From Eubacterium sp. (GTDB lineage Bacteria; Bacillota; Clostridia; Lachnospirales; Lachnospiraceae), in the NCBI GenBank assembly GCA_017634555.1, contig JAGBNF010000027.1, positions 24,758 to 88,757 on the forward strand: 64,000 nt of DNA, read 5' to 3'. Shown here piece by piece: positions 1-64,000 of the stretch. The notes below the pieces were generated by a model, which searched no databases, was not told where the DNA came from, and saw nothing but the letters and a program-made list of their open reading frames with translations. Positions within the stretch are counted from its first letter, which is position 1. Each line of letters begins with the position of its first letter. Made by a program: the position numbers and the translations under genes.

Positions 1-173
1 CCCGACTTTTCTATATTTTCTATGATGCCTCTTCCAAACAGGTCGATGAGGCCGTTTCCAAAGTAAATTACCGCATTATCGAACCCATTATCCTTAAGAT
101 ACATCCCGAGATTATCCATTGCTCCCTTACCGACTTTCAGTATCGTAGGTATAGCTATATGACTTCCTGACAT
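1..173 (-). CDS. sn-glycerol-1-phosphate dehydrogenase / iron-ADH-like protein, N-terminal part
   Basis: Only the first 57 codons are in the window; the gene runs off the left edge. The protein begins MSGSHIAIPTILKVGKGA and continues with a Rossmann-like stretch around NAVIYFGNGLIDLFG. This is typical of the N-terminus of the dehydroquinate-synthase-like fold that includes bacterial glycerol-1-phosphate dehydrogenases and iron-containing alcohol dehydrogenases. The start is fixed by a perfect AGGAGG at 181-186, seven bases upstream. The metal and substrate residues lie beyond the edge, so the exact substrate cannot be told. Confidence 0.7.
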   Translation of the reverse strand, partial: MSGSHIAIPTILKVGKGAMDNLGMYLKDNGFDNAVIYFGNGLIDLFGRGIIENIEKS

Positions 174-279
174 CACTAATCCTCCTACTGTAAAAATACC
201 CTTTAATTATACTCTCCATAAGAAGTGTTAACAACAAAAAAGGGAAAGGTATTTTGCAGCGGATGTACGTCTTTACAGA

Positions 280-366
280 AATAGTAAAGAGTAGTAAAAT
301 GTTTTAAAAGTAGTAAAGAACAGTAAAGCATTTTAAAAGTAGTAAAGAACAGTAAAACATTTTGAA
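280..366. repeat. three 29-bp tandem repeats before an ATPase gene
   Basis: Units at 280-308, 309-337 and 338-366 share the pattern AGTAGTAAAGAACAGTAAA followed by a CATTTTAAA-like end. Units two and three differ at two positions and unit one is more diverged. The array stops immediately before the ribosome binding site of the downstream ATPase gene. The inner AGTAAA half-motifs recur about every 13-16 bases, as in iteron-type or cooperative operator sites. No replication protein is present, so an operator for the ATPase gene is the simpler reading. Confidence 0.8.
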
Positions 367-377
367 TGGAGGACGCC

Positions 378-1433
378 ATGAAATCAAATAAAAATCCTTA
401 TACATTGATGTTTGGAAAATTACCGAAACAAGCTATTCCAAGACTTGGCGATAAAATGAAGATAGTCCAGCAGTTTACTGATACAGAATATTCCGAGCAG
501 CTATATATCATCACCGGTGTAAGAGGCTCCGGAAAAACTGTATTTATGACAGATGTTTCGAAAGAGATTAGCCAAGAGAAAAACTGGATAGTTATAGAGT
601 TAAATCCGGAAGCAAATCTTATGGAAGATCTGGCTTCAAAACTATCAAGCGAGAATGAGTTGGCAGAGCTTTTCAGAAAATCAAAAATAAACCTTTCATT
701 CTTCGGATTCGGTCTTGAAATCAACGGCACTGCACCTATTACAAACATCGAAACAGCTATCACAAAAATGCTTGAGACTCTAAAGAAACACAACAAGCGA
801 TTGTTAGTTACAATCGATGAAGTTACGGGCAATAAAAATATGCGAGAGTTCGCCAGTGCATTTCAAATTCTTATCAGAAAAGAGCTTCCAATATTCCTTT
901 TAATGACCGGTTTGTTTGAGAACGTTGAAGAATTACAGAATAAAAAAAATATGACATTTCTTCTCAGAGCGCCAAAAATCATTCTTGCCCCGCTTAATAT
1001 CAGCAGAATGGCTGATAGCTATGAGAAAAGCTTGGGTATTGAAAGAGAACGCGCTCTTGAGATGGCACGAATCACCAAAGGATACTCCTTTGCATTCCAA
1101 GTTCTGGGATATTTTTGCTGGGAAGACGATGCCGATAACAATTCTGCATTAAAAATGTTCAAGCAATATCTTGAAGAGAATTCATATGAGAAAATCTGGT
1201 CTGAATTATCACCTAAGGATAAGGAAATCGCGATCGGAATTGCCAGATCATCATCAAAAAAAGTTTCAGATATACGAGAGAATCTCGGAATCACTAATAA
1301 CCAGTTCAACCCATATAAAAACAGACTTATAAAGAAAGGTCTTATTGGCGACGATTTCGGCATAGCTGAGTTTACACTTCCATTGTTTCAGGATTTTATT
1401 CTTGAGAAAGTCGGATATCAAATCCGGATATAG
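378..1433 (+). CDS. P-loop ATPase (archaeal-ATPase/AAA-like) with C-terminal helical DNA-binding-like end
   Basis: A 351-residue P-loop NTPase of unknown cellular role. The Walker A motif GVRGSGKT lies near residue 45 and a Walker B-like LLVTIDEV near residue 145. The last 80 residues (SPKDKEIAIGIARSS, then SDIRENLGITNNQF) look like a winged helix, as in MarR-like ends of archaeal-type ATPases. I use the ATG at 378 because GGAGG at 368-372 sits inside any longer reading. Its 3' end overlaps the convergent small gene at 1396-1548 by 38 bases. Three tandem repeats directly upstream suggest autoregulation. It stands alone rather than in an operon. Confidence 0.7.
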   Translation: MKSNKNPYTLMFGKLPKQAIPRLGDKMKIVQQFTDTEYSEQLYIITGVRGSGKTVFMTDVSKEISQEKNWIVIELNPEANLMEDLASKLSSENELAELFRKSKINLSFFGFGLEINGTAPITNIETAITKMLETLKKHNKRLLVTIDEVTGNKNMREFASAFQILIRKELPIFLLMTGLFENVEELQNKKNMTFLLRAPKIILAPLNISRMADSYEKSLGIERERALEMARITKGYSFAFQVLGYFCWEDDADNNSALKMFKQYLEENSYEKIWSELSPKDKEIAIGIARSSSKKVSDIRENLGITNNQFNPYKNRLIKKGLIGDDFGIAEFTLPLFQDFILEKVGYQIRI

Positions 1434-1548
1434 GAAGCCCTTTGATTTTCCTTATTTCATTGTCTATCCTGATAGATTCCTTAAAGAGCTCTGTCAACTC
1501 ATCGTCAGACACACCACAGGTATAATCCAGTTCATTTTTCTCTGACAT
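1396..1548 (-). CDS. small uncharacterised acidic protein (50 aa)
   Basis: The protein starts MSEKNELDYTCGVSDDEL and ends KGLPISGFDIRLSQE, and is mostly helical and acidic. The start was chosen because AGGAG lies at the right distance upstream, whereas the longer start at 1578 has no site. It is convergent with the ATPase gene and overlaps its last 38 bases, so the two transcripts are antisense at their 3' ends. I do not recognise a family; the size and charge would fit an antitoxin-like or accessory protein, but nothing shows it. Confidence 0.5.
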   Translation of the reverse strand: MSEKNELDYTCGVSDDELTELFKESIRIDNEIRKIKGLPISGFDIRLSQE

Positions 1549-1631
1549 ATTAACGCTCCTTTCAACATAACCTAACACACTCTATTATCTCAATTATATA
1601 GCATATATGATATCATTTCACATACCTACAT

Positions 1632-2048
1632 TTAACGAAGATTCTCCAGCATTTTGTTGGCTTTTCTGATCTGTCTGAAGAAACTGATGTAATATACTGC
1701 TGCACCGGCAAAGAAAGGAACCGTGACCGACACAAACATGTCGCGGTAGGCTGTCGGTGCCAGCTCCACGAACTGTCCACCTATCTTTACAAACAGGAAA
1801 GTAATGCCCATCGTAAAGAAGTATTGTCCGAAGAATACCGGTACGAAAGGATATTTCTGCAGATAAAAATGTATCGCGAGTATTGCTGTTATGATCACCG
1901 AAAACAGCAGGTTAAGAAAAATGTTCATCGTATAGTTCGGATCCTTGAATCCGACGATCCATTCATATATCAGTTTATAGCATACGAGCAGCGTAAAGCT
2001 GATGCATACGATCTGAAAAAAATTCTTTCTGTTTATCAGCTTCATCAC
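1632..2048 (-). CDS. DUF3021 family membrane protein, partner of LytTR regulator
   Basis: This protein of 137-138 residues has four predicted transmembrane helices (roughly residues 10-27, 42-62, 69-90 and 105-125) and a short basic cytoplasmic tail, FFRQIRKANKMLENLR. DUF3021 proteins are commonly encoded directly after LytTR transcription factors and are thought to act as membrane partners or inhibitors. The gene overlaps the end of the LytTR gene (GTGATG across 2043-2048); either the GTG at 2048 or the ATG at 2045 could be used, with GGAGG just upstream. A paralogous pair lies at 43658-44541. Confidence 0.85.
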   Translation of the reverse strand: MMKLINRKNFFQIVCISFTLLVCYKLIYEWIVGFKDPNYTMNIFLNLLFSVIITAILAIHFYLQKYPFVPVFFGQYFFTMGITFLFVKIGGQFVELAPTAYRDMFVSVTVPFFAGAAVYYISFFRQIRKANKMLENLR

Positions 2049-2500
2049 TTTTTCCTCCTTTGAAGTTTATTGAGTTTGTCATAAAAATCATTTCTGTAGC
2101 TTCGGTTCATTATGAGCTGCTCTCCATTTTTCAGGTAGATGATCACTCTCATATTTAAATCGCCCTGAAGCTTCTGTATCTTATAAATGTTTACGACTGA
2201 AGATTTACTGATCCTGACAAATCCGATATTTTCAAACTCTTCTATGAAGTCTCTGAGTGCTTCCTTTATCTCAACGCAGGAATCCTTTGTGTATGCGAAG
2301 GTCTTCCTGTCCACAGTTTCAATATAGAAAATATCGGTAAGTGCGATGGTTACCTTTCCCTGCTCTGTGGATCCCTCTATATATCTCAGAGTATCTCTGA
2401 GTCTGTCCAGCACTGCATTTGTTTCCTCATCTATCTTGTCGTAGTGAAGTTCCAGATAATTTTCTTCTATATTCTCTTCTCTTGTTTTAATAAGCTTCAT
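2045..2500 (-). CDS. LytTR-domain transcriptional regulator
   Basis: A 151-residue stand-alone LytTR DNA-binding protein. The domain covers about residues 50-148, with the family signatures IFYIETVDRKTFAYT, GFVRISKSSVVNIYKI and a final NRSYRNDF. There is no receiver domain, so activity is probably controlled by the co-encoded DUF3021 membrane protein. It sits second in an operon-like arrangement after a CAAX-like membrane protein, but 98 bases separate it from that gene, and that gap carries a conserved element and a possible promoter. The likely target is the direct repeat at 3402-3431 in front of the first gene. Confidence 0.9.
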   Translation of the reverse strand: MKLIKTREENIEENYLELHYDKIDEETNAVLDRLRDTLRYIEGSTEQGKVTIALTDIFYIETVDRKTFAYTKDSCVEIKEALRDFIEEFENIGFVRISKSSVVNIYKIQKLQGDLNMRVIIYLKNGEQLIMNRSYRNDFYDKLNKLQRRKK

Positions 2501-2548
2501 AACATTTCCCAGAATAATAATGACATATAGTCAGTAAGTCAAAATGTT

Positions 2549-2592
2549 TTCTCTCAAGTGAGATCGCATTTTGACTTTTGACACTTTTGTCA
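2549..2592 (-). promoter_or_regulatory. 44-nt element shared with the LexA-like gene leader (copy 1)
   Basis: Read on the minus strand this segment holds AAGTGTCAAAAGTCAAA followed by CGATCTCACTTG and GAGAA. It matches the sequence at 17569-17612 at 39 of 44 positions. Both copies lie between a TATAAT or TATATT box and the start codon of a regulator gene, in the same orientation. In this copy 10-base arms AGTCAAAATG and CATTTTGACT flank the core as an inverted repeat. It could be an operator or a conserved 5' leader. Confidence 0.7.
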
Positions 2593-2597
2593 TTATA

Positions 2598-3308
2598 TTA
2601 CAGGATAAACATTATGCAAAGGAGCAAATATGAAAGCTTCACATTTCTGTTTGTAAGCACGTAAGCTGCTCCGAATACAAATCCACCTGCTGCACCGTAA
2701 AGTCCTGCTCCGAGAGAACCCTTTGATACCCAGTGTGCAAGGCCCCATGTAACACCTACGAGGATTCCGCCGAAAGGAATCTTTGAGTTATTGAACCATT
2801 TCTCAAATGCCATCTGTCCGAAGATGATTATAAGAAGTACAAGGCTTACTTCGAATAAATAATAAATGTACTGAAATGGGAAAAGAAGAGGTCCGCGGCT
2901 CTTAAACTCAGCTGCAACCTTGCTTCCGTTCCAGTCGATCCAAGTGGATACAAGGCAGATAACAACGCCGATTGCGATACATATCCACTGCCATACCTTG
3001 ATGTCCTTTGTGATAAACTTCTTGCTCTTTATATCTTCAAAAAGATCTACACCCATGCTCTTCTTGCAGTCCTTCATTACGAGAAATGCACCGATGCCCC
3101 ATACTGTACAGGTGATGATCCAGTGTAATATCGACTGCCATGCTGTAAACTTGTTCATTTCAACGCCATATAATTTCGGCTCTATCACATTTCCGATCAG
3201 AAGTTCCAGTCCCACAACTCCGAATGCCTCGAGAGCATATAACAGGAAACTGAGTCCTTCCTTGAATCTGTTTGACTTTGTTGTTTTTGCTTCCATTACC
3301 ATATCCAT
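2598..3308 (-). CDS. CAAX-protease-like (CPBP) integral membrane protein, degenerate
   Basis: A 236-residue membrane protein with about six to seven transmembrane helices and a conserved late segment, GVTWGLAHWVSKGSL, resembling the His-containing helix of CPBP/CAAX proteases. The EExxR signature expected for an active protease is not seen; the nearest is AFEKWFN. It may therefore be a non-catalytic family member. It is the first gene of the CAAX-like/LytTR/DUF3021 cluster and has AAGGAG eight bases before the ATG. A LytTR-type direct repeat lies about 95 bases upstream. The paralogue at 44557-45270 has the same position in its operon. Confidence 0.65.
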   Translation of the reverse strand: MDMVMEAKTTKSNRFKEGLSFLLYALEAFGVVGLELLIGNVIEPKLYGVEMNKFTAWQSILHWIITCTVWGIGAFLVMKDCKKSMGVDLFEDIKSKKFITKDIKVWQWICIAIGVVICLVSTWIDWNGSKVAAEFKSRGPLLFPFQYIYYLFEVSLVLLIIIFGQMAFEKWFNNSKIPFGGILVGVTWGLAHWVSKGSLGAGLYGAAGGFVFGAAYVLTNRNVKLSYLLLCIMFIL

Positions 3309-3401
3309 TGTTTAAGCTCCTTTAAGTAATAATACTATGTGTGTTTCGCTTGATGGACATACCTTACACCAAGAAAATCCGCCATTCAACAATTCCTGTA
3401 G

Positions 3402-3431
3402 TAAGTTGCAACACAGCATGTCTAAGTTACA
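3402..3431 (-). promoter_or_regulatory. LytTR-type direct-repeat operator (copy 1)
   Basis: On the minus strand TGTAACTTA and TGCAACTTA are direct repeats whose starts are exactly 21 bases apart (two helical turns), as in known LytTR operators. The site lies about 95 bases upstream of the CAAX-like gene. The same repeat with the same 21-base period occurs at 45342-45372 before the paralogous operon. Confidence 0.75.
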
Positions 3432-3475
3432 ATCGCCATAGATTCCCGGTATCAATAGCCATAAAAAATGGCATT

Positions 3476-3507
3476 AAAAAAGGGAATTCTCTTTCGAGAA
3501 CTCCCTT
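3476..3507 (-). terminator. Rho-independent terminator after tRNA-Arg
   Basis: On the minus strand GGGAGTTCTC, a GAAA loop and GAGAATTCCC form a strong hairpin followed by a run of T. It lies a few bases beyond the 3' end of the tRNA gene. Confidence 0.9.
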
Positions 3508-3512
3508 AGTTT

Positions 3513-3586
3513 TGCGTGCTAGAGGATTCGAACCCCCGACCTTCTGGTCCGTAGCCAGACGCTCTATCCAGCTGAGCTAAGCACGC
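3513..3586 (-). tRNA. tRNA-Arg (anticodon ACG)
   Basis: A complete cloverleaf can be drawn: acceptor stem GCGTGCT/AGCACGC, D-stem GCTC/GAGC, anticodon stem TCTGG/CCAGA with loop CTACGGA, T-loop TTCGAAT, and A as discriminator. The anticodon is ACG, read after A34 to inosine editing as the CGN arginine tRNA. CCA is not encoded. A terminator follows directly, so it is probably a single-gene transcript. Confidence 0.95.
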
Positions 3587-3622
3587 ATATTTTTTTATGT
3601 GGTTTGTTCCACAGCTTGAACA

Positions 3623-4333
3623 TTATAATTCACTTACTATCATAATGTCAAGAGCTAACTTTTCATCTTTGCAAACTGATATGCTGAAATCCTTGTTTCG
3701 AGCCTCCGGAATTGATATGAAATATCCCGTCGGAAGATATTCTGCAGGCTCGGAATTCCTTACTGCATCGGCCTTCCCGCTGTTTTCGACCTTGTTCATC
3801 CTCAGCACTTCACGACTTTCCGGATCTGTAAAAAAACTCTTCATCGGAATTGAAATTCCTTCGCCGGTACATTTCAAATATGCTTCTTTTTCGGTCCATA
3901 TCTGTCTGAATTCCGTGTCAGGGTCCTCTGATGAGAAGACTCTCTCCTTATCCGGCTCGGAAAACATTCGCTTCGTAACTCTGAATTCGGTGTCGTGTTT
4001 TTCCTCGATATCGATGCCCACAGGACTGTCAGCCACCACCACCGCCGCATAATTTGCGGAATGGGAAATGCTTATGTGTATTGCATTATCCGTTACATAT
4101 ATCTCGGGCTTACCGCTCTCGCTTTCCCTTATCTCGTACTGATCTGCATCGTACCCGGTCTCCGCCTTTACGGCATAGCCGAGCAGCAGGCCCGCCGCGA
4201 TCGACACCGCACGTACAGACGGATTGTTATATTTCTCCGCCTTAGCCCTGCGGCTCTCAGGCAAACGCAGCATCAGGCTTTCTTCGTTTTCTATTATCTT
4301 TTCTTTATCAAACTTATACAGATAAATATTCAT
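3623..4333 (-). CDS. Sfp-type 4'-phosphopantetheinyl transferase
   Basis: Transfers the phosphopantetheine arm of CoA to a conserved serine of carrier proteins. The 236-residue length fits the Sfp/EntD branch rather than the shorter AcpS. Visible motifs are HISISHSANYAAV near residue 90, the Mg-binding VGIDIEE near 104, and WTEKEAYLKCTGEG near 145. No carrier protein, NRPS or PKS gene is nearby, so its substrate is not shown. It is the last gene of a minus-strand run after fruK and the DeoR regulator, 31 bases behind the latter. Confidence 0.9.
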   Translation of the reverse strand: MNIYLYKFDKEKIIENEESLMLRLPESRRAKAEKYNNPSVRAVSIAAGLLLGYAVKAETGYDADQYEIRESESGKPEIYVTDNAIHISISHSANYAAVVVADSPVGIDIEEKHDTEFRVTKRMFSEPDKERVFSSEDPDTEFRQIWTEKEAYLKCTGEGISIPMKSFFTDPESREVLRMNKVENSGKADAVRNSEPAEYLPTGYFISIPEARNKDFSISVCKDEKLALDIMIVSEL

Positions 4334-4364
4334 CAGACAACCTTTATATCAGACACTCTTTATG

Positions 4365-5123
4365 TCACACAACCTTAATTTCCATCTTGGTTCTGTAGCT
4401 TTCCTCAGGATATTTGTCGGTTATTGTAACCGTGCCCGAGAAATCGGAGAAGGCAACTGCACTTGTCTCGCCAAATTTATCATGGTCGGCAAGTATGTAT
4501 CTTTCTCCGGCTTTTGTATTCTGGATTGCAACTCTTTTGATCAGTGCTTCTCTCACATCCGGTGTCGTGAAGCCCTGCTTCAGGTCGATTCCGTTTGTTC
4601 CGAAAAAGCCCTTTGAAAAATGGTATTTCTGTATGTGCAGTATGGCATCGGCTCCGACTATCGCTTCGGTATTCTCCTTCAGCTCTCCGCCGATCAGCAG
4701 CACCTTCATTCCTTTTCTGACAAGGTCTCTCGCATGCGCGAAAGCATTTGTCACATAGGTTGCTCTCTTCTCGTTTATAAATCCTATCATGTATTCCGTA
4801 GTTGTTCCGGAATCTATATAAATGTAGTCGCCCGGCTGGATAAGTGATGCAGCGTACTTTGCAATTTCAAGCTTCGCATCTCTGTTGATGGATTCTCTCA
4901 TGATAACCGAAAGCTCGGTCTGAGTAACCGGATCCTCAAGTGCGACCGCGCCGCCGAAAACCTTCACAAGTCTTCCCTCCTTGCTGAGCGCCGTTATATC
5001 TCTTCTGGCTGTGGCTTCCGATACACCGAATGCATCCACCAGCTCCTTAACGGTAACACTCTTCTTCTCATTTACCAGATTTAAAATCTCTGTCTTACGT
5101 TCCTCTGTAAGCATCTGTCTCAA
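4365..5123 (-). CDS. DeoR-family repressor (FruR-like)
   Basis: A 252-residue sugar-phosphate-responsive repressor. The N-terminal winged helix is clear (SVTVKELVDAFGVSEATARRDI, residues about 20-42), followed by the DeoR C-terminal sensor domain with DSGTTTEYM near 100 and a GGELKENT loop. It follows the 1-phosphofructokinase gene by 21 bases, so it most likely senses fructose 1-phosphate and controls fructose use, although no fructose PTS gene is in the window. The start is taken as TTG at 5123 with GGGG seven bases upstream; the ATG at 5114 is the alternative. Confidence 0.9.
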   Translation of the reverse strand: MRQMLTEERKTEILNLVNEKKSVTVKELVDAFGVSEATARRDITALSKEGRLVKVFGGAVALEDPVTQTELSVIMRESINRDAKLEIAKYAASLIQPGDYIYIDSGTTTEYMIGFINEKRATYVTNAFAHARDLVRKGMKVLLIGGELKENTEAIVGADAILHIQKYHFSKGFFGTNGIDLKQGFTTPDVREALIKRVAIQNTKAGERYILADHDKFGETSAVAFSDFSGTVTITDKYPEESYRTKMEIKVV

Positions 5124-5144
5124 AGTAACACCCCTTTCAAAATC

Positions 5145-6050
5145 TCACTCCACTCTCGCAAGCAGCTGATAGATTTCTTCCTTCGTTGCAAGGTATTCGG
5201 AATAAGCACTCGCCGAACCGGCTGAAATCCCCATCTTGAATGCATGCTGCAGGTCACCATTCTCCAGATATCCGGCCAGGAAGCCTGCAACCATCGAGTC
5301 ACCTGCGCCAACCCCATTGACCAGGTGCCCCTCCGGCACATCCATTGTAAATACGTCTCCCGTAGAGGAGGCGAAAACCGCACCGTCGCCGGCCATGGAT
5401 ACGATAACATTTTCCGCTCCAAGTTCTACCAGCTTCTTTGCATACGGTATTATCCTCTCTTTTGTCGTAAGCGGCACATCGAAAATCTCGCTCAGCTCAT
5501 GCCTGTTCGGTTTAATTAGAAACGGTTTGAATCGCAGCACATTTGTAAGCCTCTCTCTCGTAGAATCCACGATGATCTTGACACCCCGTCCGTCAAGTCT
5601 CTCCATGATATCGCTGTAGATCGAGTCGGGCATGGTGGTCGGAATGCTTCCCGCCAGCACTATAACGTCGCCGCTCTTGATCGAATCCAGTTTATCGTAA
5701 AGCTTATCTATATCAGCCTTGGAAATGTCCGGCCCCATACCGTTTATTTCCGTACCTTCAACAGACTTAAGCTTCAGGTTTATCCTCGAACACCCTTCGG
5801 AAATGCGAATCTCCTCAGCATTTATCCCGAGCTCGCTGATATGTCTTGTTATCTCATCTCCCACGAAACCGGCAGAATAGTAGATTGCCGTATTCTCAAC
5901 CCCGAGATTTGAAAGAACTATTGATACATTTATACCCTTGCCTCCCGGCAGCAGCTGCTCCGAGGTGGTCCTGTTGGTCTTCCCGAACCTGAAATCATCA
6001 ACAGTGACTATATAGTCAAGGGATGGATTGAAAGTAACCGTGTATACCAT
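5145..6050 (-). CDS. fruK: 1-phosphofructokinase (PfkB family)
   Basis: Phosphorylates fructose 1-phosphate to fructose 1,6-bisphosphate. The 301-residue protein has the PfkB signatures LLPGGKGINVS near residues 33-43 and NGVGAGDSMVAGFLAG near 248-263, the latter carrying the catalytic Asp. The start MVYTVTFNPSLDYIV is characteristic of FruK/LacC enzymes, and tagatose-6-phosphate kinase is the main alternative. It is followed at 21 bases by a DeoR-family regulator, the usual fruR/fruK pairing, and preceded by uvrA with a 38-base gap. Confidence 0.9.
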   Translation of the reverse strand: MVYTVTFNPSLDYIVTVDDFRFGKTNRTTSEQLLPGGKGINVSIVLSNLGVENTAIYYSAGFVGDEITRHISELGINAEEIRISEGCSRINLKLKSVEGTEINGMGPDISKADIDKLYDKLDSIKSGDVIVLAGSIPTTMPDSIYSDIMERLDGRGVKIIVDSTRERLTNVLRFKPFLIKPNRHELSEIFDVPLTTKERIIPYAKKLVELGAENVIVSMAGDGAVFASSTGDVFTMDVPEGHLVNGVGAGDSMVAGFLAGYLENGDLQHAFKMGISAGSASAYSEYLATKEEIYQLLARVE

Positions 6051-6088
6051 CTCATCTCACTCCCGCATTTGTATAGATAAACTCCAAA

Positions 6089-8923
6089 CTACCCTTTCAG
6101 GTATTTCTTCAGGTATTTGCCTGTATATGAAGCCTTACATTTCGCAACCTCCTCAGGCGTACCCTGGGTTACGACGGTACCGCCGCCGTTTCCGCCTTCA
6201 GGTCCCATGTCGATAATGTAATCAGCCTGCTTGATGACGTCCATGTTATGTTCGATAACGATGACTGTGTTTCCTCCATCCGCAAATCTCTGCAGGATCT
6301 GGAGCAGTTTCTTTACGTCATCAAAATGCAGTCCCGTTGTCGGCTCGTCCAGGATGTAGATAGTATTTCCCGTGCTCCTCTTGGAAAGCTCGGTGGCAAG
6401 CTTGATACGCTGTGCCTCACCTCCGGAAAGAGTCGTGGAAGGCTGTCCCAGCTTGATGTAGCCAAGTCCCACGTCACGGAGTGTCTCTATCTTTCTCCTT
6501 ATGGACGGAACGCTCTCGAAGAAATCACAGGCCTCTTCGACCGTCATATCGAGTACCTCGAAAATGTTCTTGCCCTTATATCTTACATCCAGTGTTTCAC
6601 GGTTATATCTCTTACCACCGCACACTTCACACGGAACATAAATGTCCGGAAGGAAATGCATTTCAATCTTTATTATACCATCACCCTTGCAGGCTTCGCA
6701 TCGTCCGCCCGCAACATTGAAGGAAAATCTTCCCTTCGTGTAACCCATGGTCTTTGCATCCTTGGTCTCGGCAAAGAGCGTTCTGATCGGATCGAATACT
6801 CCCGTATAGGTTGCCGGATTCGATCTCGGCGTACGGCCTATCGGTGACTGGTCGATATCGATGACCTTATCCAGATCACGATAATTCTCTATATCATCAT
6901 GCTTGCCCGGCTTGATACGTGCACGGTTCAGGTCTCTGAGAAGTCTCTTCTTCAGAATCTCGTTGATGAGCGAGCTCTTGCCCGAACCCGATACGCCGGT
7001 TACAACTGTGAAGACTCCGCGTGGAATCTCAACATCTATATTCTTCAGATTATTCTCTCTTGCGCCCTTGATCTTGATCCAGCCCGTCGGTGTTCTTCTC
7101 TCCTCCGGAACAGGAATGATGAGCTTGTGTGCAAGATACTGACCGGTGATTGAGCGCTCATTTTTCATAAGCTCCTTCGCGGTTCCCTGAGCAACAACCT
7201 CGCCGCCCTGACGTCCCGCTCCCGGTCCGATGTCGATAATCTCATCCGCCGCAAGCATTGTATCCTCGTCATGCTCAACGACGATGAGTGTATTTCCTAG
7301 ACTCTGCAGACGCTTCAGTGAAGCGATCAGCTTGTCGTTATCTCTCTGATGAAGTCCGATGGAAGGCTCATCTAAAATGTAGGTCACACCCACAAGTCCC
7401 GAACCGATCTGGGTTGCAAGTCTTATACGCTGTGCCTCTCCGCCCGAAAGTGATGCTGTGGCACGGCTGAGTGTCAGATAGTTAAGTCCCACATCCACCA
7501 TAAAGCTGAGTCGTGCACGGATTTCCTTCAGGATATCACGGCCGATCATCTGCTGTCTTTCCGTCAGCTCAAGTCCGCTCACGAAATCGCACATTTCATC
7601 TATAGGCATTTCAGTCACATCGAAAATGTTCTTGTCACCGACAGTTACCGCCAGTGATGAAGGCTTAAGCCTCTTGCCTCCGCAGGCCTCACACGGAGTG
7701 AAGGTCATGTAGGATTCATACTCACTCTTCATATCCTCGGAGCCCGAATATTTATAACGTTCCGCAACATTATTGATCAGGCCTTCGAAAGGATGACGGA
7801 ACACATTTCTTCTGGAACGGGTACTCTGATAATGTATTGTTATGCTCTTTCCTCCGGTTCCGTTGATGATAACATCCTTCGCCTTATCCGAAAGGTCTTT
7901 GAACGGTGTGTCCAGGGAGAAGCCGTATTCATCGGCAAGTGCCTGAAGCACCGCATGACCGAAGCTCTTTGAGTCACCGCTGTTCATCCAGCCCATTACC
8001 GCGATGGCACCGTCATTAAGTGAGCGGTTCTTATCCGGGATCATCAGATCCACGTCCAGCTCACGCTTATAGCCGATACCCATACATACAGGGCACGCAC
8101 CGAACGGGTTATTGAAGGAAAAGCTTCTTGGCTCGATCTCATCTATCGAAATGTCGCAGTCCGAACATGAGAAGCTGTCGGAGTAAGTCTTTGTTTCTCC
8201 GTCGATCACCTCAACCTTGACCGTACCCTCCGCCTGATGGAGCGCAGTCTCAAGGGACTCGGCAAGTCGGGATTCGATTCCTTCCTTGATCACAAGTCTG
8301 TCTACAACGATATCTATGTTATGCTTTATGTTCTTATCCAGTGTTATCTCTTCGTCGAGAGTGTACATGGCACCGTCTACGATAACTCTTACGAAGCCGC
8401 TCTTCTTTGCTCTTTCAAGGAGCTTCTCATGACGTCCCTTCTTGCCCTTTACTACAGGTGCAAGAATCTGGAACTTTGTTCTCTCGGGAAGCTCCAGTAC
8501 CGAATCAACTATCTGGTCGATGGTCTGTCTCTCGATCGGCTTACCGCAGTTCGGACAATGTGGGATACCTATCCTCGCATAGAGAAGTCTGAGGTAATCA
8601 TATATTTCCGTTACTGTACCGACTGTGGATCTCGGATTTCTGTTGGTCGACTTCTGATCGATGGAAATGGCCGGCGAAAGGCCCTCTATCTTATCCACGT
8701 CAGGCTTATCTGCCTGTCCGAGGAACATTCTAGCATACGAAGAAAGCGACTCGATGTATCGTCTCTGACCCTCCGCATAAATTGTATCGAAGGCAAGGGA
8801 TGACTTGCCCGATCCCGAAAGTCCCGTAAATACCAGGAACTTGTTGCGTGGAAGCTTAAGATTTACATTTTTCAGGTTATGCTCACGTGCTCCCTGAATT
8901 GTTATATATTTCAACTCTGACAT
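6089..8923 (-). CDS. uvrA: Excinuclease ABC subunit A
   Basis: Damage-recognition ATPase of nucleotide excision repair. The 944-residue length is standard. Two ABC ATPase modules are visible: Walker [16 protein letters not shown] near residue 33 and [15 protein letters not shown] near 640, each with its own signature ([12 protein letters not shown] and [12 protein letters not shown]). Zinc-binding CxxC pairs occur at CSDC/CPVC and at [14 protein letters not shown]. It starts 20 bases after the uvrB stop codon, so uvrBA is a transcriptional unit. All key residues are present. Confidence 0.98.
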
Positions 8924-8942
8924 TTATACTATTCCTTTGTTC

Positions 8943-10940
8943 TTACTTATCATAATCCCTCAGCTTCACCTTCAGCTCAAACAGCTCGTCTCTGAGCATT
9001 GCCGCAAGCTCGAAGTTCAGCTCTGTGGCAGCCTGATTCATCTTCTTCGTGAGTCGGTCTATTTCCTTGCCCAGCTCCTTCTTGTTCATGAGATCCGGGT
9101 TCTTACCGATACGGTCACGTGATGAAGCCTTCTGCTTCTCTTCTTCTATACTTGTTGAAATGAGCTCTCTTACAGCCTTCTTTATGGTCTGTGGCGTGAT
9201 GCCGTGCTCATCGTTATATCTCTGCTGTATCTCACGGCGGCGATTGGTCTCATCCAAAGCCGCACGCATGGAATCTGTTATGGTGTCCGCATACATGATA
9301 ACGTGGCCGTCCACATTTCTTGCGGCACGTCCTATGGTCTGAACCAGCGATGTCTCGGATCTGAGGAAGCCCTCCTTATCCGCATCAAGGATCGCAACCA
9401 GCGTGATTTCCGGAATATCAAGTCCTTCACGGAGAAGGTTGATTCCTACGAGTACGTCAAATACTCCCAGTCTCAGGTCACGCACGATCTCCATACGTTC
9501 CATGGTATCTATATCCGAGTGCAGATATTTGACCTTAACATCAAGCCCTCTCAGATAATCTGTAAGCTCCTCAGCCATACGCTTTGTAAGTGTTGTGACA
9601 AGAACCTTGTTGCCCTTCGATGTTTCCTTCTGTATCTCGCTGAAGAGGTCTTCGATCTGACCTGCAACAGGACGCACATCAACCTCAGGATCAAGAAGTC
9701 CCGTAGGTCTGATAACCTGCTCGGTCCTGCCCTCCTCATGCTCCTTCTCATATTCCGCAGGTGTCGCAGATACGTAGAGGATCTTATCAACTCTCGACTC
9801 AAATTCCTCGAAATTTAGAGGTCTGTTATCCATTGCCGAAGGAAGTCTGAAACCGAAGTTGATCAGTGTTTCCTTACGCGCCTTATTGCCGCCGAACATT
9901 CCCCTGACCTGTGGAAGTGTCATATGTGACTCATCGACTATTATCAGGAAATCGTCTCCGAAGAAGTCGATCAGTGTATCCGGAGGATCTCCCGGCTTTC
10001 CGCCCGCAAGTATCCTTGTATAATTTTCAATTCCGGAACAGAAGCCTGTTTCGCGGAGCATTTCTATATCATATTCCGTACGCTCCTGAATACGCTGTGC
10101 TTCAAGGAGCTTATCATGTGCCTTAAAGTAAGCAACTCTCTCCACCATTTCAGCCTCGATCTCTTCAAGTGCCTTATTCATCTTTTCAGGTGCAAGTACG
10201 TAGTAGGATGCAGGGAAAATGCTGAAGAAACTGACGTCTCTTTTTATCTCTCCGGTCAGGGGATCGAACTCTGATAATCTATCGATCTCGTCTCCGAAGA
10301 ACTCGACTCTGACTGCTTCATCCGCCTTATTTGCCGGAATGATATCCACCACATCACCCTTTACGCGAAATGTGTTTCTTTTGAAATCCATTTCATTTCT
10401 GCTGTACTGCATATCCACGAGACGTCTTATCAGGTCGTCTCTATCCATAGTCATTCCCGGACGAAGTGCAAGCATCATGCCCTTATAATCCTCAGGATTT
10501 CCTATTCCGTAGATACATGAAACGGATGACACAACAATAACATCCTTTCTCTCGATAAGAGCGGATGTCGCACTGTGTCTCAGCTTATCTATCTCATCGT
10601 TTATGGATGAGTCCTTAGCTATATATGTATCAGTCGAAGGCACATATGCCTCCGGCTGATAGTAATCATAATATGACACAAAATATTCAACTGCATTCTC
10701 AGGGAAGAAAGCCTTCATCTCACCGTAAAGCTGAGCTGCAAGTGTCTTGTTGTGTGAAATGATGAGCGTCGGTTTTCCGAGCTTCTGTATGATATTTGCC
10801 ATGGTGAAGGTCTTACCAGAACCGGTTACACCGAGCAGTGTCTGCTTCTTCCTGCCGTTCTTAAAGCCTTCTGCCAGATATTCTATCGCCTCCGGCTGAT
10901 CACCGGTGGGCTGATAATCGCTATGTAATTTGAATTCCAT
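8943..10940 (-). CDS. uvrB: Excinuclease ABC subunit B
   Basis: DNA-loading helicase-like subunit that verifies damage and recruits UvrC. In 665 residues it shows the Walker A motif [15 protein letters not shown] near 38-52, the damage-probing beta-hairpin [19 protein letters not shown] near 90-108, the helicase motif VDESH, and a C-terminal UVR motif ([22 protein letters not shown]) for UvrC contact. It starts ten bases after the upstream glucan hydrolase stop. No canonical LexA box is visible directly upstream, so damage control may come from further up the operon. Confidence 0.98.
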
Positions 10941-10949
10941 TTTTCTTTC

Positions 10950-13043
10950 CTACACAAGCTTACAAACATATACCGCTGCCGAAAGCTTCGGTAAGGTTAC
11001 ATTTATAACGCTGTTCATTACCGTACAGGTCTGATCATCCTGGATGAATTCCTCCTCTGTTGTGAGGATGACTCTCTTCATGCTTCTATTATTGCGGACG
11101 CCGATCTGACGCACATTTATCTTAACCTCTTTATCCGCATAGTCGTTGTTGAGTATAACCACAACCGCTTCCTCGAAATTAAATCTGCCGTAAGCGATAC
11201 ATTTATATCCTGCATGAAGGAACTTCAGGCTTCCTGTGATGAGTGACTTATACTTCTTATGTATCTGTATCATTTTCTTATGGAACTTGAGCAGCTCCAT
11301 ATCCTCGTTGCCCCAAGGATAGGTTCTTCTCGAGTCAGGGTCTGTCCATCCGCATACGCCGACCTCATCTCCATAATAAATGGTTGGCGCACCCGGCCAT
11401 GTCATCTGGAATACAACCGCCTCACGGAAGATTCCCTTATTGATATTTTCGTTGGCCGCATAAGGTCCCAATGTGTTGATTCGACCTACTCTGTGGTTCG
11501 TTCTCGTGAGGAATCTCGAATGGTCATGATTCGAGAGTTCGTTCATGGAAACATAGAGTGAGTTGTAAAGCATGCAGGCCATGTAGCTCTTCATGGAGCC
11601 CTGGAATACGTCCGCATTTCCGAAGAAATCTCCGCAGAACTCGTCGCTGTGCTTTTCAACACCGGTCAGGAACCAGGTGATAGGCTCCATAAATGCACCG
11701 TAGTTCATTATGGTATCCCACTCATCGCCCTGAAGCCATGATCTCGGATTTCCGTAATGCTCGGCAAGTATTATGGCATCCGGGTTTGCGGACTTGACTG
11801 CCTTTCTGAAATCTCTCCAGAATCTGTGATTATACTCCTCCGAGTAACCCAGATCTGCAGCAACGTCAAGTCTCCAGCCATCTACGTTGTATGGCGGAGA
11901 AACCCATTTCTTACCTATCTCAAGTATATAGTCATGGAGAAGCTCGGACTCCTCATAATTCAGCTTCGGAAGTGTGTCATGTCCCCACCAGCCGTTATAG
12001 CTGTTGTTGTACGGCCATGCATACTCGTCATTGAATCTGAAGAAGCTTCTGTAAGGGCTGTCGCCTGCGATATAGGCGCCCTTCTCATACTCCTCCGGAT
12101 TCTGCTCATATATCTTTTCCTTATCCAGCCACTTGTTGAAGGAACCGCAATGATTGAAAACTCCATCCAGCACGACTCTGATGCCGCGCTTATGGGCTTC
12201 CTCAACAAGATGAATGAAAAACTGATTTGATGCTTCCAGATTCTCCGGATTTGTAACTCTGTTTATATACTTGCTTGCTCTCGTGTTATCGTTTGTATCC
12301 CACGGGAGCAGCTCGCCTTCATCGTTTACGATCTTTCCGTAATGCGGATCTATGTAATCATAGTCCTGAATATCGTACTTATGATTGGATGGTGAAACAA
12401 AGATCGGGTTGAAATATATAACATCAACGCCGAGACTCTTCAGGTAATCCAGCTTATCCAGAACACCCTGCAGGTCACCACCGTAGAAGTTGCCTACATC
12501 CATGCTGTCAGGCAGCTTGTTCCAGTCATCTATCTTTCTTACATGCTGACCGAGGTAGCTGTACTCATCGGTCTCAACATCGTTGGTCTTATCACCGTTG
12601 CAGAAACGATCCACATAGATCTGATAGAATACCGCACCCTTTGCCCAGTCCGGAGTCTTGAAGCCCGGAACGATGACAAATTCGAAATCCATGTTCGGTT
12701 CCTTGCAGCAGCCGGCTCTGTTATAGCATACGACAAGCCTTCCGCAATGTACCTCGAAGTGATAGCTGATCCTGTTGGTAGCCTTCTTTACCTCAACCGA
12801 ATAATAATCGAATATCTTGTCACATTCGGTATGACTCATCAGAGTCTTCTCATTGTCAGACACGAAAAATACTGCATCGATATTATTTCGTGCAGCACGG
12901 AACTTTATAGTCACATCATCGCCTATAGCCGGTTCCGACGGCGTAACGAACTGCGGAGTTACATCACTGAAGAGTGCCCCGAAGTCCATTATCGTTGTTG
13001 AATTATATATTTTTGTCAGTAAATTCAGAGAATTCCCTTCCAT
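10950..13043 (-). CDS. GH13 alpha-glucan hydrolase (neopullulanase/cyclomaltodextrinase-like), cytoplasmic
   Basis: A 697-residue enzyme of the GH13_20 type. A beta-sandwich N-terminal domain (about 20-125, CBM34-like) is followed by the catalytic barrel starting WAKGAVFYQIYVDRF. The four GH13 regions are visible as LDGVFNHCG, VDGWRLDVA (nucleophile Asp), IILAEHYG (acid/base Glu) and ELSNHDHSR (third Asp). There is no signal peptide, so it acts on imported maltodextrins or intracellular glucan. GGAGG lies eight bases before the ATG. Its close coupling to uvrBA (ten bases) is unusual and may only reflect shared transcription. Confidence 0.9.
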   Translation of the reverse strand: MEGNSLNLLTKIYNSTTIMDFGALFSDVTPQFVTPSEPAIGDDVTIKFRAARNNIDAVFFVSDNEKTLMSHTECDKIFDYYSVEVKKATNRISYHFEVHCGRLVVCYNRAGCCKEPNMDFEFVIVPGFKTPDWAKGAVFYQIYVDRFCNGDKTNDVETDEYSYLGQHVRKIDDWNKLPDSMDVGNFYGGDLQGVLDKLDYLKSLGVDVIYFNPIFVSPSNHKYDIQDYDYIDPHYGKIVNDEGELLPWDTNDNTRASKYINRVTNPENLEASNQFFIHLVEEAHKRGIRVVLDGVFNHCGSFNKWLDKEKIYEQNPEEYEKGAYIAGDSPYRSFFRFNDEYAWPYNNSYNGWWGHDTLPKLNYEESELLHDYILEIGKKWVSPPYNVDGWRLDVAADLGYSEEYNHRFWRDFRKAVKSANPDAIILAEHYGNPRSWLQGDEWDTIMNYGAFMEPITWFLTGVEKHSDEFCGDFFGNADVFQGSMKSYMACMLYNSLYVSMNELSNHDHSRFLTRTNHRVGRINTLGPYAANENINKGIFREAVVFQMTWPGAPTIYYGDEVGVCGWTDPDSRRTYPWGNEDMELLKFHKKMIQIHKKYKSLITGSLKFLHAGYKCIAYGRFNFEEAVVVILNNDYADKEVKINVRQIGVRNNRSMKRVILTTEEEFIQDDQTCTVMNSVINVTLPKLSAAVYVCKLV

Positions 13044-13147
13044 CTACTGTTCCTCCAAACCGATACAAAGTATCGCTGATTGTACGTTATTTGCTGATTG
13101 CGTATCACTGATTGATTGTTCGTCATTCACCAATCATTCATTGTTTA

Positions 13148-13900
13148 TCAGTCGTTCGTCACATCGCCGTTGCCGTGAATGTCGATCTTCTCGCCCAGTA
13201 ATTCTGCTTTAGGCTTAAATATACATTTTATCCAATCCTTATCTCTGGCAAGGATTTCTCTGAAGCTTCTGTATTTAGAACCAACATAAAAGTCAGCGGG
13301 CCCGCATCCGTAGGCATCTATTCCAAGTGATTTAGCTATATATACTGCTCTGTAAAGATGATATTCCTGAGAAATGATCAGCATCCTCTTACATCCGAAA
13401 ATCTCAGCCGCTCTGTACATACTGTCATATGTTGAAAAGCCTGCATGATCCATAAAAATATCAGAAGATGGAACTCCGCTATCCATCAGCCACTGCTTCA
13501 TACAGTTCACTTCATCATATCCCTTCGTTCCGTGATCTCCCGTAACGAGAATCTTGGTAGTCTCACCCAGAGTATCCTTTCTGATCTTATATATGTCGCT
13601 TGCTCTCTTAAGCCTGTCTCTCAGCATATATGACGGAGTTCCGTCATCGTTTACTCCGCAGCCCAGAACCATGATGCAATCTATGTTTTCTATCTGTCCC
13701 GGTTCAGCTCCTGTAAAGATTCTGTCTGCAACAGCAAGCTTTACATATGCATTTATTCCGAATACGGCTATGATACATACCAGAAATACCGCACCCAATA
13801 TCAGCAGTTCTTTTCGGTATTTAATTATCAGTTTTTTTAACGTTTCTCTAATATCTTTTCTTATATCTTTTTTTATATTTTTTTCAGTCTTTTCTTTCAT
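13148..13900 (-). CDS. SanA/YdcF-like DUF218 membrane-anchored protein
   Basis: A 250-residue protein with a charged N-terminus, a single transmembrane helix (about residues 33-53) and an extracytoplasmic or membrane-facing DUF218 domain. That domain is recognised by IDCIMVLGCGVNDDGTPS, TTKILVTGDHG and MLIISQEYHLYRAVYIA. Members such as SanA, ElyC and YdcF affect envelope polymers or vancomycin permeability, but the chemistry is not established. The start codon lies about 77 bases from the terminator of the next upstream gene. A 104-base spacer rich in TGATTG-like hexamers separates it from the glucan hydrolase. Confidence 0.85.
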   Translation of the reverse strand: MKEKTEKNIKKDIRKDIRETLKKLIIKYRKELLILGAVFLVCIIAVFGINAYVKLAVADRIFTGAEPGQIENIDCIMVLGCGVNDDGTPSYMLRDRLKRASDIYKIRKDTLGETTKILVTGDHGTKGYDEVNCMKQWLMDSGVPSSDIFMDHAGFSTYDSMYRAAEIFGCKRMLIISQEYHLYRAVYIAKSLGIDAYGCGPADFYVGSKYRSFREILARDKDWIKCIFKPKAELLGEKIDIHGNGDVTND

Positions 13901-13976
13901 GCAGTATATTATAAAACAATGCTAAAAATAACGCAATTATTCGCACTGCCCAACCTTTTTCGTGCAATTTAAATAA

Positions 13977-13998
13977 GGGGCCGATATTATTCGGCCCC
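13977..13998 (-). terminator. terminator of the TROVE/TerD-like gene
   Basis: On the minus strand GGGGCCGA and TCGGCCCC form an eight-base GC-rich stem with a short AT loop, 11 bases after the stop codon at 14009 and followed by TTATTT. Confidence 0.8.
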
Positions 13999-14008
13999 AG
14001 GGGTAGAA

Positions 14009-16048
14009 TTACTTGTTCATAAGCGCGATCATCTTATCAACATCATATTCCCTGATAACCTCCACACCTTCAGCACATTCTACAGTCTTATTTGTAACGA
14101 CGATCTCAGCCTCGGATATATCCGAAACCACTTCTGATGCCATCATTTCAAAGAATGTATATACGTTTATGATGTCGGTCACATGGAAATAGTCCGTAAT
14201 AAAGCTCATATCTGTTGTGCCTGCCACTGTCATAGAGCCGTTACGTGCCATGTTGAGCCAGATGAACTCATTTGTCTGAAGATCAACTCCGAAGAGATAT
14301 GCAAATGTACTGTCGCAGTTTATCATGAATGAAGACTTAACTGTCTTAGGCTCGTATATCTCACCTGAGTCAATAACATCTCTCGTCATGTAACCTGCCT
14401 TACAGAAGCACTTTTCAAAATTTATACCTGAATATACATTATCGCAGAATATGAGGTAATGCATATCCGGATACATCTTTCTGAATTCTTCAAAATTGAT
14501 ATCGAAATACTCCGAACCACCGTTGTATCCGCTGGTCTCATCGCCTGAGTAAACTATAGCATCGGAATTTTTATCAGCCATAGTTCTCCACGAAAACTCT
14601 CTTCTGGTTCCGTTATCGCCTATTCCGAAAACCGAAAGATCGATATCATTTACCTTCTCCCAGTAGGTGAATGCACGTATCTTCTTAGTCTCCGGCATCT
14701 TCAGCTTCGAACCTCTTGTGAGTACACCGAAGCCGCCCTGAGAAGTAGTTTCCTGGATTGGAAGTGCATAGTTCTTCATGTCCGGATCGATGTATACCTT
14801 ACCGAGACGGCCCTTCAGAATCTTCTGCAGATTCTCAGAAATATACTTCGACAGCATAGCCACCTGACCCTCTGAGATTACAGACTTTCTTCTCTGCTGC
14901 TCCTCCGGAGTCTCTGTATGAATCTTCAGCATATTATGCTTTGTAAATACAAAGTTTCTCGCAGCGCTGCCCTTTCTCTGTGAGTACTGGATCAGCAGCT
15001 GGATCAATACGATAACATTCTTTGTATCGATGCAGTCGCAAAGATGCTGCATATCCTCGAAGGACTCACATCTGCTTATGATGTAGTTCATATTTCTGAG
15101 GACTGCCGCTGAGCCCTTGCCTGTCTTCAGAGCTTCGATTGCAGCCTTAATATTCTTCTCTGTCATGTGTCTCTCGAACTCAGAGTACACTGACTTATTC
15201 TCACTGCCTCGCATAGCATCAACAAACTGCTGTGCCTCTTCAGACACTGCCTTGTAATGGATATGGTGAAGCAGACCGTTCCAGAGCTTCTTCTTCTCGA
15301 AACAGTTTATGATATCAACCCTGCCGTTAGCAAAGATACGGTTTATCACACCTGTAATAAACTTTCTTGTCTGATTCTTCAGGTTGAGCTTCTTTATATT
15401 ATTGTTATGATATTCTATGTAATTGATCTCATCAACGAGACGTATTACATCAGACATACTGAGCTGGTCAGCCAGTTCTAAATTCTTGGTATCAACCATA
15501 AGACGGACTATGGTATTCTTCGATGCAATCTCCATACCGTTCAGTCCGAAATCTATAACATACTCCTTTACCAGCCTATACTGTATATCACTCAGAGGTC
15601 TCGTACCTGCAAGCAGGTTTGCGACGATCTCGCCGATAAGGACTATTGCTTCCTCTTCCGTAACAACCGAGAATTCCTTGATCTCGGCATTTTCCTTAAA
15701 TGCAGCTCTTTCAAACTGCTCCTCAAACAGCGAGTGTCCTGCTTCAGAGAAATGTCCGAATCCGTAGGTCACTGCATAGTGAACCAGCTGATCGAACAGA
15801 AGCTGATCCGGAAGGAGCTGTCTTACTGATTCCGGAAACCCTCTGTAGAAAGGCTCCGGTACTCTTTCACCCAGCTGACTTGACGCAAATCTGATCATCT
15901 CCGTACGTACAAGCTTCTCGCCCTTGATTATTCTTATGTTAAAAAGGTTCGCAAGTGCAAACAGAACCTCAAGCTGATGCTCAGGCTGTTCACCCTCAGA
16001 AACCAGGTAATGCTTATCAAAAAGATGCATTTCGTAAATTGGCTTCAT
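14009..16048 (-). CDS. Ro60/TROVE-like protein with TerD-like C-terminal domain (tentative)
   Basis: A 679-residue soluble protein without a signal peptide. Residues 1-450 are almost entirely helical. The stretch GSAAVLRNMNYIISRCES (about 312-329), then two helices and KYISENLQKILKGRLGK before a beta domain, parallels the end of TROVE modules (ALLRNLGKMT, then helices, then GKRFLLAVDVS in Ro60). Residues 457-650 resemble TerD: NDIDLSVFGIGDNG, AIVYSGDETSGYNGGSEYF and MHYLIFCDNVYSGINF, acidic loops of the Ca-binding type. No vWA MIDAS motif is seen. A Y-RNA-like leader lies immediately upstream, which is why I favour an RNA-binding Ro-like role. The TerD match is moderately strong; the TROVE match is inference. 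Confidence 0.55.
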   Translation of the reverse strand: MKPIYEMHLFDKHYLVSEGEQPEHQLEVLFALANLFNIRIIKGEKLVRTEMIRFASSQLGERVPEPFYRGFPESVRQLLPDQLLFDQLVHYAVTYGFGHFSEAGHSLFEEQFERAAFKENAEIKEFSVVTEEEAIVLIGEIVANLLAGTRPLSDIQYRLVKEYVIDFGLNGMEIASKNTIVRLMVDTKNLELADQLSMSDVIRLVDEINYIEYHNNNIKKLNLKNQTRKFITGVINRIFANGRVDIINCFEKKKLWNGLLHHIHYKAVSEEAQQFVDAMRGSENKSVYSEFERHMTEKNIKAAIEALKTGKGSAAVLRNMNYIISRCESFEDMQHLCDCIDTKNVIVLIQLLIQYSQRKGSAARNFVFTKHNMLKIHTETPEEQQRRKSVISEGQVAMLSKYISENLQKILKGRLGKVYIDPDMKNYALPIQETTSQGGFGVLTRGSKLKMPETKKIRAFTYWEKVNDIDLSVFGIGDNGTRREFSWRTMADKNSDAIVYSGDETSGYNGGSEYFDINFEEFRKMYPDMHYLIFCDNVYSGINFEKCFCKAGYMTRDVIDSGEIYEPKTVKSSFMINCDSTFAYLFGVDLQTNEFIWLNMARNGSMTVAGTTDMSFITDYFHVTDIINVYTFFEMMASEVVSDISEAEIVVTNKTVECAEGVEVIREYDVDKMIALMNK

Positions 16049-16074
16049 ATTTTTTTACCTCTATATAATTTGAT

Positions 16075-16132
16075 GATATCATCGGATTAAATTTGATTAA
16101 CTGTTAAGGAGAAGTAAATCCGACTAGCTATC
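16075..16132 (-). ncRNA. short Y-RNA-like stem-loop (copy B) in the leader of the TROVE/TerD-like gene
   Basis: This repeats the outer helix of the neighbouring Y-RNA-like element: GATA, TAGT and CGGATTTACTTCTC on the 5' side, and AATTTAATCCG, ATGA and TATC on the 3' side. The tip is a small TTAA-CAG-TTAA hairpin instead of a tRNA-like domain. Paired positions next to CGGATT/AATCCG have changed together relative to copy A (A-T to T-A), which supports a folded RNA. It ends 13 bases before the AGAGG of the downstream gene, so it could also affect translation. Confidence 0.6.
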
Positions 16133-16139
16133 GTTTTCT

Positions 16140-16256
16140 CGGCGATATCAACGGATTAAAATTTGGTGCTCTACCAATTGAGCTACGACTGCCGAAGCAG
16201 TCGACGGGACTCGAACCCGCAACATCCAACCCCTAGAGAAGTAAATCCGTTTAGCT
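16140..16256 (-). ncRNA. YrlA-type Y RNA with circularly permuted tRNA-like domain (copy A)
   Basis: On the minus strand the order is: outer helix strand CGGATT (16249-16244), anticodon-like TTGG, T-arm GCGGG-TTCGAGT-CCCGT (16220-16204), acceptor-like CGACTGC-TTCG-GCAGTCG (16203-16186), TA, D-arm GCTC-AATTGGTA-GAGC (16183-16168), CCAA, and outer strand AATCCG (16157-16152). The arms of a tRNA are all there, but permuted, with the acceptor end closed by a tetraloop and the anticodon side opening into a long helix. Bacterial YrlA RNAs have this plan. A bulged GC next to an A.G mismatch is shared with copy B. It cannot be a normal tRNA because there is no free acceptor end and no anticodon loop. 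Confidence 0.8.
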
Positions 16257-16260
16257 GCCG

Positions 16261-16266
16261 ATTATA
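16261..16266 (-). promoter_or_regulatory. -10 box of the Y-RNA/TROVE-TerD transcript
   Basis: A perfect TATAAT ends at 16261 on the minus strand, placing the expected transcription start at about 16252-16255, at the 5' edge of the Y-RNA outer helix. The -35 region (AATATA at a 17-base spacing) is weak. Confidence 0.55.
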
Positions 16267-16305
16267 TACGATGTAATTATTTGTATATTTTTGTTTTTTG
16301 CTGAC

Positions 16306-16560
16306 TTAGGCAGTCAGGCCGGCCGCATTCGTCTGACCGACTACGATTATATCATCCATAGTCACCCCAAATGCAGCAGCGAGAACTACCAGATTGTCGA
16401 TGGTCGGAAGTGCCGCTCCGCGCTGCCACTTGTAAATAGCCTGCGGTGTGGTAAATCCGAAAATGTCTTGCAGATCTGCAACTGTGAGACCCGCTCTCTT
16501 GCGTAGAATAATGATATTTCTACCAGTACCTACAGTGTCAATCATCGGTATCATTTCCAT
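16306..16560 (-). CDS. small XRE/HTH regulator (module 1)
   Basis: An 84-residue helix-turn-helix protein. The core reads LTVADLQDIFGFTTPQAIYKW, then PTIDNLVVLAAAFGVTMDDIIVV, typical of a compact Cro/C1-type family widespread in Lachnospiraceae. The gene has AGGAGG five bases before ATG. It is a close paralogue of the 76-residue protein at 27117-27347, and both lie downstream of a small peptide ORF and a terminator. The shared operator TATACC-GGTATA upstream of both modules is its probable target. Confidence 0.85.
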   Translation of the reverse strand: MEMIPMIDTVGTGRNIIILRKRAGLTVADLQDIFGFTTPQAIYKWQRGAALPTIDNLVVLAAAFGVTMDDIIVVGQTNAAGLTA

Positions 16561-16681
16561 CTTGTCCTCCTGTTCTGACTTCTTGGAGGAGTCTTAATCT
16601 GAGTAGCACCATTTGCTTATCATATTCAGATCAGACTGCTCTTTCGTGAGTAAGACGCAGCCTGTCCGGTGGTGTCTCACA

Positions 16682-16756
16682 CTACTCTGAAGCCATAAAT
16701 TTGTAAGTATAACGTGTATTTTTAACCTGCTCTTTGATCTTTAATCTAATAATCAT
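16682..16756 (-). CDS. possible small ORF, 24 aa (MIIRLKIKEQ...)
   Basis: It encodes MIIRLKIKEQVKNTRYTYKF plus four residues, with AGAGG eight bases upstream, and lies between the module 1 terminator and the XRE gene. The N-terminal IRLK also occurs in the 47-residue ORF at 16862-17005. It is too short to judge by composition and could be a leader peptide. Confidence 0.3.
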   Translation of the reverse strand: MIIRLKIKEQVKNTRYTYKFMASE

Positions 16757-16774
16757 TCCATAAACCTCTAATAA

Positions 16775-16808
16775 CAAAAAAACCGCTTACCTCACATAAA
16801 GATAAGCG
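16775..16808 (-). terminator. terminator between the small peptide ORF and the XRE gene (module 1)
   Basis: On the minus strand CGCTTATC pairs with a GGTAAGCG-type strand around a loop and is followed by GTTTTTTTG. A hairpin with the same CCGCTTA core occupies the same place in module 2 (27430-27456). Confidence 0.75.
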
Positions 16809-16861
16809 ATTAATAATCAAATGTATTTTGTACAGTAACTCCAATATTTACAGTCTACTGT

Positions 16862-17005
16862 TTACCAGCATTGCTGCCGGCCAATACACCTAAATTTGCT
16901 TATCTTATATGTGCACGTAAAATTCACGCACTTCCCCGCTGATCTGAGGAGCGCCGCTTTAATGTCATTATTCAGATTATTCTTTAATCTAATATACGTG
17001 AACAT
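16862..17005 (-). CDS. small Cys-containing peptide ORF (47 aa), module 1
   Basis: It starts MFTYIRLKNNLNND and has four cysteines in the second half (spacing roughly C-x4-C-x8-C-x5-C, ending QQCW). AAAGGA lies seven bases before ATG, and a hairpin GGGGTA-ACCA-TACCCC directly precedes that site. A promoter (ATGACA, 17 bases, TATTAT) with an inverted-repeat operator lies upstream, and a terminator about 55 bases downstream. The arrangement is strong evidence for a discrete transcript; that it is translated is likely but unproven. It is too short for family assignment. Confidence 0.5.
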   Translation of the reverse strand: MFTYIRLKNNLNNDIKAALLRSAGKCVNFTCTYKISKFRCIGRQQCW

Positions 17006-17020
17006 AATTTTATCCTTTCC

Positions 17021-17043
17021 GGGGTATGGTTACCCCTTTTTTT
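17021..17043 (+). terminator. plus-strand terminator-like hairpin opposite the peptide leader
   Basis: GGGGTA, TGGT and TACCCC followed by seven T form an intrinsic-terminator shape on the plus strand. No plus-strand gene precedes it within this gap. On the minus strand the same hairpin lies just before the peptide ribosome binding site, so it may act as a leader structure instead. Confidence 0.5.
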
Positions 17044-17056
17044 AACAACCTTGTTG

Positions 17057-17102
17057 ATAATAACATATATGATAGGATTTGTCATTATACCTGTGGTATA
17101 AT
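17057..17102 (-). promoter_or_regulatory. promoter and inverted-repeat operator, module 1
   Basis: On the minus strand the -35 ATGACA (17080-17085) and -10 TATTAT (17057-17062) are 17 bases apart. The perfect inverted repeat ATTATACC-ACA-GGTATAAT (17084-17102) overlaps the -35 box. Module 2 has TATACCC-T-GGGTATA in the same relation to its -35 box, and the sequence after it (ACAAATC) is also conserved. Confidence 0.7.
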
Positions 17103-17114
17103 TTTCGAATTTGT

Positions 17115-17393
17115 TCACATTTTTTTCTTCTTCGCTTCTACAAACCATCGGTGATCATCACCGTAGTACAGATGGCTCTCATAACCTTCAACATAAATGG
17201 TATATCTTACCCCCACCGCTCCCGCAACGAGACTGGCCGCTCGCCTTATATCTGTGATCTTCTGTATCTCATAAGTCTTATCGTCACTCCAGTGAATGAC
17301 CTTCGGTATCAATTCTCCATCCTTCGTGAACTCCACGTTCACATCGACGTAAATCTTATACGGACTTTCTTCAAACATTTTCCTCAACTCCAA
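17115..17393 (-). CDS. small conserved protein, often a neighbour of umuC-type genes
   Basis: A 92-residue soluble, beta-rich protein with the core VNVEFTKDGELIPKVIHW, then ITDIRRAASLVAGAVGVRYT and DDHRWFVEAKK. In clostridia I know similar short proteins beside LexA-like regulators and Y-family polymerase genes. Here it is divergent from an S24 LexA-like gene but no polymerase gene is present, so the cassette appears incomplete. Function is not established. Confidence 0.6.
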   Translation of the reverse strand: MELRKMFEESPYKIYVDVNVEFTKDGELIPKVIHWSDDKTYEIQKITDIRRAASLVAGAVGVRYTIYVEGYESHLYYGDDHRWFVEAKKKKM

Positions 17394-17532
17394 ATCTATA
17401 TATCATATATTCATTCACACTCTCCCCCACACAGTAATCGATACTTTTTCACTATAGTCACAGTATAAATCTATTTATTTTAGATTTCAAGTGTATTTTT
17501 TAATTTCTTTTGCATTTATTTGTGGATTTTTC

Positions 17533-17561
17533 TTGCATTTATCTATATATTAATGTATATT
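17533..17561 (+). promoter_or_regulatory. promoter of the LexA-like gene
   Basis: TTGCAT (17533-17538) and TATATT (17556-17561) are separated by exactly 17 bases. The predicted start is just before the conserved 44-nt element. Confidence 0.65.
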
Positions 17562-17568
17562 GGGTATA

Positions 17569-17612
17569 TGACATAAGTGTCAAAAGTCAAATCACGATCT
17601 CACTTGTGAGAA
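17569..17612 (+). promoter_or_regulatory. 44-nt element shared with the LytTR gene leader (copy 2)
   Basis: It contains AAGTGTCAAAAGTCAAA and CGATCTCACTTGTGAGAA. TCTCAC-TT-GTGAGA is an inverted repeat that would suit a dimeric repressor. It lies in the 5' untranslated region of the S24 repressor gene, 23 bases before ATG. The other copy is at 2549-2592, also just before a regulator gene. Confidence 0.7.
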
Positions 17613-17635
17613 TATTCAAATCATGGAGATTTAAT

Positions 17636-18352
17636 ATGAAGAATATAGGAGAAACCTTAGCCGAATACAGGAAGAAGGCCGGCTATACACAGATTGATGT
17701 TGCAGCCGAGCTTACCAAAGCCGGATATCCGATACAGAATAAAAGCATCTATGCATGGGAGAAGAACAAGTCTACTCCTAATCCGACGCAGTTTCTGTTT
17801 CTCTGCAAACTGTATGGAATAACCGATATCTACTCTGCTTTCATAGAGCCGAATCCGGATAATCCGCTTGCTTCACTTAATGACGCGGGAAAGGATAAAG
17901 TCCTGGACTATATCAGGATCCTTGGACTTACAGATGAATACAGTATTGATAAGAAGGAAAAGGATAATGTCACTGTCCTTCCTGTCAGAACCAGAGAGCT
18001 TCCGCTCTTCCTGCTTGCAGCATCCGCAGGTACCGGTGAATTTCTGGACAGCGAAGCTCATGAGATGGTTATCGTAGGAAGTGAGGTTCCCGAGAAGGCC
18101 AGCTTCGGCATAAGGCTTAACGGTAACAGTATGGAGCCTAGATATATGGACGGCCAGATAGTATGGGTATACAGAACTACCGAGCTCTTCGACGGAGATA
18201 TCGGTATCTTCTACCTCGACGGACAGGCCTACTGCAAGAAGCTTCATAAGGGAAAAGGCTTCCTCGAGCTTCTGTCCTTCAATCCCGATTACAAGCCTAT
18301 ACGTATCAAGGAATCCAGCGACTTCAAGATATTCGGACGAGTTGTTTCTTAA
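17636..18352 (+). CDS. LexA-like self-cleaving repressor (XRE HTH + peptidase S24)
   Basis: A 238-residue repressor of the phage C1/HdiR type. An XRE helix-turn-helix occupies residues 5-62 (YTQIDVAAELTKAG, then SIYAWEKNKSTPNP). The S24 domain has a cleavage site ASAGTG (Ala131-Gly132), the nucleophile in GNSMEP (Ser165) and the catalytic Lys in AYCKKL (about 201), so autocleavage should work. The start follows GGAG by seven bases; a longer reading from 17510 would extend through the promoter. It is isolated between terminators, with the divergent small gene at 17115-17393. Autoregulation through the TCTCAC-GTGAGA palindrome is my inference. Confidence 0.9.
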   Translation: MKNIGETLAEYRKKAGYTQIDVAAELTKAGYPIQNKSIYAWEKNKSTPNPTQFLFLCKLYGITDIYSAFIEPNPDNPLASLNDAGKDKVLDYIRILGLTDEYSIDKKEKDNVTVLPVRTRELPLFLLAASAGTGEFLDSEAHEMVIVGSEVPEKASFGIRLNGNSMEPRYMDGQIVWVYRTTELFDGDIGIFYLDGQAYCKKLHKGKGFLELLSFNPDYKPIRIKESSDFKIFGRVVS

Positions 18353-18397
18353 ACTATGCACATCAGGGTTGCGCGAGACAACCTGCCAACAAAAGAA

Positions 18398-18430
18398 GCC
18401 GGAAGCGATATCACATCGCTTCCGGCTTTT
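18398..18430. terminator. bidirectional terminator between LexA-like and EAL genes
   Basis: GCCGGAAGCGAT and ATCGCTTCCGGC form a 12-bp stem with T runs on both sides when read from either strand. It serves the convergent genes ending at 18352 and 18461. Confidence 0.9.
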
Positions 18431-18460
18431 CTCGTACTTATTTAAATATTAATATCAGAC

Positions 18461-20146
18461 CTAATCACCTGACTCCGGATAATACTGTCTGTCCAGACGC
18501 TCCTCGTAATCAGTAAGCGGAAGCGGTCTGTCAAAGAAGTATCCCTGTACTATATTGCAGCCGTTCTGTCTCAGAACATCAAGCTGATCTACACTCTCAA
18601 CTCCCTCGATAACGCATTCAAGACCGATATCCTGAGCAAGCATGATAACGTGTTTGAACATTTTATTGGATATGTCGTCCTGATCTTCATTGTTCTTAGG
18701 AACAAAACTCTTATCGACCTTGAGTACATTCCAGGGAATCTCACTGATGAGATTCAGTGATGAATATCCTACACCGAAATCATCTACTGCGGTCCAGATA
18801 CCCTGCTCCTGAAGTCCGCATACAACACGCTTCAGATCCTTGAATGTTACATCTGTAGTCGTCTCGGTAAGCTCTATCTCGATATATTCATGAGGAACAT
18901 TGTACTTATCGACCACATTTATTATCTTATTCAGAAGATCTATATCAACCAGATGCTTTCTGGAGAAGTTGACCGATACGCGAACAACCTCGCGCCCCTC
19001 ATCAATCCATCTTCTGATATCGCGGCACACATGCTCCAGCATATAGAAATCCAGATCACAGATGTCCGTATTCATTTCAAGTATAGGAATAAAGTTAAGC
19101 GGCGGAACTATCTCCTTACCCTTTATCCATCTGCAAAGTGCCTCCGCACCTGCAAGCTTACGCGACTCTATATCAACCTTCGGCTGATAATATACTGCAA
19201 ACTCCTCATTCACAAGTGCAGCTCTGAATTCGTTCTGAACCTGCTTGATCTGAGCCTTTGCCACCTTCATCTTATCATCATAGATGATAACTCCGCCCGA
19301 AGCCTGACGCTTCGCTGTCTCACCTGCGATCATGATCTTATCCATGATATCCCCGTATGACTTCATCATAAAAGGATCCGGCAGCATATAAACACCAGCC
19401 GACGCGGTTATTACAATCTTCTTATCTCCCGTTTCATCATAAGCTATCGGGTATCCGGAAAATATTTCAAATACCTTTCTCTTAACACTTCTGTCTAAGA
19501 CACCGACAAACTTGTCACCGCCAAGGCGTACGATAATACCTTCATCACCTATGGATTCCCCGAGCATTTCATAATAATTACGCAGAGCTATATCTCCGTT
19601 AGCTCTTCCTATCTCACGATTTACCATGGTAAAGTTGCGAAGATCTATATGAAATGCGATCTTTCCGCCCAGCTTGTTTTCCATATTTATTATATCCAGA
19701 TACCTGGCAAATGCACGGAAATTCCTATACCCGTCAAGATCATAGAATCCGAACTTTTCGATCATATCAAGCAGTCTGCGACGGCTTACAAATCCCAGAA
19801 TGATCCTGAATAAAGTATCAAGCTGAGCTATCTCCTCTTCATCGCGATCACATTCATCCGTCTCAGCATACAGCGTACCGATTATGATAGCTTTTGTCTT
19901 TGTCAGTATTCTGATATTCAACAAAATCTTATCAGCTTTGCCGTTATCAAAATCGCAATAACTCTCGCCTATACCTCTGGACTCCATCATAGGCGTCTGA
20001 TAAAAGTGCGTAACTCCCTTAGCCAGTCGGAATTCCTCACACATTTCCTTAATGAGCTCCACATAACTCTCCCGATTATATGGCTCAACATGGGTAACCC
20101 GAATCAGGCGTTCGAGAAAAGACTTATATCTCTCACTATCCACCAT
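18461..20146 (-). CDS. c-di-GMP phosphodiesterase (degenerate GGDEF + EAL)
   Basis: A 561-residue cytoplasmic protein with an N-terminal GAF-like region (1-130), a GGDEF domain whose signature is altered to GGDKF (about 203-208), and an EAL domain (about 300-550). EAL residues look intact: GAEALCRW, VNFSRKHL, EIELTETTTD, VDDFGVGYSSL, KVDKSF, VIEGVES and QGYFFDRPL. It should therefore hydrolyse c-di-GMP, while the GGDEF part is probably a regulatory GTP sensor. There is no transmembrane segment. A 12-bp inverted repeat brackets the promoter and ribosome binding site (20157-20234). Confidence 0.92.
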   Translation of the reverse strand: MVDSERYKSFLERLIRVTHVEPYNRESYVELIKEMCEEFRLAKGVTHFYQTPMMESRGIGESYCDFDNGKADKILLNIRILTKTKAIIIGTLYAETDECDRDEEEIAQLDTLFRIILGFVSRRRLLDMIEKFGFYDLDGYRNFRAFARYLDIINMENKLGGKIAFHIDLRNFTMVNREIGRANGDIALRNYYEMLGESIGDEGIIVRLGGDKFVGVLDRSVKRKVFEIFSGYPIAYDETGDKKIVITASAGVYMLPDPFMMKSYGDIMDKIMIAGETAKRQASGGVIIYDDKMKVAKAQIKQVQNEFRAALVNEEFAVYYQPKVDIESRKLAGAEALCRWIKGKEIVPPLNFIPILEMNTDICDLDFYMLEHVCRDIRRWIDEGREVVRVSVNFSRKHLVDIDLLNKIINVVDKYNVPHEYIEIELTETTTDVTFKDLKRVVCGLQEQGIWTAVDDFGVGYSSLNLISEIPWNVLKVDKSFVPKNNEDQDDISNKMFKHVIMLAQDIGLECVIEGVESVDQLDVLRQNGCNIVQGYFFDRPLPLTDYEERLDRQYYPESGD

Positions 20147-20156
20147 ACTACTACCC

Positions 20157-20234
20157 CTCTGAAAATTTTATTGTAACACCTTAAACAACAAAAAATATTT
20201 ACATATATAAAATCATTATACCAAATTTTCAGAG
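20157..20234. repeat. 12-bp inverted repeat around the promoter of the EAL gene
   Basis: CTCTGAAAATTT (20157-20168) and AAATTTTCAGAG (20223-20234) are perfect inverted copies 54 bases apart. On the minus strand a TATAAT box lies just after the upstream arm, and the downstream arm runs into the AGAGGGG ribosome binding site. Confidence 0.7.
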
Positions 20235-20249
20235 TTTATTGTGAATTTT

Positions 20250-21176
20250 TTATGGTAAAAATTTACCTGACGCAAGATAGAGCTTATACCAGTCATTATG
20301 TGAAATCTTTACCTTCGCAGCATCACACGCATCCTTTACGTGTTCAGGATTCATAGATCCGATTATAGCCTGCATTTTAGCCGGATGACGAAGTATCCAC
20401 GCGATAGCGATTGCAGCCTTGGATACGCCCTCCCTGTCGGCCAGCTCACCCAGTGCCTTGTTAAGCTCAGGGAAATCCGGATTATCGATGAAGGATCCGC
20501 CGAACATTCCGAACTGAAGCGGCGACCATGCCTGGATCGTTATATCCTTAAGTCTGCAGTAGTCCAGTGCGTTTCCGTCTCTGTTTACTGAGAAATCCGT
20601 TGTCTTGTTATTCATATAAAGAGCCTGATCTATCAGCTGAGACTGCTCTAGGGAGAGCTGAACCTGATTGATCACAAGCTCCTGCTTAACATATTTCTTC
20701 AGAAGCTCTATCTGCATCGGAACAAGATTGCTTACTCCGAACCATCTTACCTTTCCTGCCTTCTCAAGAATATCAAAGGCTTCCGCAACCTCCTCAGGAT
20801 CAAATAGCACATCAGGTCTGTGAAGCAGCAGAGTATCCAGATAATCTGTCTGCAGACGGCTGAGTATTCCGTCAACGCTGTCCAGTATATTTTCCTTTGT
20901 CCAGTCAAACTCGTTACGGTCAAAACAGAGGCCACATTTACTCTGAATATAGATATCCTCTCTCTTGATTCCTGTCAGCGGAAATGCCTCCGCAAATCTT
21001 ATCTCCGCATCACCGTTACCGTAGCAGGTAGCATGGTCATAGAAATTCACGCCGCAGTCGTATGCGGTTCTTATAACCTTCGCAGCATCCTCCTTGCTAA
21101 GTCCCGGCATTCTCATGCACCCCTGAATAATCGCAGAAACACTCTGCGGTCCCCCAACAATATTGATCATCTTCAT
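20250..21176 (-). CDS. aldo/keto reductase
   Basis: A 308-residue NADPH-dependent aldo/keto reductase of the YdhF-like group. The barrel signatures are present: GVNFYDHATCYG (Asp, with the Tyr of the tetrad), SKCGL with the catalytic Lys, TLLLHRPD with the His, and a C-terminal AIAIAWILRHPAKMQAIIGS for the cofactor phosphate. Substrate is unknown. It is a single gene with AGGAGG before the start, convergent with nothing and separated from rtcB by about 67 bases. Confidence 0.9.
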   Translation of the reverse strand: MKMINIVGGPQSVSAIIQGCMRMPGLSKEDAAKVIRTAYDCGVNFYDHATCYGNGDAEIRFAEAFPLTGIKREDIYIQSKCGLCFDRNEFDWTKENILDSVDGILSRLQTDYLDTLLLHRPDVLFDPEEVAEAFDILEKAGKVRWFGVSNLVPMQIELLKKYVKQELVINQVQLSLEQSQLIDQALYMNNKTTDFSVNRDGNALDYCRLKDITIQAWSPLQFGMFGGSFIDNPDFPELNKALGELADREGVSKAAIAIAWILRHPAKMQAIIGSMNPEHVKDACDAAKVKISHNDWYKLYLASGKFLP

Positions 21177-21243
21177 AACAATACCTCCTGATGAGTTGAT
21201 AAGTCCGATCGATACGTACTATCTTGAAGTATAACATATACCT

Positions 21244-22398
21244 CTAGTTCTGTCCCTCTGCTTTGTAGTTATAAATAGGCTTTATTATCTTATCTATATG
21301 AACCGTTTCTCCGATAACAGCTGCGATATCTTCTATTCCTCTATATGCGAAAGGACTCTCATCAAGTGTATCCTTGTTAATGCATATGGAGTAGATTCCA
21401 TCCATAGCTTTCTTGAAGTCCGATACAGTATGATGCTCAGCAACCTCCGAGCGTCTGTAAATTCTTCCCGCTCCGTGTGGTGCAGAACAGTTCCAGTCCA
21501 CATTTCCAAGGCCTGTTCCCAGGATTATTCCGTCTCGCATGTTGATCGGGATGATAACTTTCTCGCCTTCCTTGGCACTTATCGCACCCTTTCTGAGTAT
21601 CGGCTTTGCATCATTGCCCGGCTTCACATCCGAGAAATCCACGTAGTTATGAATGCAGGTAAAGCTTTCCTCTATCTTCCACTTCATTCCTCCTACTATG
21701 GAATCGATGATCGCATCTCTGTTGAGACGCGCAAACTCCTGAATTATCTCGATATCATGAAGGTAATCCTCCATCAGCTGTCCGGTGAGGCAGGTCATTT
21801 CATATGAAGCATATCCCTGCTTCTTCATCTGCATTTCCTTCTGGCCCGTTCTCAGATAGTAATCTGCAACCTCCATTCCCAGATGTCGGCTTCCCGAATG
21901 AACGACCAGGTACACATTTCCTTCCTCATCCTTATCAACCTCTATGAAATGGTTTCCTCCGCCAAGGGTTCCGACGCTTCGACTTGCCTTTCTAGCATTG
22001 ATGTTCCTTGCACATCTCAACTCCGAAAGGTCGATCCTGTCTGCATACTTATGCTCCTTCTCACGGATTCTCGGGCCAACCGGTACCGCTTCTCTTATCA
22101 CAGAATCAAGTTGCTGGAAATGTATCCCCTTCGTCTTAACCTTGGCCATCGTCATTCCACAGCCGATATCGACACCCACCAGACTCGGAAGAATTGAATC
22201 TCCTACTGTCATTGTAAGCCCGATAGTTCCCACCTTACCCGGATGAACATCCGGCATAACCTTTACCGAACTGCCTTCAGCACTCGGATGATTGCAGATC
22301 ATCTGAAGCTGTTTTCTGGCATAATCTTCAAGAGCATATAGCTCATTTTCTACCGTATACACAGTAGCATTTGTATATTTTCCGTATATTGTTAACAT
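21244..22398 (-). CDS. rtcB: RNA-splicing/repair ligase RtcB
   Basis: Joins RNA 2',3'-cyclic phosphate or 3'-phosphate ends to 5'-OH ends using GTP and Mn. At 384 residues it is a compact RtcB. Metal and active-site motifs are present: MPDVHPGKVG, GVDIGCGM (Cys), GGGNHFIE, HSGSRHLG, HNYVD, RKGAISA and SAPHGAGR, whose His takes GMP. It follows the Cys-rich small gene by 15 bases and shares its promoter at 22859-22887. RtcB often works with Ro/Y-RNA systems, and a Y-RNA-like locus lies 5 kb away on the same strand. Confidence 0.95.
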   Translation of the reverse strand: MLTIYGKYTNATVYTVENELYALEDYARKQLQMICNHPSAEGSSVKVMPDVHPGKVGTIGLTMTVGDSILPSLVGVDIGCGMTMAKVKTKGIHFQQLDSVIREAVPVGPRIREKEHKYADRIDLSELRCARNINARKASRSVGTLGGGNHFIEVDKDEEGNVYLVVHSGSRHLGMEVADYYLRTGQKEMQMKKQGYASYEMTCLTGQLMEDYLHDIEIIQEFARLNRDAIIDSIVGGMKWKIEESFTCIHNYVDFSDVKPGNDAKPILRKGAISAKEGEKVIIPINMRDGIILGTGLGNVDWNCSAPHGAGRIYRRSEVAEHHTVSDFKKAMDGIYSICINKDTLDESPFAYRGIEDIAAVIGETVHIDKIIKPIYNYKAEGQN

Positions 22399-22413
22399 AT
22401 AAATCCCTCATTT

Positions 22414-22605
22414 CTAATTCCATCTGTCGTGCCTGTCCTTATCCTTCTGACGTTTTGTCTTTACCGACTCTTGTTTCTTAGAAGTCTTTCGCGGCTGATA
22501 TTTCGGACAGTTCTTGCACTTCTTTAAATCAACTTTTACATATCCCTTTTTACAATCCACATCCTTACAAACGTAATAGATGCATGGTTCTAATCTATCT
22601 TTCAT
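22414..22605 (-). CDS. small Cys-rich, Lys-rich protein ahead of rtcB
   Basis: A 63-residue basic protein starting MKDRLEPCIYYVCKDVDCKKG, with a later KKCKNCPKYQPRK. The five cysteines in CxxxxC, C and CxxC spacing suggest a small zinc-binding fold, and the Lys/Arg tail suggests nucleic-acid contact. The start at 22605 has GGAG at the right distance; a longer frame to 22641 has none. It directly precedes rtcB in one operon, so a helper role in RNA repair is plausible but unproven. Confidence 0.7.
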   Translation of the reverse strand: MKDRLEPCIYYVCKDVDCKKGYVKVDLKKCKNCPKYQPRKTSKKQESVKTKRQKDKDRHDRWN

Positions 22606-22636
22606 TTTGTAATCTCCTAATTTTTTGCATAATAAG

Positions 22637-22680
22637 AGCACCTCTCAGCGTAGCGTAATGCCACACTAAAAGAGGTGCCG
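22637..22680 (-). promoter_or_regulatory. hairpin between small ORF and Cys-rich gene (possible attenuator)
   Basis: On the minus strand GCACCTCT and AGAGGTGC form an eight-base stem around a structured loop, followed by the weak T tract TCTTATTAT. It lies between the 24-codon ORF and the Cys-rich gene, where it could reduce read-through into rtcB. Confidence 0.5.
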
Positions 22681-22717
22681 GTTATCCTAATAATATGAAA
22701 TTAATAAGTCTCTAAAA

Positions 22718-22792
22718 CTATCTCAATGACACATCAAGGACAACTGCTGCCTCTGCTGTTACTATTCTGTTATTCATTCTAAGTGTTCGCAT
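22718..22792 (-). CDS. possible leader peptide, 24 aa, upstream of the rtcB operon
   Basis: It encodes MRTLRMNNRIVTAEAAVVLD plus VSLR and has a perfect AGGAGG five bases before ATG. It is the first ORF after a strong operator-bearing promoter. Its short length and the hairpin that follows suit a leader peptide or a small regulatory peptide. No family is recognised. Confidence 0.5.
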   Translation of the reverse strand: MRTLRMNNRIVTAEAAVVLDVSLR

Positions 22793-22858
22793 TTTGTCCT
22801 CCTTTTCGTCTTGGGTCGATAGTTACATAGAGACTCGTGCATGTCTCAACAATTATGG

Positions 22859-22887
22859 AATATAACGCAACGAACGTTATATGTCAA
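22859..22887 (-). promoter_or_regulatory. strong promoter with embedded operator for the rtcB operon
   Basis: On the minus strand TTGACA (22882-22887) and TATATT (22859-22864) are 17 bases apart. The spacer and -10 carry a perfect inverted repeat ATATAACG-N7-CGTTATAT (22860-22882). A repressor bound there would block RNA polymerase, so the operon is probably inducible. Confidence 0.8.
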
Positions 22888-22913
22888 CTCTTTCACAGAT
22901 AATTCACTTGCCC

Positions 22914-24410
22914 TTAATAATAATCATCAAACTCTTTCATGTAGTTGTTATAATCTTCAGTGAATTTGTCCCAGCCATCAGGAAGCCATGCGCTGAATCT
23001 CTCAAACACGTCCTCTGAAGTTCCTTCCTTGATAGCTCTTATTGTCTGATCAACATCATCATACTCCAGGTTGTTCTTTTTAGCTGCCATACTGATATCT
23101 CTTATGACACCATCACCATATTCCTCTATAAGAAAATAAACAAACCTGATTCCGTACTGGTATTCCTTCTGATATATATCACGCTCTGAATTCTCAATAT
23201 CTCTGAACGCCTGCTCTGCATCCGCAAAAATTACAGATTCGTCGAAAGGATACAACCATGAATCATCTCTGGTATATATGTAAACGGGCCACATCGGCAG
23301 ATGCTTCTCCATAGCATATTTATACTGTGTATACGTAGCCACGCCTTCTTCAAATATATCTCCCATCGAATTACTTTGTCTCAAACGCAGAACATGCGTC
23401 AGTTCATGGTAAGCAATATCAATATTGCCATTTTCCGGATCCATGTCCTCATCAAAAAGCACCGTCATATTAGAAGACGCACATTCCACTTCCCCATTTT
23501 GAGGGTCAACCCTGAGTAAAATATTCACCTTACTGCAATCTGTATTTATCCCCTGAAATGCACCGTCATAATAAAACTCTCTCCAATCAGAGTCCCCTTG
23601 GAATGTATAATCAGCATATTTCAAACCATACCAGTTTTCAATTTCATCCATAATAGTTGCAAACTGAATTGCAATATCGCCATGAACCTTACAGCCCTCT
23701 CCCAAATACAGTACAAACTTCTCACCCTCATAATATGATTTTACATCAATGACTACAACATCATCCGGATCACCGCTGAATTCAATCCTCTGCTCTGTGA
23801 GCTTTGGTTCTTCTGTAGTCGGCTCTTCTGTCTTTGGCTCTTCTGTCTTTGGTTCCTCTGTCTTTGGTTCCTCCGTCTTTGGCTCTTCAGTCTTTGGCTC
23901 CTCTGTCTTCGGCTCCTCCTGCTTTGGTTCTTCAACCTTCGGCTGTTCCTGCTTTGGTTTCTCAACCTTTGGCTGCTCCTGCTTTGGTTCCTCAGTCTTC
24001 GGCTGTTCCTGTTTTGGTTGCTCTACATACACAACTGTGCTTCCGCCGTTGTCGGAATATGAACCACCGCCGTTGCCGCCTGTATTGTTATTCCCTTCAC
24101 TCTTTCCTGACTTATCATCAGCCTTTACTGTATTCTTCTTATCATTTTTCTTGTCGGCATTCTTATCGGCACTATCATTTTTTTTATCGTCTTTTTTATT
24201 CGACTTATCATCCTTCTTATCTGCCGATGCTTTATCAGTCTTTTCCTTCTTTGTTTCCTCTGCCTGATCAACCGTAACCTCTACGGCAGTTTCTTCCTCC
24301 TGTTTATCATTCGACTTTCCCAATGAACATGCAGTCATTTCCAGTGTCAAAAGGAAACAAACCACTAAAACTCCTACCCTTGCTAAAGATTTCCTAACCA
24401 CATTAAACAT
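22914..24410 (-). CDS. secreted lipoprotein metallopeptidase with EEPKTEEPK stalk
   Basis: A 498-residue surface lipoprotein. The signal peptide ends in lipobox MTAC (Cys28). A Lys/Asp-rich linker (about 40-120) is followed by a Gly/Asn stretch and about 75 residues of five-residue repeats EEPKT, EQPKV and the like (130-205), probably spanning the cell wall. The C-terminal domain has HELTH (335-339) and FEEGVATY with the third zinc ligand Glu at about 354, the gluzincin arrangement. It should therefore be an active zinc peptidase. It is monocistronic. The repeat makes a long open frame on the opposite strand, which I take as a shadow. Confidence 0.8.
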   Translation of the reverse strand: MFNVVRKSLARVGVLVVCFLLTLEMTACSLGKSNDKQEEETAVEVTVDQAEETKKEKTDKASADKKDDKSNKKDDKKNDSADKNADKKNDKKNTVKADDKSGKSEGNNNTGGNGGGSYSDNGGSTVVYVEQPKQEQPKTEEPKQEQPKVEKPKQEQPKVEEPKQEEPKTEEPKTEEPKTEEPKTEEPKTEEPKTEEPTTEEPKLTEQRIEFSGDPDDVVVIDVKSYYEGEKFVLYLGEGCKVHGDIAIQFATIMDEIENWYGLKYADYTFQGDSDWREFYYDGAFQGINTDCSKVNILLRVDPQNGEVECASSNMTVLFDEDMDPENGNIDIAYHELTHVLRLRQSNSMGDIFEEGVATYTQYKYAMEKHLPMWPVYIYTRDDSWLYPFDESVIFADAEQAFRDIENSERDIYQKEYQYGIRFVYFLIEEYGDGVIRDISMAAKKNNLEYDDVDQTIRAIKEGTSEDVFERFSAWLPDGWDKFTEDYNNYMKEFDDYY

Positions 24411-24500
24411 TTTACCCTATCCTCACTTATCTATGGTAAGGCACACATTTCTGCCCTTCACTCATATATTCTCACGAAAAAAAGAAAGGTTCATTTTTTA

Positions 24501-24531
24501 TAAAAAAACTGCATCACAACGGATGCAGTTT
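24501..24531 (-). terminator. terminator of the 188-aa membrane protein gene
   Basis: On the minus strand AAACTGCATC and GATGCAGTTT form a ten-base stem followed by TTTTT, directly after the stop codon at 24544. Confidence 0.85.
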
Positions 24532-24543
24532 TATATCTTATAC

Positions 24544-25110
24544 TCAACTTACAGAAGCAATTTTCACATATATGTATATAATCACAATGAACATTAATGC
24601 CACTGCCGCTCTACATATATAAGTTTTTTTCTCTTGACGATCTCTTGTCATTATATACGGAATAAGGGATATCACATGGCAAAGAAACATCTTCACTGCA
24701 ATACTCAACCACAGTCCGTCCAGACACATTGTAGCACCAATGACTGATACAATTTCCAGTATTATATTCAGTGCCACAAATTTTAAATACAGCGTACAAT
24801 CATTCGGCTTATATTCGCTCGGATCATTTTCGTTTGAATCATTTCTCCTTACTTCTGCAACTCCTGGTTTAATCAGGAGTACTACAGGAATTATCGAAAA
24901 GGCTATACTTACAACTGTCCATAACAACAATCCCATAAATGACCAAAACGAAGATTCAATAAATTCAATTAATACTCTATATCGAATCAATCCGTACTGA
25001 TACATGGCTATATTTATATAGTATATAATCTTAAATATTACTATTGTAATCAGTATTCCAAATTCTATTACCAGAGAAACTAATAACGTTTTATGTCTTT
25101 TACTATTCAT
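24544..25110 (-). CDS. uncharacterised membrane protein (188 aa)
   Basis: Hydrophobic protein with about five transmembrane helices (around residues 9-30, 53-80, 108-128, 132-150 and 165-185) and a charged central loop, RRNDSNENDPSEYKPND. No catalytic motif is visible and I do not recognise the family. It lies 37 bases downstream of the SGNH/repeat protein gene on the same strand and ends at a terminator, so it may be co-transcribed with that secreted protein. Confidence 0.6.
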   Translation of the reverse strand: MNSKRHKTLLVSLVIEFGILITIVIFKIIYYINIAMYQYGLIRYRVLIEFIESSFWSFMGLLLWTVVSIAFSIIPVVLLIKPGVAEVRRNDSNENDPSEYKPNDCTLYLKFVALNIILEIVSVIGATMCLDGLWLSIAVKMFLCHVISLIPYIMTRDRQEKKTYICRAAVALMFIVIIYIYVKIASVS

Positions 25111-25147
25111 GTGTATCGTTCCTCAGTACTATTACTTAAGCGCACAT

Positions 25148-27016
25148 TTATTTAGTAACACGCTTTTCTTTATATCCCCATTTGATGTAATGCTCATAAT
25201 ACTTTCTGAAGTCATTTCCGTATGCTGCTCTCAGATCCTTGTTTGCTTTTCTGTATACCTTTACATTAAACGATGCTATAGCCTGACGGCCTTCCTTCAT
25301 ACCATATTCTACAAAATGTTTCAGTACTGCAACATCGTTATTTCCATAAGCTTCTCTCAGATCAGGATAACGCTTTATATAGTAATTATAATCATATACT
25401 TTACTATAATCGACACCATTCCATATTGTGGCCGGATTTTTAACATAATAACTGCCGCAATAACTACGGTGCTCATTAAAGCCCCATTTCATAAAGTGCT
25501 CATAATACTTCTGAAGGTCATCACCATAAGCTGTTCTTAAATCCGAATTATTGCTCCTGTATATTTTCGCATTAAATAATTGATTAGCCTGTCTTCCCTC
25601 TTTCATTCCGTATTTTACAAAATGCTCTAACGCTGCAGCTTCATTATCCCCAAACGCTGCCTGTAAATCCGGATTATGATCCATATAATACCAGTAGTCA
25701 TATACCAGGTAGTAATTCACGTTATTATATGTAGTTAACATTCTTTCACAATTTTCATTGCTATTTCTTTGTAAATCCGAAGCATTATACTTTGCCCAGT
25801 TATAAAGCTTCTTCATTGTATCATCAGTATAATGAAGTCCGTCATAAGTAGAAAATCCATATTTTTTCAAATAATTATAGGAATCAAGATACAGGATATC
25901 ACTTCTGATCTCATTTTTTACCTTATGATTGAACTTTTCAATATTCTTATTCAATCTGGTCATATGGCATTTTTTTGCCAGTTCTTCATCTACCGGACCG
26001 ACAGTCAAAAATATGATCTTATTATTCTTTACAAAACTATTCGGCAGACTATTATAAAACTTCGTATACTCAGCTGCGTTGTAAAGATCATTTACACCCA
26101 TATTGATGAAGATATTCTTACCCTTCAGATCATAGAGCTTCGGTAACTGTTCCTTCAGCCAATCCAGTCTTGCTCCGCCCCTTGCCAGAAACGAACCTCC
26201 TAAACCATAGCATGCTCTAAACATTCCAAAGGTTCTTGAATCTCCTACAAAAACTATATCGGAGCTGTCATCCACATAGAAGGTATCATCTAAAATCATC
26301 GCATTTCTGACCAGATTATATCCTTCATTTATATAATTCAAATAATATGCCTCATTGCTGCTTTTCCCGTTACCGAGCTTTTCTACAAGATCCTTATTAT
26401 TCTTCTTATATATCTTAAGGTCGAATTTAGGAGACGCCTTACGTCCTTCCTTCATTCCATATTTTACAAAATGTTTTAAGGTTGCTATATCATCATCGCC
26501 AAATGCTTTCTTTATATCCGCATTTTTCTTCTGATAATAATGAAAATCGTAGACCTTACTGTAATCTACGCCATCAAGCTTCGTTATAGGATCCTTAACA
26601 GTCTTAACGCCTGTTGTCACACGATTCTCTTTATATCCCCATCTGATGTAATGCTCGTAATACTTTCTAAGATCATTTCCGAAAGCCAGTCTAAGATCAC
26701 TGTATGCGTTTTTATATGATTTTACGTCAAATGTAGCCTTTGCCTGGCGTCCTTCTCTCATTCCGTAATTCACAAAATGCCACAGTACCGCTGCATTATT
26801 GTCACCAAATTGAAGCTTTACATCTGCATTATTACTTATATAGTAGTAATAATCATAAACTCTGCTGTAGTCTACTCCCTGATACACCGTAGCATATCCC
26901 GATCCCGTCTCAGCAGCATTAACCTTTGCTGCATTAACCTGAAAGGCTCCGATAATAATCGCAACGGCCATCAGCAAGCAAACAAGTCTTCTTTTGTTTA
27001 CCATCGTCATACTCAT
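25148..27016 (-). CDS. secreted SGNH hydrolase flanked by four surface repeats
   Basis: A 622-residue exported protein. A signal peptide (about 1-30, ending QVNAA) is followed by two tandem repeats of about 85 residues, an SGNH esterase domain (about 240-410) and two more repeats. Each repeat pairs a VYDYxYY...AFGD...HFVKYGMKEGRQA half with a DLRxAYGNDLxKYYEHYIKWG half. The esterase has GDSRTFGM (Ser), INMGVNDLY (Asn) and DGLHYTDD (Asp/His). The repeats resemble carbohydrate- or wall-binding repeats seen in many Lachnospiraceae. I start at 27016, where GGGGG is eight bases upstream. Probable role: deacylation of a surface or plant polysaccharide. Confidence 0.8.
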   Translation of the reverse strand: MSMTMVNKRRLVCLLMAVAIIIGAFQVNAAKVNAAETGSGYATVYQGVDYSRVYDYYYYISNNADVKLQFGDNNAAVLWHFVNYGMREGRQAKATFDVKSYKNAYSDLRLAFGNDLRKYYEHYIRWGYKENRVTTGVKTVKDPITKLDGVDYSKVYDFHYYQKKNADIKKAFGDDDIATLKHFVKYGMKEGRKASPKFDLKIYKKNNKDLVEKLGNGKSSNEAYYLNYINEGYNLVRNAMILDDTFYVDDSSDIVFVGDSRTFGMFRACYGLGGSFLARGGARLDWLKEQLPKLYDLKGKNIFINMGVNDLYNAAEYTKFYNSLPNSFVKNNKIIFLTVGPVDEELAKKCHMTRLNKNIEKFNHKVKNEIRSDILYLDSYNYLKKYGFSTYDGLHYTDDTMKKLYNWAKYNASDLQRNSNENCERMLTTYNNVNYYLVYDYWYYMDHNPDLQAAFGDNEAAALEHFVKYGMKEGRQANQLFNAKIYRSNNSDLRTAYGDDLQKYYEHFMKWGFNEHRSYCGSYYVKNPATIWNGVDYSKVYDYNYYIKRYPDLREAYGNNDVAVLKHFVEYGMKEGRQAIASFNVKVYRKANKDLRAAYGNDFRKYYEHYIKWGYKEKRVTK

Positions 27017-27116
27017 CTTTCCATCCCCCTGAAATAAATGAATATTTATAAATATTTTAACGATCGTAATTATAACAGAAGATTTTTTTATTATCATCTT
27101 ATAAAATTATTAATTA

Positions 27117-27347
27117 TTACTTATTTACAACAACTATATCATCCATAGTACATCCAAACATATCAGCTATGATGATCATGTTGTCAATTGTTGGCATACA
27201 GTCGCCGCGCATCCACTTGAATATAGCCTGTGGTGTACCGAATCCGCATACTGCCTGTACGTCTTTCACCTTGATATTACGTGCTCTCATCATGTTCTTA
27301 ATGTTTGCTCCGGTTGCAGTCATGTCGATAGTTATCATAACAGACAC
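27117..27347 (-). CDS. small XRE/HTH regulator (module 2)
   Basis: A 76-residue paralogue of the protein at 16306-16560: both share GFxTPQAIxKWxRG, then PTIDN, a variable stretch and FGxTMDDIxVV. AAGGAAG precedes ATG by eight bases. Two hairpin terminators (27377-27403 and 27430-27456) lie between it and the small peptide ORF upstream, with very little room for a separate promoter, so expression probably depends on read-through or attenuation. Confidence 0.85.
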   Translation of the reverse strand: MSVMITIDMTATGANIKNMMRARNIKVKDVQAVCGFGTPQAIFKWMRGDCMPTIDNMIIIADMFGCTMDDIVVVNK

Positions 27348-27367
27348 TTCCTTTCTGAATTATTATC

Positions 27368-27403
27368 AAAAAAAATGGAGATACTACTTATCGCAGTATC
27401 TCC
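27368..27403 (-). terminator. second terminator of module 2, just before the XRE gene
   Basis: On the minus strand GGAGATAC and GTATCTCC form a perfect stem followed by ATTTTTTTT. It ends about 20 bases before the XRE start codon, a position more typical of an attenuator than of a simple gene end. Confidence 0.85.
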
Positions 27404-27422
27404 ATAGAACTAATACACCTAT

Positions 27423-27456
27423 AAAAAATACCGCTTATGCATTCAACATAAGCGGT
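27423..27456 (-). terminator. first terminator of module 2, after the peptide ORF
   Basis: On the minus strand ACCGCTTATG and CATAAGCGGT form a ten-base perfect stem followed by ATTTTTT. Its CCGCTTA core matches the module 1 terminator. Confidence 0.85.
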
Positions 27457-27493
27457 TTATATGTAAGATCAACTGTTCATTCTTCCACTTATA

Positions 27494-27586
27494 TCAATGC
27501 ATAACAATTATTCCTAAACTATGGGATGATTCATAGCTGAGGAGTGAATAGCTGTTATGCAGATATAAATTTCTGAATGTATTCAT
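27494..27586 (-). CDS. possible small peptide ORF (30 aa), module 2
   Basis: It encodes MNTFRNLYLHNSYSLLSYES and ten more residues, with AAAGGA seven bases before ATG. It is preceded by the module 2 promoter/operator and followed by two terminators, as in module 1. Sequence similarity to the module 1 peptide is limited to the N-terminal MxT-aromatic start, so translation is uncertain. Confidence 0.4.
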   Translation of the reverse strand: MNTFRNLYLHNSYSLLSYESSHSLGIIVMH

Positions 27587-27646
27587 CGTATTTTCCTTTC
27601 ATAATTTCTTCGGCTTAATGCCTTATCTTTTAAAATAGATACCTGC

Positions 27647-27690
27647 ATTATAGCACGATATTCCGATTTGTAAAGTATACCCAGGGTATA
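27647..27690 (-). promoter_or_regulatory. promoter and inverted-repeat operator, module 2
   Basis: On the minus strand TTTACA (27669-27674) and TATAAT (27647-27652) are 16 bases apart. The palindrome TATACCC-T-GGGTATA (27676-27690) abuts the -35 box. It corresponds to the operator of module 1 at 17084-17102. Confidence 0.75.
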
Positions 27691-27716
27691 TCTTTTTGCT
27701 TTTTTTAGAATTATTT

Positions 27717-28478
27717 TTAAATGTACTTATCTATAGTTCCCTGAACCACAACCTTTTTACCGATCAGCGTGATAGCCTGCTTCGGGCACCGGTTGATGCA
27801 TCTGTAGCACATGGTACATTTATCATGCTGTACAGCGATTCCGTTCTCGATAGATATATTTTTCATCGGACATACACTCGCACACTTGCCGCAGCCTACA
27901 CATTTATCGGCATTGATCTTAAGCTTACTTGAATAATCCCCGGTATGGTGGCCAAAATAAAGTCTCTGACCGAAGAAGCCTGCCATGCGGCTAAATGTCC
28001 CGAGTCCATCCTTCGTTGGTTTTCCCGTCTTCAGGAGTCTGGCTGAGATTCTTGCCTTATGCTTTGCCTTAAGCACTGTTGCCCTGTTCTTCTCCAGAGA
28101 ATGCTTGAGCAGCGGAACATCACATATGCAGTCCGGCATCGTGACATGCAGACCGCCGACTACATAAGCCCCGTACTTCTTTAATTTACGGCCCAGCATT
28201 CCGGCGCCGTCACCGCTGAACAGTCCCATTGTTGCGATGATGAAGACCTTCTTGCCCTTCCACAGGCTGCTGTTATTCTCAACGAAATCCCTCAATATCT
28301 TTGGAACGGTGCTGTAATATACAGGGTATGAAAAGACGAGCATATCGTTGTTCTTTATGGCATCGACTGCCTGCTTATCCTCTATAGAAAAAACCTTCAC
28401 ATTTTTATCGTATTCCCCGCAAAACACCTCTAAGATCAGCTTGGAATTTCCGGTTCCGCTAAAATAAACTCCTACCAT
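27717..28478 (-). CDS. EFR1-type flavodoxin/ferredoxin fusion protein
   Basis: A 253-residue electron carrier. The N-terminal half is flavodoxin-like, with the FMN phosphate loop YFSGTGNSK at residues 5-13. The C-terminal part has two 4Fe-4S motifs, CVGCGKCASVCP and CTMCYRCINRCP. Such EFR1 proteins are common in anaerobic Firmicutes and probably move electrons between flavin and iron-sulfur partners. It is a single gene between module 2 and the thiamine operon, with the start MVGVYFSG preceded by AAAGGAA. Confidence 0.92.
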   Translation of the reverse strand: MVGVYFSGTGNSKLILEVFCGEYDKNVKVFSIEDKQAVDAIKNNDMLVFSYPVYYSTVPKILRDFVENNSSLWKGKKVFIIATMGLFSGDGAGMLGRKLKKYGAYVVGGLHVTMPDCICDVPLLKHSLEKNRATVLKAKHKARISARLLKTGKPTKDGLGTFSRMAGFFGQRLYFGHHTGDYSSKLKINADKCVGCGKCASVCPMKNISIENGIAVQHDKCTMCYRCINRCPKQAITLIGKKVVVQGTIDKYI

Positions 28479-28600
28479 ACCGATTTCCTTTCATAGATAC
28501 ATTTTCACGCGCGCGGCGTATCCGGTACATTTTCCGAATATCACATATGAAATGATAACATAGCGGGAGTTTATTTTCATTAAAGTGAAATTAGTCATGT

Positions 28601-28644
28601 ATTAATTCTTTATTAAAGATCCGACTTCGGGTTTTCGAATTAAT
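28601..28644. repeat. nested inverted repeat downstream of thiC
   Basis: ATTAATTC (28601-28608) and GAATTAAT (28637-28644) flank an inner CCGA-CT-TCGG palindrome. It lies between the ends of the thiC transcript and the EFR1 gene start. There is no T run, so it is not a standard terminator; it could be an mRNA 3' structure or an operator. Confidence 0.5.
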
Positions 28645-28689
28645 GTAGAATTAAGCTTCCCGTAAAGCACCTTAATGTTCGTGCTGTTA

Positions 28690-30045
28690 TTACAGTATAT
28701 CTACATGCTCGCCGTTTAATGCCTTGTTCATACTTCTTACGGCACAGAACTTTCCGCACATAGAACATGTATCGTCATGCTCAGGGGATCTGTCATCACG
28801 GATCTTCTTTGCTGTCTCCGGATCCAGTGCACATTCCCACTGCTTCTCCCAGTCAAGGGCTCTTCTTGCATCACCCATGGCGTTATCCATATCCATGGCA
28901 TGAGGAATCTTCTTTGCAATATCCGCAGCGTGTGCGGCAATCTTTGATGCAATGATTCCCTGTTTAACATCATCGACATTAGGAAGTGCCAGGTGCTCTG
29001 CAGGTGTCACATAGCAAAGGAATGCTGCACCTGAAGCTGCTGCTATAGCTCCGCCGATTGCCGAAGTGATATGATCATATCCCGGTGCGATATCTGTAAC
29101 AATAGGTCCGAGTACGTAGAAAGGTGCACCCATACAGATAGTCTGCTGAATCTTCATATTTGCTGCAATCTGATCCATAGGCATATGTCCCGGTCCCTCA
29201 ACCATTACCTGAACATCCTTTTCCCATGCACGCTTTGTAAGCTCACCGAGTCTTACAAGCTCTTCAATCTGACATACATCGCTTCCGTCAGCGAGACATC
29301 CCGGACGGCATGCATCACCCAGTGATATAGTTACGTCATATTCACGGCATATATCAAGTATCTCGTCATAGTATTCGTAGAAAGGATTCTCCTCACCTGT
29401 CATGCACATCCATGCAAACACAAGTGAACCACCTCTGGATACGATGTTCATTTTTCTCTTATGCTTCTTGATCTGCTCTATAGTCTTACGTGTAATACCG
29501 CAGTGAAGTGTTACGAAATCAACACCGTCTTCAGCATGAAGTCTTACTACATCAAGGAAATCCTTTGCTGTAAGTGTCTCAAGGTCTCTCTGATAATGAA
29601 TAACGCTGTCGTATACAGGAACTGTTCCGATCATCGCAGGACACTCACTTGTAAGCTTTCTTCTGAAAGGCTGTGTGTCACCGTGAGATGAAAGATCCAT
29701 GATAGCCTCGGCTCCCATATTTACAGCCTCCATAACCTTCTTCATCTCAATGTCATAATCCTTGCAGTCACGGGAAACACCAAGGTTAACATTGATCTTG
29801 GTCTTCAGCATGGAGCCTACACCGTTAGGATCAAGCCCCTTATGATTCTTGTTGGCACAGATTGCCACCTGTCCCCTGGCAACAAGGTCACGGATTTCCT
29901 CCTCTGTTCTGTACTCCTTAGCTGCTACTACCTTCATCTCCGGTGTGATGATGCCCTTTCTTGCGGCATCCATCTGAGTTGTATAATTTCTTTCACCGGC
30001 GCCTTCACTGATCTTCTTCTCTGTGATGTTTAATGCTTCTGTCAT
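28690..30045 (-). CDS. thiC: Phosphomethylpyrimidine synthase
   Basis: Radical-SAM enzyme that converts aminoimidazole ribotide to the HMP-P pyrimidine of thiamine. The 451-residue length fits the short bacterial form. Visible signatures include [12 protein letters not shown]-type substrate residues, [41 protein letters not shown], and the C-terminal 4Fe-4S site CSMCGKFC. I start at 30045, where GGAG is six bases upstream; a longer frame to 30180 would run through the intergenic gap. It is the last gene of the thiSFGHEC operon. Confidence 0.96.
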
Positions 30046-30127
30046 GATAATCTCCTTTTCTTCTTGCATTAATTTTCTTCTGCGATACAAGGTGGTGCCC
30101 CCGATGTACCGCAATTTATGTATAAGG

Positions 30128-30787
30128 TCACTGTCTGAATCTATCCAGCAGTTCCTCAACATTCTCACTTTCCATGGCACTGCTCATGATACATGCTCCC
30201 GCAGCGCTGTATTTTCTTATTTCATTTATATTTTCCGGCGTAATACCGCCTATGGCATATACAGGAAATGTGCTCCTACTCGTTACGCTTTTCAGGAATT
30301 CAAGTCCTCTTCCCGGCAGTCCCTTCTTACAGTCCGTATCGAAAATGTGCCCGGCCACAATATAGCTGCAGCCAAGCGCCTCGGCGCGAATTACATCCTC
30401 AACACTGTGACATGAAACGCCGAACTGCATAGTTCCGAGCTTCACATTTTCAAGCTGCGTAGTTCCTTCACGCTGTTCGGAAGCATCCTGATATTCAGTA
30501 TTGTCACCAACTAACTCTTCGAGCCTGTTGAGCGGCATATGGAGTCCATCCGGCTTTAATTCCTTTGCCACCTCGTAGAAATAATGCAGATAAAGCTTTG
30601 TTCCTTCTTCTCTGCAGATATCGAGATACCAGGCTGCCAGCTCTCTATATTCATCCTCACTCATATCCTTCTCACGAAGGATTACAGCATGTGGATGTGC
30701 CTTTGCTATTCTCACCAGAGTATCTCTATAATCGCCACGGCAAAGGTGTCTGTTCGTTACGCAGATGATATCGCTTTTGCTGTTCAT
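30128..30787 (-). CDS. thiE: Thiamine-phosphate synthase (ThiE/TenI family)
   Basis: Couples HMP-PP and thiazole phosphate to thiamine phosphate. The 219-residue barrel has [17 protein letters not shown] (the usual LR-K region), [41 protein letters not shown] (phosphate-binding) and [11 protein letters not shown]. The start MNSKSD follows GGAGG closely. TenI is the alternative assignment, but the pyrophosphate-loop residues and operon position favour ThiE. It follows thiH by about 70 bases. Confidence 0.9.
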
Positions 30788-30857
30788 TCCGCCTCCATAC
30801 ATTTCTCAAAGTATCTTACATATATCTGATCTGTAGCTGCGACCTATGTTCATTATG

Positions 30858-32111
30858 TCATACATATAAATAATCGTTGAGTACCGGCTGAAGACCTTCC
30901 TCAGATATATCGCTGTACATTTTATCAAGGCTTCTTCCGTCGCTTATCTCAAACTGCTCATCGCCCTGATCTGCATCATCTTCCTTACCGGTATACTTGG
31001 TTTCGTGATCGCCGATTCCTGTCGATACTCCGGCAGAAACCTTAGTTGCCGCGATCTTCACTATACCGTTTCTGAACTCAGCTGTTTCTCTTGATGATAC
31101 GGTGATTCCGATAAACGGAAGGAAAATCCTGTAGGCACAAAGTACCTGACACAGCTGCTTCTCATGAACATCCAGCGGATCTATCTTTTCGTTGTTGATG
31201 ATAGGTCTGAGACGCGGACATGAGAGTGACATCTCGGCATGAGGATATTTCTTCTGCAGATAGTACGCATGAAGTGCGGTTGCCAGTGCGTCCTTTCTGA
31301 AATCCGAAAGTCCGAGAAGTGCGGAAAATGCAACGCCTCTCATTCCTGCCATAAGTGCACGCTCCTGGGAATCAAATCTGTACGGCCATACTCTCGTATG
31401 TCCCATAAGATGAAGCTGCTCATATCTGTCAGAGTCATAGGTCTCCTGGAATACTGTCACATAATCCACGCCGCATTCATGGAGATATCTGTATTCGTCT
31501 GTGTTGACCGGATAAATCTCAACGCCCACAAGACGGAAATACTTTCGTGCCAGCTTGCATGCTTCTCCGATGTAGCTGACATCACTCATGGCACGGCTCT
31601 CACCTGTAAGAATGAGAATTTCCTCCATACCGCTGTCAGCGATGATCTTCATTTCCTGTTCTATCTGTTCCATCGAAAGCTTCATTCTGCGGATCTTGTT
31701 GTAGCAGTTGAAGCCGCAGTAAACACAGTAGTTTTCACAGTAGTTCGCTATATAAAGTGGTGTAAAAATGTAGACCGTATTTCCGAAATGCTTTCCTGTT
31801 TCAAGTCTCGCTCTCTCGGCCATTTTCTCAAGAAGCGGTTCTGCCGCAGGTGAAAGAAGCGCCTTAAAATCTTCGATGGTACAAGTCTCATGCTGAAGGG
31901 CGGCCATTACATCCTTCACCGTATACTTGGAATAATCATAGGCTTCCATCTCTCCGATTACCTTATCGCAGATATCGGATTCGATAACTTCCATCCCCGG
32001 CATATATGCCATATGGTCTGTTCTTACGGACGGATCAGTCTCTAGCTTATGTTTCTTTGAAAGTGCTTCCGGAGAGAGATCATCCGAGTCGATCAAATAA
32101 TTGTTTTCCAT
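30858..32111 (-). CDS. thiH: 2-iminoacetate synthase (radical SAM)
   Basis: Cleaves tyrosine to dehydroglycine for thiazole formation, the anaerobic counterpart of glycine oxidase ThiO. The 417-residue protein carries the radical-SAM motif in IANYCENYCVYCGFNC near residue 125 and the ThiH-typical VFQETYDSDRYEQLHLMG and GLSDFRKDA. Its presence instead of ThiO fits a strict anaerobe. It starts 20 bases after the thiG stop codon. Confidence 0.96.
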   Translation of the reverse strand: MENNYLIDSDDLSPEALSKKHKLETDPSVRTDHMAYMPGMEVIESDICDKVIGEMEAYDYSKYTVKDVMAALQHETCTIEDFKALLSPAAEPLLEKMAERARLETGKHFGNTVYIFTPLYIANYCENYCVYCGFNCYNKIRRMKLSMEQIEQEMKIIADSGMEEILILTGESRAMSDVSYIGEACKLARKYFRLVGVEIYPVNTDEYRYLHECGVDYVTVFQETYDSDRYEQLHLMGHTRVWPYRFDSQERALMAGMRGVAFSALLGLSDFRKDALATALHAYYLQKKYPHAEMSLSCPRLRPIINNEKIDPLDVHEKQLCQVLCAYRIFLPFIGITVSSRETAEFRNGIVKIAATKVSAGVSTGIGDHETKYTGKEDDADQGDEQFEISDGRSLDKMYSDISEEGLQPVLNDYLYV

Positions 32112-32131
32112 GTCATTACCTTCTTTATTTC

Positions 32132-32899
32132 CTAATCACGTAAAAATCCTGTAAGCGGGTCGGATGCAGCCGCACCTCTTGAAAGTACTCTTCCGAGCCC
32201 TGCAAGATATGCCTTACGTCCCGAGTTAATAGCATCCTTAAATGCGGACGCCATAAGCGGCAGGTCTCCTGCTGTTGCAAGTGCTGTATTTGCCATGATC
32301 GCTGCAGCACCCATTTCCATTGCTTCACAAGCCTGTGAAGGACGACCGATTCCTGCATCAACGATTATAGGAACATCAAGCTCATCGATCAGAATCTGTA
32401 TGAATTCCTTGGTTGCAAGTCCCTTGTTTGATCCGATAGGTGAGGCAAGAGGCATGATGGTAGCCGCTCCCGCATTTACCATATCTCTTGCTGCATTAAG
32501 ATCAGGATACATATAAGGCATTACCACAAACCCTTCCTTTGCAAGGATTTCGGTTGCCTTGATGGTCTCCTGATTATCCGGAAGCAGATACTTGGAATCA
32601 CGCATAATCTCTACCTTCACGAAATTTCCGCAGCCAAGCTCTCTTGCGAGGCGGGCTATCCTGACAGCCTCCTCCGCATTTCTTGCTCCGCTTGTGTTTG
32701 GAAGAAGTGTTACTCCCTCAGGAATGTAGTCGAGGATATTCTCCTGATCCTTTGTATTTGTTCTTCTTACTGCAAGTGTTATTATCTCAGCGCCGGCATC
32801 CCTTACTGCTGCCTCGATGAGTTTCATTGAATATTTTCCTGAGCCCAGTATGAAACGTGAACTGAACTCCTTTCCGCCTATAACTAATTTGTCGTCCAT
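32132..32899 (-). CDS. thiG: Thiazole synthase
   Basis: Forms the thiazole phosphate ring from deoxyxylulose 5-phosphate, ThiS thiocarboxylate and dehydroglycine. In 255 residues the family signatures are clear: [52 protein letters not shown] with the catalytic Lys, and [19 protein letters not shown]. It lies between thiF (37-base gap) and thiH. Confidence 0.97.
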
Positions 32900-32935
32900 T
32901 GTATTACTCCTGTTTATATTTATTATACGTTTGTT

Positions 32936-33574
32936 TTATATGTTTCCCTTCTCTTCTGCGAGGATCCTCAGTACCGCATGCGCTTCATGTGCCGCACACA
33001 CCATAACTCTTGATGCAACAAGACCTATTCCGTCATTCACATCACTTTCAGTATCTCCGCATAGATAAAGCCTCTTCATGATCTTACGTGTCTGTATCGT
33101 ATTTGCGCTCGAGAAGCCTGCCATCCCCGAACCGGATACGATGATCTTATCTTCGAATTTCTCGAGTACAGTATTTACGAGCATCGCCTTGTTGTCTGCC
33201 TTATCAAATGCTTCGCATACTATATCCGCATCCTTCAGAAGCTCGGGAATATTCTCTTCCGTAAGCTTCACCGTATGATATTCAAGTTCTACATACGGAG
33301 TGATCTCTCTGAGATTTTCAGCCAGCGCTTCAGTCTTAAACCTTCCGAGCTGGCACATTTTATATTGCTGCCTGTTGAGGTTAGTCGGATCCACCCTATC
33401 AAAATCTATAAGTATCAGCTTTCCGATTCCGGCACGAGTAAGGCATATCGCAATGTTTGACCCCAGTCCTCCGAGACCGCATACCGCAACAGTCGCATTC
33501 AGGAACTTCTCTTGTCTCTCCTTACCGTGTCTGTCGGTAAGGGCCTTGAGCCATTCATCTCTCGTTAATTCCAT
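32936..33574 (-). CDS. thiF: ThiS adenylyltransferase / sulfur carrier activator
   Basis: E1-like enzyme that adenylates the ThiS C-terminus. The 212-residue short form has the nucleotide-binding VAVCGLGGLGSNIA near residue 30 and ILIDFDRVDPTNLNRQQY. The catalytic Cys and zinc-binding CxxC pairs of longer ThiF/MoeB are absent, as in the clostridial ThiF type. The start is the ATG at 33574, which overlaps the thiS stop (TGATATG) and uses GGAGG encoded in the thiS tail. Confidence 0.93.
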   Translation of the reverse strand: MELTRDEWLKALTDRHGKERQEKFLNATVAVCGLGGLGSNIAICLTRAGIGKLILIDFDRVDPTNLNRQQYKMCQLGRFKTEALAENLREITPYVELEYHTVKLTEENIPELLKDADIVCEAFDKADNKAMLVNTVLEKFEDKIIVSGSGMAGFSSANTIQTRKIMKRLYLCGDTESDVNDGIGLVASRVMVCAAHEAHAVLRILAEEKGNI

Positions 33575-33575
33575 A

Positions 33576-33770
33576 TCAGCCACCTCCGACAAAACTGACT
33601 ACCTCCACAGTATCTCCGTCCGCAAGCACTGTACTTTCATATGCCGCCTTCGGAACTATCTCCTCATTTCTTTCAACGGCTATACGAGTCTTCTCATATC
33701 CGAGTTCGGTGATAACATCAAGAACCGTACGACCCGCAAAGTCGTATTCTGTACCGTTTATTTTGAGCAT
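33576..33770 (-). CDS. thiS: Thiamine biosynthesis sulfur carrier protein
   Basis: A 64-residue beta-grasp protein starting [11 protein letters not shown] and ending in FVGGG, whose terminal Gly-Gly is thiocarboxylated. GGAGG lies six bases before ATG. It is the first gene of the operon, behind the TPP riboswitch, its terminator and two further hairpins. Confidence 0.95.
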
Positions 33771-33783
33771 TGTATCCCTCCTT

Positions 33784-33844
33784 TATGCTCTTGCACGTAA
33801 ACGTGCGAGCATATGTATAACACATGCATATGCTGCGCATATGC
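33784..33844. repeat. two hairpins between the riboswitch terminator and thiS
   Basis: The first pairs TATGCTC and GCACGT with ACGTGC and GAGCATA (13 bp with a two-base bulge, 33784-33813). The second is GCATATGC-TGC-GCATATGC (33826-33844). Neither is followed by a T run on the minus strand. They lie in the expressed part of the leader and may stabilise the thi mRNA. Confidence 0.7.
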
Positions 33845-33865
33845 GACCTCGGCTCGATAACGCAC

Positions 33866-33895
33866 AAAAAAGCTGTTCCTGAATCAGAAACAGCT
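33866..33895 (-). terminator. TPP-controlled terminator of the thi operon
   Basis: On the minus strand AGCTGTT and GGAACAGCT-type strands form a hairpin followed by TTTTTTG. It lies about 25 bases downstream of the aptamer, the expected place for the expression platform. Confidence 0.85.
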
Positions 33896-33920
33896 TTCAT
33901 AAATAACACTTCTATAAATC

Positions 33921-34008
33921 AGCATCCCTACGTTGGCATTATCCAAATCAGGTTAACAGGTCGAAGGTTACACCTTCCTCTCAGCCGGTCTACCGGCTCC
34001 CTCCTGTG
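33921..34008 (-). promoter_or_regulatory. TPP riboswitch (THI element)
   Basis: On the minus strand the conserved CTGAGAGGAAGG and ACCTGATTTGGATAATGCCA, then CGTAGGGA, mark the TPP aptamer, with P1 arms AGGAGGGA-type and the final GGGATGCTG. TPP binding should favour the downstream terminator and switch off thiSFGHEC. Confidence 0.97.
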
Positions 34009-34074
34009 CAATTGTCAGTGTGTATTCTATTCCAATTATGCTTTGACGTCAACTACATTTTTGATAGTTTTTGC

Positions 34075-36906
34075 TTAACCGAAGATATACTCTTCAAAAT
34101 CATCCCAGTTTATCTCGTCATCAAGTTCCTTCTCAAAGGTGAATCTCAGCTCCTTCAGATTCAGTCCGCCGTTCATGAAGCGAAGTCTCATTACTCCGTA
34201 ACGTGAAGCAAAACGAATCTTTCTTCGAACGGTCAGTTCCTCTCCTCCGCCGTGGAAGGTAAAGGATCCACATGGTGTTCCCTGATAATATACTCCGACA
34301 GGGATCTGTGACAGCTCCGAGAGATCGGAATGACCGATCATATCGATAAAGTAGCAGCCTCTGTCCTGAACATCAAAGCCCATAAAGCATACGGCACCCT
34401 TTGTCGTATCTACATTCGAAAGGTCGATGACCGTACCATCAGTGATCTCATAGTACTGAACATCCGAAGGATCAGCACCCTGCATCTCTTCTTTGAAGTT
34501 GACTACTTCAACCTTGTAGTCTTCACCGCAGAATCTCTTCATTGCATTGGTATGCATCAGAACCTCGCAGATATTTCGGGCTGCACGAACAAGCTGACCT
34601 CTGGTTATCTCTCCCTTCTCGAGAGCCTCAAGTGTATCGTCTCCCGACGAGTTTATACTTGCGTCAGGACATACAGCGAAGAAATCATTCTGTGCCAGAA
34701 CCAGTCTTGAGAATGATGTCTTATCAACCTTTCCTCCCACATCTCCGATATTTGCCCACCAGTCGGTCATAACTATCCCCTTGAAGCCCCACTCATTTCT
34801 GAGGATGTTGGTACCGAGGTCATGACGTGAATTTGTCCATATTCCGTTTACCGGGCCATAGGTGGTCATTACAGAATCTGCGCCTGCTTCCTTGACCGCA
34901 ATCTCAAAGCCCTTCAGGTATATTTCACGAAGTGCTCTTTCAGAGATTACATTTTCTTCGTTATGTCTGTTTGTCTCCTGGTTATTTCCGCAGAAATGCT
35001 TGAGCGTTCCCGATACTCCGCTCTGCTTCAGGCCTCTGATCTGTGCCGCAGCCATCTTACCTGTCAGCAGCGGATCTTCACTGAAGTATTCGAAGTTTCT
35101 TCCGTTCAAAGGATAACGGTGAATATTCATTCCAGGTCCCAGCAGGAAGTCAACGTCATTCTTATTCATCTCAAGTCCGAGCATAGCATAAAGCTCTGTG
35201 TTGAGTTCTGTATTCCATGTACATGTGAGCAGCGTTCCGCTTGGAAGACTGAAGGCTCTTGCACCGGAATCGAGTCTCATTCCGCTCGGTCCGTCCGAAC
35301 AGCAGCCTACAGGAATTCCGAAAGCCTTAAGATTCGGGCTGATACCTCCGAAGGCTGCAGCCGTTCCCGGTGTAACCTTAGGGCTTCCCATTCCTTCTCC
35401 TCTGATGATTGCCGAAAGGTCATCATCTGAAAGCTGTGCCAGGAAGTCATCCATAGCAGCCTTGCCGTCTCTAACGTCCTTCAGCTTGATTCCTCTGTCT
35501 CCAGTATAGTCCTTAGCCTCAGGGCTGTCGGCCTTTGCCTCTTCCAAATCCTTAAGCGGTGCTGTAGGCACAGCCTCTTTTACGATCTTATATCCGTCCT
35601 CCGAACACTCTGCCTTGATTCTTTCGAATGCAGTATTCGGTACCATCTGATGGCTCAGCTTCTCTATGCAGACTGTCTTTTCCTGTATGAATCTGCCTGC
35701 TTCCTGCAGCTCGCGCACATTTTTTCCAACATAAAATGTGTACTCTCCCGATTCAAGTACATAGCTACTCTCAAATCCCGTGGCACCTGTCTCGTCATAT
35801 GAGGCAAGCATGTAAGGTGTAACTTCTGCGCTGAGTGTTGTAGTCTCTCCCGGCTTCAGCTCCTCTGTCTTTGCAAAGCCTATAAGACTTAGGGCCGGTT
35901 TGCCCAGCTTACCCTGAGGCTTCGATACATAGAACTGTGCAACCTCCTTGCCTGCTGTGCTGCCCGTATTCTGCACATTTGCCGAAAGGCTGAGACTGCC
36001 TTCCTTTCCTGTAAATCCTTCAGAACCGACACTCTCTGTTTCTGCCGCAAAGCTTATCTCGCCCGGCTTTATATCAAACTCGGTATATGAAAGGCCGAAG
36101 CCGAACGGATACATTACCGCATCCTTATTGAAGGTCTCATAATAGCGATAACCAACATAAATATCCTCAGAATAGAAGTTTCTTTCGGTGTCACCGAAAT
36201 ATCCGTATGCCGATGCATCTTCAATCTTTCGAACTATGGTATCCGTAAGCCTTCCGCTCGGACATGCCTTTCCAAGCAGCACATCTACGCATCCCAGTCC
36301 GCCGATCTCGCCGCCCTGCCAAGCATAAAGTACCGCATCCGGAGCTATCTCCTCAATCTCCTGCATATCAAGAACCGCGCTTACATTCATTACAAGCACG
36401 ACTCTGTCAAATGCTTTCCTTACCTTGCGGAGCATATCAGCTTCAAGCTCACCTAATCTGTAAGCCCCTCTCTCATCTACGTAGTCCTGCTCTTCACCTG
36501 CAGTACGTCCGATGATGACAAGTGCTGTATCGGATACTCCGGCCGCCTCCTGTACAAGCTCTTCGGAGACCTCCATTTCAACCTGGGACCATGGCTCGTT
36601 GCCGAAACCAACTCCCACATCGAAAGGATGTGTGCTTTCAAACTCTTCGTATAACTTAAGCAGCTTTTCGTTAAGCTGAATCTTTTCTTCCTTTAATCCG
36701 TCAAGGATTCCCCAGACCTTCGGTACATTTACCATACCGCCTGATCCTGTTCCGCTCTTATAATAATTGTTCTGCATACGGCCGAATACCGCTATCTTTA
36801 CGTCCTTTGATAACGGCAGTATGTTGTTTTCATTTCTGAGAAGGACCATTCCTTCACATACCGCTTTTCTTGCCAGACCCTCATATTTCTTCCAGTCCAG
36901 TGTCAT
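34075..36906 (-). CDS. GH3 beta-glucosidase with reversed domain order
   Basis: A 943-residue cytoplasmic GH3 enzyme in which the C-terminal alpha/beta sandwich comes first (about 10-230), followed by a fibronectin III-like domain (about 300-400), and the catalytic barrel is at the C-terminus (about 500-800). The barrel has CCSDGPSGMRLDSG, LKHFCGNNQETNRHNE and the nucleophile in IVMTDWWANIG. This permutation is known from Butyrivibrio and Ruminococcus beta-glucosidases. The ATG at 36906 is chosen because GGAGGG lies between it and the ATG at 36921. It is coupled to the phosphatase gene upstream (four bases). Confidence 0.92.
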   Translation of the reverse strand: MTLDWKKYEGLARKAVCEGMVLLRNENNILPLSKDVKIAVFGRMQNNYYKSGTGSGGMVNVPKVWGILDGLKEEKIQLNEKLLKLYEEFESTHPFDVGVGFGNEPWSQVEMEVSEELVQEAAGVSDTALVIIGRTAGEEQDYVDERGAYRLGELEADMLRKVRKAFDRVVLVMNVSAVLDMQEIEEIAPDAVLYAWQGGEIGGLGCVDVLLGKACPSGRLTDTIVRKIEDASAYGYFGDTERNFYSEDIYVGYRYYETFNKDAVMYPFGFGLSYTEFDIKPGEISFAAETESVGSEGFTGKEGSLSLSANVQNTGSTAGKEVAQFYVSKPQGKLGKPALSLIGFAKTEELKPGETTTLSAEVTPYMLASYDETGATGFESSYVLESGEYTFYVGKNVRELQEAGRFIQEKTVCIEKLSHQMVPNTAFERIKAECSEDGYKIVKEAVPTAPLKDLEEAKADSPEAKDYTGDRGIKLKDVRDGKAAMDDFLAQLSDDDLSAIIRGEGMGSPKVTPGTAAAFGGISPNLKAFGIPVGCCSDGPSGMRLDSGARAFSLPSGTLLTCTWNTELNTELYAMLGLEMNKNDVDFLLGPGMNIHRYPLNGRNFEYFSEDPLLTGKMAAAQIRGLKQSGVSGTLKHFCGNNQETNRHNEENVISERALREIYLKGFEIAVKEAGADSVMTTYGPVNGIWTNSRHDLGTNILRNEWGFKGIVMTDWWANIGDVGGKVDKTSFSRLVLAQNDFFAVCPDASINSSGDDTLEALEKGEITRGQLVRAARNICEVLMHTNAMKRFCGEDYKVEVVNFKEEMQGADPSDVQYYEITDGTVIDLSNVDTTKGAVCFMGFDVQDRGCYFIDMIGHSDLSELSQIPVGVYYQGTPCGSFTFHGGGEELTVRRKIRFASRYGVMRLRFMNGGLNLKELRFTFEKELDDEINWDDFEEYIFG

Positions 36907-36910
36907 GCAA

Positions 36911-37462
36911 TTACCCTCCAAAATCGTACTCTACCAATTCGCAATTCTTGATTCCGAAATCCCCATAAGCTTCATTTGTCATATCGTTAAAGTAAGAGTT
37001 CACACATCTTACTATTCCGTTATGTGCCACAAGCAGATATATCTTATCATCCTTTGAAAGTTCATCCAGCAGATTATAAATTCTCTGCGCAAGTCTCAGC
37101 ATGGATTCGCCGCCCTCATAGGAATTGACGAAGTTTCTCTTGTCCTGCTTGAACACTTCTCCGTTACGCGCCGAGCCCTCATATTTTCCGAAGTTCTGCT
37201 CTCTCAATCTTTCATCCGGTCTGAGGCTGAGCCCCGTTATATCCGCAATATGCTGAGCCGTATCGTAGGCTCTTGAAAGCGGTGATGCCACTATCTCATC
37301 GATATGAAGCTCACCTGCATCAATCATCTTCTTTATTCTTTCACCAAGCTCTATGGCCTGTTCATGTCCTCTATCCGTAAGCCCGATATCCGTTGCTCCG
37401 CAGATCTTATTCTCAACATTCCAGAATGTCTCACCATGTCTGGTAAAATAAATCTTCTTCAT
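36911..37462 (-). CDS. histidine phosphatase family protein (phosphoglycerate mutase-like)
   Basis: A 183-residue cytoplasmic phosphatase with the phosphohistidine motif FTRHGETFWN at residues 5-14, SPLSRAYDTA near 64, the acidic EQNFGKYEG, and the second His in LLVAHNGIVRC. This size and pattern fit broad-specificity phosphatases of the GpmB/CobC type rather than glycolytic mutase. The start at 37462 has AAGGG upstream. It ends four bases before the GH3 gene, so the two are co-expressed. Confidence 0.9.
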   Translation of the reverse strand: MKKIYFTRHGETFWNVENKICGATDIGLTDRGHEQAIELGERIKKMIDAGELHIDEIVASPLSRAYDTAQHIADITGLSLRPDERLREQNFGKYEGSARNGEVFKQDKRNFVNSYEGGESMLRLAQRIYNLLDELSKDDKIYLLVAHNGIVRCVNSYFNDMTNEAYGDFGIKNCELVEYDFGG

Positions 37463-37661
37463 AACTGTCCCTTCTGTTCCGCAAATGATTAACACTGATA
37501 TCGATTATAATATATTCCGCATATTTCATACAATCTATTTTCAATACCGACTATCTTTATCCTGTTTATCGGTGTTATAATAAAATGTGCGTGTCGGGAG
37601 TTTTTGACACGCGATAATCTGCAAATCAGAAAATAATCCAATTATGGAGGTATTTATAAAT

Positions 37662-38210
37662 ATGAAAAATGTAATTCTGCTCGGAGATTCTATAAGAATG
37701 CAGTACCAGGGACCTGTAGGCGAAAAGCTTGCTGACATTGCAACTGTCAGCGGTCCTGAAGAGAACGGACGTTGGAGTGGATATACTCTTAATTCACTTC
37801 GTTTCTGGCTTCCGGATCTTCCTTCACCTGATCTGGTTCAGTGGAACTGTGGTCTTTGGGATATGGGCGATGATTATCAGGAAGGAAGACATTTCTATCC
37901 CCTGGATCTGTATGAGGAGACCTGTCACCGTATATGCAGGATACTTCGTCAGTGGACAAAGAAGCCTGATCTCAAGATTGTTATAGCAACAACTACACCT
38001 ACAATGCATGGTGATCACGGAGACATTCTTCTCTATAACGACATCCTGAAGAAGGTTGCCGCTGAAGAAAATGCGGCCGTTAACGATCTCTATTCGGTGG
38101 TTTCTCCGATCAAGGAACAGGTTATCGGTGAAGATCAGCTTCACCTGAACGAAAAGGGAATCGAAGCCGTTGCAGAGCAGACTGCAACAATCATCCGCGG
38201 ACTTCTGTAA
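37662..38210 (+). CDS. cytoplasmic SGNH/GDSL hydrolase
   Basis: A 182-residue esterase-like protein without a signal peptide. Block I is VILLGDSIRMQY with the Ser, block III resembles QWNCGLWDMGDD with the oxyanion Asn, and block V is EDQLHLNEKG with the Asp and His. It could deacetylate imported sugars, which would suit the neighbouring beta-glucosidase. It is divergent from the phosphatase/GH3 operon. The ATG at 37662 is used; GGAGG is 11 bases upstream. A strong terminator follows. Confidence 0.85.
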   Translation: MKNVILLGDSIRMQYQGPVGEKLADIATVSGPEENGRWSGYTLNSLRFWLPDLPSPDLVQWNCGLWDMGDDYQEGRHFYPLDLYEETCHRICRILRQWTKKPDLKIVIATTTPTMHGDHGDILLYNDILKKVAAEENAAVNDLYSVVSPIKEQVIGEDQLHLNEKGIEAVAEQTATIIRGLL

Positions 38211-38220
38211 ATGATAAGAA

Positions 38221-38256
38221 AGACGTTATAAACATCTTCGTTTATAACGTCTTTTG
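38221..38256 (+). terminator. terminator of the SGNH hydrolase gene
   Basis: AGACGTTATAAAC and GTTTATAACGTCT form a 13-bp perfect stem with an ATCTTC loop, followed by TTTTG, 11 bases after the stop codon. Confidence 0.92.
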
Positions 38257-38294
38257 TATTTCATAGTTTTTATATTATCTTACTTTTCCGTTTA

Positions 38295-39317
38295 TTATTC
38301 GGTTGATGCAAGGTACAGTTTTCCCTTCATCTCCTCATCTATTCTCGCCAGCTCCTGTTCTGCTCTATAACGCTGCAGTTTTCCTTCCTGCTGGATCTTC
38401 GAAATATCATCAAGGCTTTCGATAAGGATTCTGTTAGCCTCTCCCAATGCCTTCGGATCTAAGTTATTTTCATTCCTTGCCTTCTGAGTTTCCACAGTAA
38501 GCATCTTGAGATTCTGCGCATTTTTGATAAGCAGCTGATTTGACATGTCTGTCAGCTTTTTATCTGCTTTGATAGCTGCTCTTGTATGCTCTGTTCCGAA
38601 TGCTATTACAATCTGATTCTTCCAAAGCGGAATGACCGTATAAAGCGTTGACTGAAGCTTATCCGCCATAGCAACCGCATTTGCCTGAAGCATTCTGATC
38701 TGCGGTGCCTGCTGAAGAGATATGGTTCTTGTGGTTTCAAGCTCAAGGATTTTTCTTTCCAGTCTATCTATGAGTTCCGGAACGATATCTGCACAATCTT
38801 CAGGATAATGTCCTGCCTGGATCTGTTCAAGCTTATCCTTCGCTGCCGCAATCTTCAGATTAACCTGTTTGAAGTATTCCTGATTCATCTTATATATCTG
38901 ATCCAGCATCGCCGTATCCTTCATAAGACGAATCTGATGGCCCTCAAGGGAACTCTCAATCCTTTCCACATTTTGGGAGATTATATCGTATTTATTCTGA
39001 AGTGTAAGAGAATTGGATTTCTTTTTCTTCCACGGAAGGAAGCTCTTTTTCTGCTGGCCGTCCATCTCTTCCAGATATTCTACAGTCCTATCGATAGTGC
39101 CGCTGATCTCGTCAACATTTGTTGCTCCGATATTTTTGATCATCATTTCCGAAAGCTCAGCCATTTTCTTCTGGATATCAGATCCGTAAATGGTAATGCT
39201 GTTTGCCTGGCTGAGATCTATAAGTTCCCTATTTTCCTGAAGCTGAGCCTTAGACTCATCATCAAGATAAAACTCAGGATCATCGGTTAACTGCCTGAGC
39301 AAAGTTAAATCATCCAT
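38295..39317 (-). CDS. TelA-family toxic anion resistance protein
   Basis: A 340-residue, mostly helical soluble protein of the TelA/KlaA family. Typical stretches include SNSLTLQNKYDIISQNVERIE, LEGHQIRLMKDTAMLDQIY, LLELETTRTISLQQAPQIR-type residues and STLYTVIPLWKNQIVIAFG. The family is linked to tellurite and other stress resistance and often co-occurs with TerD-like proteins, but the biochemical role is unknown. It is the last gene of a four-gene operon with an AAA+ ATPase, with GGGGG nine bases before ATG and overlap-close spacing (five bases) to the gene upstream. Confidence 0.92.
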   Translation of the reverse strand: MDDLTLLRQLTDDPEFYLDDESKAQLQENRELIDLSQANSITIYGSDIQKKMAELSEMMIKNIGATNVDEISGTIDRTVEYLEEMDGQQKKSFLPWKKKKSNSLTLQNKYDIISQNVERIESSLEGHQIRLMKDTAMLDQIYKMNQEYFKQVNLKIAAAKDKLEQIQAGHYPEDCADIVPELIDRLERKILELETTRTISLQQAPQIRMLQANAVAMADKLQSTLYTVIPLWKNQIVIAFGTEHTRAAIKADKKLTDMSNQLLIKNAQNLKMLTVETQKARNENNLDPKALGEANRILIESLDDISKIQQEGKLQRYRAEQELARIDEEMKGKLYLASTE

Positions 39318-39322
39318 TTCAT

Positions 39323-40252
39323 TTAACCCCCATTGAGATTAATAAAGGCTTCATCGGTATATACCGGTAATACTATCTTATCAGATATTCCGATCTTATC
39401 CAAGAAAGCATCCGCATCAATATATATATTTTCACCGCTTATATTCATCTCACTCGGCGAGCCTATGTATATGTCTTCATCACCTATATCCATGAGCATT
39501 CGGGTGACCTTCTCATTTACCACAACTCCGTAGCTGAGTCCCCATCCGCCCTTAAACGGCATGGATTCCTTGATCCTGCAGAGCACTCTTCTTACAAATG
39601 CTTTGCCGCACATAGGATAATAGCAAAGCCTAGGGAATAGCCTCTGTCCCGGCTTCTTAAGCTCGATCTCACATCTGAATACTTCATCGTCTACACTGCA
39701 GACCTCAAAGAGTCTGAAGTCGACCATGTAGTTGTTCATTTCAAGAAGGTTGATAAGATTCAAGGCAATGATACCTCTGTTTCGTATCTGCTCCTCAGTT
39801 GTGGAAGCCTCATATGTAACCTTCATCCATATTCTTTTCAGCTTCTTCTCTTCAGTTTTATCAAGCCTGTACATATTCTTCGGTGCCCCGGCAATATATG
39901 CCGGCACATTCGGACGCTGTCCCACAAATGATGTTACAGTCTTTCTGACTCTCACATTTTTCTTGTTTACCTGTTCAAGCTGTTTTGCAAGACTAAGAAA
40001 CTGATCATAGTTATCGCTGTAGCCGCCGATGCAGTAATTTATTGCATCAGGAAGCGGAGCCCCGGCAAATTCAACGCTTGCCGTCCGGCTTTTCAGTTCA
40101 TAGAACACCTCAGAATTTATATCAGGATCACCTGCAAGGAATGTCTGTACTGCTCCTATCGAATCAAAGTACATTTTATATTCCGTAAGGTTACCTCGGT
40201 TTGATAATGTGAGGTATTTGCAATCTTCAGGTTGTACCCCTGTACCCTTCAT
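39323..40252 (-). CDS. uncharacterised protein of the TelA/AAA+ operon (309 aa)
   Basis: A soluble protein with mixed alpha/beta composition. A helical first half (YCIGGYSDNYDQFLSLAKQLE) is followed by a conserved-looking region KNMYRLDKTEEKKLKRIWMKV and a basic segment around CYYPMCGKAFVRRVLCRI. I do not recognise a named family with confidence; parts resemble proteins of unknown function from phage and bacterial AAA+ loci. It lies three bases after the AAA+ gene and five bases before telA, implying a joint function. Confidence 0.6.
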   Translation of the reverse strand: MKGTGVQPEDCKYLTLSNRGNLTEYKMYFDSIGAVQTFLAGDPDINSEVFYELKSRTASVEFAGAPLPDAINYCIGGYSDNYDQFLSLAKQLEQVNKKNVRVRKTVTSFVGQRPNVPAYIAGAPKNMYRLDKTEEKKLKRIWMKVTYEASTTEEQIRNRGIIALNLINLLEMNNYMVDFRLFEVCSVDDEVFRCEIELKKPGQRLFPRLCYYPMCGKAFVRRVLCRIKESMPFKGGWGLSYGVVVNEKVTRMLMDIGDEDIYIGSPSEMNISGENIYIDADAFLDKIGISDKIVLPVYTDEAFINLNGG

Positions 40253-40255
40253 ATA

Positions 40256-42403
40256 TTATCCTCTTCTTGCATAGATCATATCGGAAAATGTTCTGAATAT
40301 CTCATCAGCACCTCTTTGCTCCGAAATGTGCTGCCTTATATAATCCTGAATAAAGGCCAGATATGTAGCATCCTTTGTCTGGATGAACTCATATTCAAGT
40401 ATCTTATTCATATTAAAGCTCTGGTTATCAAGATACTTCTTAATACGTGTAGCATCTCTTGTTGTTATGATACCGGGTGCATCTCCGTAATTGTTTCTGC
40501 CCCACTCATCGGTAGCCCCTCTGAACAGTACCAGGAATGCATACCACTCAGGATAATCACTCAGGATCTTCTTCTCAACTTCGTTATCATAGCCTATGTA
40601 TATAGGTGTAAATCTCTGCTGAACCGATTCCTCAATCTTCTCTCTGGAATTGTAATTGCTGTCGGCACCGTTTCCGTCTGTATTACCTGCACCGATCAGT
40701 CTGAAGTTCGGATGTCTCTTTACATTTTCACCGTTCGGGAAGTTGTAGCTTGCATCCTTAATGTTGGACAGGAATGAATTCAGCTTAACAGTTGCCCTGC
40801 TGTTACCGTTATCCAGCTCATCGCAGAAGGCAATCTTTCCGTACTTGTAGCATCTGTAGAAGTTCGGTCTGCTGTAGCCGCCGTTTGCTGTCTGGAATCC
40901 GAGGATATCATATTCCTCATTTATATATCCGATATCGATAAATTCCATTCCGAGAATCTTTGCTATCTGAGAAACCATGTAGGTCTTTCCACAGCCGGAA
41001 GGTCCAATAAGATAAGGATTTGAATTCTCCATAACAGCAACCAGAACATCGTCAAACATGTTATGGAAATGCTCGCCCATTGCGATCATATATGCCTTCT
41101 TATCCATAGCTTTATTGTATCTTTCAGTAAAGCTCTTGGACTCATCAAGTAAAGGATTGATCTCAGGTATCTCTATATCATTATCCACTGCCATTGGCTG
41201 AGACTCATATACATGCGCATACTCATCATACGAACCCATATAGTCTGCAGCTGTACTGATACCGTCAACTGATGCCGGTGATGCACCTGCAGGTCCGCCT
41301 GCTGCACCTACCGGTCTGCCCGCTGCTATCCTTGCACCGGAAACAGGCGCTGCCACTCTGATCTCAGCCGCCTTCTGTGCCGCATCGATCTGAACCTGTG
41401 TGATTCCTTCAGGCATCTCAAGCTTTACGGTATTTATAACCTTTTCCGCTGCCTGCTTAAGCTGACTCAGTCTTTCCTCTGCTTCCGCAAATGTTTCATC
41501 AACCAGCTTTCTCTTCTCATACAGTACAGCCTGCTTCTGCTCAGCCAGACAGTCATCATAAGCCTGCTTCAGCTTATCATCTATTATACCCAGCTCATAC
41601 TTTGCCTTATTAACCTCATCTTCACATATGGTCTTTACATCCCTTACGGAATTTCTTGAGGTAGCATCAAGTATGGTTACTCTTTCTTCTACAACCTTGA
41701 CCAGTTCAACAACCTTATCATGAAGGACCTGAGCCATCTGAATCTTTCTTACCGCATCAAGAAGCGATGCTTCGTTTACGTCATATATTCCGGACATGCG
41801 GCGCAGCTTTTCCAGTTCTTCATCGTATACTGCCTGCTGATCCGCAGTTTTCTGAAACTTTGTTGTTACATCGATAAGATTTGCCGTAAAGCAATCCTCA
41901 TCAAGGAAGTACACTCTGGCTTCGATCGCATAAGGCTTAACATAGGCATCGATCATGCCATGAGCCGAATAGTCACCAATTATGCACTTTACCCATTTCA
42001 TATAGTTAAACTTGTCGCCGAAAAGATCATATATTGAAACATTAAAAAGCTTTCTCGGAACAACACCATCCTTGTTAAACATTTCCAGGAAGATGGTGCT
42101 GAGCTCTTCGAAATCCGGAGTCTTTTCCTCATATGGGAACATTTCCGAATAAACCTTTTCGCCATAAGTCATGGCATCATTGTACTTTTCCGGAGGTACC
42201 GCAGAGCTGACCATAAGTATATTCAATGCCGTTGCATATAAGCCAAAAGGCTCGATTATTCTGTTATCCGGATGACTCTTAAGATATAAAAATCTATTTA
42301 AAAACTCTTTTGCTTCTGCACTGTAATGTGTACTCAGTATACGTTCTGTATCTCTTATTACTTCTGCATTAGCATCCTTTTCAAATCTTGACCATATTCC
42401 CAT
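40256..42403 (-). CDS. coiled-coil AAA+ ATPase (MoxR/dynein-related AAA_5 type)
   Basis: A 715-residue protein. Residues 1-200 are helical, 200-330 form a likely coiled coil (EELEKLRRMS to KLVDETFAEAEERLSQLKQAAEKV), then an Ala/Gly/Pro-rich linker (about 350-385) leads to an AAA+ module. Walker A is IGPSGCGKT (467-474), Walker B KIAFCDELDN (about 524-530), and a sensor region LIGAGNTDGNG is visible. Architecture and context suggest a MoxR-like remodelling ATPase working on partners in its own operon. The neighbours on both sides are within four bases. Confidence 0.85.
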   Translation of the reverse strand: MGIWSRFEKDANAEVIRDTERILSTHYSAEAKEFLNRFLYLKSHPDNRIIEPFGLYATALNILMVSSAVPPEKYNDAMTYGEKVYSEMFPYEEKTPDFEELSTIFLEMFNKDGVVPRKLFNVSIYDLFGDKFNYMKWVKCIIGDYSAHGMIDAYVKPYAIEARVYFLDEDCFTANLIDVTTKFQKTADQQAVYDEELEKLRRMSGIYDVNEASLLDAVRKIQMAQVLHDKVVELVKVVEERVTILDATSRNSVRDVKTICEDEVNKAKYELGIIDDKLKQAYDDCLAEQKQAVLYEKRKLVDETFAEAEERLSQLKQAAEKVINTVKLEMPEGITQVQIDAAQKAAEIRVAAPVSGARIAAGRPVGAAGGPAGASPASVDGISTAADYMGSYDEYAHVYESQPMAVDNDIEIPEINPLLDESKSFTERYNKAMDKKAYMIAMGEHFHNMFDDVLVAVMENSNPYLIGPSGCGKTYMVSQIAKILGMEFIDIGYINEEYDILGFQTANGGYSRPNFYRCYKYGKIAFCDELDNGNSRATVKLNSFLSNIKDASYNFPNGENVKRHPNFRLIGAGNTDGNGADSNYNSREKIEESVQQRFTPIYIGYDNEVEKKILSDYPEWYAFLVLFRGATDEWGRNNYGDAPGIITTRDATRIKKYLDNQSFNMNKILEYEFIQTKDATYLAFIQDYIRQHISEQRGADEIFRTFSDMIYARRG

Positions 42404-42406
42404 AAT

Positions 42407-43576
42407 CTACACACTCTTTCTTTCACTAATAATATACTTACCCTCGAGTATCTCTTTATATCTGCTTCCCGTGCCTGTCAGAAATGAACTCTGAACAAAC
42501 TCCCTGTTGTCTGTCAGGTTTATGATTCTGAAGGCTTCATTCTTTAGCGTAAGTCCCTGCTGCAGGCTCTTTATCACCGACCATCCTCTAGTATCCGAAT
42601 AGTTTGCATCCGGCCACAGAAATGTACCGCAGAAGGTCTTCACATCAACCTGATCATCCGACTCGGCTATATCATATAAAAGATATGTAAGTCCTATCGG
42701 CAGGCTGTAAGCTGCACACGGCCTTATATTCTCCGGGAGCAATCCCAACGAGACAACCGATACCACATCTTCTATCTTTGAATCTGCAGTAAATGTATTC
42801 TCGTATAAATTCACATCATAGAATATCTGCTCGCCGTTTTTCTTTATCTGATGCATCTCACGAAGATTGTCTTTACTGAATTTAAACGAGCTGCTTCCTT
42901 CTATATCTGCCGATTCCGATCTGTATGAGATTGATATTACATCCTCGTACAGGACCACATTTATCAGAAGGTCTCCCTGCTCCGTCAGGCATCCGTTCAG
43001 CTTTATGGAAAATGTGCTGTCGTTTACCTCAAAAGCCTTGAAGTAGATCGTACGATTGGTCGCGCCCGCATGAATTATCAGCCTTCCGGACCCGCGCCAT
43101 CCACACTTCCTGTCTATTACTTCCACTTCGGTTCCCATTGTCTTATAGAGTCCCACAACCAGGTATTCCACAAGCGGACCAAAGCGTTTACTGAGAGTCG
43201 ATGCATTTACGAGGATCGGCACTTCAAGCTTCTCCGCGTCATAATACTTACTCAGGATAGATTCGTGCCTCGGAACCTCTCCGGCCTCCATCATCTTCTG
43301 AGTGGTTTCATCCATAAGGATGCTGCTTTTATCCTCGGTCGAGTTATAAACCTCGAAGATCTTATTTACAAAATCATCAAAGCAGTGATCGTTCTCCGTA
43401 TAGTTCAGCTGCTCGTTATCACCAAAATTAACGAGCACAGCCGTTACACCGTATTTACCATTCGGTTTGGCTGCCCCCGTCAGATCATAGATATGTATCA
43501 TTTTAAGATCTTCGATACGCTCTAAGTTTATCTCTTCAGGATACATTTGTCTGAATACATTCTTAATCATAGTCAT
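42407..43576 (-). CDS. uncharacterised first protein of the TelA/AAA+ operon (389 aa)
   Basis: A soluble protein without a signal peptide or transmembrane helix. The N-terminal 90 residues include VTAVLVNFGDNEQLNYTENDH, and the middle is beta-rich, with repeated ISYRSESADIEGSSSFKF-like strands. No motif is recognised. It may supply the substrate-recognition or adaptor part for the AAA+ protein four bases downstream. Start choice is uncertain: ATG at 43576 with GGTGG upstream, or the next ATG two codons later. Confidence 0.6.
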   Translation of the reverse strand: MTMIKNVFRQMYPEEINLERIEDLKMIHIYDLTGAAKPNGKYGVTAVLVNFGDNEQLNYTENDHCFDDFVNKIFEVYNSTEDKSSILMDETTQKMMEAGEVPRHESILSKYYDAEKLEVPILVNASTLSKRFGPLVEYLVVGLYKTMGTEVEVIDRKCGWRGSGRLIIHAGATNRTIYFKAFEVNDSTFSIKLNGCLTEQGDLLINVVLYEDVISISYRSESADIEGSSSFKFSKDNLREMHQIKKNGEQIFYDVNLYENTFTADSKIEDVVSVVSLGLLPENIRPCAAYSLPIGLTYLLYDIAESDDQVDVKTFCGTFLWPDANYSDTRGWSVIKSLQQGLTLKNEAFRIINLTDNREFVQSSFLTGTGSRYKEILEGKYIISERKSV

Positions 43577-43657
43577 TCCCCTGCCACCTTCACAATCTGC
43601 GCATACACGTCTAGTATACCACAGAGTATCCTAATATAGAACTATCCATTAAGACGA

Positions 43658-44071
43658 TTAATTCTGCTCCTGAATCTCATGGATCAGTTTATTCTGCTCC
43701 TTTACCTCCTTGAAAAGGTAATAGTAGAATACTCCCGCTATTATAACATACGGTATCGTAAATGATCTGAAATATTCAAACCATCCTCTCGGTGATATAG
43801 GTTCATATCTGCTGATGATAAACAGAAACAGACCACAAAACAGACATGCTGCTACATACTGGATTATCATCATCGCCAGCGGACTTACATTATCAAAAAG
43901 CGAATAAAGTGATAAAACAATCGATGCTATCACGCAAAATGTAAACATTACAAGTGTATTGGAATTATCGTTTTCCATTCCTGTTATTGCATTGATCACT
44001 GCTGCTGTTATTGAAACTGCCGTATAGCTTATACATATTCCCAAAAATAATTTCTTAAAATACTCTTTCAC
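43658..44071 (-). CDS. DUF3021 family membrane protein (second operon)
   Basis: A 137-residue protein with four transmembrane helices and a charged C-terminal tail (FKEVKEQNKLIHEIQEQN). It starts with GTG at 44071, overlapping the LytTR stop (GTGA), with GAGGAGGG seven bases upstream. This is the same overlap geometry as in the paralogous pair at 2045-2048. The probable role is membrane control of the LytTR regulator. Confidence 0.85.
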   Translation of the reverse strand: MKEYFKKLFLGICISYTAVSITAAVINAITGMENDNSNTLVMFTFCVIASIVLSLYSLFDNVSPLAMMIIQYVAACLFCGLFLFIISRYEPISPRGWFEYFRSFTIPYVIIAGVFYYYLFKEVKEQNKLIHEIQEQN

Positions 44072-44541
44072 TGTTTAGCCCTCCTCATTCTCTGAAGATA
44101 CTCATTAAATGCTTTCTTATAACTTCTGTTTATGCAGATTCTTTCTCCGTTATCAAAGAAGGCATATACCTTCATATTGATATCCGGTTTCAGCTGTTTA
44201 ATCTTATATATATTTATGAGATTAGACTTTGAAACTCTTACAAATCCATAATTCCATAAAGTTTCCTCACAGGAAGCCAGTGTGTTCATCAGACGGAACA
44301 CCCCTGTCTCCGTGTATGCAAAGAGCTTTCTGTCTACATAATCGAAATAATATATTTCTTCCGGATTAAGTATTGTTTCCTCCCAATCATCCAGATCCTC
44401 ATCAGCAGGACGACCTGAAAATGTAGGGCGTTCCGAATTTACTGCATCCATTATCTGACTGATGACCGGACGCATATTTGAAAAATACAGTTCCACATGT
44501 TCTTCTTTTATATTTTTATCTTCAAAGAGATTAAGTTTCAT
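44068..44541 (-). CDS. LytTR-domain transcriptional regulator (second operon)
   Basis: A 157-residue regulator with a LytTR domain at about 55-155: EEIYYFDYVDRKLFAYTE, GFVRVSKSNLINIYKIK and CINRSYKKAFNEY. It lies 15 bases after the CAAX-like gene and overlaps the DUF3021 gene. Compared with its paralogue at 2045-2500 the gene order is the same but the intergenic element is absent. Its likely operator is the direct repeat at 45342-45372. Confidence 0.9.
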   Translation of the reverse strand: MKLNLFEDKNIKEEHVELYFSNMRPVISQIMDAVNSERPTFSGRPADEDLDDWEETILNPEEIYYFDYVDRKLFAYTETGVFRLMNTLASCEETLWNYGFVRVSKSNLINIYKIKQLKPDINMKVYAFFDNGERICINRSYKKAFNEYLQRMRRAKQ

Positions 44542-44556
44542 ATTCCTATCTTCCTT

Positions 44557-45270
44557 TTAAAACGCATTCCAGATAAAGATGAATGCAAATACACATCCCC
44601 AGGAATTAACTGTAAACTTTCTTACTATAAGCATTCCGTATAATGCGATAAATGTAACGATCAAATCTATTATTCCGATTGTATCAAAATGGATCGGATG
44701 GAACATAATTCCCATGATTGCAGCCACAAGAACTCCCCAGTCGAATAAATTACTCTTTGTCGGATATCTTCTGGAAATAATCTCAGCAATAACTGCATAA
44801 TTGAATCCTTCAAAGAATCCCCATACTGTTGCGATAACAAGTGTACCAATTACTGTAGTAATTATTCCTGCCTTATGAAGATCGGCTGTAACCATAACAC
44901 TGAGTGGTTCATATCCTTCAAACTGACCGGATAATATTTTAAACATAACAAGCGGAATAAAAGAGATCACTGCTCCAATAACAGCTTTAAAAGCATTTTC
45001 TTTCTTTAATCCATAGCTTGCAAATGACTCCTTACGAATCAGACAAACTAATGTGATTCCAAGTCCTGCTACTCCATATTCCATTGCTGCTGAAGTTAAG
45101 AGACGCGGCCAGACTGAGATACTGTTGTCTTTGAAGAACGCCGTCAGATTCTTTCCTATTGCAGCATAAGCGCCATATGCCAGCATTGACACAATTGCTA
45201 TGATCCAAAGATTTGTTTCAAGCTTTTTCTGCTCTACTGTTAATTCGTGTTTCTTTCCAAATACTTTCAT
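44557..45270 (-). CDS. CAAX-protease-like (CPBP) membrane protein (second operon)
   Basis: A 237-residue protein with seven to eight transmembrane helices. The segment VWGFFEGFNYAVIAEIISRRYP and a later GIMFHPIHF resemble CPBP helices carrying the Glu and His ligands, but the EE pair is not complete, so catalysis is uncertain. It is the first gene of the operon, with AAGGAG before the ATG and a LytTR-type operator about 75 bases upstream. Confidence 0.65.
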   Translation of the reverse strand: MKVFGKKHELTVEQKKLETNLWIIAIVSMLAYGAYAAIGKNLTAFFKDNSISVWPRLLTSAAMEYGVAGLGITLVCLIRKESFASYGLKKENAFKAVIGAVISFIPLVMFKILSGQFEGYEPLSVMVTADLHKAGIITTVIGTLVIATVWGFFEGFNYAVIAEIISRRYPTKSNLFDWGVLVAAIMGIMFHPIHFDTIGIIDLIVTFIALYGMLIVRKFTVNSWGCVFAFIFIWNAF

Positions 45271-45341
45271 TTTAGTAATGCTCCTTTTTCTTTGATGGCA
45301 TTACCTTATCAGATATAGAAATCACGAGTATTCAAATATGC

Positions 45342-45372
45342 ACAAGTTGCACTTTCACATGTACAAGTTGCA
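45342..45372 (-). promoter_or_regulatory. LytTR-type direct-repeat operator (copy 2)
   Basis: On the minus strand TGCAACTTGT occurs twice with starts 21 bases apart. The site lies about 72-102 bases upstream of the CAAX-like gene, the same layout as at 3402-3431. Confidence 0.8.
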
Positions 45373-45513
45373 AAATCTTTTTATATACATCATATTCTTG
45401 TCATCTAATTTCTCATTTTTATTATCCCTATACAGGTCGACCACTTCGAATGTTCCATTCTTTTCGAAAAGCGCTGCAATATCAATATAATTTTTAAATG
45501 TACAGTCTATCAT
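45355..45513 (-). CDS. possible small protein (52 aa) after the DUF998 gene
   Basis: It starts MIDCTFKNYIDIAALFEKNG with GGAGG nine bases upstream and continues to RFCNLYM. The last codons overlap the LytTR operator. It lies 34 bases after the DUF998 membrane protein gene in the same direction and could be a third gene of the PadR operon. No family is recognised. Confidence 0.45.
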   Translation of the reverse strand: MIDCTFKNYIDIAALFEKNGTFEVVDLYRDNKNEKLDDKNMMYIKRFCNLYM

Positions 45514-45547
45514 TTTCTTATTCCTCCCGGGCTTCAAATGTTCAATG

Positions 45548-46177
45548 CTATTTTACTGACTTAATTGAAACCATAAAAAACGGCAGATACATAAATATCA
45601 GATTCAGTCTTTGCCACAAGCCTTCACACTCAATCACAGTGCCTGAAAACTCAGGTTTATCAGACATGACGAATAATGTAAAGAAGATAATAGCAATAAT
45701 AAAGCTGATAATACTTGCGATTCCCACGCCTCTCTCTCCTGCCTTAAATGAGAGAATTCCTATAAGAAGCGGAACAAACAGAAATAACATAAATCCGACC
45801 ACTGAACCCACACCATGTATTTGAGAGGCTGCAGTAACAACTTCCTTAGATTCATTAACACTGAAAAAGCATGTGAAGATACATGCTCCCACTGCAAATA
45901 TCGCCACAAAAGTAATCACCGTATATGTAAGACCGGCCGAAACAGAACGATACCTCATATATATAGCCGGTATAGCTGCCAGAAATAACAGTCCCTCTAA
46001 AAGCATCCAGATATTAAATGTGATTCGCACGGGACTCTGAGGATTTCCAAGTGCACTGATCGACATCTTTAAACAACTGTATTCTTTATAAAACAGCGGA
46101 AGCACCAGTGAAATTATGATATCACCTGCCATCGCGATCATAATGGCTATCCATCCATACTTATAATATTTTTCCAA
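45548..46177 (-). CDS. DUF998 family membrane protein
   Basis: A 209-residue protein with six transmembrane helices, including the family-typical ISALGNPQSPV loop near residue 40 and a late FMSDKPEFSGTVIECEGLWQR loop. DUF998 proteins have no known activity but are often encoded with regulators. Translation seems to start at TTG 46177, thirteen bases after the padR stop codon, so the two are coupled and PadR probably controls it. Confidence 0.85.
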   Translation of the reverse strand: MEKYYKYGWIAIMIAMAGDIIISLVLPLFYKEYSCLKMSISALGNPQSPVRITFNIWMLLEGLLFLAAIPAIYMRYRSVSAGLTYTVITFVAIFAVGACIFTCFFSVNESKEVVTAASQIHGVGSVVGFMLFLFVPLLIGILSFKAGERGVGIASIISFIIAIIFFTLFVMSDKPEFSGTVIECEGLWQRLNLIFMYLPFFMVSIKSVK

Positions 46178-46190
46178 TTTGTTCTAACCT

Positions 46191-46691
46191 CTATAAATTC
46201 TTCAACGTTTCCTTTTCCATCTCGATTATATGGAGCATTCGATCAATAGCGCAGATGCTTGAATATGAGGGATTTTCAGCCATTAGTTTTTCTTTGTTTG
46301 CTTTTGTTCCCACTTCATATTCATCCAGAAGTATCTTCCTCTTTTTCTTTTCTGCTGCCAGTTCCTTTTTACTTAAGATATCAGAATACATAACCGCCAG
46401 ACAGAACCAAACAGAATCAAAATCCACCCGTTCATATAATGCGCAGATGTTTTTTTTCAGCTCTGCTCTGCCTTCTTCCGTAATATAATAAACTGCCTTA
46501 CTGTCTGTCTCTCCCGTATCAGCTATATATCCCTTTTTAACCAGCCTGAGACAAGTTTCATATAACGTTGTAGCTCCTATCGGAAGCCAGTATTTCATAT
46601 TCATTCTGTCTATCATTTTGAGGATATCATAAGCATTCTTTCCACCCTCCATAAGAATACCCATTATTACTATTGAAGTTTTAGAAAGCAT
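46191..46691 (-). CDS. PadR-family transcriptional regulator
   Basis: A 166-residue regulator with the PadR winged helix: IVIMGILMEGGKNAYDILKMI, then PIGATTLYETCLRLVKKGYI and VYYITEEGRAEL, and a C-terminal dimerisation helix pair. An 18-bp perfect palindrome lies inside its own promoter, so it represses itself and the DUF998 gene. Confidence 0.92.
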   Translation of the reverse strand: MLSKTSIVIMGILMEGGKNAYDILKMIDRMNMKYWLPIGATTLYETCLRLVKKGYIADTGETDSKAVYYITEEGRAELKKNICALYERVDFDSVWFCLAVMYSDILSKKELAAEKKKRKILLDEYEVGTKANKEKLMAENPSYSSICAIDRMLHIIEMEKETLKNL

Positions 46692-46717
46692 TTCTCTATC
46701 CTTTCGTTTTTTGTTTT

Positions 46718-46746
46718 ATATTACTACGTATACGTAGTATTGTAAA
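46718..46746 (-). promoter_or_regulatory. PadR promoter with operator palindrome in the spacer
   Basis: On the minus strand TTTACA (46741-46746) and TAATAT (46718-46723) are 17 bases apart, and the perfect palindrome TACTACGTATACGTAGTA (46722-46739) fills the spacer. Bound PadR would exclude RNA polymerase. Confidence 0.85.
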
Positions 46747-46763
46747 GAAAATGTATTCGCCAA

Positions 46764-46811
46764 ACAAAAAAAACATATCGCAACTCACCAAAAGGTTGAA
46801 TTACGATATGT
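46764..46811 (-). terminator. terminator of the DUF5067-like lipoprotein gene
   Basis: On the minus strand ACATATCG and CGATATGT close an imperfect hairpin that is followed by TTTTTTTG, 16 bases after the stop codon at 46827. Confidence 0.85.
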
Positions 46812-46826
46812 CAATTATCAATGTCT

Positions 46827-47927
46827 TTATTTTGCAGGTATATCATCAATAACGAAATCGATAAGTACTCCGTTAAACATTTCCTCGTAAACTATTTCAA
46901 CAGGGCTGTCGCTTCTAAGAGCATAATTGAAGCAGCAGTCGATTGATTCACCAGGCTGAATGTCTTCAGACTGTGCGCTGTCAATATCGCCCCAGTCAGT
47001 AGGTCTTGTTTCTTGAAGCTCAATACCATCCTGGTATACAGTACAATTGCTGTTTACAGCCATGAACATGCTGTTTTCTTTATCAGAATTGTTAGTAAAT
47101 GTCCAGAAGATTCTGAGGCATGGAGTTTCTATAGTGTCACCGTCAACATAATCCGTTTTTGAAGTATATTCATGACTCTTATAGGTGACATGATATTGTC
47201 CGTCACGCATATCAGCTTCACTTATATCCAGCTTTCCGCCGTATGAAGGATCTTCAATCTTTGTGATTACAAAATCTTCAGCCGGTCTTCCCGGAAATTC
47301 ACCATTAGGATCAATCTCTACTACATTCTGCTCTTCTTTGTCATCGCCGGAGATTACAAGCTTAATAGGTCCCTGATCCTTATGAACTGCAAAGTCCTTG
47401 TAATGACGGAGTCTTGCACCAGGAATCATCTGATAACGCTGCATTTCATAGATATCCCACTCATCATAGTCTAAGCTTAAACCTGGATCTTCAACTTCTT
47501 CACCATTCTGATAGCAATGCCAGTAAATTCCTCTCAGATTATACGGCTCGTCAAGTGTGTTGGTCATTTCGTACCAGATTCTGAGAACGTCGCAGTCATA
47601 ATCTTCTTTATCTTCTTCCTTGATTTCAACAAAGTCAGCTCCGACTATATCAACTGTCTTTCCACCGCCCCAGCCGTCAATCTCATAAGAAGCGTTTTCG
47701 AACTTTGCAGTTGACGCTGCTTCTGTAGCTTCTTCTGTTTCAGCCTCGGTAGCCGCTTCAGTATCTGTTTCGCTCGCTGTCTCAGTATCTGCTTCTGTTG
47801 TAGCAGCTTCTGTCACAGCTTCAGTTGCTGCTGTGGTCTCTGCTTCCTTACTGCCGCATCCTACTGCCGATAACATAAGTGCCGCCGAAAGAATCATTGC
47901 TGTGGACTTAAAACCTCTTTTAATCAT
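46827..47927 (-). CDS. lipoprotein with two DUF5067-like domains
   Basis: A 366-residue surface lipoprotein. The signal peptide ends at a lipobox (LSAVGC, Cys near 23), followed by a Thr/Glu/Ala-rich linker (EAATEADTETASET-like, about 30-75) and two related beta-sandwich domains (about 80-215 and 225-360). These contain DVLRIWYEMTNTLDEPYNLR and CLRIFWTFTNNSDKENS, the hallmark of DUF5067/DUF4352-type extracellular domains. The start at 47927 has GGAGG nine bases upstream. Function is unknown; it may bind a ligand at the cell surface. Confidence 0.8.
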   Translation of the reverse strand: MIKRGFKSTAMILSAALMLSAVGCGSKEAETTAATEAVTEAATTEADTETASETDTEAATEAETEEATEAASTAKFENASYEIDGWGGGKTVDIVGADFVEIKEEDKEDYDCDVLRIWYEMTNTLDEPYNLRGIYWHCYQNGEEVEDPGLSLDYDEWDIYEMQRYQMIPGARLRHYKDFAVHKDQGPIKLVISGDDKEEQNVVEIDPNGEFPGRPAEDFVITKIEDPSYGGKLDISEADMRDGQYHVTYKSHEYTSKTDYVDGDTIETPCLRIFWTFTNNSDKENSMFMAVNSNCTVYQDGIELQETRPTDWGDIDSAQSEDIQPGESIDCCFNYALRSDSPVEIVYEEMFNGVLIDFVIDDIPAK

Positions 47928-48059
47928 AATATTTTCCCTCCGTATCATGTGCATAGCTTATGACTATGCCACACTATTTTCATGTACTGCATCAGCACAT
48001 TTCCTGGTTTATTATACGGACGAGATTCAAATATGACATTATACAAATGGATGATATTT

Positions 48060-49394
48060 TTATTTCCTGATCATTATTCCGCCAAAATACTCAGGATTCC
48101 CTTCCTTATCGCTTAATACAAAGCCTCTTGTAGTAAGAAAAACATAAGTTCCGTCTTTGGCTCTTGCTCGATATACTATCGGTTTAACTTCAGCATTACC
48201 GCTTAATACAGCATCTACCGCATCCTTATATGCAGACATATCATCAGGATGAATGTAATTCTCCCATATCTTTTCCGCATGGTACATATATACGGATTCA
48301 AGTCCAAAATCATCGATCAATGATAATGACCAGCGAGAAAAATCGTATTTCATATCATTCAGATATACGTATCCTTCACCTGCTACAGTAAACATAGCTC
48401 CAAAAAGCCCATCCAATAAACGTTTTCTTTCGTCAGGGATCGGCTCATTAATCTTCTCCATATCATTAAACCCATCTTTTACCGATAAGGTTTTAATTTC
48501 TTTCTTGTTCTCATACATCTTCTTATCGGCACGATCATATATTGAATCGATCTTATGATCTATCTGGGGATCATAAACAGCCATGCCGCATGCTACTACC
48601 GGTCCTGAACGCGAACGCTTGTTGGCAAGCGACTCACTTTTAGCTTTCTTCAGGAGATCATCTCGCTGCTCATAATCATGGCCTGACAGAAACGCTATAA
48701 ATTCGTCTCCGCCCATTCTAAATACCGGACTATGCTTATATATGTTGCATATAATTCGGCTGGCATTCTGAATAGCCTCATCACCAAAACTATGTCCTCT
48801 TGTGTCATTTATACGCTTAAGATCATTGATATCGAACATAACAATGCCAAACGGTGAATGATTACCTTCAGCTTCAAGTTTCGAATCTATCGAATCGGCA
48901 TACTCTCTAAAGGCATTACTATTACGGACACCGGTCAGCGCATCATGGTGTGCTATTCTCTTTGCTGACTGAAGATCACGTTCCTTTTCTTCACTCCTCA
49001 TAATCTCTTCTTCTATATTTTCAAGGCAGCAGACAATGTGCTTTCTATCCTTGCACATTATATCAACATGACGCATATGATAGATTTTGCCGTCAATAAC
49101 AGCTCTAAAGATAATGCTAAAAACATCGCTTTCTGAAAGTTTCGAAAGCATTTCTTCTTTGTCATAGAGTTTAAGCATAAACTCAACATCATCAGGATGA
49201 ATGAACAGATCGGCATTCTTCTTAGCATCAACAAAGAAATCCTCACCTTCATTAGGATATTCCGTATTCTTCACAGACTCACTGTCTGTAAAGACAATAT
49301 AATTGTTTGTCTCTATGTCGATAAAATATACACATTCGTAATGCTTTGCCAGAGATATTGCTATTAAATTATTTGTTTCATTATCAATAATCAT
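48060..49394 (-). CDS. diguanylate cyclase with flanking PAS domains
   Basis: A 444-residue cytoplasmic protein: an N-terminal PAS-like region (1-130), a GGDEF domain (about 150-300) with HDALTGVRNSNAF and an intact RMGGDEFIAF, and a C-terminal PAS/PAC domain (about 320-444, IHPDDMSAYKDAVDAVL). The GGDEF signature predicts c-di-GMP synthesis, and no RxxD inhibitory site is seen at the usual position. It could oppose the EAL protein at 18461-20146. The ATG at 49394 has GGGG five bases upstream. Confidence 0.9.
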   Translation of the reverse strand: MIIDNETNNLIAISLAKHYECVYFIDIETNNYIVFTDSESVKNTEYPNEGEDFFVDAKKNADLFIHPDDVEFMLKLYDKEEMLSKLSESDVFSIIFRAVIDGKIYHMRHVDIMCKDRKHIVCCLENIEEEIMRSEEKERDLQSAKRIAHHDALTGVRNSNAFREYADSIDSKLEAEGNHSPFGIVMFDINDLKRINDTRGHSFGDEAIQNASRIICNIYKHSPVFRMGGDEFIAFLSGHDYEQRDDLLKKAKSESLANKRSRSGPVVACGMAVYDPQIDHKIDSIYDRADKKMYENKKEIKTLSVKDGFNDMEKINEPIPDERKRLLDGLFGAMFTVAGEGYVYLNDMKYDFSRWSLSLIDDFGLESVYMYHAEKIWENYIHPDDMSAYKDAVDAVLSGNAEVKPIVYRARAKDGTYVFLTTRGFVLSDKEGNPEYFGGIMIRK

Positions 49395-49447
49395 AGTCAC
49401 CCCTTTTTACATATCAGACATTCAACCCACTAAGTTTCAACTACCTT

Positions 49448-49816
49448 CTAACCAATTATCTCATATTCTTCGGACGCTAACAACTCCAATGCTCTTTCAA
49501 AGTTTTCTTCCTTCACAAGAATATAATCCGTATTGTATGTTGATACAGCAAATATTCCGATTTTATGCTCTGCAAGAATACCGGACAGTTTTGAGAGTAT
49601 TCCTATCAAAGAAAAATCAAGTACTCCGCAGATATAAAATCCTCTCCAACCATCATCGCGCTCTATGGTATTATCCGGAACATCTTCCGTCCTGCATACC
49701 AACGAAAACTCTTCATCCGTTTTTCCGATGAAGTAAAAGCCCGCCGACATATCTATATCCGAAACATCTGCGACCTTACATACTGTCAATTTATAATCTA
49801 ATTTCTTTAATTCCAT
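49448..49816 (-). CDS. ACT-domain protein
   Basis: A 122-residue stand-alone ACT protein of the ACT_7/CASTOR-like type. Two ACT-like halves are visible, the second as GVLDFSLIGILSKLSGILAEHKIGIFAVSTYNTDYILV. Such proteins bind amino acids, but the ligand cannot be told. It follows the GGDEF gene region on the same strand with GGATGG before the ATG. Confidence 0.88.
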   Translation of the reverse strand: MELKKLDYKLTVCKVADVSDIDMSAGFYFIGKTDEEFSLVCRTEDVPDNTIERDDGWRGFYICGVLDFSLIGILSKLSGILAEHKIGIFAVSTYNTDYILVKEENFERALELLASEEYEIIG

Positions 49817-49910
49817 ATTTCCATCCTATAACATTTCCCTTCTGCTCTCATTATCATTTTCCTTTACTTTTCTAATATAACATAATAGCTCATCAATAAC
49901 CTTAATTTTA

Positions 49911-50729
49911 TTAAATTTCTACGACCATTCCGGTTCTGAATTGTTCGATCATATCACCAAGTTCTTCCTTCAGTATCCTGAACGCCCTGTTTTTAGTACA
50001 GTGACCTGTTCCGATATATTTAATTCCTTCTTTTCTAAAAACATGAGCATACTTACGAATATCACTTTCAGGACTGTTCCAGAGATGCAATCCACCAAGA
50101 TACCCATAGATGTTTTTGTTTGGGAATGCCTTCCTTACTTCATCAATGATTATCCCCGGACCGCTGTGAGAACAGGAATTAAGTATCACAAGGCCTCTGT
50201 CTGTCTCCAGAACAAGACTTTGCTCATGACATAAATCATCCGGAACGAATCCGCTTTTAGTTTTTCTCAGCATATGGCCCTTCTTACCGATTTCAGGATA
50301 ACCTCCCTTTTTATGGGGAACGATATATACTCCGTCAGTAATCTTATATATATCTGAGACTTTCACTATCCTGTCAGAATAATCATCCAACATAGTCTTT
50401 GGTATACCGCAATAAAACCTGACAAACAATATCTGTCCATAACAATCCGGAGCAGTATTCTCGCTTACATAAAACTTTGCCTTACTGTTATGTTCAAAAA
50501 ATGCAGGAATACCGTTTGCATGATCGCAGTGTGCATGACTTAACACACCATAATCCACATCATTTATATCTATCCCCAGCTTTCCGTAATTTCGCAGGAA
50601 AAGGTCCGATCCTCCTGTATCAAGCAAGATTCTCTTATCATCATATTCAATAAAAAATGATAATCCCCACTCCTGTTTTAATCCATCGGATGGAATATTA
50701 TCTATACCTACTGTGATTTTTGTCTTCAT
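49911..50729 (-). CDS. MBL-fold metallohydrolase
   Basis: A 272-residue metallo-beta-lactamase fold enzyme with LLDTGGSDLFLRNYG, the metal motif LSHAHCDHANG near residue 65 and a late ILNSCSHSGPG. The pattern resembles the group annotated as dihydropterin ribofuranosyl-aminobenzene phosphate synthase-like hydrolases. Substrate is unknown. It is monocistronic, with a strong promoter at 50779-50807. Confidence 0.88.
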   Translation of the reverse strand: MKTKITVGIDNIPSDGLKQEWGLSFFIEYDDKRILLDTGGSDLFLRNYGKLGIDINDVDYGVLSHAHCDHANGIPAFFEHNSKAKFYVSENTAPDCYGQILFVRFYCGIPKTMLDDYSDRIVKVSDIYKITDGVYIVPHKKGGYPEIGKKGHMLRKTKSGFVPDDLCHEQSLVLETDRGLVILNSCSHSGPGIIIDEVRKAFPNKNIYGYLGGLHLWNSPESDIRKYAHVFRKEGIKYIGTGHCTKNRAFRILKEELGDMIEQFRTGMVVEI

Positions 50730-50778
50730 GGTTATCTCCTTTGATTTTTGTCATATTGATATATGTTCATTCGTTCAT

Positions 50779-50807
50779 ATATTATGATCTTGATTGTTTT
50801 TTGTCAA
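50779..50807 (-). promoter_or_regulatory. promoter of the MBL hydrolase gene
   Basis: On the minus strand TTGACA (50802-50807) and TAATAT (50779-50784) are 17 bases apart. Just downstream, GAACGAATGAAC forms a short direct repeat that may be an operator. Confidence 0.8.
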
Positions 50808-50853
50808 TTAAAAAATACAAGGCTGTATATCATATTACAACCTTGTATATTCA
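50806..50853 (-). terminator. orphan minus-strand terminator upstream of the MBL promoter
   Basis: On the minus strand ATACAAGGTTGTA and TACAGCCTTGTAT form a long stem followed by TTTTTAATTG. No minus-strand gene lies between it and the divergent plus-strand gene starting at 50971, so it would end an unannotated short transcript or insulate the locus. Confidence 0.65.
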
Positions 50854-50970
50854 AGTGACACTTTTTCATAAATTTGTGTATCTTTAGCGTTATGTATTTA
50901 CTTTTGAGCTATCAGTATTTAAATTGTAACATGAATTACGTCTTGGCCGCACATTTTTACGGAGGATCTT

Positions 50971-51516
50971 ATGAGAGAATATTTACTGCTTTTACCTATT
51001 ATTTTTATCATTCATGATATGGAAGAGATTGTTGGATTTGGATGGTTCTTCAGGAATAATCCCTGGTTGTTTGACCGATATCCTAAGATGATGAATATGT
51101 ATCGCGACTTGAAAGAAATGGCATGGAAGCTCGGCGTATATGAGGAATTTATTCCTTTCTTCGGAGTCAGCCTGCTGGCATACTATTTTCCAAACAATAT
51201 ACTCTATTCGATATGGTTCGGTTTCTTTCTCGCACTTATAGGACACTTCTTCGTCCATATAGGTCTGTCAATAAAGATAAAAAAATATATACCATCAGTC
51301 ATTACCAGCATTATCGGTATTCCGATCAGTATGATCATACTTTATAAATGTGCTATGATAATGACCTTTGACACTACGACTATTATTTTCATTATTGTCG
51401 GTATAATACTAATGATCGGTAACTTCTGTTTTCTTAAATGGAGCATGACTTTCTTGAGCAGAAAACTGGAGTTTAAGAATGATATCAGATTCTATACAGA
51501 AAAAAGAACGCTTTAA
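50971..51516 (+). CDS. HXXEE-domain membrane protein
   Basis: A 181-residue integral membrane protein with about five transmembrane helices. The first helix carries FIIHDMEEIVGFGWFF, the HxxEE motif that names the family and suggests a metal-binding membrane enzyme of unknown reaction. GGAGG precedes ATG. The stop codon lies inside the terminator hairpin of the convergent AraC gene. Confidence 0.85.
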   Translation: MREYLLLLPIIFIIHDMEEIVGFGWFFRNNPWLFDRYPKMMNMYRDLKEMAWKLGVYEEFIPFFGVSLLAYYFPNNILYSIWFGFFLALIGHFFVHIGLSIKIKKYIPSVITSIIGIPISMIILYKCAMIMTFDTTTIIFIIVGIILMIGNFCFLKWSMTFLSRKLEFKNDIRFYTEKRTL

Positions 51517-51537
51517 GCTTCAAGCCTAAAGCGTTCT
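51499..51537 (-). terminator. terminator of the AraC-family gene
   Basis: On the minus strand AGAACGCTTTA and TAAAGCGTTCT form an 11-bp stem followed by TTTTTTC. The hairpin overlaps the 3' end of the convergent HXXEE gene. Confidence 0.88.
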
Positions 51538-51553
51538 GTATACCCCATCAATC

Positions 51554-52450
51554 CTATTTCTTTTTTACGGGAATCCACAGTTCACACATAAGTCCCGGTT
51601 TGCTGTTTGGCTCATCAAAGTAGATTTCGTAGTCTGTCTGCTCCGATGCCTCAAAGCCTGTCTGTGGTAGAAACTCCTTATAAAACATTTCCCATGTTTT
51701 ACTGATACAGTCACCGTCTTCACCATAGCATTCAAATACTACGTATGTTCCCGGCTCCACATCCCATATCTTAAAACCTGCCTTTTCGATCTCCTTCGCA
51801 TCATACTCTGCAGTATCATCATCTACTATGATACCAATTCCGTAATCAAATGTTTCCGATCCTTCGGTGGTCGGAGTACATAATCCATAAAGGTCTCTCT
51901 TTCCATCCTCTCTCAGCATCCAAATAGGGCTAAGAAGAGAGTTTGCGTTACACTCTGCCCAAAAATCAGGAATCTCATGATTATCATCATCATTTATAAT
52001 CTCGTTTCTGAAACTCCTGGTTAGTGCAATAAACTTTTTCTGATCTGTCTGTACAATCTTATAATCCATGCTTTTGCCTCCTTCTACAATCAGCTTAATG
52101 GTTATAGGATTAAAAAGTACGAGCTGGCTGGCGTCTTCTCTGGCAGTCTTAGGCGAGATTCCGTGAAACCTTGTAAATGCTTTGGTAAAGCTTGCCGGGG
52201 TTTCATAGCCGTATTTAAGTGCGATATCTGTAATCTTCGCATCGCTCCCCAAAATCTCTTTACCCGCCAGGGAAAGTCTTCGATTGCGAATATACGTATT
52301 TGCTGTCATTCCGGTAAGGAAGCTGAAGGCTCTATGAAATTCATAGCTTGAAGTGTGCACATGCTTCGCTACTTCTTCATAGTTTATCTCTTCCAAAATG
52401 TGATCTTCCATATAGGTTATCGCCTTTTGTATTGTCGCTATCCATTCCAT
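51554..52450 (-). CDS. AraC-family regulator with GyrI-like effector domain
   Basis: A 298-residue regulator. The N-terminal 110 residues form the AraC double helix-turn-helix (INYEEVAKHVHTSSYEFHRAF, then ITDIALKYGYETPASFTKAF and GISPKTARED). The C-terminal half is a GyrI-like/SOUL-type effector domain ending in YEIYFDEPNSKPGLMCELWIPVK. This design is used by multidrug- and antibiotic-sensing activators such as Rob and BmrR-like proteins. AGGAGG precedes the ATG. The regulated gene is not evident. Confidence 0.93.
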   Translation of the reverse strand: MEWIATIQKAITYMEDHILEEINYEEVAKHVHTSSYEFHRAFSFLTGMTANTYIRNRRLSLAGKEILGSDAKITDIALKYGYETPASFTKAFTRFHGISPKTAREDASQLVLFNPITIKLIVEGGKSMDYKIVQTDQKKFIALTRSFRNEIINDDDNHEIPDFWAECNANSLLSPIWMLREDGKRDLYGLCTPTTEGSETFDYGIGIIVDDDTAEYDAKEIEKAGFKIWDVEPGTYVVFECYGEDGDCISKTWEMFYKEFLPQTGFEASEQTDYEIYFDEPNSKPGLMCELWIPVKKK

Positions 52451-52536
52451 ACTTTTGTCCTCCTGATGAACCTATTGTATAAGAAGTTCATGATCACAGC
52501 ATTTCCCCGTTTGCGGAAATTTGTCATATTTACATT

Positions 52537-53616
52537 TTAATCTCTGCCTGCCCATTCAAGTATGATATCCTTATCATATCTGTTCAGATTATCAGGCAAT
52601 TCTGTTTTCTTAAAGAAACGATGTTCGATTACTTCTTCAGGATTATTTGATATCGCTCCATCGTATTCATTTGTTATAAACACTATCCCCGGTCCAAAAC
52701 AAATATCTCCATTTGGATACTCTATGATACAATCCCTACCGGAGTATAATTTAAACACATCCAGTCTTCCCAGTGACAGGCCGGATTCCTCTCTGGTTTC
52801 CCGTCTGACAGTCTCCTCAAAGGTTTCACCCATTTCCATGGCGCCGCCTATAATAGCCCAGCATCCATTATCTTTTCTTTTCTGCAGTAGGATCTCTCCC
52901 TTATCATTTTCAATTATCACGCCACAGGCACATGTCATTATAGGAGCATGACCAACGTGCTTGCGCATTTCCCTGATATATCCGCCCTTTTTGTATAGTT
53001 CTATATAATCGTCAATCTGCAATGTATTATCTTTGCTGCGTAAATCTGGCGTCAAAAACTCTGAAAACAATTTCTGTCCGATATACATTTCAAATTTAGG
53101 AAAAGTTTTTCTATAGTATTCATTCCAATAGGTTTGCATTCTGCTATAGTTGGTTTTTATAATTTCCGGGTTGTTCCTGCAAAACGTTTGGAGTAAACTA
53201 TTATCACTCATCTTTAAACGGTCATATATTGTGTTTACTATTTCCAATACGTAATCAGCTGACGACCGTACTATATAAGGCAAACACCACTCCGGAATAT
53301 CTGCCGCAAATAATCTCCTGAGATGTTTTTCTCGAATATGACCATTATCGCTTCTCGTAAAGATACAATCATAAATCAGTTTTTCACAATAATTTAACTG
53401 CGGATACACTTGATCATCATCCTGAAAATATATTCTATACGGAAATTTTATCTTTGTTCCGTCGGATAAAACATATATTTCCTTATCTGAGTTATAACCA
53501 TCCGATATTTTAGAAGTGATATCGTCTACTTCTCCAGTTATAATCGACATCACATATGTGAATTCTTTTCTTAAGCTTTCCGGAAACCAACTATCAAACT
53601 GTGCTTCATTTTCCAT
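52537..53616 (-). CDS. NUDIX hydrolase with N-terminal extension
   Basis: A 359-residue protein. Residues 1-205 are of unknown fold (a stretch PYRIYFQDDDQVYP near 65). Residues 215-359 are a NUDIX domain whose box GGAMEMGETFEETVRRETREES has all the metal-binding Glu residues. It probably hydrolyses a nucleoside diphosphate derivative; the extension may define the substrate. The start at 53616 has GGAGG eight bases upstream, read through the end of the preceding gene, which stops at 53637. Confidence 0.88.
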   Translation of the reverse strand: MENEAQFDSWFPESLRKEFTYVMSIITGEVDDITSKISDGYNSDKEIYVLSDGTKIKFPYRIYFQDDDQVYPQLNYCEKLIYDCIFTRSDNGHIREKHLRRLFAADIPEWCLPYIVRSSADYVLEIVNTIYDRLKMSDNSLLQTFCRNNPEIIKTNYSRMQTYWNEYYRKTFPKFEMYIGQKLFSEFLTPDLRSKDNTLQIDDYIELYKKGGYIREMRKHVGHAPIMTCACGVIIENDKGEILLQKRKDNGCWAIIGGAMEMGETFEETVRRETREESGLSLGRLDVFKLYSGRDCIIEYPNGDICFGPGIVFITNEYDGAISNNPEEVIEHRFFKKTELPDNLNRYDKDIILEWAGRD

Positions 53617-53636
53617 ACTAAAGGCCTCCAAGCCAA

Positions 53637-53939
53637 TCACTCATCTTCATTTCCTAAGCCATAATAAAGCATTTCGTTATACTTGGCATTTGCATCCTCA
53701 CTATCTTTCTTAGTTCTCCAGGCTTCTATCTCGCTGCATATCGCAAGCATTTCATCTACAACCAGTTCAGGCGTGGTCGGCTTCACATTTACCAAATACG
53801 AAGTCATTCTGTCCATCGCCTTAGGACTGCCGAGATTCTTTACGATAGCTTCACCAAGTTCATCCGGAAACCCAAGAGACTTGACTGCTGTCATCAGGTT
53901 ATCTCTCGAATACAGCCATCTTCTTTTATTATCATCCAT
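53637..53939 (-). CDS. small helical protein, coupled to the NUDIX gene
   Basis: A 100-residue acidic, mostly helical protein: RWLYSRDNLMTAVKSLGFPD, then MDRMTSYLVNVKPTTPELVV and an Asp/Glu-rich tail. I have met similar small proteins of unknown function in Lachnospiraceae but cannot name the family. AAAGGA precedes the ATG. It ends just upstream of the NUDIX start, so both are translated from one message. Confidence 0.6.
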   Translation of the reverse strand: MDDNKRRWLYSRDNLMTAVKSLGFPDELGEAIVKNLGSPKAMDRMTSYLVNVKPTTPELVVDEMLAICSEIEAWRTKKDSEDANAKYNEMLYYGLGNEDE

Positions 53940-53965
53940 ATTATATCCTTTACTCCGATACTTCT

Positions 53966-54116
53966 TTATAATTCGCCGTTTTTCTTGTTTTCTTCTATGG
54001 CGATTTCATTCAACACGTTGTCCTGATGGGATTCTATAGCCAGTAGAATCAGTAAAACGGCAAATATAATTCCTGATACCGCCCATACACAAAAAGCCGG
54101 AATTCTAAGCTTTAAA
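53966..54116 (-). pseudogene. start-less single-helix membrane protein fragment
   Basis: An open frame of about 50 codons without a usable start codon reads VLKLRIPAFCVWAVSGIIFA and onward to a hydrophobic helix and a charged tail ending NKKNGEL. The hydrophobic helix with a basic flank looks like real protein, and the frame ends normally with TAA. I interpret it as the remnant of a small membrane protein gene that lost its 5' end. Confidence 0.3.
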
Positions 54117-54131
54117 ACATCCCTGAAGCTA

Positions 54132-54452
54132 TTATTTCCTCAAGTATTTCTCATCCGATTCATATTCATCACTCACATAGCGTTCCACGGTCATGTGAAG
54201 ATCATACTTATCGCGAAGCTCAGCAAGTTGCTTCATCATAGGAGATGCATGATGCACATCTATTGATGCCTGATCAACCCATGAATCAATAAGCAATACT
54301 GTTTCCGGATCACCAATTGGCTGAAAGTATTCATATCGCAGATTCCCTTCTTCTGCCCGAATAGCATCCGCAATACCAGATGATTCCATTTCTTCAACAA
54401 ATGCACGAGCATTTCCATTTATGCCTTTATAGTACAGATTTACTGTTATCAT
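54132..54452 (-). CDS. antibiotic biosynthesis monooxygenase (ABM) family protein
   Basis: A 106-residue ferredoxin-like dimeric protein resembling YgiN quinol monooxygenase: NARAFVEEMESSGIADAIRAEEGNLRYEYFQP, then LLIDSWVDQASIDVHHASPMMKQL. Such enzymes oxidise quinols or act on aromatic substrates without a cofactor. It is followed upstream on the same strand by an FMN-split-barrel gene, 18 bases away, so the pair may act on small redox-active compounds. Confidence 0.9.
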   Translation of the reverse strand: MITVNLYYKGINGNARAFVEEMESSGIADAIRAEEGNLRYEYFQPIGDPETVLLIDSWVDQASIDVHHASPMMKQLAELRDKYDLHMTVERYVSDEYESDEKYLRK

Positions 54453-54470
54453 ACAATTCTCCTTTATCAG

Positions 54471-54902
54471 TTATTTGTCATTCTTATTGATTGTGAAGCT
54501 TTCAGTCTTCAAATCACAATAGTATCTTCCACTTTCAGCGGTAAACTTTAATACACAGTAATCAGGATCAGTAACTCCACCCTTATAGAACATCGTGTCG
54601 CCTTTTCGCCAAATCATATCTTTTGTCTCTTGATCAGTCAGCACTTCCATTTTGCCTTTCAGCATAACACCTACGTACTTTATCAAGCCTTTATGATAAA
54701 AGTAGATACAGGCATTGGGATTATTCATATACTGTTTTACTCTCATTGAAGATGTGTTCGTCGAAAAATAAAAACTTTGTAAGCCTTCAATCTTTCTCGG
54801 CTTCAGCATGGCTTTCACATTTGGAAATCCATTTTCATCGATAGAACAGATAAAAGCAACCTTCTGTTTCCTGATAAAGCTCTCAATAATATTTTTATCC
54901 AT
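54471..54902 (-). CDS. pyridoxamine 5'-phosphate oxidase-like flavoprotein
   Basis: A 143-residue FMN-binding split-barrel protein: KVAFICSIDENGFPNVKAMLKPR, FYFSTNTSSMRVKQYMNNPNACIYFY and GVMLKGKMEVLTDQETKDMIW. Small members of the family act as F420- or FMN-dependent reductases or heme-related proteins; this one is unassigned. It is co-oriented and close to the ABM gene. Confidence 0.9.
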   Translation of the reverse strand: MDKNIIESFIRKQKVAFICSIDENGFPNVKAMLKPRKIEGLQSFYFSTNTSSMRVKQYMNNPNACIYFYHKGLIKYVGVMLKGKMEVLTDQETKDMIWRKGDTMFYKGGVTDPDYCVLKFTAESGRYYCDLKTESFTINKNDK

Positions 54903-54915
54903 AATTTTTCCTAAT

Positions 54916-55767
54916 CTATAATCCTATTTTTTTCTTAAATTCCTGCTTCTGCTTTTCATCTCGAAAAACAACATTTTCTAAATCTTCCTTGGCCTTGTCT
55001 ATTTTTCCCATATATTTTTCAACACCAATATAAACTAATTTATTTTCATAATGCAAAAAATTGTAGTATCCGTTATCACAAATATCTTTAAGTTCAGAAA
55101 GCATACCTTCATATGTACTTGTTTTTTCATAGTACATTTTTATATCATTTCTCACAAAATCATATGTTTCCTTTATACCTTCAATCAATTTATAAAACTC
55201 TTCCGGTTTTCTTATGATATCTCTTCCTAAAACAGATTTTCTTTCATCTCCTAATTTACTTTTATAAAACTCCTCGGATAATCTAAAAGTATGTGTATAG
55301 ATAGTTTTGTCGGTTCTCACCCATGCAACTTTATTTTCTGAAACTCGTGGAATATATTCAAAATTCCAGCCCCATTTTATAGTTGCATACATATCATTCA
55401 CCAGAAATAGTGAAATGACTTTTCGTCTTCCCTCCTCATATTCACTCGCCCAACACCGTTCCTTTATTGGTTTTAATTGAAAATCCTCCGCAATCTTATT
55501 ATCAAGTATCTCATGAACAAGTTTCGTCCAGCCTTGTGCTCTGAGTTGTATCCACGTGCCATTATTTTCATATTCACTTAGATACTCTTTATATTCTTCA
55601 TATTTTTTCAAGCCTTCAGCAACTATCTTACTATCTACTTCTACCGGTTTAGGTTGAGTTTTCTTTACAGAAGATTCTATATTACGCTCCTTTAAAGTAT
55701 TCGCTTTTTCTGTAATTGATTTTGAGTTAGTTTTTTTCTTAAACAGATCAAGCATTCCCATATTCAT
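54916..55767 (-). CDS. uncharacterised protein (283 aa), AT-rich gene
   Basis: The protein has a Lys/Ser-rich N-terminus (KKKTNSKSITEKANTLKERN) and a helical, Tyr/Trp-rich body with GTWIQLRAQGWTKLVHEIL and IKWGWNFEYIPRV. No motif is recognised. The gene is more AT-rich than its neighbours upstream in the window, which hints at recent acquisition. GAGG precedes the ATG by four bases. Confidence 0.55.
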   Translation of the reverse strand: MNMGMLDLFKKKTNSKSITEKANTLKERNIESSVKKTQPKPVEVDSKIVAEGLKKYEEYKEYLSEYENNGTWIQLRAQGWTKLVHEILDNKIAEDFQLKPIKERCWASEYEEGRRKVISLFLVNDMYATIKWGWNFEYIPRVSENKVAWVRTDKTIYTHTFRLSEEFYKSKLGDERKSVLGRDIIRKPEEFYKLIEGIKETYDFVRNDIKMYYEKTSTYEGMLSELKDICDNGYYNFLHYENKLVYIGVEKYMGKIDKAKEDLENVVFRDEKQKQEFKKKIGL

Positions 55768-55966
55768 TAAGCCTCTTTCTCATCTATGAATATATTCTTT
55801 AATTCTATATTTTCAAATTATACCAAATCCATCTCCCTTTTGTCTCAACTTCGTTCTTATTACAATCCGCACTGATTATATATCAGGCGGATTTTCTGTA
55901 TCATGAAGTCAAATTATGATATATTTATTAATATATTACGATGAATGAGAAGGCGGATACAGAAAC

Positions 55967-56410
55967 GTGATAAGAAAAGCAGAATCAAAAGATTCATCCA
56001 GAATTGCCGAGATTTTGGTGTTTACAAAAAGAATAAAGTACCGATCAATCTTTCATAACGATGAATACTCTTTTAACGAGTTACAGGTAGTTAAGGTCGC
56101 CGATGAATTCAAGGATCCGAAACTCCTTGATAAAGTCTGGGTATACGATGATGGTATAGTTAAGGGAATGATTCATCTGGAGGGAAATGAGATCGCAGAA
56201 TTGTATGTAGATTACTTCTTCTGGAAAGAGGGCATCGGATCTAAGCTGGTAGAATTTGCAAAAGAAAAGTTTGATACCAAGTTCGTATGGACCCTAGAGA
56301 AGAATGAAGACGCCATTCGGTTTTACGAGGCTCATGGCTTCAAGCTTAACGGAAAAAGGCAATCAGAAGAAGGTACACCTGAATATATCGTTATGTTAGA
56401 GCGAGACTGA
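55967..56410 (+). CDS. GNAT-family N-acetyltransferase
   Basis: A 147-residue acetyltransferase with acetyl-CoA loop VDYFFWKEGIGSKLVEFAKE near residue 85 and NEDAIRFYEAHGFKLNG near 120. Substrate is unknown. It starts with GTG at 55967. A nine-codon ORF (MNEKADTET) ends at the overlapping TGA, so its translation is probably coupled to that tiny upstream frame. Confidence 0.88.
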   Translation: MIRKAESKDSSRIAEILVFTKRIKYRSIFHNDEYSFNELQVVKVADEFKDPKLLDKVWVYDDGIVKGMIHLEGNEIAELYVDYFFWKEGIGSKLVEFAKEKFDTKFVWTLEKNEDAIRFYEAHGFKLNGKRQSEEGTPEYIVMLERD

Positions 56411-56438
56411 ATTTATAACCATCTCTCCTACTTTTATA

Positions 56439-57416
56439 TTATCTTTCTGCCTTTAACTCATGCTCCATATCATATTTCTTTTTGTCCTGTCTCTTCATAA
56501 ACAATAATCTCGAAAGGAATATAATAACTGTACTTCCTATAAATATCTGAATAGGATATGACATCAAAGTCTCTTCCGGAATAATCATTGACAGCATAAC
56601 TATAGCTCCGACCGGTGGCATATACATCTTTGTATAATGAATTATAAACAGCATAAAACATATAGCCACTGATGTTCCGACAACCAGAGGAAACGATAAT
56701 TTTACACATATAAGCCATCTACATAAAGAACCCATTAAAGCACATACTGTAATAACACTTATTGTTCTAAACGGTTTATTTCTAGTTTTATTTCTTGGTC
56801 GTGAAAACTCAGTAAATGCAACTAACAGCGGTGGTGCGACAATAAAGTTGAGCCCTACCTGAAATGATATATAGCTTACTATACTTACACAAAGTATTCT
56901 AAGTACTGTATCAATTATGTCATCAACGGAATTAAGCATTACTGGAACATATTCTTCATCATTTCTGATTCCTGTTTTCAAAAACAGATTATGAAAAAGA
57001 ACTATCAGTAATGTCAATAAAAATGCAGCTATAGGATATATTATACTTGTAGTTCTCATCATAACCGGAAGAACGATTGCTGACACAAAAGGTGCAAATG
57101 TAGTTCCGGAAAACATAAATATTACTTGTGCTATTGAAAATGCAATAGGCACCTCCAAATCTCTTCCTAATCCTGCATAACGTACTATTAAAACACCCAT
57201 AATGGCACATCCTGTGATTAGAATCACCATCCTTTTGCCATTAACCTTCCAGCTTCGTTTAGGCGCAACCATATAACCCACAGCAAGAGCTGCTATTTCA
57301 GGAAAGATTATCTCTTTATTATCTAATATATCAGCCATCAACACCATGGCTATTATAATCACTATTGTACATATATATGGTATAAGCTTTTTCGTTTTAT
57401 CTTTTTTCTTTTCCAT
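56439..57416 (-). CDS. multi-pass membrane protein, HPP-family-like
   Basis: A 325-residue protein with about ten transmembrane helices arranged as two similar halves; each half has a loop before a pair of helices (PEIAALAVGYMVAPKRSWKV and TEFSRPRNKTRNKPFRTI). The motif MYMPPVGAIVMLSMIIPE resembles the HPP signature of HPP-family transporters (nitrite-transport related). Assignment is tentative. The start MEKKKDKTKK follows AAAGG; a longer frame to 57485 has no site. Confidence 0.6.
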   Translation of the reverse strand: MEKKKDKTKKLIPYICTIVIIIAMVLMADILDNKEIIFPEIAALAVGYMVAPKRSWKVNGKRMVILITGCAIMGVLIVRYAGLGRDLEVPIAFSIAQVIFMFSGTTFAPFVSAIVLPVMMRTTSIIYPIAAFLLTLLIVLFHNLFLKTGIRNDEEYVPVMLNSVDDIIDTVLRILCVSIVSYISFQVGLNFIVAPPLLVAFTEFSRPRNKTRNKPFRTISVITVCALMGSLCRWLICVKLSFPLVVGTSVAICFMLFIIHYTKMYMPPVGAIVMLSMIIPEETLMSYPIQIFIGSTVIIFLSRLLFMKRQDKKKYDMEHELKAER

Positions 57417-57534
57417 ATTAAAACCTTTATCCCAATAATATCCTATCGAATAAACATCAGGTAGTATTATAGCAAACCGTAGCAAAGATTAAATAATTTT
57501 TCTGACGATACTCCCACCATATAAGTGAGCACAG

Positions 57535-57576
57535 AAAAAGACCTTGCCACTGAGTAAACTCAGGCAAGGTCCTTTG
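57535..57576 (-). terminator. terminator after the GNAT remnant
   Basis: On the minus strand GACCTTGCC and GGCAAGGTC with inner CTGAGT/ACTCAG form a long hairpin followed by TTTTTC. It would end the transcript of the SDR gene and the two small frames behind it. Confidence 0.85.
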
Positions 57577-57594
57577 TTATAGACACGTTCTTCC

Positions 57595-57702
57595 TCATTT
57601 TATTACTTTCTCAAATCTAAACATTCCATCAGGAAATTGATTATCCAATATAAATTGTTCTCTGTCGCAATCTTCTAACAGGATAAGTTTTACATTATTC
57701 AT
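57595..57702 (-). pseudogene. internally deleted GNAT acetyltransferase remnant (35 codons)
   Basis: It begins MNNVKLILLEDCDREQFILD, a typical start of a clostridial GNAT subgroup, and after residue 22 continues in frame with FPDGMFRFEKVIK, which looks like the extreme C-terminus of the same family. About 120 central codons, including the acetyl-CoA site, are missing. Confidence 0.65.
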
Positions 57703-57726
57703 CTTCTTTATTTAACATCTTCCTAT

Positions 57727-57879
57727 TTAATTATATCGAGGTCTATAAAGCTTTTTTATATCTCTATCATAAACATAATCCGGTAATTCATCAGTCTCAA
57801 TAATATCAAATTGAATCAAACTACAAAGAATTCTCTCGAAATTATCATTTTCCTTGTCGTATATCTTTTCAGCCTGCAT
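57727..57879 (-). CDS. possible small acidic protein (50 aa)
   Basis: It starts MQAEKIYDKENDNFERILCS and ends RDIKKLYRPRYN, between the SDR gene and the GNAT remnant. There is no good ribosome binding site, and the frame stays open upstream across the SDR stop region, so it may be the end of a degraded gene. No family is recognised. Confidence 0.3.
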   Translation of the reverse strand: MQAEKIYDKENDNFERILCSLIQFDIIETDELPDYVYDRDIKKLYRPRYN

Positions 57880-57917
57880 TACGAATCGATTCAAATCCGA
57901 AAAACAGATTTCTCCTT

Positions 57918-58649
57918 TTATTTTTGTATATGGTATCCGCCATCTGCGAAAACATTGGTTCCGGTCATATAGTCTGACAGATTCGATAAAAGGAACATCA
58001 CAACGGATGCTATGTCATCCGGGGTTCCAATCCTGCCACACGGGATCAGGCTTTCTGACTGCGAACGAATCTCAGGATTATCAAAAGATTTTGCCGTCAT
58101 CCCCGTATAAATAAATCCGGGAGCAACTGCATTGACTTGAATATTAAAGGGTGCAAGATCAAGAGCCATTGCCGAAGTCAGAGATACGATTGCGCCCTTA
58201 GACGCAGCATAATCAGCCATATTTCCGCGAAAGATAGTCGATCGGATGCAGCTGATATTTACAATCTTTCCTCTCTTTTGAGGTATCATGACATTTGATA
58301 CATACTTGGACATAACAAATGTTCCTATAGTATTTACGTTTAAAATCCTCTGAAAATCCTCCGTACTAATCGCATAGAACGGCTTGCTGTTTCCCCATAT
58401 ACCCGCAGCATTTACCAGACCGTCTATCCTCTCATATTTTCCGGCAATCTCTTCCATGCATCTCTTTATTGCATCTTCATCCGTAATATCCACCTGAAAA
58501 TGCGTATAATTATCGTGATATATGCTCCCTTCGCTTCTGTCAAATCCACAAACAACGGCTTTTTCATTTAAGAGCATCTCAGCACATGACTTCCCCATAC
58601 CTGAGCTTGCACCTGTTACCACGTATTTTTTTCCTTTGAAATCCATCAT
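57918..58649 (-). CDS. short-chain dehydrogenase/reductase
   Basis: A 243-residue NAD(P)-dependent oxidoreductase: TGASSGMGKSCAEML cofactor loop near residue 11, VNAAGIWGN, the catalytic Ser and YAASKGAIVSLTSAMA with Tyr and Lys, and VNAVAPGFIYTGM. The C-terminus FADGGYHIQK is typical. Substrate is unknown. The start at 58649 has GGAGG six bases upstream. It follows the ArsR-type regulator gene by 23 bases and is presumably under its control. Confidence 0.94.
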   Translation of the reverse strand: MMDFKGKKYVVTGASSGMGKSCAEMLLNEKAVVCGFDRSEGSIYHDNYTHFQVDITDEDAIKRCMEEIAGKYERIDGLVNAAGIWGNSKPFYAISTEDFQRILNVNTIGTFVMSKYVSNVMIPQKRGKIVNISCIRSTIFRGNMADYAASKGAIVSLTSAMALDLAPFNIQVNAVAPGFIYTGMTAKSFDNPEIRSQSESLIPCGRIGTPDDIASVVMFLLSNLSDYMTGTNVFADGGYHIQK

Positions 58650-58672
58650 TTTATGCCTCCATGCCATTCCTA

Positions 58673-58942
58673 TCAGCTGTTTAGGTTATCGATATACTCT
58701 CTGAACGCTGATAAAGTATCATTATTAAGGGAATAATGATGCCATTTTCCCTCTTTTCTGTCCTTTACAAGATCACATTCAACAAGAATTCGCATATGAT
58801 GGGATAATGTAGGCTGTGTGATTTCAAAGCGTTCCAATAATTTACAACCACATTTTTCTCCATCCGACAACATTCTGACTATTTCTAATCTGTTCGGATC
58901 ACCAAGAGCTTTACAGATTAGTGCCACATCCATTGCTTTCAT
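58673..58942 (-). CDS. ArsR-family repressor
   Basis: An 89-residue winged-helix metalloregulator: ICKALGDPNRLEIVRMLSDGEKCGCKLLERF, then TQPTLSHHMRILVECDLV and GKWHHYSLN. The CxC pair in EKCGCKLL at the alpha-3 region matches the arsenite site of ArsR (CVC), so thiol-binding metal or metalloid sensing is plausible. The start at 58942 has GAGGTG six bases upstream. It is first in an operon with the SDR gene and has its own palindromic operator. Confidence 0.92.
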   Translation of the reverse strand: MKAMDVALICKALGDPNRLEIVRMLSDGEKCGCKLLERFEITQPTLSHHMRILVECDLVKDRKEGKWHHYSLNNDTLSAFREYIDNLNS

Positions 58943-58974
58943 ATCGTTCACCTCACATTGATTTCTATCTATGT

Positions 58975-59010
58975 ATTGTATGATACACATAGACATTTGT
59001 CAATGTGTAT
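58975..59010 (-). promoter_or_regulatory. ArsR promoter with inverted-repeat operator
   Basis: On the minus strand TTGACA (58998-59003) and TACAAT (58975-58980) are 17 bases apart. A near-perfect inverted repeat ATACACAT-N12-ATGTGTAT (58983-59010, with inner GACA-TT-TGTC) overlaps the -35 box and spacer. Confidence 0.85.
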
Positions 59011-59015
59011 TTCTA

Positions 59016-59058
59016 AAAAAGAGCCCACGGAAGCAGATTCACTCCCGCAGGCTGAAAA
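59016..59058 (-). terminator. terminator after the 66-aa frame
   Basis: On the minus strand AGCC, GCGGGAG and CTTCCGT, GGGCT strands form an imperfect hairpin followed by CTTTTTT. Confidence 0.7.
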
Positions 59059-59068
59059 CAACCGATGT

Positions 59069-59269
59069 TTATCTGGTTTCTATATATTGTTTTTCTATAT
59101 ATTCACGCACATTCTCTATGCCAACAAACTCTTGATAACGCGGAAATCTATTTGTATTTGTAGAGCTATATGTCAGATGATAAATCCTGTATACATCTAT
59201 ACCATCTTTACTTCCAACAAGATATAACACGTCATCATTTGAATAACTTCTTCTGCCGTCATTTAACAT
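59069..59269 (-). CDS. small frame in phase with the upstream gene (possible split C-terminal part)
   Basis: A 66-residue frame starting MLNDGRRSYSNDDVLYLVGS and ending YIEKQYIETR, with no convincing ribosome binding site. It is in the same reading frame as the gene ending at 59300, separated only by that gene's single TAA and ten sense codons (NGVSENIEWV). It may be expressed by read-through, by coupling, or be the cut-off end of a longer ancestor. Confidence 0.4.
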   Translation of the reverse strand: MLNDGRRSYSNDDVLYLVGSKDGIDVYRIYHLTYSSTNTNRFPRYQEFVGIENVREYIEKQYIETR

Positions 59270-59299
59270 TACCCATTCAATGTTCTCACTTACACCGTT

Positions 59300-59890
59300 T
59301 TATTGCCTTTGCAACACCGCTTTACGTATCTCATCAATCTCTGCCCTGTCATTGAACCTATGCACCTTGCAAAGCGGTAATGACATACTGCCGTTTTCAT
59401 CTTTAACAGTAACGCTCACACCGATACCCGAACGAGTTGCTACCCTTACTATTTCGACAATGCTGTCAAGCCTGAGCACAGCTCCGTTATTGATAAACAG
59501 ATAATATCTTCCAAGCCTAAACTGGTCACCCATACATGGCTGCGCCGAGGCAAAGTCGCTGAACATTATCTGCCCGCCATCTTCACCAAGGTAGGAGTTT
59601 AACCTTTTTGAGGCTCCTACTCGATATCTGTAGGCGAGCCAGAAAAGGAAAGCTAAAACAGCACATATTGGGGCGGCTATAGCCACAGCCGTCAAAAGAC
59701 TCTCTCCGAGAGCTACAAAGAGAAGAATTGTTACCAAACCTATAAGACCAACAATCACAACGGGAGCCGCTCCCATCTTAGGCACACTCATTACTTTGCA
59801 GTAGCTATATAAAGCGTTACTTATCTGATTAACTTGTTGCTCGTTCATCATCTCGTTAGCATAGGGGGTCTGGTTAAATTGTGGCATCAT
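59300..59890 (-). CDS. membrane protein with two TM helices and a soluble C-terminal domain
   Basis: A 196-residue protein: a Gln/Asn-rich N-terminus, two transmembrane helices (about 43-62 and 68-90) and a cytoplasmic-looking beta domain with YLGEDGGQIMFSDF, YYLFINNGAVLRLDSIVEI and a PH-like run of strands. AGGAGG lies eight bases before ATG. Similar architectures occur beside DUF3592 and Ig-like membrane proteins in Lachnospiraceae; function is unknown. Confidence 0.6.
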   Translation of the reverse strand: MMPQFNQTPYANEMMNEQQVNQISNALYSYCKVMSVPKMGAAPVVIVGLIGLVTILLFVALGESLLTAVAIAAPICAVLAFLFWLAYRYRVGASKRLNSYLGEDGGQIMFSDFASAQPCMGDQFRLGRYYLFINNGAVLRLDSIVEIVRVATRSGIGVSVTVKDENGSMSLPLCKVHRFNDRAEIDEIRKAVLQRQ

Positions 59891-60060
59891 CGTTTATACC
59901 TCCTGTAATTGCGAATTATACGTAATCGTTATCATCTCTATAGTCAGACACTATATATTTTAATATACAAGCCATATAGATACCAACAGCTTTATAGTTT
60001 CTTATATAGCAATTATGGAGTGAATGAATATAATAATGATGTAAAAGGTATACTCACTTT

Positions 60061-61125
60061 TTATTTCATCTCCACCAGAACAGCCTCTTCCGGATCAAAA
60101 TAATCATCCTGATTACTGCTGAGTCCGGCGGCTTTCCACGCCTGCTCAAAGCTGATCTCTTCTATGTTGCTGAGATATACAAAAGTGCTGTCCTTCACTG
60201 CGTTGCTCATTCGACCGGTAATTTCTAGTCGATATTTATAGGAATGCCCATCCACCTGCCAGGTTCCATCGCTCATTTCATAATACTTCACTATTGTAAC
60301 AAGTTTATCTTCAGCAAAGTACTGTTCCGACAAATCCGGATCAGTCACTTCATATGTCCTTACAACTCCATCCGGACCGGAGATAATGAACTGCGCCTTA
60401 AGGCGATATACCGGAGCACTGGCGCTCGGGTTGTCTTGATCCTCAAACATAATCATTGTAATCCGATAGGTTCCCGGAGACAGTTCCCCATACATTCTAT
60501 TCCAATTAATCTCCAGCTCAGATTCGCCTTCTGCAGGCATATTAATAAATCCGTCTTCTTCATTTCCCTGTAATTCAATGATCATCGGTACATATTCCCA
60601 AGTATCTCCATTCAGAGTCTCAAGATTGTAATTATCTACATAGACCAGTTTCATGTTCTCTCGTTTATCATACTGACGAAAATGTACCGTAAGCCCGGTA
60701 GGTGTAACATTGGATACGCTCATCATAACGGCTATAGTATCATCTTTCGATTCCGGTATATCCTCTGACAATTCATTCATGAATTCCTCTGACGTAATCT
60801 CGATTTCGGAATTATCCATTTCTTCGTTTTCATTTTCTGATTCCGCAACCTGTAAATCTTCTTCCGGTTCCTGCGAATTCATATCACTGATCTGTACAGG
60901 TTCCTGTCCTGCCTGTTGGCTTATCAAATGATTCGCCCTTCCACTTATTACTGCCGTAACAAGATATAAACACAGTGACAATATACAGACAATAATCGGG
61001 ATTGCTCTTTTTTTCCCTTTTATGAAAAAACATGCGATAAATGCCGCAAGCCCCATAACAAGCAGCAGCTTCCACGCCGTATTTGAAAATATCCTATTCA
61101 ACATTCTTGCAGTATTTACACTCAT
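60061..61125 (-). CDS. membrane-anchored protein with Big-type Ig-like domain
   Basis: A 354-residue protein with two N-terminal transmembrane helices (about 15-35 and 42-60), an acidic linker (EPEEDLQVAESENENEE, about 75-125) and an extracellular domain (about 130-240) of Ig-like strands: SNVTPTGLTVHFRQYDKREN, then WEYVPMIIELQ and ELSPGTYRITMIMFED. This matches bacterial Ig-like domains seen in lipoproteins. The remainder (250-354) is a second small domain. GAGGTGG precedes the ATG. Probably a surface sensor or structural protein. Confidence 0.7.
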   Translation of the reverse strand: MSVNTARMLNRIFSNTAWKLLLVMGLAAFIACFFIKGKKRAIPIIVCILSLCLYLVTAVISGRANHLISQQAGQEPVQISDMNSQEPEEDLQVAESENENEEMDNSEIEITSEEFMNELSEDIPESKDDTIAVMMSVSNVTPTGLTVHFRQYDKRENMKLVYVDNYNLETLNGDTWEYVPMIIELQGNEEDGFINMPAEGESELEINWNRMYGELSPGTYRITMIMFEDQDNPSASAPVYRLKAQFIISGPDGVVRTYEVTDPDLSEQYFAEDKLVTIVKYYEMSDGTWQVDGHSYKYRLEITGRMSNAVKDSTFVYLSNIEEISFEQAWKAAGLSSNQDDYFDPEEAVLVEMK

Positions 61126-61228
61126 AATTCCACCTCTCAGATTCCACTTATTATAAGTGATACGGATCAGATGGTATGTTTTTATGGACTATTGAGAAAA
61201 ATTGTAAACCACTTTTAGTTCATCAATA

Positions 61229-61396
61229 TTATTTATTTTCATTTAAGTACTCTCTGTAGTCCAGATTATTTTCCTTTCTAGATTCAAAAAAATCTACAAT
61301 AGGAATGATTACTATGAAGCGTAATATAAACATGATTATAAGTGCAGGTAACGTTAAGGTAAATACAAAACCAGAAGAGATAAAAGGACCATCTAT
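61229..61396 (-). pseudogene. membrane protein fragment downstream of the DUF3592-like gene
   Basis: An open frame lacking a plausible start reads IPIDGPFISSGFVFTLTLPA, then a strongly hydrophobic helix and a charged tail ending YREYLNENK before TAA. The composition suggests true membrane protein, but there is no start or ribosome binding site, so it is a likely remnant. Confidence 0.3.
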
Positions 61397-61413
61397 CGGG
61401 ATGCGTTAAAGTA

Positions 61414-61836
61414 TTAAAAAAAGAACACTTCAATATACAGAAGATCAAAAAATCCCAAAAGAACTAAAAAGCAAATTAGGATAACTATATTTTTTATATC
61501 CCTCTTCATCCAAACGTCTTTCGGCTTGCGTGGATTTATCTTTATTTCAAAACTATCACCGTTAGAGTATATGCAATGGTCGGTATAAAACAATTCATCA
61601 AGATACGTCTGACCATTATATTCGTATTCATATTGAACTGTATACTCTGTATAATATGTTGTCTTACCAGTTTGAGAATCTTCCCTTCTTTTCTCTCTTG
61701 ATGTTACCGACACTACTCTGCCAAATGTTTTTACCGTGCATACTAATAATTTTCTGAAACCATCGAATAAAAAATAAATTGTTATTAGATTAAAAAAAAG
61801 TAACAGTAATCCTACAAGAATCATTCCTATGCTCAT
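61414..61836 (-). CDS. DUF3592-like membrane protein
   Basis: A 140-residue protein with one transmembrane helix near each end (about 5-25 and 115-135) and a central beta-barrel-like domain containing TKTYYTEYTVQYEYEYNG-like strands and a proline turn NPRKPKDVWMK. That is the usual DUF3592 layout. Function is unknown. Confidence 0.7.
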   Translation of the reverse strand: MSIGMILVGLLLLFFNLITIYFLFDGFRKLLVCTVKTFGRVVSVTSREKRREDSQTGKTTYYTEYTVQYEYEYNGQTYLDELFYTDHCIYSNGDSFEIKINPRKPKDVWMKRDIKNIVILICFLVLLGFFDLLYIEVFFF

Positions 61837-62036
61837 AATTTAAATCCCTCACATTCTTATTATTTTTTCGCTGATTATTCGCGATTTATCACCCTGAAAG
61901 TTATTATCGTAACGTTAATATCATTATGATAATATCGCGCATGAGATAGAAAGTCAACTTGATTTTTAAAAATACGCTGATACTATATAAAACTTATTGT
62001 TTGCTATACAACATTCGATAGAAAGGAGCTGCGCTT

Positions 62037-62168
62037 ATGTTTAAGTTATTCTTTGAGTTATTCATTTTACCATTACGAATCATGGGATGGTTCATTAAAG
62101 CTATATTCTGGATCCCGCTTCTTCTACTTGGATTTATCTTTGATAATGGTCCAGGACCTAGAAGATAA
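62037..62168 (+). CDS. small membrane protein (43 aa)
   Basis: It encodes MFKLFFELFILPLRIMGWFI, a second hydrophobic stretch and the tail NGPGPRR. AAAGGAG lies eight bases upstream of ATG, a strong site. Two hydrophobic segments with an Arg between them suit a small membrane protein or peptide. It is convergent with the GNAT gene at 62178. Confidence 0.7.
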   Translation: MFKLFFELFILPLRIMGWFIKAIFWIPLLLLGFIFDNGPGPRR

Positions 62169-62177
62169 TACTGAAAG

Positions 62178-62696
62178 TTAAAGTTTCTTTTGCATCCACA
62201 AAAGATCATACCATCTATCAAACTTTTTTCCGATAGCTTCAAAATGAGCCACTTTAGAATAACCCATCTTTGAATGAAATTTGAAACTATCATGAGATAA
62301 ATACTCATCTTCCTTTTCACAATATGCCACGCCAGCCAGCATATTCACTATTCCCTGCTCTCGAAGTCTATTTTCCAACTCCTCATAAAGGACAGAACCT
62401 ATCCCCTTCCTTCTATAATTCTTATCTAAGTATATTGAAGTTGCAACAGTCCAAGCATATGCATCACGAACACTGTATACACTGGCATATGCATAACCAA
62501 CAATCTTATTATTCACTTCACAAACCAGGTATGGATATTTTTCAATAATATGGCTTATTCTATCTTTAAATTCTTCAACTGTTGGAACTGCATATTCAAA
62601 TGAAACTGCTGTATTTTGTACATAATATGTGTATATCTCTACCAATTTTGCTGCATCTTCTAAACGAACTTCTCTTATTGTGAAATCATGTGTCAT
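62178..62696 (-). CDS. GNAT acetyltransferase (phosphinothricin acetyltransferase-like)
   Basis: A 172-residue enzyme: IREVRLEDAAKLVEIYTYYVQNTAVSFEY, a family hallmark, SIYLDKNYRRKGIGSVLYEEL as acetyl-CoA loop and SKMGYSKVAHFEAIGKKFDRW. These features match the Pat/YncA group acting on amino-acid analogues such as methionine sulfoximine or phosphinothricin. The ribosome binding site is weak. Confidence 0.9.
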   Translation of the reverse strand: MTHDFTIREVRLEDAAKLVEIYTYYVQNTAVSFEYAVPTVEEFKDRISHIIEKYPYLVCEVNNKIVGYAYASVYSVRDAYAWTVATSIYLDKNYRRKGIGSVLYEELENRLREQGIVNMLAGVAYCEKEDEYLSHDSFKFHSKMGYSKVAHFEAIGKKFDRWYDLLWMQKKL

Positions 62697-62723
62697 AACT
62701 TTACTTATTCCTCATTAATGATA

Positions 62724-63287
62724 CTATAATAATCCATAAACTATCATCCCACACACTGCTGATACACATATTAACATTATAGGCGAAATTTTCTTTTTTA
62801 TAAGCTTTCTTAATCCAAAATATAATCCACCCAATACTATAGTTAAAACAATAGCCGGGACATCAGGTACTGCACCCGAACAAATATTGAAATTCTTCCA
62901 GATCATATATATTCCAGTCGCAAGAATAATACCAATAATACAAGGTTTTAAACCACTTAATACCCCTTGAAACATTATATTTTTCAAAAGGCTCTTAAAT
63001 AAAAGCAATATAATAAGTATTATCAGAAATGCAGGAAGAACAACAGCTGCCGTAGCAATAAATGCGCCAAGAATCCCACCTTGAGAACTCCCTATATATG
63101 TTGCAAGATTCACCATAATTGGTCCGGGTGTACTTTCACTTACGGCAATCATATAGGATAACATTTCATCATCCAACCATCCATACGATAAAACAATTTC
63201 TCGAATTAACGCGATTGAGACATATCCGCCACCAAACGAAAAAAGACCAACCTTTAGAAATCCTATAAATAAATCAATATATATCAT
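62724..63287 (-). CDS. chromate transporter, C-terminal-type half (ChrA family)
   Basis: A 187-residue half-size CHR protein with five to six transmembrane helices and the family motif FSFGGGYVSIALIREIV near residue 16, then STPGPIMVNLATYIG. Short CHR proteins work as pairs encoded in tandem. Its ATG overlaps the stop of the partner gene at 63287 (TAATG). Confidence 0.92.
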   Translation of the reverse strand: MIYIDLFIGFLKVGLFSFGGGYVSIALIREIVLSYGWLDDEMLSYMIAVSESTPGPIMVNLATYIGSSQGGILGAFIATAAVVLPAFLIILIILLLFKSLLKNIMFQGVLSGLKPCIIGIILATGIYMIWKNFNICSGAVPDVPAIVLTIVLGGLYFGLRKLIKKKISPIMLICVSAVCGMIVYGLL

Positions 63288-63859
63288 TAGTCAGTTTCAC
63301 TCCTTTCTGTTTTATTCTTTATCAGAAAGGATACCAGTCCGACCAATGCGGCAAAAAGCATAATTACAAGCGATGAAATATGTAAGGAAAAAAAGTTTAT
63401 CACAAGCATTGCTATACATGATGCAATTATTATAATGATCTTAAGTGCTGTCAATTTAGCCTTTGAAAGCATCTTAACAGCTGCATCCAGTATCAGAATA
63501 ACAACAGCTATTTTTATTCCATGAAATGCATTATTTATCCAGGTTATTTCAAGAAACCTATCCAGATATTTGGAAATTAGAAAGATAATAACAAACGATG
63601 GAAGAACCATTCCTATAGTTGCAAATATAGCTCCCAAGAGCTTCTTCCTTTTATATCCTACATATGTAGCACAGTTAATAGCTATCGGTCCTGGTGTTGA
63701 TTCAGCTATAACTGTAATATCCATCATTTCACCGTGTGTAATCCATTTTTTCTTTTCTACGCATATATCCTCAATCAGAGATATCATTGCGTATCCACCA
63801 CCAAATGTAAACGCTCCTACTTTAGCAAATGTAAGAAACAACTCAATCAAATCATTCAT
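63287..63859 (-). CDS. chromate transporter, N-terminal-type half (ChrA family)
   Basis: A 190-residue half-size CHR protein with TFAKVGAFTFGGGYAMISLIED near residue 10 and AESTPGPIAINCATYVG. It is translationally coupled at both ends: its ATG shares a base with the stop of the preceding gene at 63859, and its own stop overlaps the next start. The pair probably forms a heterodimeric anion transporter; chromate is the family name, not a shown substrate. Confidence 0.92.
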   Translation of the reverse strand: MNDLIELFLTFAKVGAFTFGGGYAMISLIEDICVEKKKWITHGEMMDITVIAESTPGPIAINCATYVGYKRKKLLGAIFATIGMVLPSFVIIFLISKYLDRFLEITWINNAFHGIKIAVVILILDAAVKMLSKAKLTALKIIIIIASCIAMLVINFFSLHISSLVIMLFAALVGLVSFLIKNKTERSETD

Positions 63860-64000
63860 TAATGACAACCACCGTGACCGCAACCATGTTCCCCATGACC
63901 TTCATGTTCATGATGATCACAAGTAGCTTCTCCAATTTCAGCAAGAGTACCTGAAATATAAGACTTAATCACTTCATCAGCATCCCCGGAAGCCCCGGCA
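63859..64000 (-). CDS. NifX/NifB-type (dinitrogenase Fe-Mo cofactor family) protein, C-terminal end with His/Cys tail
   Basis: Only the last 47 residues are in the window. They read GASGDADEVIKSYISGTL, a typical C-terminal part of the NifX-like fold, and then a tail with six Gly, seven His and three Cys, ending GCGHGGCH. Such tails bind metals. The stop codon overlaps the start of the chromate-transporter gene (TAATG), so a metal-linked role with that pair is likely. The rest lies beyond the right edge. Confidence 0.65.
   Translation of the reverse strand, partial: AGASGDADEVIKSYISGTLAEIGEATCDHHEHEGHGEHGCGHGGCH

Follow-up and report, generated by a model that had tools for sequence, protein, structure and literature searches.

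A predicted Y RNA array adjoining the gene for a putatively TerD-like protein in Eubacterium and its relatives

Knowledge of Ro60 and the Y RNAs goes back decades, and their function in bacteria is still being studied. A 64,000-nt stretch of a contig from Eubacterium sp. (referred to here as the window) raises the question of whether bacterial Y RNAs have partners of a second kind. In the window, a structured RNA lies directly upstream of the gene for a 679-aa protein, and an earlier annotation made from the letters alone (the sequence-only reading) considered the two to be a candidate variant Ro system. As described in PMC8394870 and PMC7790460, YrlA RNAs have a permuted head (T-arm, acceptor, D-arm), a basal stem and a gene beside a protein gene, and RYPER consists of YrlA, Rsr/Ro60 and PNPase. 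The features of the locus are listed in Table 1.

The sequence-only reading had described a D-arm, a T-arm and a 7-bp acceptor in permuted order on the minus strand, closed by TTCG, with a long imperfect helix at the anticodon position, and had recognized in this the plan of the bacterial YrlA RNAs. All of this is borne out. The Rfam alignment and the pairing in relatives confirm the arms; at the anticodon position, the TTGG/CCAA stem is followed by a basal helix with an internal loop. The same reading had proposed a search of the locus with the YrlA model, which matched the core only of copy 1 (43.3 bits, E=1.3e-8), under the gathering score of 69 bits, and the folding of homologous leaders, in which 98.0% of the helix cells were paired in 28 relatives versus 80.0% in re-dealt strands, a value reached by 0/500 shuffles; double changes were seen in 20 of the 28 pairs. 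Our own model, R1, scores copy 1 at 118.9 bits (16144-16256), copy 1 itself being among the 28 rows of the model. Folding of the single sequence is unexceptional (z -1.42, equalled by 18/200 shuffles, and z -1.05), and the structure of copy 1 is supported by the pairing in its relatives. The YrlA features present in copy 1 are the permuted D, T and acceptor arms and a basal stem formed from the 5' and 3' ends of the RNA; judged on its sequence, copy 1 is a YrlA-type Y RNA. It has no free 3' CCA end, because the acceptor is a closed hairpin.

Table 1. Coordinates within the window of the RNA copies, their parts and the associated genes
Feature	Position	Strand	Evidence
Y RNA copy 1	16140..16260	(-)	Rfam YrlA core match; own RNA model R1
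Copy 1, order of parts: outer stem CGGC/GCCG, internal loop AGCTA/GATATC, 8-bp inner stem, TACTTC, permuted tRNA mimic		(-)	
Copy 1 inner stem, 8 bp, AACGGATT/AATCCGTT	16244-16251/16150-16157	(-)	
Stem TTGG/CCAA, 4 bp, at anticodon-stem position	16226-16229/16163-16166	(-)	
T-arm (GCGGG TTCGAGT CCCGT)	16204..16220	(-)	helix 99.3% paired, n=28 sequences
Acceptor stem as closed hairpin (CGACTGC TTCG GCAGTCG)	16186..16203	(-)	99.0% paired; double changes at 6/7 pairs
Acceptor, 7 bp, TTCG loop	16197-16203/16186-16192	(-)	
D-arm (GCTC AATTGGTA GAGC)	16168..16183	(-)	100% paired, nearly invariant (n=28)
Y RNA copy 2 (same basal hairpin without tRNA mimic)	16068..16137	(-)	model R2
Proposed Y RNA partner, 679 aa	14009..16048	(-)	NF041916 match aa 275-606, E 2.9e-25
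TerD-like part, aa about 443-547	14408..14722	(-)	hhalign; D470, D503, E513 invariant in 22 diverse homologs
RtcB-like RNA ligase gene, ~5 kb upstream, same strand	21244..22398	(-)	PF01139, E 2.5e-56

Copy 1 is followed by a plain copy that the sequence-only reading had not listed (copy 2; model R2, 58.1 bits, E 1.8e-11, copy 2 being one of the 36 rows of R2); between the end of its GATATC and the start codon of the 679-aa gene there are 26 nt. Arrays of up to six units are found in relatives, and a class of copies with a T-arm only accounts for 17/160. The motif GCTA-N8-TAYTTC occurs 120 times in the 62,068 nt upstream of the gene in related loci, versus seven times in 885,980 nt elsewhere on the same strand of these loci and once on the opposite strand. 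In 78 copies found through the motif alone, pairing amounts to 95.7% in the inner stem (69.9% in re-dealt strands) and to 94 to 79% at the outer stem positions (75 to 41%). In the plain-copy alignment, the count of double-change pairs was matched by 15/500 shuffles, and the remaining four measures by 0/500. Rfam searches for the plain copies gave tRNA only at gathering in 10 loci, and only tRNA, YrlA, tmRNA and c-di-GMP-I at E up to 0.1 in eight loci; the drum RNA motif, another candidate, did not appear, though the presence of that family in the library is unconfirmed.

A TATAAT had also been claimed to set the start of the RNA at the base of the helix. The TATAAT is there, but a start at this place is only tentative: the box ends only 4 nt before AGCTA, and a promoter scan found none above threshold at this site. 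A -10-like box lies 5-16 nt ahead of AGCTA in 31/73 first copies versus 5/85 later copies (under slightly different counting rules), and among the 54 first copies with such a box, the window included, its distance is most often 12-13 nt (19/54). This enrichment fits a start at the first copies and is compatible both with a leader acting only in cis and with an RNP.

Among 200 genomes of the same family, the basal hairpin (R2) was found in six of the seven that encode the protein and in 0/193 of those that do not (Fisher 8.5e-11; 8.0e-8 after removal of the genomes that contributed to the model). Hairpin and protein are on the same contig, and they adjoin each other in five of the six hairpin genomes; in G092, the RNA is ~2.8 kb off the gene, which is fragmented. 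R1 at E<=0.001 matches 142/200 genomes, and most of these matches are presumably neighbouring tRNA genes; R1 genome calls were made at a gap between 74.6 and 52.3 bits that was picked after the search, whereas R2 required no such gap. Both genome searches used stricter filters, with the loss of weak matches. Matches to R1 or R2 were obtained for 77/88 sources, 25 of them without any row in either model; L030, L043, L052, L078 and L085, each with >500 nt of upstream sequence, had no RNA match. A YrlA-like RNA lies near five of 19 distant homologs, four of these five in phages, and no convincing one was found near the other 14. A phylum-wide search (A2) of 299 genomes found three, including the genome of the window. 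The named isolates carrying the system are Eubacterium ruminantium FB3002 (L033) and Eubacterium uniforme ATCC 35992 (L068). As predicted from these sequences, a Y RNA gene is located beside the protein gene in tight linkage. That the pair recurs in relatives, and also in some phages, points to a second type of partner for the Y RNAs of bacteria.

The protein matches the NCBIfam model NF041916 (MXAN_6230/SCO0854 family RING protein) at 88.6 bits, far under the curated cut-off of 600, and Pfam revealed no RING domain in it, no vWA at E up to 1 and no family at all. Its N-terminal part had been described as helical and TROVE-like; sequence and profile comparisons do not support a TROVE fold. Pfam TROVE (PF05731) was found neither in the protein nor elsewhere in its own genome, and it is absent among the families listed (25/35) for 48 relatives of the protein. 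The profile comparison with TROVE that had been proposed (hhalign, 18 TROVE proteins) gave a non-significant probability of 27.5%, and the N-domain scored 21.1 versus 19.2 and 19.9 for reversed controls. The TerD assignment made by the sequence-only reading is supported for the C-terminal part with a wide-family profile (A4; probability 90, P 1.4e-6; 83 on trimmed columns), the alignment spanning DxDLS...GD...E..DI, but not with a narrow-family profile (12% probability, P 0.0025). Unlike TerD proteins (PF02342), the window protein has a long N-terminal part in front of this region and no Pfam match; Pfam TerD is found in 2/48 members (best E 0.0027) and, in a second set, in 2/22 (best E 0.045).

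The locus resembles YrlA (RF02553) in the permuted head on a basal stem and in the adjoining protein gene, and differs from the YrlA/Rsr/PNPase system in its internal loop, its tandem arrays, its mimic-free copies and a partner without TROVE or vWA match. R1 also finds Y RNAs beside 5/19 TROVE loci and matches 4/6 TROVE genomes of the same phylum (E<=2.2e-9). At the TROVE loci L107, L108 and L110 (72.2, 70.0 and 62.5 bits), the RNA is likewise upstream of the gene and TTACTTC is in the same place, right behind the inner stem, in all three (by eye), which, with the R1 matches, provides indirect support for a Ro-like role of the TerD-type protein. By contrast, the 5' side of their internal loop reads CGCCA, CGTTA or CGCCTGA with a longer 3' side (by eye), an anticodon-arm-like hairpin precedes the T-arm and the partner is a TROVE protein. 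With R2, no RNA on the TROVE side is matched even at E up to 5, so the handles on the two sides differ in detail. G265 and G304 hold both a TROVE and a TerD-type protein, and their sole R1 match is near the TROVE gene, not near the TerD-type gene. The RtcB-like ligase gene of the window has counterparts near 5/77 related loci, all five within the 40 that have ~6 kb on both sides, and this linkage is weak. In a homolog on a Variovorax plasmid, rtcR is three small genes away.

We consider it probable that the locus encodes a Ro/Y-RNA-like RNP with a partner not recognisably TROVE. The array would yield two Y RNAs, only one of which bears a head that imitates tRNA, and the protein would bind the handle common to both (AGCTA/RATATC internal loop, inner stem and TTACTTC). 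The head should not be chargeable, since a loop closes off its acceptor end; it may dock tRNA-binding factors, for example an exonuclease, as in Rsr-YrlA-PNPase, or compete with damaged tRNA, and the RNP may have a role in RNA quality control or repair. Through the copy that adjoins the ribosome site, the protein probably limits its own synthesis, and the TerD-like domain would replace the vWA domain of Ro60.

The copies could alternatively act only in cis, as tandem hairpins through which the protein or free tRNA controls translation of the gene, with no independent RNP RNA. Such a role is possible because most copies lie inside the gene leader, and it would agree with the orientation of the R2 matches in related loci, all on the gene strand (113/113), with an end of the last copy 18-30 nt ahead of the start codon in 33/75 loci and with the leader of L012, which contains one plain hairpin. 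Nevertheless, a tRNA head kept by covariation is not obviously necessary for control in cis, and in L080, L084, L114 and L168 the RNA follows the gene on its downstream side, while in L061 it is ~2.5 kb upstream. We regard this explanation as unlikely. A role as decoys, in which the tRNA-like heads would draw away nucleases that cut tRNA or phage factors that bind it, with the protein keeping the decoys ready, is conceivable but doubtful. The heads mimic parts of tRNA, down to the T-arm-only copies, the pair is carried in phages, and PMC7790460 raises YrlA as a competitive inhibitor of an anticodon nuclease by which YrlA itself is not cleaved. An anticodon-arm-like hairpin of at least 4 bp is found in 10/110 plain loops (mean of 2.5 and maximum of 9 in 200 shuffles), a hint that is weak because arms of at least 5 bp are near expectation (2/110 versus 1.0) and hairpins with 7-nt loops of all kinds are also raised (36 versus 23.6). 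Moreover, most full heads have no anticodon arm, the cut site of these nucleases (L038 and L050 are apparent exceptions, by eye), and PADLOC gave no match for the two family members tested.

Two further explanations carry little weight. An ordinary YrlA served by a canonical Rsr encoded elsewhere, with a neighbour gene that is merely linked, would require an Rsr gene missed in the genome of the window, which may have happened given a completeness of 71.85%; this is very improbable, as TROVE is found in 0/200 genomes of the same family (164 of them >=90% complete and <=5% contaminated), across which RNA and neighbour gene co-occur. It is scarcely credible that the locus is a circularly permuted tRNA gene giving a functional tRNA once processed: the 3' half does precede the 5' half and the Rfam tRNA model matches weakly (18 bits), but the window copy has no anticodon arm and is not a complete tRNA, ARAGORN finds no tRNA at the site and covariation shows that the long basal stem is maintained.

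Beyond the RNP reading of this locus, a bolder reading, about as likely as not, is that a second Ro-like class, with TerD in place of vWA and either unrelated to TROVE or undetectably diverged from it, took over Y RNAs in Clostridia and in phages of hosts from several phyla, its arrays being made up of RNAs that each present a different piece of tRNA on a common handle. The partner of this set of Y RNAs is an unstudied protein. If TROVE and TerD-type partners were compared on related RNAs, this would reveal what is required of a Y RNA partner, and because the simplified natural set combines one handle with a mimic, with a T-arm only or with a plain hairpin, it would allow the handle to be told apart from the tRNA-like head.

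The TerD-type gene is directly preceded by two copies of one RNA unit, which share a basal hairpin (the handle); copy 1 also carries a tRNA-like head. The base of copy 1 pairs CGGC with GCCG as its outer stem, followed by the internal loop AGCTA/GATATC, an 8-bp inner stem and single-stranded TACTTC. The head presents, in order, a T-arm, an acceptor stem closed by TTCG and a D-arm; a 4-bp stem takes the place of the anticodon stem. The sequence-only reading took this for a permuted tRNA mimic on the YrlA plan, and the Rfam YrlA model does match the head (E 1.3e-8, under the gathering score); ARAGORN detects no tRNA at copy 1. Single-sequence folding is no proof of the structure; it is on the evidence of relatives that the unit is structured beyond chance.

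Features of the locus and of compared loci (L-numbers)
Sequence	Feature	Position	Strand	Remarks
Window	679-aa TerD-type gene	14009-16048	-	
Window	Y RNA copy 2	16068-16137	-	Basal hairpin of copy 1; 22 nt past TACTTC; no head
Window	Y RNA copy 1	16140-16260	-	Basal hairpin and tRNA-like head
Window	Small helix-turn-helix gene	16306-16560	-	Upstream of array; similar stretch upstream in L010 (by eye)
Window	TPP riboswitch	33908-34013	-	
L107	TROVE-side Y RNA	2476-2589		
L108	TROVE-side Y RNA	2487-2602		
L110	TROVE-side Y RNA	186-300		
L118	Permuted tmRNA family match	272-493		With L119, close upstream of Ruegeria and Rhodobacter phage Y RNAs
L119	Permuted tmRNA family match	275-577		As for L118
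L126 (Variovorax sp. SRS16 plasmid)	Homolog to rtcR (RNA-repair regulator)	11314-16520		Three small genes between; homolog annotated RING finger family 4 protein

A protein search of genome contigs contributed the best 80 of 167 as named loci, and viral contigs contributed nine. Omitting two duplicate phage loci, three loci starting inside the gene and one with less than 60 nt upstream, 84 sources were counted, the window included; 72 of them carry one or more units within 800 nt, 153 in total. Basal pairing was assessed in the 78 units with [AG]ATATC ahead of the next unit or gene, found by motif rather than by pairing; the other 75, lacking an exact [AG]ATATC there, were omitted. The 8 nt after AGCTA and the 8 nt before [AG]ATATC were paired at 95.7% of positions, versus 69.9% when strands were dealt among copies (200 trials, none above 74.5%), and the inner stems included 46 different 8-mers. 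Covariation, too, is found in homologous leaders: in 28 mimic RNAs (units with the head), picked by T-arm and D-arm patterns with 3' ends set by at least 7/8 inner pairs, 98.0% of 769 cells were paired, double changes occurred in 20 of 28 pairs, and none of 500 shuffles matched any of five measures. Because selection used the T-arm, D-arm and inner pairs, the acceptor stem (99.0% paired, double changes in 6/7 pairs) and the anticodon-position stem (90.7%, 4/4 pairs) are fairer tests. In 36 plain, mimic-free copies, 89.1% of cells were paired versus 58.1% when shuffled; these copies having been selected for at least 7/8 inner pairs, the outer stem alone (77.3% paired) tests them fairly. In the 62,068 nt upstream of the gene there are 120 instances of the motif GCTA-N8-TAYTTC; the same loci have seven more in 885,980 nt of gene strand outside this region, and one on the opposite strand.

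The units are closely linked to the protein. Two RNA models were used, R1 (from the 28 mimics, all of the TerD-type family) and R2 (from 36 plain-copy rows), and the 200 same-family genomes were taken as one set across the protein, TROVE, R1 and R2 searches, the listed handles agreeing. The protein is present in seven genomes, as fragments in G092 and as a distant homolog in G194. R2 (E<=1e-4) matches six genomes once each, all protein-positive (Fisher 8.5e-11); in five, about 18 to 215 nt separate the match from the gene beside it, and in G092 the match shares a contig with the gene fragments, about 2.8 kb from them. Without the two genomes that supplied R2 rows (G000, the window's own, and G175, with the contig of L087), R2 matches 4/5 protein-positive genomes versus 0/193 (8.0e-8). 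The one missed by R2, G194, has a homolog 25-30% identical and an R1 match of 74.6 bits immediately downstream of it. R1 scores at least 74.6 bits in six genomes, all protein-positive, the next score being 52.3; without its row suppliers (G000, together with G160 and G002, whose contigs agree in length with L022 and L020), the figures are 3/4 versus 0/193 (3.2e-6). In G073, the remaining protein-positive genome, the leader contains a plain hairpin. R1 or R2 matches 77 of 88 sources (window included), 25 of which supplied no row to either model, and all 113 R2 matches in related loci are on the gene strand. The 11 unmatched sources include L094, which holds a unit by motif, five loci (L042, L046, L048, L058, L066) whose sequence opens within the gene or reaches no more than 212 nt upstream of it, and five (L030, L043, L052, L078, L085) in which R1, R2 and the motif find no unit. 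Pfam TROVE, the domain of canonical Ro60/Rsr, was found in none of the 200 genomes, the window's own included, and in 6/299 genomes of the phylum.

Residues 275-606 of the protein match the MXAN_6230/SCO0854 family; no paper with either name was found in the open-access collection searched. The C-terminal part is predicted to be TerD-like by its wide-family profile (probability 90, P 1.4e-6; 83 on trimmed columns), whereas the narrow family gives only 12; the earlier TerD assignment is supported by the former profile and not by the latter. D470, D503 and E513 are invariant across 22 diverse homologs. In viral contigs L102, L103 and L105, the protein is split over two open frames near residue 343-363 (near 6936-7092), close to where the N-terminal and TerD-like parts meet, suggesting a domain border. 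The N-terminal part had been described as TROVE-like, but profile comparison gives a probability of 27.5 (wide family) or 14.7 (trimmed columns), and the N-domain score of 21.1, equalled by 1/60 column shuffles and 0/60 reversed block shuffles, compares with 19.2 and 19.9 for two plain reversals; TROVE homology is not established from these profiles. Short motifs look alike by eye in the two families (xDVLRL; LRNLN and ARRLD), which provides a lead rather than a test.

Distant homologs occur in 12 phage and 20 plasmid records. The surroundings of 19 (nine phage records, seven plasmid records and three genomes) were inspected, and a YrlA-like RNA lies close to five (R1 E 3.6e-6 to 1.8e-14; Rfam YrlA E 0.21 to 5.4e-6): Ruegeria phage RpAliso (two copies), Rhodobacter phage RcXuper, Synechococcus phage S-CRM01, Rhodococcus phage Weasels2 and also G194, already counted among the seven protein-positive genomes. 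None was found close to the other 14, whose records have R1 matches elsewhere (e.g. 46.6 bits in a Vibrio plasmid), in a range presumed to reflect neighbouring tRNA genes. As a yardstick, 5/19 canonical TROVE loci, with mostly shorter flanks, give R1 matches at E<=1e-7. The gene rtcR adjoins TROVE in one Rhizobium and one Methylosinus plasmid.

The RNA beside the TROVE gene of L107 scores 72.2 bits with R1 versus 27.9 with Rfam YrlA, and in both genomes with the two proteins (G265, G304) the sole R1 match is near TROVE. By eye, the window family shares TTACTTC, right past the inner stem, with TROVE-side RNAs in L107, L108 and L110, loci of the window's own phylum (apparently Bacillota), and the Rhodococcus phage RNA also has it; in L160 and L161, two alphaproteobacterial plasmids, the TROVE-side RNAs have CTACATC (by eye). 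The internal loops of TROVE-side RNAs are unlike those of the window family, and R2 finds none of these RNAs. In L107, L108 and L110, an anticodon-arm-like hairpin (loop CTGTTAA or TTGTTAA) stands just ahead of the T-arm (by eye), so these RNAs resemble nearly whole permuted tRNAs.

With a slightly wider motif, simple patterns that miss some members sorted 160 copies from 75 loci into 111 plain, 31 with permuted T-arm and D-arm, 17 with a T-arm only and one of another order; L097 was overlooked, yet R1 marks it as a mimic (84.1 bits). Of the 31 arrays with a mimic, 29 begin with it (26/28 without single-copy arrays). A -10-like box lies within 60 nt ahead of 54/73 first copies; it stands 5-16 nt before AGCTA in 31/73, versus 5/85 later copies, where the search span is only 25 nt. 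The last copy ends 18-30 nt ahead of the start codon in 33/75 loci. Anticodon-arm-like hairpins of at least 4 bp occur in 10/110 plain loops versus 2.5 expected (at least 5 bp, 2 versus 1.0), for example L017 -141, L029 -141 and L102 -89. By eye, the head of the copy with another order, which lies in L094 and 296 nt ahead of the matched start, runs acceptor hairpin, D-arm, anticodon-like arm, T-arm.

Among the matches listed, no title or abstract start ties a Y RNA to a TerD-type protein, and an earlier mention is possible; one paper mentions TROVE and TerD, separately, in jumbo phages (PMC7824862). Two others describe a known Rsr-YrlA complex in which PNPase is tethered via the tRNA-like head and, for some bacteria, an RNA-repair operon of rsr, Y RNA and rtcBA (PMC8394870, PMC7790460). 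By analogy, the TerD-type protein would bind the basal handle, and the head would recruit, or compete for, tRNA-handling factors. Autoregulation of the gene is plausible because of the last copy's position ahead of the start codon, and the array may display separate parts of a tRNA.
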